Origin: Chloroflexota bacterium
Lineage (GTDB): Bacteria > Chloroflexota > Chloroflexia > Chloroflexales > Roseiflexaceae
Direction of reading: 5' to 3'
Length of the DNA stretch: 36,588 nt
Assembly (NCBI GenBank): GCA_018969485.1
Contig: JAGWYG010000026.1
Coordinates: 1-36,588, forward strand
The translations under genes and the position numbers were made by a program. The notes beneath the pieces are model-generated. The model saw only the letters and a list, made by a program, of their open reading frames with translations. It did no database searches and was not told the origin of the DNA. This document shows, piece after piece, positions 1 through 36,588 of this stretch. Position 1 is the first letter of the stretch, and every line of letters begins with the position of its first letter.

Positions 1-135
1 GTCGGCGCCTCCGGAGCCGGCGCTGGGGTCGGCGCCTCCGGAGCCGGCGCTGGGGTCGGCGCCTCCGGAGCCGGCGCTGGGGTCGGCGCCTCCGGAGCCG
101 GCGCTGGGGTCGGCGCCTCCGGAGCCGGCGCTGCT
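1..135. repeat. 27-bp in-frame tandem repeat in the kinase stalk
   Basis: Five copies of a 27-bp unit start at 1, 28, 55, 82 and 109. The first four look identical and the fifth diverges only at its last bases. The array continues past the left edge. Being a multiple of three, each unit adds nine residues of Ala/Pro/Glu/Thr stalk on the minus strand. Near-identity of units suggests recent expansion by slippage or recombination, so copy number probably varies between strains. Confidence 0.95.
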
Positions 136-1463
136 GGTGCTGGCGTCGGCGGCACTGCCGTCGCAACCCGCGGGCGACGCGTTGGCGCAGGCGTCGCAGT
201 CGGCTCGGCAGTTGCCGTCGGCGTCGCAGTCGGCTCGGCAGTTGCCGTCGGCGTCGCAGTCGGTGCCGACGTCGCGGTCGGTGCTGACGTCGCGGTCGGT
301 TCGGCAGTTGCCGTCGGCGTCACAGTCGGCTCGGCAGTTGCCGTCGGCGTCGCTGCGCCGATCGCCTGGCCAAACAGCCGGGCTGCGCTGTCGATGCCCT
401 CCACTGACCCCGGGCCGGTTCCACCTGGTGCCAGCATCAGTACGACCGCCAGCACACCAGCAGTGCTGGCGGTTCCGATCGCAATCAGCGCAACGCGCAA
501 CCGTGGTGCCCATCCCGCTGCTCCAGGCGCCGAATCCGGTCGCGCTACCGTGTCGTCTGATGATGCAGGCTGCTGGAAGCGGGCTGCCCAGGTTTGGCGG
601 AGTTGCTCACTGAATTGCCTCATCGGCTCGGTGATCGCCGAACTCGGCTTCGTTTGCCGTTGCTGCAGCCCTTGCTCGATGTGCACGAGCGCTGCCTGCA
701 TTTCTCGGGCTGATTGCCAGCGCTGCTCCGGTGCGATCTCGAGACCACGCAAAATCCACTTTGTCAGTGCGTCTGGCAACGATGGTGGCTTGACGAGCGG
801 ATCAATCTTCTTTGCCATGATGGACTGATAGCGCGTCGGCGAATCGACAGGCTTGGTGCCCGTCGCAAGAAAATACAGCGTTGCCGACAACGAAAAGATA
901 TCAGTGCGCATATCTGTTTCTGCACCGATGATCTGTTCGTATGGTGCGTAGTCTTTGGTCAGTGCTTTTACACTGACATCACCGCCACGTTTCGCGATGC
1001 CAAAATCGATGAGATATGCCCGATCATTGGACACACTCTTGATGATGTTGCCAGGCTTGATGTCGCGGTGAACGACTGGCGGGTTCTGCTTATGGATATA
1101 TTCGAGGACTGACAAGAGCTGCTTGCCGAGATCAATAACCTCTTCAATCGAGAGAGCGTCTTCTCGCTGTGATAATGGCAGCCCATCGATGAAGTCCATC
1201 ACGATGTAGTGATGATACCCTTCGGTAAATTGATCACTGATCCTAGGCAAATTCGTATGGCTCAAATTGAGCAAAATGTCTACTTCGGTCTCAATGTCAC
1301 GGCGTTCTTGATCATTTCTGACGTATATCTGCTTGATTGCGACGCGTGTACCGCGTAAATTCGTATCAACTGCTTCAAATACCTGACCAGCTCCACCTTT
1401 TCCGGCGAAACGCAGAATACGATAGCGTTGATTTGATAGACGTGGCAGAATCTCAGTTGTCAT
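1..1463 (-). CDS. Membrane Ser/Thr protein kinase, C-terminus cut by window edge
   Basis: Hanks-type (PknB-like) kinase. The start ATG is at 1463 and the frame stays open to base 1, giving 487 visible residues. Seen: a Gly-rich loop around residues 20-27 (AGKGGAGQ), VAIK with Lys44, HRDIKPGN with catalytic Asp135, IDFGIAK with Asp153, and an APYEQ activation segment near 173-177. A hydrophobic segment at about 322-345 should anchor it, with the kinase inside and the tail outside. The tail is low-complexity: TPTATAEP-type repeats at about 371-425, then nine-residue APAPEAPTP repeats to the edge. No PASTA domain is visible, but one could lie beyond the edge. The kinase half is visibly less GC-rich than the neighbouring genes. 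The substrate is unknown; the exposed stalk suggests a surface-sensing or cell-wall-spanning role, which is inference. Confidence 0.9.
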   Translation of the reverse strand, partial: MTTEILPRLSNQRYRILRFAGKGGAGQVFEAVDTNLRGTRVAIKQIYVRNDQERRDIETEVDILLNLSHTNLPRISDQFTEGYHHYIVMDFIDGLPLSQREDALSIEEVIDLGKQLLSVLEYIHKQNPPVVHRDIKPGNIIKSVSNDRAYLIDFGIAKRGGDVSVKALTKDYAPYEQIIGAETDMRTDIFSLSATLYFLATGTKPVDSPTRYQSIMAKKIDPLVKPPSLPDALTKWILRGLEIAPEQRWQSAREMQAALVHIEQGLQQRQTKPSSAITEPMRQFSEQLRQTWAARFQQPASSDDTVARPDSAPGAAGWAPRLRVALIAIGTASTAGVLAVVLMLAPGGTGPGSVEGIDSAARLFGQAIGAATPTATAEPTVTPTATAEPTATSAPTATSAPTATPTATAEPTATPTATAEPTATPAPTRRPRVATAVPPTPAPAAPAPEAPTPAPAPEAPTPAPAPEAPTPAPAPEAPTPAPAPEAP

Positions 1464-2410
1464 GCAGTAACCTCACGAGTAGTCATCATATTACCATTGA
1501 TGAGGTTGCAAATGATATTACTGATCGGTATGAGTGGCGAATCGTTGCCTTCAATGCGGTCGTGTATGATTACCGATTGATCGCTGCGTTACATCGTTGA
1601 CAATCAACACGATTCGTTACGAGTCTGGCCGGACATTGCATGGATGATCGACGGGCCGGCGGTGCTGCTGCGAACTCACGACCGGTTATGCAGCCCTCAG
1701 CGTGCGAAGAACCGGTTTTGTAGCACACGTGATTCTCAGCCCGCGCTCATTGTATCACAGATTCTGATCAACTGGAGTGGTGCATGCGATTCAATGATCC
1801 GACCCGACAGCACGCTCGGTGCGCGAGGTGGGCATACTGCCGTCAGCGATCGCCCGGCATCCGGCGTGTGCTGACCAATCATATCGTCGGCATGTTCAGC
1901 AGGTAGACGAGGGCATACATGGATGGATGCCAGCGATGGCGGCCTGGTGACTCAACCGCCCGCCGGAATGATGTACTGCATGGCATAGATGACTCATCGC
2001 GGGTATCGCTGCGGCCGCAGCACGTGGTCAGCATGGGCGGGTGCCACATTCAATGGATGCCCGGCGATACGGGCCGGATGACTCGGCCGCGTTCTGGAGT
2101 GTGGTGCGGCAACTGTGTGAGTGGTCACGGCGCGGATTGCACGCAACAGGTATCGTGGTGCGATGTTTGGGTGGATACGAATCGCGCCGGGCGCGTTCGG
2201 TGCGCGCGTGCATCGATCAGCACCGGCCGCGAGATATGGCGCGCGCATCGAGCGGATACGCCGTCGATTCCTGCACGACGGCCCGACAAGCCTGGAGCGC
2301 ACAGTGTGCGTGGTGGCAGCGCGAGCGCGCCTCCCTGCGCGCAGCGCCGGGCGTGACCGCCCCGTCGCGGGTGTGGTACCGGCATCGGCCAGCCGTGCGC
2401 GTCGGGGTGC
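1464..2410. other. Gene-poor intergenic stretch of about 950 bp
   Basis: This lies between the kinase start and the modB stop. The part nearest the kinase (about 1464-1800) is relatively AT-rich and should hold the kinase promoter; TAATAT-like -10 candidates occur near 1490-1520 on the minus strand, but without a good -35. The part from about 1900 to 2410 is GC-rich, with several short frames that have no family-like features or convincing ribosome sites. It contains an imperfect repeat listed separately. I see no RNA gene or clear terminator. Confidence 0.6.
1923..2090. repeat. Imperfect ~37-bp direct repeat pair
   Basis: Copy A (1923-1959) and copy B (2053-2090) both begin ATGGATGCC, contain GCGAT and GGCC-like blocks and end with TGACTC followed by CCGC, at roughly 80% identity with one gap. 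A further isolated GATGACTC lies near 1987. Nothing ties the repeat to a known element. It could be a degraded mobile or REP-like sequence. Confidence 0.45.
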
Positions 2411-3196
2411 TCAGCGCTCGTCGGCGCGCCACAGGATGCGGCGCGTGAGCGCCAGCACCGCGAACGAGATCACCAGCAGCACTGCCGCCAGCGTGAGCGC
2501 CACCTGCAGATCGCGCTCGAACCCCAGATAGATCGCCAGCGGCATGGTCTGCGTCAGGCCGGGCAGATTGCCGGCGAAGATGATCGTGGCGCCAAACTCG
2601 CCCAGCGCCCGCGCCCAGGTCATCACCACGCCGCCGATCAGCGCCGGCCCCGCCAGCGGCACCGTGACCAGCCGGAAGGCCTGGAAGGTGCTGGCGCCAT
2701 CGAGCGCGGCGGCGTGCTCGAGCTCACGCTCGACGGCGGCGAAGCCACCGACGGCAGTGCGGACATAGTATGGCGCCGCGACGAAACACTGCGCCAGGAC
2801 GACCGCGATCGGGCTGAAGGCGATGGTGAGATCGTGGCTCTCGAGCCAGCCGCCGAGCGGGCCACGCCGGCCGAAGACCAGCAGCAGCGCGATGCCGGCG
2901 ACGGCCGGCGGCAGGACCATCGGCAGGTCGACGAGCGTGTCGACGATGCGCTGGCCGCGGAACTGGTGCCGCGCCAGCAGCCAGGCGAGCGGCGTGCCGC
3001 CGACGACCGCCAGCAGCGTGGCGCCGAGCGAGGTGCCCAGGCTGACGCGGATGGCGTCGCTGACGGCTGGCTGGCGCCAGGCGCCGGCGAACTGCCCGAC
3101 GTCGAGCCGCCCGCCCAGCGCGACGAGCGGGATGAGCAGGTAGGCGAGGGCGGGCAGCGCGGCGATCAGCAGCAGCGCGTGTGGTCGTCGGTTCAT
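2411..3196 (-). CDS. modB: Molybdate ABC transporter permease ModB
   Basis: Inner-membrane channel subunit of a molybdate/tungstate importer, 261 aa. It is hydrophobic throughout with about five to six membrane segments. The cytoplasmic EAA-type loop that docks the ATPase is visible as EHAAALDGASTFQAFRLVTV. The ATG at 3196 has AGGA about 8 bp upstream; a GTG at 3211 would add five residues. It follows modA by 65 bp on the same strand and presumably shares its promoter. The expected ATPase gene modC does not follow: the next 950 bp are non-coding. The ATPase must be elsewhere or shared. Confidence 0.92.
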   Translation of the reverse strand: MNRRPHALLLIAALPALAYLLIPLVALGGRLDVGQFAGAWRQPAVSDAIRVSLGTSLGATLLAVVGGTPLAWLLARHQFRGQRIVDTLVDLPMVLPPAVAGIALLLVFGRRGPLGGWLESHDLTIAFSPIAVVLAQCFVAAPYYVRTAVGGFAAVERELEHAAALDGASTFQAFRLVTVPLAGPALIGGVVMTWARALGEFGATIIFAGNLPGLTQTMPLAIYLGFERDLQVALTLAAVLLVISFAVLALTRRILWRADER

Positions 3197-3261
3197 CGCA
3201 TCCTGTCGCACCGTCCGTCGCCGTCAGGATGCAGGCCGGCATGATCGTCGCCGCAGCGCGG

Positions 3262-4038
3262 TCATGGCGCGGCGCCGAATCCGTGGCGCGCCAGCACCGC
3301 CTGGCCGTCGGCCGATGCCACGTAGGCCACGAACGCCGTGGCGCCGGCGCCGGCATCGTCGAGCGCCGCGATCGGGTAGCTGGCCACCACATTCAGCGGC
3401 TCGTCGATCGCGAGCGACCGCACCGCCGCAGCGGCCGCGTCAGTCGCGTAGACGATCCCGCCATCGGCTTCGTCGAGGGCGACCTTGTTCACCACCGCCC
3501 GGACATTATCCTCGTAGCTCACGACGTTGGCAAGCACGCGCTGGCGAAAGCCGTCGCCATAGCCGGCGGCCGCCGCATTGTCTAGCACCGTCAGGCTGTA
3601 TTCCCCGACGGGCACGACGTCGGCGGCCAGCACCAGCCGCAGCCCGGGGCGCGCCAGGTCGCGCAGCAGGTCGATGCCGCCGGGATTGTCTGGCGGCGTG
3701 ATCACGACCAGCCGGTTGCGCGCGAACACGGTGACCTGCGCCGCGCTGATCCGGCCGCCGGCGATGACCGCATGCATCTGCTTCGCGTTGGCCGAGGCGA
3801 AGACGTGCGCCGGCGCGCCTTCGTTGATCTGCGTCGCAAGCTGCTGCGATCCGGCGAAATTGAACACGACGTCGCTGCCCGGGTTGGCCGCCTCGAAGCC
3901 GCGTCCCAACTCCTCGAACGCCTCGGTCAGCGATGCCGCAGCGTAGACGTTGATCGTGCCGCCCGGCTGCACCGCGCTGCAGCCGATGAGCATGGCCAGC
4001 ATGATGATGCCGCTGGCTGCCGCGCGGATGTGTCGCAT
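3262..4038 (-). CDS. modA: Molybdate-binding lipoprotein ModA
   Basis: Extracytoplasmic solute-binding protein for molybdate/tungstate, 258 aa. The N-terminus is a lipoprotein signal ending in the lipobox LIGC (Cys20), so the protein is anchored to the membrane. The mature part starts with the ModA-type block INVYAAASLTEAFEEL, followed by FNFAGSQQLATQI and a VFASAN segment. The ATG at 4038 is preceded by a GGGGG-containing ribosome site; longer upstream frames lack a signal peptide. First gene of modAB, with a promoter at 4116-4144 and a probable operator at 4081-4103 in its leader. Confidence 0.93.
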   Translation of the reverse strand: MRHIRAAASGIIMLAMLIGCSAVQPGGTINVYAAASLTEAFEELGRGFEAANPGSDVVFNFAGSQQLATQINEGAPAHVFASANAKQMHAVIAGGRISAAQVTVFARNRLVVITPPDNPGGIDLLRDLARPGLRLVLAADVVPVGEYSLTVLDNAAAAGYGDGFRQRVLANVVSYEDNVRAVVNKVALDEADGGIVYATDAAAAAVRSLAIDEPLNVVASYPIAALDDAGAGATAFVAYVASADGQAVLARHGFGAAP

Positions 4039-4080
4039 ACTGCCCCCGTCTCTCTGCGCCCCGGTCGCAGCCGAACCAGT

Positions 4081-4103
4081 CAATACTGTTTCACGCAGTA
4101 TTG
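4081..4103. promoter_or_regulatory. Perfect inverted repeat, probable operator of the PadR regulator
   Basis: CAATACTG (4081-4088) and its exact complement CAGTATTG (4096-4103) are separated by 7 bp. The repeat lies between the divergent modA and padR genes, just downstream of the predicted modA -10 element (4116-4121), where a bound dimer would block transcription. A further GATACT half-site overlaps that -10. PadR-type dimers usually bind ATAC/GTAT-centred palindromes, which fits. Confidence 0.75.
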
Positions 4104-4115
4104 ATGAATGCTGCG

Positions 4116-4144
4116 ATACTACCGCGGGAGCCGGAGGCTGTCAA
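4116..4144 (-). promoter_or_regulatory. Sigma-70-type promoter for modAB
   Basis: On the minus strand: -35 TTGACA (4139-4144), a 17-bp spacer and -10 TAGTAT (4116-4121). The predicted transcription start is near 4109, immediately before the 4081-4103 inverted repeat. The -35 element falls close to the padR ribosome site on the other strand, so the divergent signals overlap. Confidence 0.75.
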
Positions 4145-4155
4145 GAGGGGATGCG

Positions 4156-4698
4156 ATGAGTCCGATGGTCAAACTCCCGCTCGGCATGGAATACGCGCTG
4201 CTGGGCCTGATGCGTGGCGCGCCGGCGCACGCCTACGCCATCCACAAGCGGCTCGCACAGACCGACGTCCTGCGCCTGGTGTGGCACGTCAAGCAGCGGC
4301 AGACCTATGCCGCGCTGGACCGGCTGGTCGACGAGGGGTACATTCGCGAGCACCGGGAAGTCGCCGGGCGCCGTCCGCCGCGGCGGATGTTCCAGCTCAC
4401 CGCCGCCGGCGAGGCTGCCTATGCGCGCTGGGTGACCACGCCGGTGCAGCATGGGCGCGAGTTTCGCCAGGAGTTCATGGCGCGGCTGTACTGTGCCGGC
4501 CGCGAGGGGCCGGCGACGCTCGCGGTGCTGATCGCTGCGCAGGAGGCGGCCTGTGCCGAGCGTATCGCGTGGCTGGCCAGCCAGGCCGAGGATGCAGCCA
4601 CCGCACCGCTCGACCGGCTGGTGGTCCGGTTCCGGCTCGGGCAACTGCTGGCCACGCGCACCTGGCTGGCCGAGTGCCGCGCCGAACTGCTCGGGTAG
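4156..4698 (+). CDS. PadR-family transcriptional regulator
   Basis: 180-aa winged-helix repressor. The N-terminal half has the PadR layout: GMEYALLGLMRGAPAHAYAI (helix 1), a helix-turn-helix with QTYAALDRLVDEGYI, a wing (EVAGRRPPRRMFQLT) and TAAGEAAYARW leading into the dimerisation domain. The C-terminal half is helical (Vir-like), with LDRLVVRFRLGQLLATRTWL. The ATG at 4156 is preceded by AGGGG; an upstream ATG at 4108 would add 16 residues. It is divergent from modA across a perfect palindrome, so it most likely controls modAB and itself. The ligand could be molybdate/tungstate or a cofactor product, which is inference. Confidence 0.85.
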   Translation: MSPMVKLPLGMEYALLGLMRGAPAHAYAIHKRLAQTDVLRLVWHVKQRQTYAALDRLVDEGYIREHREVAGRRPPRRMFQLTAAGEAAYARWVTTPVQHGREFRQEFMARLYCAGREGPATLAVLIAAQEAACAERIAWLASQAEDAATAPLDRLVVRFRLGQLLATRTWLAECRAELLG

Positions 4699-4846
4699 CG
4701 CCGGCGGTGGCGTGCTGGGCATGCGTGGCGCGCGGCATCATTCGCGCCCAGCGCTGGAATCTGGTACGCTGGACGCGCGGGCGGTGGCCGGCGCGCACCG
4801 CGCGGCGTCGTGACGAATGCGGGCGAGCCGCCCCGAGGTGAACGCG

Positions 4847-6157
4847 ATGCGAACGACAGGCCTGCTCATCGGCGGCGCGCTGGGCGTCGTGCTGCTGCTC
4901 GCCCTGGCCGGCACGGCGCGCCCCGCCGTTCCCGCCGCGCCTCCGCCCGCCGGCGCATCCGCTGGCCCGCGCCGCCCGTTCCCCGCCCATGTGGCCTACG
5001 CTCCCGGCACGCTGCGCCCGAGCCAGTTCACCCAGGCCGAGCTCGACGATCACGTGCGCCAGTTCTATCAGGCCTGGAAGCGCGACTACCTGGTGCCGGC
5101 GGGCGTGAGCGCCACCGGCCGGCCGCGCTACCGCGTGGCGTTCGGCACCGGCTCGAGCGCCACCGTCTCCGAGGGCCAGGGCTACGGCATGATCATCGTC
5201 GCCTATCTCGCCGGCCACGATCCCGCCGCGCAGACGCTGTTCGACGGGCTCTGGGCGTTCGCCCGGGCACATCCCAGCGGTGGCGACCCGCGCCTGATGA
5301 CCTGGAAGGTCGATGGCGATGCCGCCGTCGAGGGCAATGCCAGCGCATTCGACGGCGACGCCGACATGGCATACGCGCTCCTGCTGGCCGACGCCCAGTG
5401 GGGCAGCGCTGGCGCGGTCGACTACCGGCAGGCGGCGCTCACGCTGCTGGACGGCATCCTCGCCGCGACGATCGGCGCCACCAGCCGGCTGCCGCTGCTG
5501 GGCGACTGGGTGGAGCCGGACGGGACGCCGTACAGCCAGGGCACGCCGCGCACGTCCGACATCATGCCGGCGCACTTCCGCGCCTTCGGCCGTGCGACCG
5601 GCGATGCGCGCTGGGCCGCCGTGATCCGCCAGTCCCAGGCGGCGATCCTGGCCATCCAGGCGGAGTACAGCCCGCTGACCGGGCTGGTGCCGGATTTCCT
5701 CATCGGCTGTGCCGTGGCCTGCGCGCCGGCGCCGGCCGGCTTTCTCGAGGGACCGCACGACGGCCACTACCACTACAACGCCGGTCGCGTGCCATGGCGC
5801 ATCGGCAGCGATGCCGTGCTCAACGGCGACGCCGCCTCGACGGCGATCGTGCGCCGCCTGGTCGCGTGGCTGAACGGTGCGGCGCACGGCTCCGCCCTGC
5901 AGATCAAGGCCGGCTATCAGCTGGACGGCACGGCGAACGGTGACTATTTCACGACATTCTTCGCCGCACCGGTCGGCGTGGCCGCGATGGCGTCGCCGAC
6001 GCAGCAGGCGTTCCTCGACGACATCTACCTGCATGTCCACGACCGCCACGAGGGCTATTACGAGGACTCGGTGACGCTGCTCAGCCTGCTGGTGCTCACC
6101 GGCAACGCCTGGGACCCCACCGCCACGACGAGCCATGTTCCGTTTGTGGCGCGCTGA
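4847..6157 (+). CDS. Glycoside hydrolase family 8 endoglucanase-like enzyme
   Basis: 436-aa secreted or membrane-anchored enzyme. The N-terminus (about 5-25) is a signal or anchor helix, followed by a Pro/Ala linker. GH8 hallmarks: TVSEGQGYGM with the likely general acid Glu109, and the family signature region AFDGDADMAYALLLADAQW (about 167-185) with acidic residues 169-173. The (alpha/alpha)6 barrel continues with GDWVEPDG and a C-terminal EGYYEDSVTLLSLLVLTG. GAGGTGA precedes the ATG at 4847. GH8 members hydrolyse cellulose, lichenan, chitosan or xylan; the substrate here cannot be read from sequence. No cellulose-synthase genes are adjacent, so a role in bacterial cellulose synthesis is not supported. 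Confidence 0.9.
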   Translation: MRTTGLLIGGALGVVLLLALAGTARPAVPAAPPPAGASAGPRRPFPAHVAYAPGTLRPSQFTQAELDDHVRQFYQAWKRDYLVPAGVSATGRPRYRVAFGTGSSATVSEGQGYGMIIVAYLAGHDPAAQTLFDGLWAFARAHPSGGDPRLMTWKVDGDAAVEGNASAFDGDADMAYALLLADAQWGSAGAVDYRQAALTLLDGILAATIGATSRLPLLGDWVEPDGTPYSQGTPRTSDIMPAHFRAFGRATGDARWAAVIRQSQAAILAIQAEYSPLTGLVPDFLIGCAVACAPAPAGFLEGPHDGHYHYNAGRVPWRIGSDAVLNGDAASTAIVRRLVAWLNGAAHGSALQIKAGYQLDGTANGDYFTTFFAAPVGVAAMASPTQQAFLDDIYLHVHDRHEGYYEDSVTLLSLLVLTGNAWDPTATTSHVPFVAR

Positions 6158-6215
6158 GTGGCACATGGCGCCATCACGCCCCATCGGCCCCGCCAGCCGC
6201 ACAGCCCGCCCCACC

Positions 6216-7343
6216 CTACGGGGCATCGGCCCGCGGCACGCTGAAGCGCACGCTGGTGCCCTGGCCGGCGCCGGCGCTGCTGGCGCTGATCGTGCCGCCA
6301 TGCGCCTGCACCAGCGCCCGGCAGATCGTCAGGCCGATGCCGGCGCCGCCGGTCGCCCGGGCGCGCGCCGGGTCGCTGCGGTAGAAGCGCTCGAAGATGT
6401 GTGGCAGGTGCTCGGCGGCGATGCCCACGCCGCTGTCGCGCACCCCGATCACCACATCCGCGCGCGTGTGGTCGACGCTGATGCATACCATGCCGCCGGC
6501 CGGCGTATGGCGCATGGCATTGTCCAGCAGGTTCACGATCACCTGGATGATCCGGTCGGCGTCGACCAGCACCTCCAGCGGTTCGGCGGGTGGCTGCCAC
6601 ACCAGGCGCACCTCGTGTGCGGCCAGGCGCGCCGCCAGCCGTGCCACCGCCGCATCGACCAGCGCCGCCACCGCGTGCCGCCCGCGGTGCAGCGCAAGTT
6701 CGGCCGCCTCGGCGTGCGACAGCTGCTGAAGGTCGTCGACCAGACGGCCGAGGCGGCGCGCCTCGTCGTGCACCAGCGCCCAGGTCGCGTCGTCGGCGAG
6801 CACCACGCCATCGAGGACGCCTTCGGCGTAGCCGGTGATGGTGGCCAGCGGCGTGCGCAGCTCGTGCGCCACGTCGCCGATCAGCGCGGTCCGGCGTCGC
6901 TCGGCGCCTTCGAGGGCGGCGGCCATCGCGTTGAATTGCGTCGCCAGTTGCGCGAGCTCGGCGCTGCCGCGCGGCGTCAGCCGTTCGTGATACTGGCCGG
7001 CGGCGATCCGTTCGCTGGCGGCGAGCACCTGGTGCAGCGGCTCGACGATCCGCCGCGACAGCCAGATGCTCATCAGGATCGCCACCACCGTCGCGGCAGC
7101 GCCGCTGAGCAGCAGCGCCTGGAGCATCGCCGTCTGGAACACGGCATCGGTCGCGCGCTCCATCGCCAGCATCATCGGGTCCATGCTCCACGTGGCGTCG
7201 GGGCCGAGCATCGCCAGCATCAGGCGTTCGTGCAGCGTGTGCGCGGTGAGCCATGTCACCAGCAGCAGCGTGCCGGTCGCCGCCGCGATCACCAGCAGAT
7301 GCGCCAGCAGCAGCCGTGTCGCCAGCCCGGGTGCACGCCGCAT
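6216..7343 (-). CDS. Sensor histidine kinase
   Basis: 375-aa membrane kinase. Two membrane helices (about 11-31 and 74-94) frame a short, Met-rich extracytoplasmic loop (LMLAMLGP, SMDPMMLAME). A HAMP-like linker follows, then the H-box DVAHELRTPL with His160, the N-box NLLDNAMRHTP, DSGVGI and GGAGIGLTICRALV for ATP binding. It starts 1 bp after the response regulator stop, so the pair is translationally coupled. The Met-rich sensor loop and the adjacent His/Met-rich DUF305 lipoprotein suggest metal (copper-type) sensing; this is inference. Confidence 0.92.
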   Translation of the reverse strand: MRRAPGLATRLLLAHLLVIAAATGTLLLVTWLTAHTLHERLMLAMLGPDATWSMDPMMLAMERATDAVFQTAMLQALLLSGAAATVVAILMSIWLSRRIVEPLHQVLAASERIAAGQYHERLTPRGSAELAQLATQFNAMAAALEGAERRRTALIGDVAHELRTPLATITGYAEGVLDGVVLADDATWALVHDEARRLGRLVDDLQQLSHAEAAELALHRGRHAVAALVDAAVARLAARLAAHEVRLVWQPPAEPLEVLVDADRIIQVIVNLLDNAMRHTPAGGMVCISVDHTRADVVIGVRDSGVGIAAEHLPHIFERFYRSDPARARATGGAGIGLTICRALVQAHGGTISASSAGAGQGTSVRFSVPRADAP

Positions 7344-7344
7344 C

Positions 7345-8037
7345 TCAGCGCCTCCGGCCAAAGCAGTACCCGACGCCGCGCACAGTGGTGATGAAGCGCG
7401 GCTGCGCAGCATCGTCGCCGAGTTTCTTGCGCAGGTTGGCGATGTGTACATCGACGACGTGGTCGTCGCCGTAGAAGGCGTGCCCCCAGACCTGCCCGAT
7501 GAGCTGGGCGCGGCTGAAGACGCGGCCCGGCGCGGCGACCAGCGTGTGCAGCAGCGCGTACTCCAGCTGCGTCAGCTCGACCGGGCGGCCGTCGCACCGC
7601 ACCTCGTGGCGCACGGTATCGAGCTGCAGACCGCCGCCGCCGAGCACCGCCGCCGCCGTGGCCAGCGGCCGCCGCCGCGGCCGGCGCAGCATCGCCCGCG
7701 CCCGTGCGACCAACTCGCGCGGCGAGAATGGCTTGACCAGGTAGTCGTCGGCGCCGACTTCCAGCCCGACCACGCGGTCGATCTCCTCGGCCCGCGCGGT
7801 GAGCATCAGCACGTAGGCGTCCGAGAAGCCGCGCAGCTCGCGACAGACTGCCAGCCCGTCGAGGTGCGGCAGCATCACGTCGAGCACCACCAGGTCCGGT
7901 TCGCAGGCGCGCGCCAGCGCCAGGCCGGTTGGCCCGTCATGTGCCAGCCGGACGCTGAAGCCGGCCTGCGCCAGGTAATCGCGCACCAGCCGCGCCAGCG
8001 CAACTTCATCCTCGACGATCAGGGCGATTGGCGTCAT
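7345..8037 (-). CDS. OmpR/PhoB-family response regulator
   Basis: 230 aa. The receiver domain shows the acidic pair ED (9-10), phospho-acceptor Asp53 in VLDVMLP, TAR at about 83-85 and VKPF. The C-terminal winged-helix DNA-binding domain ends with HIANLRKKLGDDAAQPRFIT and VRGVGYCF, as in OmpR/PhoB. ATG at 8037; a longer upstream frame has no family homology. It lies between the DUF305 gene (70-bp gap) and its cognate kinase (1-bp gap), so it probably regulates this cassette in response to the kinase. Confidence 0.94.
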   Translation of the reverse strand: MTPIALIVEDEVALARLVRDYLAQAGFSVRLAHDGPTGLALARACEPDLVVLDVMLPHLDGLAVCRELRGFSDAYVLMLTARAEEIDRVVGLEVGADDYLVKPFSPRELVARARAMLRRPRRRPLATAAAVLGGGGLQLDTVRHEVRCDGRPVELTQLEYALLHTLVAAPGRVFSRAQLIGQVWGHAFYGDDHVVDVHIANLRKKLGDDAAQPRFITTVRGVGYCFGRRR

Positions 8038-8107
8038 GGCATGCTCACGGAGCCCGGCGCACTGCGCCACATCCGGATCGCGCGGCGCCGTCCCGCGGCC
8101 GGCACCC

Positions 8108-8713
8108 TCAGCGGCGCAGCCACTCGCGCATCTGGTCGATCTCGGCCTGCTGTGTGGCGATGATCGCCTGCGCCAGCCGGCGGATCTCGTCGCGCCCGCT
8201 GCGCTCAAGCGCCTGCTGCGCCATCACGACCGCCGCCTCGTGATGCGGGATCATCGCCTCGAGGAAGCGCTGGTCGAACGGCGCATCGCCGGGCGCGACG
8301 GTCATCGGCCCCATGTCGAACGCCGGCGCGACGGCGACGGGCTGGTCGGCGAACCAGTTGGCGCGCCACTCGGCCAGCTGCGCAATCTCGCGCTGCTGCG
8401 CCTCGATGATCGCCCCGGCGAGCTCCCGCACCTCCGGCCGCTCGGCCTCGGCCAACGCCTGCTGTGCCATCACGACCGCGCCGGCGTGATGGACCAGCAT
8501 CCCGTCGATGAACAGCACATCGAACGGCGCGTCGCCCATCAGATGCCCGGCATGCGCGTCCGCCCCGTCCATCGCCATGTCGTGTCCGGCGTGCATGCCG
8601 TCGCCGCCGTCGGCCACCGCACGCGCCTCCGGCGTCGGCGTGGCGGCTGGTGCCGCAGTACCACATGCCGCCAGCATCACACCCGCCAGAACGATCCCGA
8701 TCCACCGCCTCAT
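8108..8713 (-). CDS. Lipoprotein with two DUF305 domains
   Basis: 201 aa. A lipoprotein signal ends in LAAC (Cys17). A His/Met/Asp-rich stretch follows (HAGHDMAMDGADAHAGHLM), then two related four-helix-type DUF305 units, each with an HH motif and a shared block: VHHAGAVVMAQQAL and IPHHEAAVVMAQQAL. The units are about 90 residues apart, so this is an internal duplication. DUF305 proteins are ferritin-like and often accompany copper-resistance genes. GGAGG precedes the ATG at 8713. It is upstream of the two-component genes on the same strand; a metal-binding role outside the membrane is likely but not proven. Confidence 0.88.
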   Translation of the reverse strand: MRRWIGIVLAGVMLAACGTAAPAATPTPEARAVADGGDGMHAGHDMAMDGADAHAGHLMGDAPFDVLFIDGMLVHHAGAVVMAQQALAEAERPEVRELAGAIIEAQQREIAQLAEWRANWFADQPVAVAPAFDMGPMTVAPGDAPFDQRFLEAMIPHHEAAVVMAQQALERSGRDEIRRLAQAIIATQQAEIDQMREWLRR

Positions 8714-8811
8714 GTATGCCTCCGGCTGACTGACTGCCACATCCAGTCTGCCAGCGCCGGTTCATGCGACGTTCTGGTCTGTCTCAAGAATGCGTCAAGC
8801 GCCGGTCACGC

Positions 8812-10014
8812 TCAGCCATGCGCCGTGCCGCGCCGCACCGGTAGCCCGTCGATCACGAACAGCGCCACCAGCCCGACCAGCGAGACCGCCAGCCCGACGC
8901 CCAACATCAGGCTCACGCCGCCGCCCGGCAGGTCCAGCAACATGCCGCCGACGTAGTTGCCCACCATGTTGCTCACGCCCACCGCCATCGTCATCAGCGC
9001 CTGCCCCTTGACCTTGTCGACGTCGGCGATGACGTGATTTACATAATACACAGATGCTGGCACGAACAAGGCGAAGGCGAAGAACTGCAGCGACTGAGCC
9101 AGATAGATACCCGTCATATCCGTCGCGAGCAGCGTCAGCACAGTCTTGAGCGCCACCGCCACACCCGATAGTTTGAGGATGGTGCTAGCGCGGCCGAGGC
9201 GGGCCAGCAGCAGTGGAAACAGCACCATCGCGGGGAACTCGAGCAACCCCGCCAGGGCGGTCGCGATGCCCATATCCGTGCGGGAGCCACCGGCAGCGTC
9301 GACGATCTGGACGGTGTAGGTATTGATCAGCACATGCGAGAAGAACACCAGCGCGATGCTGGTGATCACCGCCATGAAGCGGGCGTTGCCGCGACAGAAC
9401 GCCAGCAGACCCGACGCGACGATGCCATCGGCGCGATTCACGTATGGCGGCCGGGGGAACGCGGCCACCAGCGCGATGCCGCTCAGGCTGAGCGCCATGA
9501 TGATCGGCATGATGATCCAGGCGCCGCGCGCATCGACGGCGAAGCCGAGGATGAGTGACAGCGCGGCAAACGCCAGCGAGCCGAAGCCGCGCGCCGCGCT
9601 GAAGTTGAGCGGCACGCCGGCGTTGATCTGCTCGATCGCCAGCGAGGTGAGCAGCGCATACTGCAGCGACTGCAGGCAGAAGATCGCGATGTAGAGCAGG
9701 GCCGTCGGCAGCAGCAGCGCCGGCGTCAGCCACAGCATGCCCGCCAGCAGCGCCACCGCCGCCAGCATACCGCCGACCAGCCGGCGCAGCGTGAGTTCGG
9801 CATGGCGATCCGCCGCAGCCGCCACCAGCGGCTGGACCAGCAGCGTCAGCGCGCTGGCGATCGTGAGCGTGATGCCAACCTCGGCGTTGCTGAAGCCGCG
9901 GTCGAGCAGGAACACGGCAGCGAAGCTCATGATGCCGCTGTAGCCCATGTTGTAGACACTCTGGATCGCGGCGTAATGGACCGTCAGCGAGCGGGCGAGC
10001 GGCGCCTTGAGCAT
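8812..10014 (-). CDS. MFS transporter, LacY/NupG-like
   Basis: 400-aa polytopic membrane protein with about 12 helices. The first helices (YNMGYSGIMSFAAVFLLDRGFS, split here only by its length) and the SAARGFGSLAFA block after helix 4 resemble the LacY/nucleoside-symporter branch (MFS_1_like). The ATG at 10014 has AAGGG upstream; further upstream codons lack a ribosome site. It is the last gene of the six-gene operon starting at 14815, 60 bp after the FAD oxidase, and is the natural candidate for uptake or export of that pathway's compound. Nucleoside- or sugar-like cargo is only a family-based guess. Confidence 0.85.
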   Translation of the reverse strand: MLKAPLARSLTVHYAAIQSVYNMGYSGIMSFAAVFLLDRGFSNAEVGITLTIASALTLLVQPLVAAAADRHAELTLRRLVGGMLAAVALLAGMLWLTPALLLPTALLYIAIFCLQSLQYALLTSLAIEQINAGVPLNFSAARGFGSLAFAALSLILGFAVDARGAWIIMPIIMALSLSGIALVAAFPRPPYVNRADGIVASGLLAFCRGNARFMAVITSIALVFFSHVLINTYTVQIVDAAGGSRTDMGIATALAGLLEFPAMVLFPLLLARLGRASTILKLSGVAVALKTVLTLLATDMTGIYLAQSLQFFAFALFVPASVYYVNHVIADVDKVKGQALMTMAVGVSNMVGNYVGGMLLDLPGGGVSLMLGVGLAVSLVGLVALFVIDGLPVRRGTAHG

Positions 10015-10074
10015 GATGGAACGACCCTTCCGATGATGATGATGACCGTCACGGAGCACAGCCAGGCGCGGGCC

Positions 10075-11463
10075 TCACCCCTCCAGGGCGCGGATCGCGG
10101 CCGGATCGAGATGCCGCACGCGCGCCCACTCGCGCGACTTGCCCGAATTGAGCAGGCCGCGGGGATCGAGCTCGCGCTTGAGCGCCAGGTGGCGGTAATT
10201 CGCCCGCTTCATGCCGCCGTCCTCGATGATGTAGGTATGGGGATTCGAGACCGGAAAGCCCTCCGCCTCATAGCAGGCCATGATCTCGGCGAGGCGCTCA
10301 TCGGAGCGGTAGTGGACGATCGGGATATCGAACGCCACCAGTTGGCCATCAAGGCGCGAGAACTCGTGATGCATCAGCACATCATCGCCCAGCAGGCGCT
10401 GCAGCGCCACGATGCGGCCGGCATCGAGCGGCGCCGCCACCAGCACCTGGAGATACGTCGCCGACTTGTCGACCTTCAGCACCTGGGCGGTCGTATGGTT
10501 ATACGAGAACTCGAACACATGCGGCAGATGCTCGGCCTCGCGCTGCGCATCGTCCATGACGAACTCGACGCGGCCGCCGAGCACGTCCATCAACTGGCGA
10601 TACGCCGGCACATCGGCGCGTTCGATCATCCCCAGCATGACCGCGCGATCCGCGCCCATATATTCGCGCAGTCGGTTGAAGTACGGCACGATCCGTGCGT
10701 CGAGCGTCGTCACCAGTTTGCAGCGCAGATCGGTACGGGCGCCGAGCGTCGCGCCCGCCGCAAACGCCGCGCCATACGTCTCGAACGACGTGATCGTCTG
10801 CATCCAGTCGCCGAGCGGCGCGGTGCGCAGCGTCAATTCGACGATCGCGCCATTGATGCCCCAGGCATGATGCAGCAGTTCGGTCGCCGCACCACGAAAC
10901 GTATGCCGCCGCGGCGTCGTCTCGACCGACAGCGCCGTGAGGGCGATGATATTCCCCGGATCGCGCAGCATACCGTGGCGCAGCGAGCCGATGCCGGCCG
11001 AGCCGCCGGCGATGAAGCCACCGATCGTCGCCATATCCTGGGTCGAGGGAAAGATCGGCAGCTCGGCGCCGGTGGCGCGCAGCGCGGCATTGAGCGCACC
11101 GATCTTGCAGCCCGCCGCGACGCGCACCATCCCCGGGCCGATCTCGGCGACCTGATCCAGGCCGAGCGTCTCGATGATCATGCCACCCTCGAGCGGCACC
11201 GCCTGGCCATAGTTGCCAGTCCCGCCGCCGCGCAGGACGATCGGCACGCGGTAGGTGTAGGCCACGCTGAGGCATTGCGCCAGCTCGGCCTCGGAGCGCG
11301 GCTGCGCCACCAGCTCGGCGCAGCAGCCATCGAGCGCGCGGCGCAGCAGCGGGCTATACCAGTAGAAGTCGCGCGAGCGCTGTCGCACCACCGCCGGCCG
11401 ATCCAGCACCGGCACATCGCCGAGTGCAGCGCGTACCGCGCGCCAGTCGATCCGTGAGTTCAT
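10075..11463 (-). CDS. FAD-binding oxidase/dehydrogenase, GlcD/VAO type
   Basis: 462 aa. The N-terminal FAD domain (PCMH type) shows VLRGGGTGNYGQAVP for pyrophosphate binding, then TIGGFIAGGSAGIGSLRHG, the classic loop of glycolate/D-lactate dehydrogenase-like flavoproteins. The C-terminal cap ends with ELDPRGLLNSGKS, the usual family terminus (LDPxGxxNPGK). No His/Cys pair for bicovalent flavin is evident. Members oxidise hydroxy acids, alditols or amines. The ATG at 11463 is 25 bp after the amidohydrolase stop. In this operon it could make an imine or keto intermediate for the RidA-like protein, which is inference. Confidence 0.85.
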   Translation of the reverse strand: MNSRIDWRAVRAALGDVPVLDRPAVVRQRSRDFYWYSPLLRRALDGCCAELVAQPRSEAELAQCLSVAYTYRVPIVLRGGGTGNYGQAVPLEGGMIIETLGLDQVAEIGPGMVRVAAGCKIGALNAALRATGAELPIFPSTQDMATIGGFIAGGSAGIGSLRHGMLRDPGNIIALTALSVETTPRRHTFRGAATELLHHAWGINGAIVELTLRTAPLGDWMQTITSFETYGAAFAAGATLGARTDLRCKLVTTLDARIVPYFNRLREYMGADRAVMLGMIERADVPAYRQLMDVLGGRVEFVMDDAQREAEHLPHVFEFSYNHTTAQVLKVDKSATYLQVLVAAPLDAGRIVALQRLLGDDVLMHHEFSRLDGQLVAFDIPIVHYRSDERLAEIMACYEAEGFPVSNPHTYIIEDGGMKRANYRHLALKRELDPRGLLNSGKSREWARVRHLDPAAIRALEG

Positions 11464-11488
11464 CGCGTCCCCGATCTGCTGATGGCAT

Positions 11489-12745
11489 TCACCCTGCCGC
11501 CGGGCGGCGGCGTTCCTCGAGCGGGCGGCGTGGCGCGCCGGCCACCACCTCGGCGGTATGCATCGCCTCGGCCAGCAGCAGATCGCCGGCAGCGGCGCGA
11601 TCGACGTGCAGCGGCGCGGCGCCGAGGATCCGGCGCGCATCGGTCGTCACCAGCCGCAGCCAGCGGTCGTAGGGCGGATCGAGATGTGCCGCGAGCGCCG
11701 CCGTCGCCAGCGCCGCCAGCGGATCGTGGGCGCCGATCGGGCAGAAGGCGTCGCACACGTTGTCCGATCCGACCGCCAGCGGCACGCCGCGCGCGGCGAG
11801 CTCGCGCAGCCGGGTGATGCCGCGCTGCTGTGGCGTGCCGGCGCCACGGCCCTGCAGATACAGATTGGTGGTCGGCAGCGCCACGATCGCGACGCCGGCA
11901 TCGCGCACCAGATCGAGCGCCCGCTCGGCCGCCGCGCCGTCGAGCGCCGCCAGCCGGCAGGCGTGGCCACAGACGATCTGCCGGCCGTTATCCCAGTCGA
12001 TCGCCAGTTCGCACACCGTCGTCAGGCCATCGAGCGCCGCGTCGAGGCCTTCGTCGACATGAAAATCCAGCGACACGCCCATCTCGGTGGCCAGTTCGAA
12101 GGCACGCCGTATCAGTTCGCGGCGCTGCGGCTGGTCGAAGATGAACGCGCCGAGCACACCACCGTCGCTGTCGGCCACCTGGCGCGCCACCCAGCGCGCG
12201 GCATCGGCATCGCCGAACGCCTCGAGCGGCAGCAGCGCCACGCGCTGCAGCGTGATGCGCCCGGCCCACTCCTGAGCCAGGCGTTCCAGCACCGTCCAGG
12301 CAGCCGGCGCGCGCCGCTGCGCCACGTCGTCGGGCTCCCAGTCGACATGGCTGCGCGCCAGCGCCACGCCGGCGCGCTGCAGCTCGGCGAGGCCGCGCGT
12401 CGCGCGGCGCAGGATGTCGGGCTGGCTCCAGCGCGCCTTGTCGGCGTGCTGGGCCGCGATGGCCGCCTGCAGATCGCCGCCGACCTGCGCCAGGCGCGCG
12501 ACGGTGTGGCACTTGTCGAGGTGACAATGCACCTCGGCCAGCCGTGGCAGCACGATCTGGCCGCGCAGGAAGCGTTCTTCGGCGCCGGGCGGCACCGGCC
12601 GCGGCTGCATGCCCGCCACCTGCCCCGCGACGAGATGCAGATCACCGACGAGGCAGTCGTCGCGCGGCGTGCCGCCGAACGCGGCAGCGTCGGCGACCAG
12701 CGCGCGCGGCACGGCGGCGTTGCGCAGCACCACATGCTGGCTCAT
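11489..12745 (-). CDS. Amidohydrolase, cytosine-deaminase-like
   Basis: 418-aa metal-dependent hydrolase of the COG0402/CodA branch. Metal-site motifs in order: EVHCHLDKCH (first His pair), SHVDWEPDD, FHVDEG (with the catalytic-type Glu), VCGHACRL, and VGSDNVCDAFCPIG with the metal/proton-shuttling Asp. CodA-type enzymes deaminate cytosine, isoguanine, creatinine or related heterocycles. The start ATG overlaps the creatininase-family stop by 4 bp (ATGA), so the two hydrolases are coupled. The substrate is probably a cyclic amidine or amide; which one cannot be read. Confidence 0.85.
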   Translation of the reverse strand: MSQHVVLRNAAVPRALVADAAAFGGTPRDDCLVGDLHLVAGQVAGMQPRPVPPGAEERFLRGQIVLPRLAEVHCHLDKCHTVARLAQVGGDLQAAIAAQHADKARWSQPDILRRATRGLAELQRAGVALARSHVDWEPDDVAQRRAPAAWTVLERLAQEWAGRITLQRVALLPLEAFGDADAARWVARQVADSDGGVLGAFIFDQPQRRELIRRAFELATEMGVSLDFHVDEGLDAALDGLTTVCELAIDWDNGRQIVCGHACRLAALDGAAAERALDLVRDAGVAIVALPTTNLYLQGRGAGTPQQRGITRLRELAARGVPLAVGSDNVCDAFCPIGAHDPLAALATAALAAHLDPPYDRWLRLVTTDARRILGAAPLHVDRAAAGDLLLAEAMHTAEVVAGAPRRPLEERRRPAAG

Positions 12746-13536
12746 GGCGCACCCCCCGGATCGAATGCGACAAACTCGGCGAGCGCCTCGGCCAGCGCGG
12801 CTGCCGCGTGTTCGAGCAGGTGCTCGCCGAGCTCGGCCGTGGCGGCGCCGGCATCGCCGGCCACCCCCGACGGGTTGAGCTCGTGCATCAGCCAGCCCGG
12901 GCGCACCGCCCGGCCGGCCAGTCCGAGATGCCGATACCGCTCGGCCCAGTCCTCGCTGGCCGAACGCTGCCCGTGGGCCAGCGCCAGCGTCACCAGGCCC
13001 GGGCGCGTCGCCAGCATCGCGCTGGTCTCATTCAGGCCGGCGTGGATGCCGTGCTGGCGCTCGCGCGCATCGAGCAACTGTTCGGCGCCGCACATCTGGA
13101 ACCACGACGCGCTGGCGGTGATCAGCCCGAGCGCGCGGGCATCGCGGGCGGCCACCTCGAGGACGGCGACGTTGCCGCCGTGGCCGTTGAACAGCAGCAG
13201 GCGGCGCACCCCGGCGCGCGCCACCGACGCGGCGATCTCGTGCAGCACCTGCAGCAGCGTCGCGGCGCTCAGGCTGAGCGTGCCCGGAAACGCGCCGTGC
13301 TCGTTGCTCTTGGTCACTGCCAGCGTCGGCAGCACCAGCACCGACCAGGGCGGCGGTGCGGCTGCCAGGCGCGCCAGCGCGCGCTGCAGCACCGCATCGA
13401 CCAGATCGCGGTCGGTGGCGAGCGGCAGATGCGGGCCATGCTGCTCGATCGCACCGAGCGGCAGGATGGCGACCGCCTGCGCGCCGTCGAGGTCGCGGAA
13501 GGCGCTGGACGGCAGGTCTGCCCAGTAGCCGATCAT
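12742..13536 (-). CDS. Creatininase-family amidohydrolase
   Basis: 264 aa. Creatininase-fold metal site: PLGAIEQHGPHLPLATD supplies Glu31, His33 and Asp42; FNGHGGN supplies the next His; HAGLNETSAML supplies the last Glu region. Members include creatininase, the formamide hydrolase ArfB and the mycofactocin peptidase MftE, all cleaving cyclic or small amides. No mycofactocin genes are nearby, so MftE is unlikely. It overlaps both neighbours by ATGA junctions (RidA-like upstream, amidohydrolase downstream). Confidence 0.88.
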   Translation of the reverse strand: MIGYWADLPSSAFRDLDGAQAVAILPLGAIEQHGPHLPLATDRDLVDAVLQRALARLAAAPPPWSVLVLPTLAVTKSNEHGAFPGTLSLSAATLLQVLHEIAASVARAGVRRLLLFNGHGGNVAVLEVAARDARALGLITASASWFQMCGAEQLLDARERQHGIHAGLNETSAMLATRPGLVTLALAHGQRSASEDWAERYRHLGLAGRAVRPGWLMHELNPSGVAGDAGAATAELGEHLLEHAAAALAEALAEFVAFDPGGAP

Positions 13537-13940
13537 GGCGCCGCTCCCTCTGCCGCCGCGATCGCCTCGATCTCGACGACAAACTCGGGCCGGGCGAAGC
13601 CGGCGACGATCATCAGCGTCGAGGCGGGTGGCGGCAGCGCAGCGAAGTACCGGTCACGCGCGCGCATGTACCCCGCCATGTGGGCACGGTCGGTGACATA
13701 GGCGTTCAGCCGCACCACGTCGGCGCGCTGCATGCCGGCGGCGTGCAGGACGGCATCGATGTTCTGCAGGCAGCGCTCGGCCTGGGCTTCGGCATCGGAC
13801 GGCACGCTGTCATCGGGCGCGACGCCCAGTTGTCCGGAGCAGAACAGCAGCCGTGCGCCGGCGGTGACCACCACGCCGTGGGCATAGCGCGCGAACGGCG
13901 GGCGGATGTCCGGTGGCGTGAGCCGGTGCAGCAGGCTCAT
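13533..13940 (-). CDS. RidA/YjgF-family protein
   Basis: 135-aa Rid-fold protein, probably trimeric. Seen: FCSGQLGVAPDDSVPSDAE, QAERCLQNIDAVLHAAGM, VVRLNAYVTD and the C-terminal VVEIEAIAA. By eye, the position of the imine-deaminating Arg of E. coli RidA (just after the VEVA block) appears to be Gly in IVAGFARPEF, so this is likely a non-archetypal Rid subgroup. Relatives clear enamine/imine intermediates or take part in pyrimidine catabolism (RutC). It overlaps the reductase upstream and the creatininase downstream by ATGA junctions. Confidence 0.85.
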   Translation of the reverse strand: MSLLHRLTPPDIRPPFARYAHGVVVTAGARLLFCSGQLGVAPDDSVPSDAEAQAERCLQNIDAVLHAAGMQRADVVRLNAYVTDRAHMAGYMRARDRYFAALPPPASTLMIVAGFARPEFVVEIEAIAAAEGAAP

Positions 13941-14815
13941 GGGCCCTCCAGCGCGTTGTAGTGCCAGCGCGAGTGCAGGAACAGATACTCGCCGGCCCGG
14001 CGCAGCGCGAGCAGTTCGGCGCGCGGCGTCCGGCCCGGCGCAAACGCCGTGCCCTCGACCAGGCTCGGCCGCGGCCGGCCGGCAGCTTCGCCGGCCATCA
14101 GCGGGCTGAGGGTGAGAAACTCGTCGTCGACCAGCCGGGCGGCCAGCAGCGCGCCGTAGACGCGCGGCCCACCCTCGCACAGCAGCGCCCGCACGCCGTG
14201 CTCGTGCCGCAGCCGGCGCATCAGCAGTTCGAGCGCCACCCGGCCATCGCCACACGGCATCACATGCAGCGTCGCGGCGCAGCCGGCCAGGCGGGCGCTG
14301 GCCTGCGCCGCGCCATCGGTGGTCGTGGCGATCAGCACCGTCAGGTCTGGCCGGCCAAACACCGCGGCGGCCGGATCGAGCATGCCATCGAGCGACAGGA
14401 TGATCTGGACCGGATGCGGCGCCAGGCCCCAGTGCCGGCGCAGCGCCGCGAACGCCGCCGCATCATCCGCGTAGATGTGCGCGCTGGTCCAGACGTGCTC
14501 CGGCTCGGCGCGCAGCGTGCCATCGCCGACCAGCACCGCGTCGCAGCCGGCGCGCAGCAGCCCCATCAGCCAGCGGTCGGCTGCCGAGAAGCCGGAGATC
14601 GGCCCGGCGCTGCTCGCGCCCGGCTCGGCAAACGAGACGCGCCCGTCGCGCGAGGTGACGAAATTGACGAACAGGTACGGCCGATCCTCCGGGTGGATCG
14701 GCCACCAGTCGCCATCGTAGATCTGCCGCACGCCGCCGGGCAGGTGTGGTGCCGCCGCCGCAGGCACGGCCCACAGCTGCACAAAGCGCTCGGCGGGACC
14801 ACCAGGCTCGATCAT
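13937..14815 (-). CDS. RibD C-terminal-type (DHFR-like) reductase
   Basis: 292 aa. The RibD_C fold is shown by LFVNFVTSRDGRVSF, ADRWLMGLLRAGCDAVLVG with GTLRAE, a central PVQIILSLDG, and CEGGPRVYGALLAARLVDDEFLTLSP (NADPH-binding and family C-terminal block). There is no RibD deaminase domain. Relatives reduce ribosylamino-pyrimidines or pterin-like rings with NADPH. The ATG at 14815 has GGAGGG upstream and a good promoter at 14854-14882. It is the first gene of the six-gene operon, where it may reduce a heterocyclic ring or side chain. Confidence 0.85.
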   Translation of the reverse strand: MIEPGGPAERFVQLWAVPAAAAPHLPGGVRQIYDGDWWPIHPEDRPYLFVNFVTSRDGRVSFAEPGASSAGPISGFSAADRWLMGLLRAGCDAVLVGDGTLRAEPEHVWTSAHIYADDAAAFAALRRHWGLAPHPVQIILSLDGMLDPAAAVFGRPDLTVLIATTTDGAAQASARLAGCAATLHVMPCGDGRVALELLMRRLRHEHGVRALLCEGGPRVYGALLAARLVDDEFLTLSPLMAGEAAGRPRPSLVEGTAFAPGRTPRAELLALRRAGEYLFLHSRWHYNALEGP

Positions 14816-14853
14816 GGCTGCTCCCTCCGTGATGCGTCGCGGTCGATAGCACG

Positions 14854-14882
14854 AGTATACCGGATGCCGGCAGCGCGGGCAA
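14854..14882 (-). promoter_or_regulatory. Promoter of the six-gene heterocycle operon
   Basis: Minus strand: -35 TTGCCC (14877-14882), 17-bp spacer, -10 TATACT (14854-14859). The predicted transcript starts near 14847, about 32 bp before the first ATG at 14815. The element stands out from its GC-rich surroundings. No operator palindrome was found around it. Confidence 0.7.
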
Positions 14883-14917
14883 GCGCGGCGTGCGGCATGG
14901 GTGCAGGCATGCATTGA

Positions 14918-15178
14918 CAGCGCGTTGAGCGCTCGGCCAGGAGGAGGTACAGCCTGGTAACCACCCGCGCCCGCGGGTTGCCGGTGGGCAGCGGCACGCT
15001 GGAGCGCGCCTGGAAGCGCCCGGTGAGCGCACGGCTCACGCCCGCCGGCATGAACCGGGGCGTGCCAGGCGCCGTGGCGGTGGCCGTCGTCCGCGCCTGG
15101 CGGAACCGCGACCGCCGGGACGACGCGCTGCGCCTGCGCTCCTACCGGCGCCAGGCGGCAGCAGCCACGGCAGCCTGA
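14918..15178 (+). pseudogene. Transposase C-terminal remnant (ISKra4-like)
   Basis: The frame from 14918 to the stop at 15176-15178 reads through RGLPVGSGTLERAWKR, ARLTPAGMNRGVPGA and VVRAWRNRDRRDD. This matches in layout the C-terminus of ISKra4/UPF0236-type transposases (GLPIGSG.VE.A.K ... RLK.SGM.W...GA ... LR). An in-frame stop at 14915-14917 and the missing N-terminal catalytic part show it is a fragment. It sits just upstream of the operon promoter at 14854-14882. No terminal repeats were recognised. Confidence 0.6.
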
Positions 15179-15310
15179 CAACTCGTGCTTGGACCCGTGC
15201 GGCATGCCGGGCTGATGCGACCGGCTGCGGCAGCCGGCACCGCATCGGGCAGGGCCAGGCACGGCGGCGGAGGCTGTATGATGGGCGCGTGAGGTGGAGG
15301 AGCGTCGCCG

Positions 15311-16348
15311 ATGGCTGCCAGGCTGATACTCACCCGTTCGCAGATCCTTGCACACCGCCGCCACGCGACGGCCCTTGATGCGCGGCTGCCACACAGCCCG
15401 GACGCCGTGCGGCGCGCGGCCTGGGCGGGGTTGCAGGACAGCATGCCGCGCGCTGCGCTGCTCTCGATCCACGCGCGCGTCGCCGGCACCACGCCGGCCG
15501 GCTGGGAGGATCCGTCGCTCGTGCAGATCTGGGGGCCGCGCTTCAGCGTGTATGTCGTCGCGCGCTGTGATCTGGCGGTCTTCACGCTCGGCAGGCTGCC
15601 GCTGGACGCCGGGCCGCGCCATCGGGCGCAGGCGATGGCTGCCCGGCTGCAGACGGCGCTGGCGGGCGCGCGGATGCCATTCGGCGAGGCGGCGCGCGTC
15701 ATGGGCGAGCGGGACGCCAACCGGCTGCGGTATGCCGCGGCGACAGGCACGGTGGTGCTGCGCTGGGACGGTGCGCGTCAACCCGAGGTGTGGAGCGTGC
15801 CGGCGCCGGACATCGATCCGCGCGAGGCGCATCTCGAACTGGCCCGGCGGTATCTGCACGCGGCCGGCCCCGCGACGCCCGAGGCATTCGCGGCCTGGGC
15901 CGGCGTGCCTGCCGCGCGCGGCAGCGCGGCCTTCGCGGCGCTCGGCGGGTCGCTGGTGCCGGTGCGCACGCCGCATGGCGACGCATGGATCCTGGCCGGG
16001 GACGCGCCGTCGTTCGACGCGCCGCCCGCCCCGCCTGCCCCGGTCCGGCTGGTGCCGAGCGGCGATATCTGGTTCCTGCTGCATGGTGCCGATCGCGAAC
16101 TGCTGGTGCCCGACGCGCGGCAGCGTCGCGCGCTGTGGCCGTCGCGCGTCTGGCCTGGCGCGCTGCTGGTCGATGGCGAGACCGCCGGCACCTGGCGGCG
16201 CGCCGGGCATGTGCTGACCATCCTGCCCTGGCGCCGCCTCGACGCCCGCCAGCGTGCGGCGATCGAAGCCGAGGCGTGGACGCTCCCGCTCCCCGGGATC
16301 AGCCACCCGCTGGAGGTGCGCTGGCGCGATGACGATTGCGCGGAGTAG
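15311..16348 (+). CDS. Winged-helix DNA-binding protein (AlkX/YcaQ-like, HTH_42)
   Basis: 345 aa. It belongs by eye to the HTH_42 family, whose characterised members AlkZ/AlkX (YcaQ) are DNA glycosylases that unhook interstrand crosslinks. N-terminal block: AAWAGLQDSMPRAALLSIHARV, then PSLVQIWGPRFSVYVV. C-terminal domain: PSGDIWFLLHGADRELLVPD and WPGALLVDGETAGTWRR, the beta-rich part of the family. The QxQ-type catalytic pair of AlkZ is reduced to a single Gln in LQD, so glycosylase activity is uncertain. GGAGGAG lies about 9 bp before the ATG. Confidence 0.75.
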   Translation: MAARLILTRSQILAHRRHATALDARLPHSPDAVRRAAWAGLQDSMPRAALLSIHARVAGTTPAGWEDPSLVQIWGPRFSVYVVARCDLAVFTLGRLPLDAGPRHRAQAMAARLQTALAGARMPFGEAARVMGERDANRLRYAAATGTVVLRWDGARQPEVWSVPAPDIDPREAHLELARRYLHAAGPATPEAFAAWAGVPAARGSAAFAALGGSLVPVRTPHGDAWILAGDAPSFDAPPAPPAPVRLVPSGDIWFLLHGADRELLVPDARQRRALWPSRVWPGALLVDGETAGTWRRAGHVLTILPWRRLDARQRAAIEAEAWTLPLPGISHPLEVRWRDDDCAE

Positions 16349-16372
16349 CGTGGCCCGCGCGGGCGGCGGCGC

Positions 16373-16401
16373 TTGCCCGGCTTCGGCGGCCTTGCTATAA
16401 T
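16373..16401 (+). promoter_or_regulatory. Promoter of efp
   Basis: -35 TTGCCC (16373-16378), 17-bp spacer, -10 TATAAT (16396-16401, a perfect consensus). The transcript should start near 16408, giving an 86-nt leader before the efp ATG at 16494. Confidence 0.82.
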
Positions 16402-16412
16402 GCGCAGCGGTT

Positions 16413-16475
16413 GTGCGGCACCGGGGGCCGCACCAGCATTGATGTGATCATGAGCGCCGCCCACCCGGGCGGCGC
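16413..16475 (+). promoter_or_regulatory. Structured efp leader: two hairpins
   Basis: Hairpin 1: GTGCGGC (16413-16419) pairs with GCCGCAC (16427-16433) across a 7-nt loop. Hairpin 2: GCGCCGCCC (16454-16462) pairs with GGGCGGCGC (16467-16475) across a 4-nt loop, a perfect 9-bp GC stem. No U-tract follows, so these are not intrinsic terminators. Hairpin 2 ends 7 nt before the GGAG ribosome site (16483-16486), so it could affect initiation or protect the 5' end. Confidence 0.55.
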
Positions 16476-16493
16476 GTGGTGTGGAGACAGACG

Positions 16494-17057
16494 ATGGCGA
16501 CGACATCAGATTTGCGCACCGGAATCATCATCCGGTATAACGGCATCCTGCACCGCGTCGAAGAGTTCCAGCACGTCGCTCCGGGCAACTGGCGTGCGTT
16601 CGTGCGGATGCGCCTGAAGAACCTGCAGAACGGCAAGGTGATCGAAGATCGTGTCCGTGCCGGATCGGACCTCGAGATTGTGCGCGTCGAGAAGCGCACG
16701 ATGCAGTTCCTGTACCGCGAAGGTGACGCCTACCACGTGATGGACACCGAATCGTACGAGCAGCAGGAGATCAGCGGCGATCTGATGGGCGAGCCGGCGC
16801 GCTTCCTCAAGGAGAACGAGCAGGTCGATGTGCTGTTCTACGACGAGACCCAGATTCTCGGCGTCGAGGTACCGACCTTCGTCAATCTCGAGGTGACCGA
16901 GGCATCGATGGCGGTGCGCGGTGACACGGCGACGTCGGTGAACAAGCAGGTCACGCTCGAGACCGGCGCGGTGATCGCGGTGCCGGCGTTCGTCAACCAG
17001 GGCGACGTGCTGAAGGTCGATACGCGCACGGGCGCATACATCGAGCGCGTCAAGTAG
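16494..17057 (+). CDS. efp: Elongation factor P
   Basis: 187-aa, three-domain translation factor that rescues ribosomes stalled at polyproline. Full length for the family: KOW-like domain I (TSDLRTGIIIRYNG), OB domain II (MGEPARFLKENEQVDVLFY) and domain III ending GDVLKVDTRTGAYIERV. The domain I loop reads HVAPGNWRAF, so the tip position that is Lys32 in Bacillus and Lys34 in E. coli is Asn32 here. Neither EpmA-type lysylation nor Lys modification is then possible at this residue. The ATG at 16494 has GGAG 7 nt upstream. Pro-rich proteins such as the kinase stalk in this window are natural clients. Confidence 0.96.
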   Translation: MATTSDLRTGIIIRYNGILHRVEEFQHVAPGNWRAFVRMRLKNLQNGKVIEDRVRAGSDLEIVRVEKRTMQFLYREGDAYHVMDTESYEQQEISGDLMGEPARFLKENEQVDVLFYDETQILGVEVPTFVNLEVTEASMAVRGDTATSVNKQVTLETGAVIAVPAFVNQGDVLKVDTRTGAYIERVK

Positions 17058-17130
17058 GCCCACGTGGCGCGCTGCCGGCATGCCGGGGGCGCGCCGTCCC
17101 CGCTGCATCGCCGCCACAGGAGGATCAGAG

Positions 17131-19317
17131 ATGCCCGCAGAGCCATCGCCCGCGCTCGCCGACCGCTGGGACGACGCCGTCGCCGCGCGACTCGATCCCG
17201 TCGACCGGCTGGTCTACCGTTCGAACCTGCTGGGCGGCGAGACGCGCATCACCAACACCGGCGGCGGCAACACGTCGGCGAAGGTGGTGATGCCCGATCC
17301 GCTGGGCGGCGCGCCGTGCGAGGTGCTGTGGGTCAAGGGCTCGGGTGGCGATCTGCGCACCGCCGACCGCGGGTCGTTTGCGTCGCTGGAGCTCGGGCGG
17401 CTGCACCGCCTGCGCGAGTTGTACGCGGCGCTGCCCGACCGCGGGCTGAAGAGCGCTGCCGAAGATGCGATGGTATCGTCCATCCCGCACTGCACCTACA
17501 ACCTCAATCCGCGCGCGGCCTCGATCGACACGCCGCTGCACGCGTTCGTGCCGGCGCGCCACGTCGACCACATGCACCCCAATGCGGTGATCGCGATCGC
17601 GGCGGCGGCGCATTCGGCCGAACTGACGCGGGCGATCTACGGCGATGAGGTGATCTGGACGCCGTGGCAGCGGCCGGGGTTCGAGCTCGGGCTGACGCTG
17701 GCCGGGATCTGCCGCGCCCACCCGCAGGCCCGCGGCGTGATCCTGGGCGGCCATGGGCTGATCAACTGGGCCGATGACGACCGCGCGTGCTACCAGACGA
17801 CGCTCGAGTTGATCAATCGCGCCGAGCGCTACATCGCCGATCGCGACCGTGGCGCACAGACCTTCGGCGGCCCGCGCTGCCCGGCGCTGCCGCCGGCGGC
17901 GCGGCGCGCCACGCTGGCGGCGGTGCTGCCGTGGCTGCGCGGCCAGGTGAGCGCGCAGCGGCGCATGATCGCGACCATCCAGGACGATGCCGCGACGCTG
18001 GAGTTTGTCAACAGCCACGATGCGCCGCGGCTGGCCGAGCTCGGCACGTCGTGCCCGGATCACTTCCTGCGCACCAGGATCAGGCCGCTGTACGTGGCGT
18101 GGGATCCGGTCGACGGTGATCTGGCCGGGCTGCGCCGGCTGCTCGGCGACGGCCTGGCGAGCTATCGCGCGGCCTACGCTGCGTACTACCACCAGCACTG
18201 CCAGGCCGACTCGCCGGCGATGCGCGATGCCAATCCCACCGTGGTGCTCATCCCCGGGCTCGGCATGATCGCCTGGGGCAGCAGCAAGAGCGAGTCGCGC
18301 GTGACCGCCGAGTTCTACCGCAATGCGATCGCGGTGATGCGCGGCGCCGAGGCGATCGACCGCTACACGGCGCTGCCGCTGCGCGAGGCGTTCGACATCG
18401 AGTACTGGCGCCTCGAGGAGGCCAAGCTGCAGCGCATGCCCGCCGAGCGCGAGCTCGCCCGCCGCGTGGTGGTGGTGCTCGGCGCCGGCAGCGGCATCGG
18501 CCGCGAGGTCGCCCGACGCCTGGCGCGCGAGGGCGCGGCGGTCGTGTGCGCCGACCGCGATCTGGCTGGTGCGCAGGAGACCGCCGGGCTGATCGTGGCG
18601 GCGCACGGCCATGGCATCGGCGTCGCCGGCAGCGCGCCGTCGGATTGCGGCCCGGCGCTGGCGCTGGCGGCCGATCTGACCGAGCGCGCGAGCCTGCGGG
18701 CGATGCTCGCCGATGCGGTGCTGGCGTACGGCGGCATCGATGCGCTGGTGGTCACCGCCGGCATCTTCGTCGCGCCGGACGCCACCGGGCAGATTCCCGA
18801 CGAGCGCTGGGCGACGACGTTCGCGATCAATGTGACGGGCGCGTATCTGGCGGCCGATGAGGCGGCGGCGATCTGGCGCGCCCAGGGGTTGACGGCGAGC
18901 CTGGTGCTGACGACGTCGGTGAACGCGGTGGTGGCGAAGCGCGGCAGCGTGGCATACGACACCAGCAAGGCCGCCGCCAGCCACCTGGTGCGCGAGCTCG
19001 CCGTCGAGCTCGCGCCGCTGGTGCGCGTCAACGGCGTCGCGCCGGCGACGGTGGTCAGGGGCAGCGGCATGTTCCCCCGCGAGCGCGTGCTGTCGTCGCT
19101 GGCGAAGTACGGCATCGCCCACGACGCAGCCGAGACCACCGAGGTGCTGCGCGAACGCCTGGCGGGCTTCTACGCCGAGCGCACGCTGCTGAAGCAGCCG
19201 ATCACCCCGGCCGACCAGGCCGAGGCGGTGTTTCTGCTGCTGTCGGAGCGGCTGCGCCAGACGACCGGCCAGATCATCACGGTCGACGGCGGGTTGCATG
19301 AGGCGTTCCTGCGCTGA
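17131..19317 (+). CDS. Bifunctional aldolase / short-chain dehydrogenase (RhaE-RhaW type)
   Basis: 728-aa fusion. Residues 1 to about 430 are a class II (zinc) aldolase: TNTGGGNTSAK, VKGSGGDL, the zinc motif HVDHMHP at 144-150, and GGHGLINW. From about 446 comes an SDR: VVVLGAGSGIGREVA (Rossmann loop), catalytic Ser in LTTSVNAVV, Tyr609/Lys613 in YDTSK and a C-terminal TGQIITVDGG. Such fusions split rhamnulose-1-phosphate to DHAP and lactaldehyde and oxidise the lactaldehyde; other deoxy sugars are possible. AGGAGG sits 7 bp before the ATG at 17131. No rhamnose isomerase or kinase is adjacent, so the sugar is unproven. Confidence 0.9.
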   Translation: MPAEPSPALADRWDDAVAARLDPVDRLVYRSNLLGGETRITNTGGGNTSAKVVMPDPLGGAPCEVLWVKGSGGDLRTADRGSFASLELGRLHRLRELYAALPDRGLKSAAEDAMVSSIPHCTYNLNPRAASIDTPLHAFVPARHVDHMHPNAVIAIAAAAHSAELTRAIYGDEVIWTPWQRPGFELGLTLAGICRAHPQARGVILGGHGLINWADDDRACYQTTLELINRAERYIADRDRGAQTFGGPRCPALPPAARRATLAAVLPWLRGQVSAQRRMIATIQDDAATLEFVNSHDAPRLAELGTSCPDHFLRTRIRPLYVAWDPVDGDLAGLRRLLGDGLASYRAAYAAYYHQHCQADSPAMRDANPTVVLIPGLGMIAWGSSKSESRVTAEFYRNAIAVMRGAEAIDRYTALPLREAFDIEYWRLEEAKLQRMPAERELARRVVVVLGAGSGIGREVARRLAREGAAVVCADRDLAGAQETAGLIVAAHGHGIGVAGSAPSDCGPALALAADLTERASLRAMLADAVLAYGGIDALVVTAGIFVAPDATGQIPDERWATTFAINVTGAYLAADEAAAIWRAQGLTASLVLTTSVNAVVAKRGSVAYDTSKAAASHLVRELAVELAPLVRVNGVAPATVVRGSGMFPRERVLSSLAKYGIAHDAAETTEVLRERLAGFYAERTLLKQPITPADQAEAVFLLLSERLRQTTGQIITVDGGLHEAFLR

Positions 19318-19318
19318 T

Positions 19319-19366
19319 GCCCCGCCCCGCGGCCCGGGCCGCCCCGCTGCCGTGACCGGGCGGGGC
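19319..19366. terminator. Compound GC hairpin between convergent genes
   Basis: GCCCCGCCC (19319-19327) is complementary to GGGCGGGGC (19358-19366). Inside lies the perfect palindrome GCGGCCCGGGCCGC (19329-19342). It starts directly after the aldolase/dehydrogenase stop and precedes the convergent lysJ stop (19440). There is no U-tract on either side, so termination is plausible only by position and stability. Confidence 0.4.
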
Positions 19367-19439
19367 CCACGCGGGCGTGTGCGCGATCGTGCCGGCAGCC
19401 CCGCCATCGACGGCGGACACCATCGGGGGCGCGGCAGCC

Positions 19440-20621
19440 TCAGCCGAGCAGTTCGCCGAGCACGTCGGCGACGTGCCACAGATCGTCTTCGGCGATCACC
19501 AGCGGCGGCAGCAGCCGCAGCACGTTCGGCCCGGCGGGCAGCGCCAGCACCCCCCGTTCCAGCAGCGCCACCAGCACCGGCTGCACGCGCTCCTTGAGCT
19601 CGAGGCCGATCAGCAGGCCACGCCCGCGCACCTCGCGCACCCGCGGCAGCGCCTGCGCGCGCAGCCGCGCCAGCAGCGCCGCGCCCAGCCGCGCCGCACG
19701 CTCGGGCAGGCCAGCGGTGACCAGCGCCTGCAGCGTCGCGCGCGCCGCCGCGCACACCACCGGCCCGCCGCCGAAGGTCGTTCCGTGGCTCGCCGGCGCC
19801 ATCGTGCCGAAGCGCTCGTGCACTGCGATCGCCCCCATCGGCAGGCCGCCGGCGATCGACTTGGCCAGCAGCAGCATGTCGGGCGTGACGCCGGCCGCCG
19901 CCGACGCAAACAGCGCACCGGTGCGGCCAAATCCGGTCTGCACCTCATCCACGATCAGCAGCGCGCCACGGCGCCGGCAGCAGTCGGCGACCGCCGCCAG
20001 GTAGTCGTCGGCTGGCACGCGCACGCCACCCTCGCCCTGGATCGGCTCGACGATCACCGCCGCCGTCCCGTCATCCACCGCCGCCTCCAGCGCCGCGATC
20101 CGGTCGTAGGGCACATGCACGACGCCGGGCACCAGCGGCATGAACGGCTCGCGGTACTTCGGCTCGAACGTCGCCGACAGCGCGCCGAAGGTTCGGCCAT
20201 GAAAGCCACGCACCGTCGCCACCACGCCGCGGCGCCCGGTGATCGCCCGGGCAAACTTCAGCGCGCCCTCGACGGTCTCGGCGCCCGAGTTGCAGAAGAA
20301 CACCCGGCGCAGGCCGGCCGGCAACTGCGCCACCAGCTCGGCCGCATACGCGGCGCGCTGGTCGTTGGCGAAGATCTCCGGGCAACTGATCAGCCTGGCC
20401 GCCTGGCCGGCGATCGCTGCCGCCACCGCCGGATGGGCATGGCCCAGGTTCGCGGCACCCTGGCCGGCGACACAATCGATGTATTCCCGGCCGTCGGCGT
20501 CCCACACGCGGGCGCCGGCACCACGCACCAGCGCCAGCGGGCGCTTGGGATAGACGCCGCTGGTGTGCAGCGCCTCGGCGGCGACCCAGCCGGCGCTGGT
20601 CGTCGGCTCTGGTGTGGTCAT
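19440..20621 (-). CDS. lysJ: LysW-aminoadipate semialdehyde / LysW-glutamate semialdehyde aminotransferase LysJ
   Basis: 393-aa class III PLP aminotransferase (ArgD/LysJ family). It transfers an amino group to the semialdehyde still attached to LysW, giving LysW-lysine or LysW-ornithine. Seen: FFCNSGAETVEGALKFARA (phosphate cup), FHGRTFGALS, IVDEVQTGFGRTG, and the PLP lysine in LLLAKSIAGGLPMGA (Lys254). GAGGAG, overlapping the lysZ stop, sits 6 bp before the ATG at 20621; a GTG at 20624 is the alternative. Last gene of the LysW operon. The carboxypeptidase LysK that releases the product is not in this window. Confidence 0.92.
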   Translation of the reverse strand: MTTPEPTTSAGWVAAEALHTSGVYPKRPLALVRGAGARVWDADGREYIDCVAGQGAANLGHAHPAVAAAIAGQAARLISCPEIFANDQRAAYAAELVAQLPAGLRRVFFCNSGAETVEGALKFARAITGRRGVVATVRGFHGRTFGALSATFEPKYREPFMPLVPGVVHVPYDRIAALEAAVDDGTAAVIVEPIQGEGGVRVPADDYLAAVADCCRRRGALLIVDEVQTGFGRTGALFASAAAGVTPDMLLLAKSIAGGLPMGAIAVHERFGTMAPASHGTTFGGGPVVCAAARATLQALVTAGLPERAARLGAALLARLRAQALPRVREVRGRGLLIGLELKERVQPVLVALLERGVLALPAGPNVLRLLPPLVIAEDDLWHVADVLGELLG

Positions 20622-20631
20622 CACGTGCTCC

Positions 20632-21435
20632 TCATTCGATCACCGTGCCGCTGCCGGCCAGCGCGGCGGCGAGCGGCGCATCACGCCGGGCATCGGCCAG
20701 CACGACCCGCCGCACGCCACCTGCCAGTGCCTCGCCGGCGCCGAGCAGCTTCTTCTTCATGCGGCCCTGCGCCAGCGGCAGCCAGCGCTCCAGCGCGTCA
20801 CGCGGAATGCGCGGGACCAGGCTGCTCTCGTCGGCGAGGGTGCGCAGCAGCCCGGGCACGTTCGTCAGCAGCACCAGCGCGTCGGCCGCCAGCGCGACGG
20901 CGATCGCCCCCGCCGCCCGATCGCCATCGACGTTCAGCCCTTCGCCCGCATGGCTCACGGCCAGCGGCGCCACCACCGGCACGTAGCCGGCCGCCAGCAG
21001 CGACTGCAGCAGCGCCGCATTCACCTGCTCGATCGTCCCGGTCCAGTCGTCGCGCAGCACCCGCGGCTTGCCGTCCTCGACCACGCGGATGGTGGCCTTG
21101 CGCTGCCCTGCCAGCAGCCGGCCATCGATGCCGCTGAGGCCGAGCGCGTTGACGCCGGCCCGCTGCAGCGCTTCGACCAGCGTCGTGTTCACCAGCCCGG
21201 CCGCCGCCATCATGAAGATCTCCAGCGTCTGGCGGTCGGTGTAGCGGCTGGTGAACCCGGTGGGCGACTGGACGAACCGCGGCGGATGGCCGAGGCGCTC
21301 GCCGAGCCGGTTGGCCTGGTGCGAGGTGCCGTGGACCAGCACCAGCCGCTCGCCCTGCGCGATCAGGGCGGCGACGTCGGCGACGAGTGCGGCGTGGCCG
21401 ATCCCTGCGCCACCGCCAAGCTTGACGACAATCAT
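20632..21435 (-). CDS. lysZ: LysW-aminoadipate/LysW-glutamate kinase LysZ
   Basis: 267-aa amino-acid kinase (ArgB/LysZ family). It phosphorylates the carboxylate of the LysW-bound aminoadipate or glutamate. Seen: MIVVKLGGGAGIG at the N-terminus (ATP-binding Lys and Gly loop), VHGTSHQANRL, the substrate loop FTSRYTDRQTLEIF, LSGIDGRLL, LNVDGDRAAGAIAVAL and GRMKKKLLGA near the C-terminus. GGAGAG lies about 8 bp before the ATG at 21435. It follows the two ChrA-type genes with a 139-bp gap containing a strong hairpin, unlike the overlapping junctions elsewhere in the operon. Confidence 0.93.
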   Translation of the reverse strand: MIVVKLGGGAGIGHAALVADVAALIAQGERLVLVHGTSHQANRLGERLGHPPRFVQSPTGFTSRYTDRQTLEIFMMAAAGLVNTTLVEALQRAGVNALGLSGIDGRLLAGQRKATIRVVEDGKPRVLRDDWTGTIEQVNAALLQSLLAAGYVPVVAPLAVSHAGEGLNVDGDRAAGAIAVALAADALVLLTNVPGLLRTLADESSLVPRIPRDALERWLPLAQGRMKKKLLGAGEALAGGVRRVVLADARRDAPLAAALAGSGTVIE

Positions 21436-21518
21436 CGTTGCTCTCCATCCTTCGATTGATGGGCTTCCTGCACGCCGGAACGCCGGGCGTCCGCCGGCCC
21501 CGCCAGCGCCATCCGCGC

Positions 21519-21560
21519 GATCGGGGCCGCGACGGCGGCGGGTGTGGCGCGGCCCCGATC
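21519..21560. other. 13-bp perfect hairpin between chrA and lysZ
   Basis: GATCGGGGCCGCG (21519-21531) is exactly complementary to CGCGGCCCCGATC (21548-21560), with a 16-nt loop. It lies between the second chrA stop (21575) and lysZ (21435). There is no U-tract on the minus strand, so it is more likely an RNA processing, stability or partial-termination element than a classical terminator. Confidence 0.6.
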
Positions 21561-21574
21561 CCCGCACCGTGCCG

Positions 21575-22099
21575 TCAGCCGATGGGCAGCATGCGCACCA
21601 GGATGCCGAGCGCTGCCGCCAGCGCGAGGTGCACGATCACCGGGATGCGCCGTGTGCGCGCCACCAGCACGCTCGCGCCGACGATCAGCAGCGTCGGCAG
21701 CGACCACCCGGCGGCCTGCACCATTGTGACCAGCACCGGGATGAATGCCCCCGCCCCGGCCAGCATCATGCCGCGCACGAAGCCCTGCATCGCGGGATGC
21801 GCCTCGGCGCGCCGCATCAGGCGATCGATCAGCAGCACCAGCAGCGGCGGCAGCAGGATGGCCAGCAGCGCGAGCAGCCCACCACGCCATCCGTCGATCA
21901 GAAAGCCGAAGCTGACGACCCACAGCCCGCTCGGGCCGGGGCTCACCTGGCCGATCGCCAGCGCCTCGGCGAAGTCGCGCTCGTCGGCCACGCCGCGCGC
22001 GGTGAGCTCCTGGTGGAGCAGCGGCAGGTTGCCGGTGCCGCCGGTGCTGAACAGCGAGGCCCGCAGGAACAGCCAGAACAGCCCCCATGGTTCGATCAT
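21575..22099 (-). CDS. chrA: Chromate-transporter-family protein, C-terminal-type half
   Basis: 174-aa short ChrA (SCHR) protein with about six membrane helices. Family block: LFWLFLRASLFSTGGTGNLPLLHQEL, FAEALAIGQVSPGPSGLWVV, then FLIDGWRGGLLALLAILLPP. It overlaps the preceding ChrA-type gene by ATGA, so the two halves are probably made together and work as a heterodimer. Characterised ChrA proteins export chromate; many homologues have no proven substrate. Its place inside a LysW operon is unusual. Confidence 0.85.
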   Translation of the reverse strand: MIEPWGLFWLFLRASLFSTGGTGNLPLLHQELTARGVADERDFAEALAIGQVSPGPSGLWVVSFGFLIDGWRGGLLALLAILLPPLLVLLIDRLMRRAEAHPAMQGFVRGMMLAGAGAFIPVLVTMVQAAGWSLPTLLIVGASVLVARTRRIPVIVHLALAAALGILVRMLPIG

Positions 22100-22743
22100 C
22101 GCTGCCGCCCCCGCCGCGCGCGCCACCACTCGGCCAGGCCCAGCACGGCGCCGCCGCCGAGCAGCACGGCCAGCACCGGCACGCGGAACACGCCCACCAG
22201 CACGGCGCTGCCGGCCAGCACCAGCAGCGCCAGCACCAGCGCCGCACCGCCATGCGCCCGGCTCGCGCCCACCGCCGGCCGCGCCATCTGCCAGGTCATC
22301 ACCAGCCCCAGCCCGATCGTCGCCGGGATAATCCCCGCCAGTGCGGCGTGAACCAGCGCCGAATCGCGGATGCTGGCGTACATCAGCGTCAGCGCGATGG
22401 TGATCAGCCCGCTCGGCGCCGCCAGGCCGAGCAGCGCCACGCACGCGCCGGGCAGGCCGCGCACGCGCCAGCCGAGCAGCACCGTCAGGCACAGCAGATT
22501 GATGCCCGGCGCAACCTGGCTGACCGCCCAGTCGCGGGCGAACGCGGCCTCGGAGAGCCAGCGCTGCTCGTCGACGGCGCAGCGCCGGATGAGCGCCATG
22601 GTCGCGCTGCCGCCACCGAACGACTGTAGCCCCAGCCCGAGCCAGGTCGCCGCGAGGCGCCACAGGCCCGGCCGCGCCGGCGGGCTGCCGCTCGCGGGTG
22701 GCGCCGCGCCGTCCGGGCCACCCGCCGCGTCCTCCGCCGCCAT
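22096..22743 (-). CDS. chrA: Chromate-transporter-family protein, N-terminal-type half
   Basis: 215 aa. A short polar N-terminus leads into the ChrA motif: GLGLQSFGGGSATMALIRR, then WLSEAAFARDWAVSQVAPG and a helix pair with PGACVALLGLAAPSGLI. About five to six membrane segments. It starts with ATG at 22743, overlapping the lysY stop by one base, or with GTG at 22746 (GTGA overlap). Coupled to lysY upstream and to the second half downstream. Substrate unknown; chromate is the family default. Confidence 0.85.
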   Translation of the reverse strand: MAAEDAAGGPDGAAPPASGSPPARPGLWRLAATWLGLGLQSFGGGSATMALIRRCAVDEQRWLSEAAFARDWAVSQVAPGINLLCLTVLLGWRVRGLPGACVALLGLAAPSGLITIALTLMYASIRDSALVHAALAGIIPATIGLGLVMTWQMARPAVGASRAHGGAALVLALLVLAGSAVLVGVFRVPVLAVLLGGGAVLGLAEWWRARRGRQR

Positions 22744-23780
22744 CACACCGGATGCAGGCCGGCGAAGCCCAGCCCGGTGCGCTCATCGAGGCCCAGCATC
22801 AGATTGAGGCACTGCACCGCGCTGCCCGCCGCGCCCTTCATCAGGTTGTCGATCGCGCAGATGCTCACGACCCGCCCGCTCGCCTCGTCGAGCGCGAAGC
22901 CCACATCCGCATAGTTCGTGCCGCCCAGAATCTTCGGCTCGGGCAGCCGGTATGCGCCCTGGCGCTCGCGCACGATCCGCACGAACGGCTCGTCCTGGTA
23001 GCATGCACGAAATGCGCGCCACAGCTCCTTCTCGCCCGCCGGCCGCGCCAGGAATGCGTGGGCCGTCGCCAGCGCCCCGCGCACCAGCTCGACGCTGGTG
23101 ATCGAGAGGTGTACCCGCCCGAGGCCGGTGACCTGCATGATCTCGGCGGTATGGCGATGCCCCACCGGGGCGTACGAGCGCACCACCCCGCTGCGCTCGG
23201 GGTGATGCGACGCCTCGTTCGCCTGCGCGCCACCCTCGGACGAGCCCACCTTGACCTCGATGATGACATCGCGCTGCTGGTCGATCAATCCGGCACGCAC
23301 CAGCGGCAGCAGCGCCAGGTTGCTGGCCGTGGCGTTGCATCCGACGCCGCTCACATACGCGGCATCGCGCAGCGCGGCGCGGCGCACCTCGGGCAGGCCA
23401 TACACGAAGCGCCCGAGCCAGTGCGGCGCCGGATGCGGCTCGCCATACCAGCGTTCGTACTGGGCGGCATCCGTCAGCCGGAAATCCGCCGAGCAGTCGA
23501 GGACGCGCGGCGCCAGCGCGGCGAGCGCATCGATCTGCCGTGCCGCCGCGCCATGCGGCAGCGCCACGAGCAGCACATCGCACGGCTGCAACTGTGCCGC
23601 CGGCACATACGCCAGCGCCGTGCGGCCGCGCAGGTTCGGGTGCGTCGTCGTCACCGGCCGGCCGGCGAGCCGCTCCGACGTCACCTGCGCCACCGCGACC
23701 GCCGGATGGTCGAGCAGCAGCCGTAGCAGTTCGCCGCCGACATAGCCGCTGCCGCCGACGATGCTGACCCGCACGCTCAT
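22743..23780 (-). CDS. lysY: LysW-aminoadipyl/glutamyl phosphate reductase LysY
   Basis: 345-aa ArgC/LysY-family NADPH-dependent reductase. It reduces the LysW-bound acyl phosphate to the semialdehyde. Seen: Rossmann [41 protein letters not shown] and the catalytic Cys148 in [18 protein letters not shown]. The form GCNAT rather than GCYPT is the LysY-like variant. The C-terminal Asn/Lys block [15 protein letters not shown] is intact. The ATG at 23780 overlaps the lysX stop by 4 bp. Confidence 0.93.
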
Positions 23781-24637
23781 GCCTGCCCCCGCGCCACCGC
23801 CAGCGTGTGGTCGACGATCCGCGCCGGGATATTCACGCCGGTCGGCGCGATGCTGTTGCGAAACTCCATCGTGTAGTTGACTTCGTTCACCAGCACACGC
23901 CCGTCGGCCGTCTCGAGCAGGTCGATCGCCACCACGCCACCGCCCACCGCATGCGCCGCGGCGACGCAGATCTGTGCCAGCCCGGGCGTCAGCGGGCAGA
24001 CGCTCGCCTGGCCGCCGCGGGCGGTGTTGGTGATCCAGTGGGCGCTCGTGCGATAGATCGCGCCGATGCAGTCGTCGCCGATGACGAACGCGCGGATGTC
24101 GCGCCCGCCCGGCTTGGCGATGTACTCCTGGATGTAGAAGATCGAGTGGTGATACGAGCCCAGGACCTCCTTGTGCTCCAGCATCGCCTCGGCCGCCTCG
24201 CGGTCGTTGACCTTGGCGATCAGCCGGCCCCACGAGCCCACCGCCGGTTTGAGCACCGCCGGATAGCCGAGCTGCTCGATCGCCTGCAGCGCCGACGCCG
24301 GCGAGAACGCCATGCGCGTGCGGGGGGTCGGCACGCCCGCCTTGATCAGCTCCTGCGTCGTCTTGAACTTGTCACCACAGACATCGGCGACCGCGAAGGT
24401 GTTCACCGTCGGCACGCCGGCGTCGTTCAGGACCCGCAGCGCGTACAGCGCCCGCGAATGATGGATCGAGCGCTCCAGCACCACGTCGAAGGCATAGCGG
24501 CCGTCGTTCAGGTCGAAGATCACCGCATCGTCGTCGAGCTTTGTGATGGCGATGCCGCGCCGCTCGAACTCGGCGAAGATCAGCTTCTCCTCGACCCGGA
24601 TGCGCGAACACAGCACGCCGACGCGCATCTCACTCAC
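23777..24637 (-). CDS. lysX: LysW-aminoadipate/glutamate ligase LysX
   Basis: 286-aa ATP-grasp ligase (RimK-like). It joins the amino group of aminoadipate or glutamate to the C-terminal Glu of LysW. Seen: N-terminal [36 protein letters not shown]-grasp Lys in [27 protein letters not shown], and the metal-binding C-terminus [16 protein letters not shown] at 24637 overlaps the lysW stop by 8 bp; an ATG three codons in (24628) is the alternative. Whether it prefers aminoadipate (LysX) or glutamate (ArgX) cannot be settled by eye. Confidence 0.94.
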
Positions 24638-24797
24638 CCCAGTCCTCGCCGACTTCCGGCGCCAGGGCGAGCGCCGGCGGGTCCAGCCCGATCACCTCGA
24701 GCTCGGCGGCACAGTCGGTGCAGATGACGATCTCATGCTCGACGACATCGGCGGCCAGAGCGATCATCGCATCGCATTCGGGACACGTGGCGGTCAT
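24630..24797 (-). CDS. lysW: Amino-group carrier protein LysW
   Basis: 55-aa acidic zinc-finger carrier. The two Cys pairs are CPEC (5-8) and CTDC (26-29). It ends in the diagnostic tail GEDWGE, whose terminal Glu55 receives the amino-acid substrate. The protein protects the amino group and delivers intermediates through LysX, LysZ, LysY and LysJ. The ribosome site AGGAGG (24802-24807) lies 4-5 bp before the ATG at 24797. It is the first structural gene, immediately downstream of a leader peptide and intrinsic terminator. Confidence 0.95.
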
Positions 24798-24817
24798 GGT
24801 TCCTCCTCGGTGGCGTC

Positions 24818-24860
24818 AGAAAACGAACAACCCGCGTCACCGCATGCCGGGTGAGGCGGG
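24818..24860 (-). terminator. Intrinsic terminator (attenuator) in the lysW leader
   Basis: On the minus strand CCCGC-C-TCACC (24860-24850) pairs with GGTGA-C-GCGGG (24841-24831). This gives two 5-bp blocks with one C-C mismatch and an 8-nt loop, followed directly by TTGTTCGTTTTC. The U-rich tail makes it the most classical intrinsic terminator in the window. It lies between the leader peptide and lysW, so it would cut off the operon it precedes. Confidence 0.82.
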
Positions 24861-24909
24861 CTGGCTGGATCGACGGTCGCGAGACGCGCGCTCCTCAGCC
24901 AGGCCTGCC
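24855..24909 (-). promoter_or_regulatory. Predicted antiterminator competing with the lysW attenuator
   Basis: The RNA copy of GGCAGGCCTGGCTG (24909-24896, the last leader codons) can pair with CAGCCAGCCCGCC (24867-24855). This makes 7 bp (24896-24902 with 24861-24867), then 2 bp (24904-24905 with 24859-24860) and 3 bp (24907-24909 with 24855-24857), separated by one bulge and one mismatch. Bases 24855-24860 also form the 5' arm of the terminator, so the two structures exclude each other. A ribosome that reaches the leader stop would cover the upstream arm. Confidence 0.65.
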
Positions 24910-24957
24910 GGCCGGCTTGAGGCTGCGCTTGCTCCACTTGGCGCGGGTGCGGGCCAT
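24895..24957 (-). CDS. Arg/Lys-rich leader peptide of the lysW operon
   Basis: A 20-codon ORF reading MARTRAKWSKRSLKPAGRPG. Seven residues are basic: Arg at 3, 5, 11 and 18, Lys at 7, 10 and 14. It has its own AGGAG (24967-24971) 9 bp before the ATG and begins about 24 nt after the predicted transcription start. It precedes a terminator and an overlapping antiterminator. Stalling at Arg/Lys codons when charged tRNA is short would leave the last codons free to form the antiterminator. Leader-peptide attenuation of Thermus lysine genes is, as I recall, described, so there is precedent. A stand-alone basic micro-protein is the alternative. Confidence 0.75.
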   Translation of the reverse strand: MARTRAKWSKRSLKPAGRPG

Positions 24958-24987
24958 GGTCGTGCTCTCCTGGTCGTCGACGCCGCG

Positions 24988-25016
24988 ACTATACCATCCG
25001 TCGCGGCGAGTGTCAA
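24988..25016 (-). promoter_or_regulatory. Strong sigma-70-type promoter of the lysW operon
   Basis: Minus strand: -35 TTGACA (25011-25016, perfect), 17-bp spacer, -10 TATAGT (24988-24993, five of six). The start should be near 24981. This is the best promoter in the window and gives a leader of about 185 nt before lysW, unusually long for this compact region. Confidence 0.88.
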
Positions 25017-25024
25017 GCACGCGC

Positions 25025-25052
25025 GGCGGGGGCAGGCCAGCGTGCCCCCGCC
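25025..25052 (-). terminator. 10-bp GC hairpin after the FMO gene
   Basis: GGCGGGGGCA (25025-25034) is exactly complementary to TGCCCCCGCC (25043-25052), with an 8-nt loop. It falls between the stop of the upstream operon's last gene (25067) and the lysW promoter (25016). A U-tract is missing. By position it probably insulates the two operons. Confidence 0.5.
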
Positions 25053-25066
25053 CCTGCGACGCATGA

Positions 25067-26191
25067 TCACCGGCGCCCGGCGACGACATCCCGCGGCAGC
25101 GCCGCGATCCCGGCGGCGGCGCGCCCGGCGACACGGCCGATGGCCTGGAGCCAGCCTTCCGTCGTCGGATAGCTGTAGCCGACACAGACCAGGCGCGGGT
25201 TGGTGATCGAGCGCCCATCGCGATCCAGCAGCGGTCGGCCGCGGTCATCGAGCGCGAGCGCATGCGCGACCGGATCCAGCGCGGGGCGATAGCCGGTCGC
25301 CAGGATGACTGCGTCGCACGCAGCGCTGCGGCCGTCTGCGAACCAGGCGCGGCCATGCTCGAGGCGCTCGAGGCCGGGGTGCACGGCCACGCTGCCCGCA
25401 GCGACCGCCGCGGGCAGTTCGTATCCGACGACCGGGACGTGGCCGAGGGGCGAGCCGGGCGGCAGCGGCAGGCCGAGGTGGCGGAAATCCCGCCGCCGGA
25501 GCAGCCGTTCGGCCAGGGGGCGGGGCAGGCGGCGCAGCAGCCAGGGCGCCAGCCGTACCAGCGTGGCCGAGCGTGGCTCAGGCACATAGGCTACCCCGCT
25601 GCGCACGGCCAGCGCCACCGCGACCCCGTGCCCGGCCAGGTCGACGGCGATCTCGCTGCCAGAGCTCCCCGCGCCGACGACCAGCACCCGCCGGCCATGG
25701 AATGGCTGCGGGTTGCGGTAGTCACGGCTGTGGACGATCGGCCCGCCGAACGCCGCCTCGCCCGGGATGTGCGGGCGCACCGGCGCGCTCCAGATGCCGG
25801 TCGCCATCACCAGCACCGATGCCTGGATGTCGCCCCGGCTGGTCGCGAGCTGCCAGCGCCGGCCATCGTCGCCGGCGTGGTGCAGCTCGACCCCTTCGTC
25901 GATCCGCAGCGCGCAGTGGCGCGCGTACTGTTCGAGGTACGCCAGGAACTGGGCGCGGCCCGGAAAGCGCGGATAGTCCGCGGGCATCGGCAGGCCCGGC
26001 AGCGCCGAGACCTGCTTCAGGGTGTGCAGGCTGAGCCGGTCGTAGTGGTGGTGCCAGGCCTCGCCGACGCGGCCGCGCTCGAGCACGCGGTAGTCCAGGC
26101 CGCGCCGCGCGAGCCCATGCGCGACGGCGAGGCCGGCCGGCCCTGCGCCGACCACGACGATGGCGCTGTGCGCCGCTGCACGGGTCGCCAT
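25067..26191 (-). CDS. FMO/YUCCA-like flavin-dependent monooxygenase
   Basis: 374 aa. FAD-binding VVVGAGPAGLAVAHGLA (GxGPAG at 15-20), then the FMO signature FGGPIVHSRDY (FxGxxxHxxxY) and a second nucleotide motif VVGAGSSGSEIAVDLAGHG for NADPH. C-terminal ATG motif VILATGYRP. Family members oxygenate amines, sulfides or ketones with NADPH and O2. The ATG at 26191 overlaps the SDR-fusion stop by one base. It is the last gene of the large minus-strand module, and its role there is unknown. Confidence 0.88.
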   Translation of the reverse strand: MATRAAAHSAIVVVGAGPAGLAVAHGLARRGLDYRVLERGRVGEAWHHHYDRLSLHTLKQVSALPGLPMPADYPRFPGRAQFLAYLEQYARHCALRIDEGVELHHAGDDGRRWQLATSRGDIQASVLVMATGIWSAPVRPHIPGEAAFGGPIVHSRDYRNPQPFHGRRVLVVGAGSSGSEIAVDLAGHGVAVALAVRSGVAYVPEPRSATLVRLAPWLLRRLPRPLAERLLRRRDFRHLGLPLPPGSPLGHVPVVGYELPAAVAAGSVAVHPGLERLEHGRAWFADGRSAACDAVILATGYRPALDPVAHALALDDRGRPLLDRDGRSITNPRLVCVGYSYPTTEGWLQAIGRVAGRAAAGIAALPRDVVAGRR

Positions 26192-27774
26192 CACTGTGGC
26201 TCCGGCCGGTCAGCGCCGGGCATGCCGGCCTGCGGCAGCTTGTCGAGGATCGTCCAGCGCATCGCGGCTTCGGTCAGCGCTGGGGCGAGCCGCCCGATGG
26301 TCGCGACCAGCCGGTTGGCCGGCCCGGGGATGAGCGTGGCGGCGCCGCGCGTCACCGCGGCGGCGAGCAGCCCGGCCAGCCGCTCCGGCGGCATGCGCCG
26401 GTGCTCGCGGCGGTTGTCGGGGCTGTAGCGGCGCGCGTGGGCCGTGCGCGTCGGCCCGGGATAGACTGTCAGCACGCGCAGGCCGCGCCCCGCGAGCGCG
26501 GCCCGCAGGCTGCGCGCATAGGCCGCCAGGCCAGCCTTGCTCGCCGCATAGACTGCCGCGCCCGGGTAGCCGGTGAAGACCGCCAGCGAGGCGATGAAGA
26601 CCAGCGTGGCCCCCGGCGCCAGCAGCCCCGCGCGCAGCAGGCCGGCGGTGAGCTGCAGCGGCGCCCGCAGGTTTACGTCCAGCACCGCCTGCTGCCGGGC
26701 GAACGGTTGCCCGGCGAAGCGCCCGACCGCGCTGATGCCGGCGCTGTGGACGACGACGTCGGCGCGCGGCAGGGCGGCGAGCTGCCGCAGCACCGCGGGC
26801 ACGGCATCCCGCCGCACCAGGTCGACGCAGATCGCCCCGGCAACCCCGCCGGCGGCCTGGATCGCCTGGCACACGGCGGTCGCCCGTCCGGCATCGCGGT
26901 CGATGATCGTGAGCGCGTAGCCCGCCCGTGCGTAGCGCTCGGCCACCGCCCGCCCGATCCCGTCGGCACCCCCGGTGACGACGCAGTGCCGCATGCGGTG
27001 GACTGCGGGTGGCTCCAGCACCTGTGCCGCTGGCGCAGCGCGCCGGCGGGCGAGCGGATCGGTGATCCAGCCCAGATGCCGGCCGGCGCCGCGCAGCAGC
27101 CGATTGCCGGTCCCGATGGTCGCGACCGGCGCACCCCCGGCGATGGCGCGCCGGATCTGCTGTGCCACCCGCGCCGGCGGCGGGAAGTGCGCCCAGCCGA
27201 TCCGCTCCAGCGGCGCACCAGCCTTCGCGTGCATCGCGGTGCGCGTCGCGCCGGGATGGATCACCTGCACGCCGACCTGGCCGCGCAGCTCCACGCGCAG
27301 GCTGCGGGCGAAGCCCTCGAGCGCGGCCTTGGTCGCACCGTAGACGGCGTAGTCGGGCACGGGCAGCGCGGCGGCCACCGAGCCGATGAGGACGACCCGG
27401 CCCGCGCCGCGCGCCAGCGCCGGCAGCAGCGCGTGGGTGAGCGCGAGCGGGGCGCACAGGTTGATGTCGAGCAGGGCGTCGATCTCGCCGGCGGCCTGCG
27501 CCTCGACCGGCCCATACGAGCCCACCGCGGCGCAGTGGATGAGCAGATCGAGCGCGTCGACGCCGCGCCGGCGGAGAAACTCGGCGACGATCGCCGCCGC
27601 GAACGGCTGGGCAAGGTCGACGCGGCAGGAGTCGCTGTGCGGCCCGGCATCCAGCGCCGTCGCAGGGCGCCGTGCGATGCCCAGCACGCGCGTGCGCCCG
27701 CGCCGGAGCTGGCGCACGAGCTCCAGGCCGATGCCGTCGCTTGCGCCGGTGATCAGGATCGTGCGCTGGCGCAT
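26191..27774 (-). CDS. Tandem short-chain dehydrogenase fusion (two complete SDR domains)
   Basis: 527-aa protein of two full SDRs. Domain 1: ILITGASDGIG (6-16), Ser132, Tyr145 and Lys149 in YGATK. Domain 2: TGGADGIG (267-274), Ser396, Tyr409 and Lys413 in YAASK. Both have the N/PG motif after the active site (IHPGATRT and VYPGPTRT) and similar tails (GNRLLRGAGR, ANRLVATIGR), so it arose by duplication and fusion. Met261 at the start of domain 2 may mark the former start codon. ATG at 27774, 1 bp after the upstream stop. SDRs of this shape often reduce lipid or ketone substrates; the substrates are not known here. Confidence 0.9.
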   Translation of the reverse strand: MRQRTILITGASDGIGLELVRQLRRGRTRVLGIARRPATALDAGPHSDSCRVDLAQPFAAAIVAEFLRRRGVDALDLLIHCAAVGSYGPVEAQAAGEIDALLDINLCAPLALTHALLPALARGAGRVVLIGSVAAALPVPDYAVYGATKAALEGFARSLRVELRGQVGVQVIHPGATRTAMHAKAGAPLERIGWAHFPPPARVAQQIRRAIAGGAPVATIGTGNRLLRGAGRHLGWITDPLARRRAAPAAQVLEPPAVHRMRHCVVTGGADGIGRAVAERYARAGYALTIIDRDAGRATAVCQAIQAAGGVAGAICVDLVRRDAVPAVLRQLAALPRADVVVHSAGISAVGRFAGQPFARQQAVLDVNLRAPLQLTAGLLRAGLLAPGATLVFIASLAVFTGYPGAAVYAASKAGLAAYARSLRAALAGRGLRVLTVYPGPTRTAHARRYSPDNRREHRRMPPERLAGLLAAAVTRGAATLIPGPANRLVATIGRLAPALTEAAMRWTILDKLPQAGMPGADRPEPQ

Positions 27775-27775
27775 G

Positions 27776-28365
27776 TCACCGCTCCCCGCGCGCTTCGGCG
27801 CCGCGCCGCAGCCGGCGCCACAGCCCCGGCCCGAACAGGTACGCCAGCAGGACGACATCGAGCAGCAGTTCGATGATGGCGAACTCGCGCCCGTAGTGCT
27901 GCGGGTCCCAGTAGCTCACCGGGCTCGGCACCCGGTAGTGCCAGTCGAAGGGAAAGAAGAGCACCGGGCCATCGTTGTGATGGGTGGCGATGTCGATCGT
28001 GCTGTGCACCAGGCAGCCGGCCGCGAACCAGAACCACCACTGGCCACGGCTGCCGGCGGCATGCCGCCAGCGCCAGCACAGTGCCAGCGTGCCCAGCAGG
28101 ATCAGCGGCGCGTGCAGCAGATTATGGCCGGCGATCCAGCGCGGGTCGGTGAAGTACAGGCGATCGAACAGCGGATCCATCAGGCTGACGGTCTGGTCGG
28201 CCAGCACGTAGCGATAGTAGGCATACGTGCCCGTCCAGAGCAGCCAGAGCGGGATGTCCGGCAGCACCGCGCCGAGCAGGAAGGCGCCCGACGGAATGGC
28301 GCGTCGGCCATCGGCGGCGGCCCATCGGCGCAATGCGGCATTGATGATCAGGTGGCTCGGCGTAT

Positions 28366-28369
<4 letters not shown>
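27776..28369 (-). CDS. YdjM-like membrane metal-dependent hydrolase family protein
   Basis: 197 aa with about four membrane segments. Conserved polar residues lie at the membrane edges: NTPSHLIIN at the N-terminus, AVLPDIPLWLLW, AGHNLLHAPLIL, and HSTIDIATHHNDGPVLFFP with several His and Asp. This pattern is that of the YdjM/DUF457 group, thought to be membrane hydrolases distantly related to zinc phospholipase C; activity is unproven. ATGA overlap with the ABC ATPase downstream and a 1-bp gap to the SDR fusion place it inside the module. Confidence 0.7.
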
Positions 28370-29429
<1,060 letters not shown>

Positions 29430-29433
<4 letters not shown>

Positions 29434-30254
29434 GACATCCCTCGCGCTGGCTGCCCGGCTGCGGCGGCGAGCGCGCGAACCGCGAGCGCGATCGCCACCG
29501 CCGGCGGCGCGGCGAACAGCAGCGCCAACCCGGCGATCGAGGTCGGGTTGCCGCCGGAGACGGCGGCGAAGAGCAGGATGGGCAGGGTGATCACCTGGCC
29601 GCCGCCGACCAGCAGCGTGAGCACATACTGGCTCCAGCTGACCAGGAAGGCGAACAGGGCGGCCACCGCCAGGCCGGGCCACAGCAGTGGCAGGGCGACC
29701 CGCAGCCATACCTGGCACGGATTCGCGCCCAGCGTGCGCGCCTGCAGCTCGTAGCCCTCATCATAGCGCGCGAAGACCCCCAGCAGAGCCAGGATGGCGT
29801 AGGGCACCACTGGCACCAGGTGAACCAGCACCACGCCTGCGATGCTGCCGGCCAGGCCGAGCCGCAGCAGCAGCACGTTCAGCCCCATGCCGATCGCCAG
29901 CGGCGGCACGATGTTGGGCAGAAACAGCACGAGCAGCACCAGCGACCGCCCACGGAAGGTCCGCAGCCCGAGGACGCGCGCCGCCGGCAGGCCGAGCAGC
30001 AGGGCGATGCCGGTCGTGATGCCGGCGGTCAGCAGGCTGGCGCCCAGCGCGGCGCGGGTGCGCGGATCGCCGAGCTGGCGCAGCAGCGGGGCGAGCGTCC
30101 ATTCGGCCGGCACCAGCCGTGGGAAGAACCAGTGCGTCGAGGACGCGTGCAGCAGCAGCGCGAGGATGGGGCCGAGCAGCACCGCGCCCAGCACCATGCG
30201 GCCCAGCAGCGCCGCGGCCCGGCGCGCGGGCGGGTGGGTCGCGTCAGGCATCAT
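29430..30254 (-). CDS. ABC transporter permease, second subunit
   Basis: 274 aa, about six membrane helices. The EAA-type loop is visible as LQARTLGANPCQVWLRVALP, and LFLPNIVPPLAIGMGL is typical of thiamine/spermidine/iron-type permeases. The ATG at 30254 (or 30251) overlaps the previous permease by about 11 bp. In E. coli the two permease halves are fused as YnjC; here they are separate genes. It pairs with the 30244-31128 product. Confidence 0.9.
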
Positions 30255-31128
30255 GGCGCACCTCCGCCCGCTGCCACGCGCGCCCAAGCCCGACCACCAC
30301 CAGCGTCACCAGGCCGATGATCAGGCCGAGCGCCATGCCCGTCGCGCGCTGCCTGAGGTCCGGGTTGACGAAGGACTCCAGCGCGAGCACTGCGAGGGTG
30401 CGCGGATAGCGCACGCCCAGCAGCGCCGGCACCTCGTACGCGCCGAAGCTGAAGGCGAACACCAGCGCCGATCCCGCAGCGAGGGCGGGCAGCACCAGCG
30501 GCAGCGTGATGTGACGCACGCGCTGCCAGCCGTCGGCGCCCAGGTTTTCGGCGACCAGGTCGTACTCGGTGCCCTGGGTGCGCAGCACCGCCAGGACGAT
30601 CAGCATCAGGAAGGGCATCTCCTTGCTCACGTAGTGCAGGATGATCCCCAGTCCGTCGCGGTCGCGTACCAGTACCGGGAACTCGGCCGGAGCATCGATC
30701 AGGCCGAGGGCGGCGGCGAGCCGCGCGAGCAGCCCGCTCTGGCCCAGCAGCAGGCCGAGCGCCACCGCCCAGACCAGGTGCGGGAAGGCCAGGTTCAGGT
30801 TGAGCATGAGCAGGATCGTGCCATCGGCCGGCCGCCGGCCCAGCGCCGCGGCGACCAGCAGCGCGCCCAGGGCGGACAGCCCGGTCGAGGCCAGGCTGAC
30901 CCAGAGCGAGAAGCCGAGCGCCGGCCAGAACTCGCGCCCGGCCGGGCCGGTGCCGTCCAGCAGGTCGCGGTATGCTGCCACGCTCACCTGGCTGGTGCCG
31001 AGGATCGCCAGCAGCCCCAGGCTCTGTGCCACGCCGTAGGCCAGGCTCGCGCCGACCAGCAGCCCGACCACGGCGAGGGCCGGCGCCAGCGCCAGCCAGA
31101 TGCCGAATGTCTGCCGTGCCCGCGTCAC
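30244..31128 (-). CDS. ABC transporter permease, first subunit
   Basis: 294 aa, about six membrane helices. EAA-type loop LVAENLGADGWQRVRHITLP, preceded by YVSKEMPFLMLIVLAVL; near the end GLIIGLVTLVVVGLGRAW. GTG start at 31128 overlaps the binding-protein stop by GTGA. Corresponds to the N-terminal half of E. coli YnjC. It forms the membrane channel with the second permease. Confidence 0.9.
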   Translation of the reverse strand: MTRARQTFGIWLALAPALAVVGLLVGASLAYGVAQSLGLLAILGTSQVSVAAYRDLLDGTGPAGREFWPALGFSLWVSLASTGLSALGALLVAAALGRRPADGTILLMLNLNLAFPHLVWAVALGLLLGQSGLLARLAAALGLIDAPAEFPVLVRDRDGLGIILHYVSKEMPFLMLIVLAVLRTQGTEYDLVAENLGADGWQRVRHITLPLVLPALAAGSALVFAFSFGAYEVPALLGVRYPRTLAVLALESFVNPDLRQRATGMALGLIIGLVTLVVVGLGRAWQRAEVRHDA

Positions 31129-32411
31129 TGACCCGTCCCGATCAGCACGTGCTCGCGCCAGCCATCCTCGACCAGCCGCTGGTATGCGCCGGCCGCATCG
31201 CCCACCAGGGCGCCGGCAAGATCTGCGGCGGGGGTCGCCGCCGCGCCCAGCCGCGACTGGGCGGCCTCCAGGGCGGCGAGCTGCGCCGGGTCGGTCACGC
31301 GGGTCACGTCGATGGCATAGCCGAGGCCGAAGCCGTGCTCCGGCAGGATCTGCGCCGCCTGCAGCTCGGGCTCGAGGATCAGGTTGGCCAGCACCAGCGC
31401 CGCCGCCTTGTTCGGCGCGTTCCGTGGGATGGCCACGTAATTGACATCGCCGATCATGTAGTCGTCGAAGACGAACGCGCGCGCCGTCGCCGGCACGAGG
31501 CCCTCCGCGATCAGCGGCCCGGCCCCCGCGATCGCCTGGGTGATGCTGAAGTCGACCTCGCCGTTCGCGAACAGGCTGTGCAGCTCGTTCTCGTCTCTGG
31601 GGTAGGTCTCGCCCTGGCGCCAGAGGTAGGGTTTCAGCGCGTTGAGGTAGGCCCACAGCGCCGGCGACCAGCGCTCCCAGCGGGCCTGGTCGTGGGACAC
31701 CCACTGCGCGGCGTCGCCGCTCAGCTCGAAGAGCGCGCCCTTGACGAACCGTGTGCCCTGGAAGGCGCCTGGCCCGGGCGCAATGTAGGTGAAGCGCCCC
31801 GGATTGGCCTTGGCCCACTCGAGCAGCCGGGCATAGGAGCGCGGCAGCCCGGCTTCGCCCATGCGGGCCGAGTCATAGATCAGCTGAAACTGCGCCGACG
31901 ACCACGGGCTCTCGTAGCCCTCGACCGGCTCGCCGAAGTCGAAGGCGAGCGCCGGGTTGTCCCAGTCGACCAGGCGGGCGTTCGGCAGCCTGCGCGACCA
32001 GTCGGGCAGCAGCATGCCGGCTTGCTTGAGCGAGAGGAAGTTCTCGCCGTTGATCCAGATGATGTCGACGGCGCCGGGGTCCGTGCCGGCCTCTTTCTCG
32101 CTGAGCACCTGGTTGACGGCGTCGACCGTGTCGGCTATGGGGACGCGGTTGAGGGTGATGCCGTAGCGCTCGGCGAGCGGCACGCCGTAAAACTCGTCGA
32201 CGAAGCGGTTGATGCTCTCGGAGCCACCCCACATGTACCAGTTGAGCGTCTGCCCCTGCGCGGCGGCGACGATGGACTCCCAGTCGTCGAGGTTCAGCTT
32301 GCCCGCGGCGGCCGGCGGTGGCGTGGGGGCGGCGGGCTGGCTGCCGCAGCCGGCGATGATCGCGGCGATCAGGCCTGCCAGCGTGCCCAGGGAGATCAGG
32401 CGATTGCGCAT
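31125..32411 (-). CDS. YnjB-like extracytoplasmic solute-binding lipoprotein
   Basis: 428 aa. The lipoprotein signal ends in IIAGC (Cys22), followed by a Pro/Ala linker. The mature domain begins WESIVAAAQGQTLNWYMWGG and includes VDIIWINGENFLSLKQAGML, close to the YnjB/COG4134 pattern. It also resembles, more distantly, spermidine/thiamine/iron binders. AGAGGG precedes the ATG at 32411. It starts the four-gene ABC importer and follows a TVP38 gene by 46 bp. The ligand of YnjB proteins is not established as far as I know; lipid-related neighbours make a polar head-group or its precursor one possibility. Confidence 0.88.
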   Translation of the reverse strand: MRNRLISLGTLAGLIAAIIAGCGSQPAAPTPPPAAAGKLNLDDWESIVAAAQGQTLNWYMWGGSESINRFVDEFYGVPLAERYGITLNRVPIADTVDAVNQVLSEKEAGTDPGAVDIIWINGENFLSLKQAGMLLPDWSRRLPNARLVDWDNPALAFDFGEPVEGYESPWSSAQFQLIYDSARMGEAGLPRSYARLLEWAKANPGRFTYIAPGPGAFQGTRFVKGALFELSGDAAQWVSHDQARWERWSPALWAYLNALKPYLWRQGETYPRDENELHSLFANGEVDFSITQAIAGAGPLIAEGLVPATARAFVFDDYMIGDVNYVAIPRNAPNKAAALVLANLILEPELQAAQILPEHGFGLGYAIDVTRVTDPAQLAALEAAQSRLGAAATPAADLAGALVGDAAGAYQRLVEDGWREHVLIGTGQ

Positions 32412-32457
32412 AGGCTCATCCCTCTCGCGGTCGGGCGGGTGCATGCGGCGATGGCGC

Positions 32458-33195
32458 TCATCCGGCACGGTGCACCTGCCGCCGCAGCAGGCGCGAGCCG
32501 GCCAGGCCGGCGACGGACAGCACGGCGGCGAATGCCAGGGTCCAGGGATTGACCGCCGCGAGGCTGGCGCTCCCGGCGAAGACCTCGTCGATGTCGAGCG
32601 ATGCGCCGGCCAGCACGAAGGCCACGGTGCCGGGCAGCGAGCCGAGCACGCTCGCCAGGATGAAGGGCCGGTAGGGTACCCGCAGCAGACCGCCCAGGTA
32701 GCTGACCAGATCATACGGCAGATAGATCAGGCGCATCACCAGGACGGTGGTGAATGCATTGGCGCGCAGGCGCGCCGCGTAGCGGCCGGCGATGCCCGCC
32801 CCGCCGGTGGGCAGCACGCCCTGGCCGAAGGCGCGGCCGAAGCCATAGGCCAGGGTGGCCGACATGTTCGAGCCGACCACGGCGAGCAGCATGCCCCACA
32901 GCGGCCCCCAGAGCGCCCCGCCCAGCACGGTGACGACGGTGGACGAGAAGAAGGCCAGCGGGCGCAGGGTGTAGACCAGAAGATAGAGCAGCGCGCCGGA
33001 CGGCGTGCGCAGCAGGTCGACGGTGTCGCGCAGCGTCGCGGTGGGCGATCTGCCGCTGAGCAGGCTGTAGCCGAGGGCGCTGCCGGCGAGCGCGAGCCAG
33101 ATCGTCGCCGCGGCCAGCATGCGCCAGTGACGGGCCAGGAAGCCAGCGGCGCGCCCGGCTGCGGCTCTGCCGGGTCGTGGGTTCAGCATCAGCAT
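32458..33195 (-). CDS. TVP38/TMEM64-family membrane protein (second copy)
   Basis: 245 aa, about five to six hydrophobic segments. The SNARE-associated/DedA-like core is VLGGALWGPLWGMLLAVVG, GSNMSATLAYGFGRAFG, and RLIYLPYDLVSYLGGLLRVP, followed by PGTVAFVLAG. This family resembles E. coli YdjX/YdjZ and the eukaryotic lipid scramblase-like TMEM64/VTT proteins. ATG at 33195 with GAGG upstream. It lies between the CDP-alcohol transferase and the ABC importer, each gap about 45 bp. Confidence 0.9.
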   Translation of the reverse strand: MLMLNPRPGRAAAGRAAGFLARHWRMLAAATIWLALAGSALGYSLLSGRSPTATLRDTVDLLRTPSGALLYLLVYTLRPLAFFSSTVVTVLGGALWGPLWGMLLAVVGSNMSATLAYGFGRAFGQGVLPTGGAGIAGRYAARLRANAFTTVLVMRLIYLPYDLVSYLGGLLRVPYRPFILASVLGSLPGTVAFVLAGASLDIDEVFAGSASLAAVNPWTLAFAAVLSVAGLAGSRLLRRQVHRAG

Positions 33196-33240
33196 CGTCC
33201 TCGAATCAGGCAGGCCGCGGCACATGCCGGGCCGCGGCGG

Positions 33241-33885
33241 TCATCTCAGGCGCCGGATCGCCCAGGCGACGCGCTGGATGACGGTGAGCAGCACCAGCGC
33301 GGCCATCAATCCGAACAGCGGGACCAGTGCTCCCGGCAGGAGCAGGAACAGAGTGTAGAGCACCATCGTCTCGGCACCCTCGATCAGCCCGCCGGGCATC
33401 GTCACGGTCGTCAGTTCGCCGCGGGCGGCGGCGCCGGCGCTACGCTTCTCCAGCAGGGCGGCCAGGTACATCCAGCTTGCCCCATTGAGGTAGAAACTGG
33501 CCAGCAGCAGCGCCAGCGCCAGCGCGGCGGCGGGCGTTCCGGCGGCCAGCGCCAGGCCCAGCGGCACGGCGATGTAGACGACGTGGTCGAGCACGATGTC
33601 GAGGTAGGCGCCGAGATCGCTCTGCCGGCCGGTGCTGCGGGCCAGCGTGCCATCCAGGCCGTCGAGCACGCGGTTGAGCAGCCACAGGCCCAGCGCCGGC
33701 AGGGAGGCACCCTGCCAGGCCGCCACGCCCGCCGCGACGCCCACGATGGCGGCAGCGACCGTCACGACGGTTGGGTGGAGCCGACGCAGCGGCCCCCGCA
33801 CCAGCGGGGCGAGGATGGCCTCTTTCGGCACGCGCAGGACTTCGTCGAGCATCGCGGGCGTCCCCGTTCGTTCAGCGGCCGCCAT
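33241..33885 (-). CDS. CDP-alcohol phosphatidyltransferase (YnjF-like)
   Basis: 214-aa integral membrane enzyme. The complete catalytic motif Dx2DGx2ARx8Gx3Dx3D is present: Asp75, Asp78, Gly79, Ala82-Arg83, Gly92, Asp96, Asp100. The enzyme moves a phosphatidyl group from CDP-diacylglycerol (or a phospho-polyol from a CDP-alcohol) to an alcohol; the acceptor is unknown. ATG at 33885 lacks a strong ribosome site; an internal ATG at 33852 is possible. It is flanked by two TVP38 genes, as expected for a lipid-making and lipid-moving module. Confidence 0.92.
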   Translation of the reverse strand: MAAAERTGTPAMLDEVLRVPKEAILAPLVRGPLRRLHPTVVTVAAAIVGVAAGVAAWQGASLPALGLWLLNRVLDGLDGTLARSTGRQSDLGAYLDIVLDHVVYIAVPLGLALAAGTPAAALALALLLASFYLNGASWMYLAALLEKRSAGAAARGELTTVTMPGGLIEGAETMVLYTLFLLLPGALVPLFGLMAALVLLTVIQRVAWAIRRLR

Positions 33886-33957
33886 TCGTCATCGACAGCG
33901 CGGGCGGCCCGGGCGCTGCAGACGGTGAGCCATCGCGCACTCGGCGCCGCGCTCCGT

Positions 33958-34650
33958 TCACCCGCCGCCGGCCGGCCGTCGGCGCAGCACGAGCGCCAGC
34001 GCCACGCTCGCGGCGATCAGGCCGGCCACCCCGAGCAGCGCGGCGGGGTTGGGCGGCGCGCCACCGTCGCCGATGGTGCCCGCGGCGCTGCCCGCCAGCA
34101 CGATGATGGTCACGCCCGGCAGGCTGCCCAGGGTGTTGCCCAGCAGAAACGGCCAGGGCGGCACCCGGAGCAATCCCACCAGGTAGTTGATCGGGTCGTA
34201 GGGCAGGAAGCTCAGGCGCAGCATGATCACGCTGAGCAGCGGCCGATGCTGCAGGTGCGGGCCATAGCGCGCGCCGAGCCGCTCGAGCCGGCCATGCTCC
34301 TGTCGTGACAGCCGCCCGAGGCCATAGGCCAGCAGCGCCGAGCCATTGCAGCCGAGCAGCGTCCAGGCGATGCCGGGCGCGGGCCCGAAGCACGCGCCGC
34401 CCAGCGCCCCGAGCAGTGCGGCGGGCACCAGCAGCAGCGGGCTGAGCGCGGCGACACCGACGAACAGCAGCGGGCTGGTCGGCTCGCTGCGGCAGCCCTG
34501 CAGCACCTGCCGGAGCACCTCCGGCGGGGTGAGCTGCGCGCGCCAGGCGTAGAGCTGGATGGCCACGACGACCAGGCCCCAGGCGCCGATGACGGCGAGC
34601 GGCCTGAGCGGGATGCGACGGTGCGTCGTGTGCGCTGCCTCACTCATCAT
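33958..34650 (-). CDS. TVP38/TMEM64-family membrane protein (first copy)
   Basis: 230 aa. N-terminal membrane anchor (about 13-32), then the family core LLLVPAALLGALGGACFGP, NGSALLAYGLGRLSRQ and RLSFLPYDPINYLVGLLRVP. It shares the LPYD...YL.GLLRVP..PF block with the second copy, but overall the two look diverged, so they are probably not functionally redundant. ATG at 34650 or 34647. It is first in the run of overlapping genes that leads to the FMO gene. Confidence 0.9.
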   Translation of the reverse strand: MMSEAAHTTHRRIPLRPLAVIGAWGLVVVAIQLYAWRAQLTPPEVLRQVLQGCRSEPTSPLLFVGVAALSPLLLVPAALLGALGGACFGPAPGIAWTLLGCNGSALLAYGLGRLSRQEHGRLERLGARYGPHLQHRPLLSVIMLRLSFLPYDPINYLVGLLRVPPWPFLLGNTLGSLPGVTIIVLAGSAAGTIGDGGAPPNPAALLGVAGLIAASVALALVLRRRPAGGG

Positions 34651-34834
34651 GACACCCGGGTGCGGCTGTGCGGCATGGTGTGCAATCGGTGGCCATCGCT
34701 ACCGTCCGGCATCGATCGCTGGTCTCGGGGATCGCTCCCCATCATCATAGCATCATAGCATCGTTGCGCCGTCATGGCTGCGGTGGCGCTGCGGCAGGGG
34801 CACAGGCCACCGCCGACAGCGCCATGCGCTCCGC
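34651..34834. other. 184-bp gap with possible promoter for the TVP38 gene run
   Basis: The only gap above 100 bp inside the module. The minus strand has two TATGAT elements (34744-34749 and 34752-34757) within an 8-bp direct repeat, but no good -35 at the right distance. GGGGA-TCGC-TCCCC near 34727-34740 forms a small 5-bp hairpin. A local AT-rich promoter here is possible; alternatively the transcript comes through from the oxidoreductase. Confidence 0.35.
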
Positions 34835-36280
34835 TCAGAATCCATCGGCAGGATGCTCCGCCGGCGCGATCGGGCGCGCCCAGCGATAGCGGAGATACGC
34901 CACCAGTTCGCCGCGCAGCGCGGGCAGCGTCTCGCGCAGAAAGGCGTCTGCCACCTTCTGGATGCCGCTGGAGAACGTCGGGTACGGATAGACCACCCGA
35001 TACAGCGCATAGAGCGAGCTACCCTGCTGGATCGCCAATGTGAACAGCGAGATCATCTCCGAGGCCCGCGGCGCCACGATCGTCACGCCGAGGATCACGC
35101 CCGTCAGCCGCACGGCATCCACGATGATCACGCCGCGCTGCATATCATCGGTGTACCCGCGGTCGGTCTGCGCGGCCAGGTCGACGCGGATGCGCCTCAC
35201 CAGCGCCGGATGGTAGCGCGCCGCGATCTGCCGCTGATCCATCCCGGCCGTCGCGACCTCGGGGTCGGCAAATGTCGCGCTCGGGTAGCAGGGTTCTGGT
35301 GCGCGGACGGGCAACCAGGGGAACGCGATCTGCTGTACCACGCGCCGGCCCTGGGCGTTGGCCGAATGGGTGAACGCCGAGGTCGTCGTCGCGTCGCCGA
35401 CGGCATAGATGCCGGACGCGCTCGTGCGCCCGGCGCGGTCGGTGACGATGCCGCCATGCGGTGAATACCGCACCCCGGCCGCCGCCAGGCCCAGGTCCTC
35501 GAGATTGCGCACGCGCCCCACCGCGACCAGCACATAGTCCACCTCCGCCAGTGGCGTGACCTGGCCGTCCCGCTCGATCCACAGGGTCTCGCTCGCCTCG
35601 GTGTAGGAGTGGACGCCCGCACCGACATGGACGCCGACCCCCCGGTCGCGCAGCGACGCCGCCACGATGGCCGCCGCGTCGGGCAGGTGGCGGGCGAGCA
35701 CGCGCGGCCCCCTGTCGACGATGCTCACCTGGCTGCCGAGCTTGCGCATGGCGAAGGCCAGTTCGACGCCGATCACGCCGCCGCCGATGATGGCGAGATG
35801 GTGCGGCGCCTGCGGTAGCTCGAAGATGCTCTCGCTGGTGAGCATGCGCGCGGCGGGCAGGCCGGGGATGGTGATCATGCGTGGCCGTGCCCCGGTGGCG
35901 ATGACGATGTGCCGCGCGCTGAGCGTGCGCTCGCCACCCTCCGGCAGGGCCACGACGACGCGCTGCGCGCCGGCGAGCCGCGCCCGGCCGGTGATCAGGC
36001 TCAGGTGCCCGATCGCGCCAACCTCGGCGGTCTCGCGCGCGCGCAGGGCATCGCGCTTGCGGCGTACCTCGGCCAGGGCGCCACCGGGATCATGTGCGCC
36101 GCGCACCTCGGCCTGGCGGATGAGGGTCTTCGATGGAATGCAGCCAACGTTGGTGCAGTCGCCGCCGACATGCCGCGCTTCGATCAGGACGACCGGCCTG
36201 CCGAGGCTGGCCAGGCCGACGGCGACGGTCAAGCCGCCCGAGCCGGCTCCGATCACGATGGTGTGAACGCTGTCGCGCAC
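34835..36280 (-). CDS. MerA-like pyridine nucleotide-disulfide oxidoreductase
   Basis: 481 aa. N-terminal FAD motif IVIGAGSGGLTVAVGLA, redox disulfide Cys42/Cys47 in GGDCTNVGCIPSK, NAD(P)H motif IIGGGVIGVELAFAM, and GIYAVGDATTT. The dimer domain carries PYPTFSSGIQKVADAF where lipoamide dehydrogenase has HPTLSE; the catalytic His is replaced by Tyr, as in mercuric reductase. The MerA C-terminal Cys pair is missing. GTG at 36280 has AGGAG 8 bp upstream; GTG at 36307 lacks one. Fusions of TVP38 proteins with such flavoproteins are known in other phyla, supporting a link to the neighbouring TVP38 genes. Substrate unknown. Confidence 0.9.
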   Translation of the reverse strand: MRDSVHTIVIGAGSGGLTVAVGLASLGRPVVLIEARHVGGDCTNVGCIPSKTLIRQAEVRGAHDPGGALAEVRRKRDALRARETAEVGAIGHLSLITGRARLAGAQRVVVALPEGGERTLSARHIVIATGARPRMITIPGLPAARMLTSESIFELPQAPHHLAIIGGGVIGVELAFAMRKLGSQVSIVDRGPRVLARHLPDAAAIVAASLRDRGVGVHVGAGVHSYTEASETLWIERDGQVTPLAEVDYVLVAVGRVRNLEDLGLAAAGVRYSPHGGIVTDRAGRTSASGIYAVGDATTTSAFTHSANAQGRRVVQQIAFPWLPVRAPEPCYPSATFADPEVATAGMDQRQIAARYHPALVRRIRVDLAAQTDRGYTDDMQRGVIIVDAVRLTGVILGVTIVAPRASEMISLFTLAIQQGSSLYALYRVVYPYPTFSSGIQKVADAFLRETLPALRGELVAYLRYRWARPIAPAEHPADGF

Positions 36281-36343
36281 GCCCGACGCTCCTGTCTGCC
36301 TCGCCACGCTTCACGATGGCTTCATTGTAGCCGCTTTCGGATG

Positions 36344-36588
36344 TCACACGAAGGCACGAAGATACGAAGATGTGAGTATCACACGAAGACACGAAGATGT
36401 GAGTATCACACGAAGACACAAAGATGTGAGTATCACACGAAGACACGAAGATGTGAGTATCACACGAAGACACGAAGACACGAAGATGTGAGTATCACAC
36501 GAAGACACGAAGATACGAAGATGTGAGTATCACACGAAGACACGAAGATACGAAGATGTGAGTATCACACGAAGACACGAAGATACGA
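36344..36588. repeat. 27/35-bp tandem repeat array with palindromic junctions
   Basis: Seven full units and one partial begin with TCACACGAAG at 36344, 36379, 36406, 36433, 36460, 36495, 36530 and 36565. Units are 27 bp or 35 bp; the longer form has an extra 8-bp ACGAAG-type insert. Each junction carries TGTGA-GTA-TCACA, a perfect 5-bp inverted repeat. The array runs off the right edge. Its strand composition (purine-rich GAAG) is unlike the surroundings. It reads as open frames on both strands only because of periodicity. It lies upstream of the MerA-like gene, whose possible -10 TACAAT (36324-36329) is adjacent. Confidence 0.9.

Follow-up and report, generated by a model that had tools for sequence, protein, structure and literature searches.

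A putative lysine-responsive leader-peptide attenuator before lysW and its relatives in Chloroflexota

The 36,588-nucleotide stretch of Chloroflexota DNA analysed here (the window) appears to carry, ahead of lysW, a lysine-responsive, ribosome-mediated transcription attenuator that belongs to a set of Chloroflexota elements with a common RNA scaffold, a reading to which we assign a probability of about 0.85. An earlier note on this DNA had proposed a leader-peptide attenuator from the letters of the locus, and comparison with related elements lends strong support to that proposal through three competing helices, the promoter, and the leader ORF. Leader-peptide attenuation with lysine as the signal is known from Thermus thermophilus, where it acts on the lysine cluster of the aminoadipate pathway.

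The locus ahead of lysW

All of the parts named in the earlier note were found on the minus strand between window positions 25016 and 24818, ahead of lysW-lysX-lysY-...-lysZ-lysJ:

24988-25016, minus strand: promoter; -35 TTGACA at 25016-25011, 17-nt spacer, -10 TATAGT at 24993-24988, 11/12 match
24967-24971, minus strand: Shine-Dalgarno AGGAG of the leader ORF, read from the sequence
24895-24957, minus strand: leader ORF MARTRAKWSKRSLKPAGRPG-stop, 20 codons, 3 Lys and 4 Arg
24939-24937, 24930-24928 and 24918-24916, minus strand: Lys control codons of the window leader, from sequence and alignment
24910-24930, minus strand: segment 1, control-codon arm of the protector 1:2 helix (24930-24922 and 24917-24910), from covariation
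24886-24904, minus strand: segment 2, leader end, stop codon and post-stop arm (24904-24898 and 24893-24886), pairing with segment 1 or 3
24846-24867, minus strand: segment 3, downstream arms of the antiterminator (conserved register 24852-24846 and 24866-24860; register of the earlier note 24867-24855)
24831-24860, minus strand: predicted intrinsic terminator stem-loop, 24860-24850 with 24841-24831, 11-bp stem, about -19.7 kcal/mol
24818-24830, minus strand: interrupted U-tract TTGTTCGTTTTCT directly after the terminator stem, from sequence and alignment
24630-24797, minus strand: lysW, start at 24797 (NCBIfam TIGR01206, 5.7e-19)
23777-24628, minus strand: lysX (TIGR02144, 9.2e-97)
22743-23775, minus strand: lysY, argC-type reductase (TIGR01850, 3.5e-106, residues 154-495 of ORF 22743-24233)
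20632-21567, minus strand: lysZ, [LysW]-aminoadipate kinase (NF010659, 2e-124)
19440-20624, minus strand: lysJ-type aminotransferase (NF042418, 4.3e-134, under the curated cut-off of that model)

The promoter, described beforehand as near-consensus, is the sole match of such quality in the 19.6 kb scanned, where 0.9 would be expected by chance. The leader ORF has its own AGGAG and the seven Arg or Lys codons claimed for it, and the leaders of relatives are likewise about 20 codons long. The terminator and U-tract reported before lysW are present as well, although a promoter and terminator scan of the window missed the terminator. Single-sequence folding of the whole window leader gave an energy that is not unusual (z -1.1), and the case therefore had to rest on comparison. 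Between lysY and lysZ the operon also contains a chromate-transporter-like ORF (21575-22786, minus strand; PF02417, second half).

Distribution of the lysine element

Within the order the element immediately precedes lysW in two genomes only, the window genome (G000) and G003; of 78 places searched upstream of lysW, 2 had it. Taken alone, that search suggested a lineage-specific oddity, an idea that was dropped when the element was found at the head of a longer operon. The G003 copy has its promoter in common with the window, its leader, VNHLCAKQNKRSKKPAIGSG, is likewise 20 codons long, and its terminator is the better of the two. A search with a short, degenerate KRSxKPA pattern returned mostly chance matches, but it led to G053, in which the element heads hcs-hacA-hacB-HICDH-lysW. 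With a covariance model built from these three copies (R1), about 60 of the 82 genomes of the order Chloroflexales were found to have the element at the head of the aminoadipate-pathway lysine operon, where the gene that follows is hcs, hacA or lysW. Homologous loci that keep lysW without the short ORF or the stems had been named as the observation that would speak against an attenuator, and most relatives do lack the element directly before lysW; yet this apparent absence arises because lysW lies inside a longer operon, with the element at its head, typically 3-5 kb upstream.

Among the lysine copies the leader has the consensus ..KQxKRxKKP[DA]xRSG followed by the stop codon, which may be TAG, TAA or TGA and is kept at one place among the aligned copies. 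Of 63 related elements, 60 are preceded by a promoter with at least 9 of 12 matches, as against 2.4 expected from shuffles. A search of the 82 order genomes with a later covariance model (R3, see below) found no element in several of them, including six of genus g11 and both of g25. In genus g16 (Chloroflexus-type), lysW itself is duplicated or triplicated in tandem (G034:C141:6462-7006; also G043, G044, G045, G046, G047, G048 and G049).

Three competing helices

Alignment A4 comprises 50 copies aligned by MAFFT without reference to structure. Related genomes are counted several times in it, and their elements are not independent observations; with that qualification, the terminator helix (3:4) is paired in 92.1% of cells and has 43 both-side changes against 17.8+/-2.9 in shuffles, with a covariation score of 0.220 against 0.117, the antiterminator (2:3) is paired in 90.2% of cells with 30 both-side changes against 10.2+/-3.5, and the protector (1:2) in 87.0% with 47 against 26.2+/-5. 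For each of the three helices, neither the covariation score nor the percentage paired was equalled in any of 500 shuffles. When the partners were slid by one to three columns only 20-47% of cells were paired, a comparison tilted towards the unslid register because the helices were named after the alignment had been inspected, so that more trust can be placed in the both-side changes. Covariation in homologous elements had been proposed as a check on the attenuator, and all helices proved to be conserved with compensatory changes.

The antiterminator and the terminator share alignment columns 103 and 111-113 and are hence mutually exclusive, and the protector helix overlaps the control codons. 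When the 3' arm of the terminator was left out, RNAfold gave a fold close to the 12-bp antiterminator first described, in which 24855-24867 pairs with the last leader codons; an antiterminator is thus supported, but its conserved register overlaps the original one without being the same, joining 24904-24898 to 24852-24846 and adding a helix between post-stop and pre-terminator bases. The parts found are those of a trp-type attenuator, namely a leader ORF with its own ribosome-binding site and control codons, an intrinsic terminator, an exclusive antiterminator and a protector helix. At the level of sequence, the comparison shows a promoter, a leader ORF, Lys codons and the three competing helices in a position before lysine genes.

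Proposed mechanism and standing of the window copy

From this arrangement we infer termination, ribosome stalling and a response to lysine. Segment 1, which holds the Lys codons together with AAGCCGGAC or AAGCCGGCC, would pair with segment 2, made up of GGUCUGGU-stop and the post-stop bases; segment 2 could alternatively pair with segment 3, the 5' arm and loop of the terminator (ACCAGAC), and segment 3 with segment 4 would form the terminator. Were charged tRNA-Lys scarce, the ribosome would stall on the Lys codons and cover segment 1, the 2:3 helix would form, and RNA polymerase would read on into the lysine genes. Were lysine plentiful, the ribosome would reach the stop codon within segment 2 and 3:4 would terminate transcription, and without translation 1:2 would form, so that 3:4 would again terminate. 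Folding by RNAfold differs between copies. In the Roseiflexus-type copies L124 and L141 the whole antiterminator is kept even with the terminator sequence present, whereas in the window copy and L136 the terminator wins once it is full, in the window copy even with segment 1 hidden. For these two copies timing must matter, and the window copy would need co-transcriptional (kinetic) folding.

Two full copies occur in the window genome. One is the copy in the window, on contig C68 before lysW; the other, on C216, precedes hacA-hacB-HICDH, an hcs-like gene and a LysE-family gene. The window copy is among the more diverged and may be weaker or partly decayed. It is conceivable, if rather unlikely, that its promoter works while regulation has become weak or lost, with the copy before hacA acting as the regulator; in the window copy one Lys codon is replaced by Leu, the U-tract is interrupted, the terminator dominates the fold in silico, and the score with a model of lysine copies (R2) is 65.9 bits against 93.9 for the C216 copy. 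Nevertheless, the ORF, stop position, terminator stem and promoter are all intact, changes in segments 2 and 3 are partly compensated (U-A to C-G at A4 columns 58-116), and a canonical copy is kept at the same place in G003, all of which argues against decay. Elsewhere in this genome, at G000:C209:14598-14723 (L045 1501-1626; L188), a 114-bp stretch identical to the promoter and beginning of the leader in the window (about 25025-24911) ends the contig and adjoins a divergent mnmA; this reflects either recent duplication or the assembly itself. The LysE-family gene at the end of the hacA operon lies at about 1028-1700 of L230, on the minus strand.

The amino acid sensed

The Arg and Lys codons of the leader had been said to fit either lysine or arginine as the product of the operon. 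Lys is found at codons 7, 10, 13 and 14 in 44, 49, 44 and 43 of the 50 copies, and codon 13 lies outside all counted pairs and alternates between AAG (28) and AAA (16), a sign that the amino acid is under selection. Arg is variable, occurring at codon 11 in 36 of 50 copies and at another position in 28 of 50. The Lys half of the original statement thus holds and the Arg half does not: the conserved control codon is that for lysine rather than arginine, and lysine is likely the sensed amino acid. A genuine attenuator that senses arginine, or lysine and arginine together, is improbable; the four Arg codons of the window leader outnumber its Lys codons and codon 11 is Arg in most copies, but several lysine-operon leaders (L138, L141, L166, L175, L176) have no Arg whatever while Lys is kept at four positions, and copies before arginine genes have 3-9 Arg and mostly no Lys.

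It is very unlikely that the short ORF instead specifies a small peptide with a function of its own in trans, the stem-loops being incidental: the C-terminal motif KKPxxRSG is strongly conserved in the leaders and there is precedent for leader peptides that act in trans, such as peTrpL (PMC7298713), but the conserved P, D/A, S and G residues fall on pairing segments, unpaired non-Lys positions mostly vary (with the exception of Gln at codon 8, conserved in 46 of 50 copies and not accounted for by the counted pairs), the sensor residues switch to Arg along with the downstream genes, and the two leaders searched against Pfam gave no match.

Related elements with other control codons

Model R2, although built from lysine copies only, also gives weaker matches before other genes: argG, argJ and argC, where the leaders are Arg-rich, and LysE-family genes, where they are Gln-rich. 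All of these have a common scaffold, CCGGAC in segment 1, UCUGGN-stop in segment 2 and CCAGAC in segment 3 within the terminator. Lysine-gene leaders (n=62) average 3.7 Lys and 1.9 Arg and arginine-gene leaders (n=34) 0.3 Lys and 5.6 Arg, a comparison whose p-values ignore relatedness. For argG, argJ, argC, gltX, hcs and LysE the gene assignment was verified in representatives, and the remaining ones were made by tblastn or protein reading; among the tblastn labels, 'hcs2' and in some cases 'lysW' denote hcs or a different lysine gene, owing to a nearest-start rule and overlapping matches, which leaves the Lys/Arg grouping unaffected.

A scan of 84,980 species genomes for the exact pattern CCGGAC N5 GTCTGGNTAG N27-56 CCAGAC returned 28 stretches, 27 from Chloroflexota and one titled Phycisphaerales, where a rough chance estimate is about 3. 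Both helices are kept in an alignment of 40 mixed elements (A5), in which the pair at columns 37-88, unfixed by the search pattern, is AU in 10, UA in 8, UG in 7, CG in 3 and otherwise in 12. A further alignment (A6), most of whose members are Arg-rich, has an antiterminator that is 82% paired; both-side changes in it number 18 against 8.8. Segment 2 is predicted to bind its own downstream region more strongly than those of other elements (mean -12.7 versus -11.3 kcal/mol; 0 of 200 swaps). Model R3, built from A5, matches 67 of the 82 genomes of the order. In a sample of 400 from the phylum it matches 49, of which 17, several of them weak, lie outside the order.

These data suggest that one ancestral attenuator RNA probably spread within Chloroflexota and was re-tuned by swapping its sensor codons, to Lys before hcs, hacA or lysW, to Arg before argG, argJ or argC, and to Gln before LysE-family genes. 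LysE-family genes have Gln-rich leaders in most cases (L207, L209, L213, L221, L222, L314, L329) and Lys-rich ones in genus g9 (L165, L167, L172, L175). Glutamine is apparently the amino acid sensed before the former, and a transporter raised on glutamine shortage would not be an ordinary exporter.

Relation to known systems

The Chloroflexota element resembles the Thermus thermophilus attenuator as putative leader-peptide attenuation before an aminoadipate-pathway lysine cluster, with lysine as the signal, but occurs in a different phylum, and we know of no common scaffold with Arg and Gln versions described for Thermus. Classical amino-acid attenuators are usually operon-specific, whereas here one sequence-conserved scaffold serves several operons with its control codons changed. 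With the trp, his, leu, thr and ilv attenuators of Proteobacteria and Actinobacteria (for example PMC1262725 and PMC10272879), the element has in common a short ORF with control codons, exclusive 1:2, 2:3 and 3:4 helices and a stop codon in segment 2. T-box leaders (Rfam RF00230) likewise serve several amino acids with one RNA scaffold through a changed specifier, but there the RNA itself reads uncharged tRNA, and the element has no T-box or other credible Rfam match. The lysine riboswitch (L box) also controls lysine genes by attenuation, although in the Chloroflexota element it is a translated ORF that is conserved; no Rfam family matched above threshold in the window, and none did so credibly in the element when the threshold was relaxed.

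The mechanism would be classical ribosome-mediated attenuation, the unusual feature being that a single RNA switch, apparently homologous throughout, recurs with different sensor codons. A literature search covering mainly open-access papers found no Chloroflexota leader-peptide attenuator, and the element is provisionally undescribed in Rfam and the literature searched. It suggests how a large and poorly studied phylum may control lysine and arginine synthesis, and it offers a set of natural variants with a nearly constant RNA switch and varying sensor codons, so that the link between codon identity and regulation is directly testable. Such variants could help to predict the amino acid to which unassigned operons answer, such as those of LysE-family transporters. 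If there was indeed a single ancestral switch, this would be a modular regulatory system, T-box-like in its logic but read by the ribosome.

Weaker and unusual matches

Among the model matches, L204 was rejected because by eye it looks like a T-box before proS, as were L225, L227 and several weak matches without a leader. Weak scaffold matches precede gltX, the glutamyl-tRNA synthetase gene, with Glu/Gln in their short ORFs (L206, L212), and scaffold-like matches with Pro-containing short ORFs lie about 0.9 kb upstream of prolyl-tRNA synthetase-like genes (L322, L327). In the metagenome-assembled genome titled Phycisphaerales, a Lys leader on the scaffold stands before a dapB-like gene (L246), by transfer or on a misbinned contig. 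Two near-identical Arg-leader elements lie 1.8 kb apart in L309 (G047:C607:5760 and 7531), the second before argJ, and in some argC elements (L240, L241) the layout is altered, with a stop codon closing the Arg-rich leader immediately ahead of CCGGAC.
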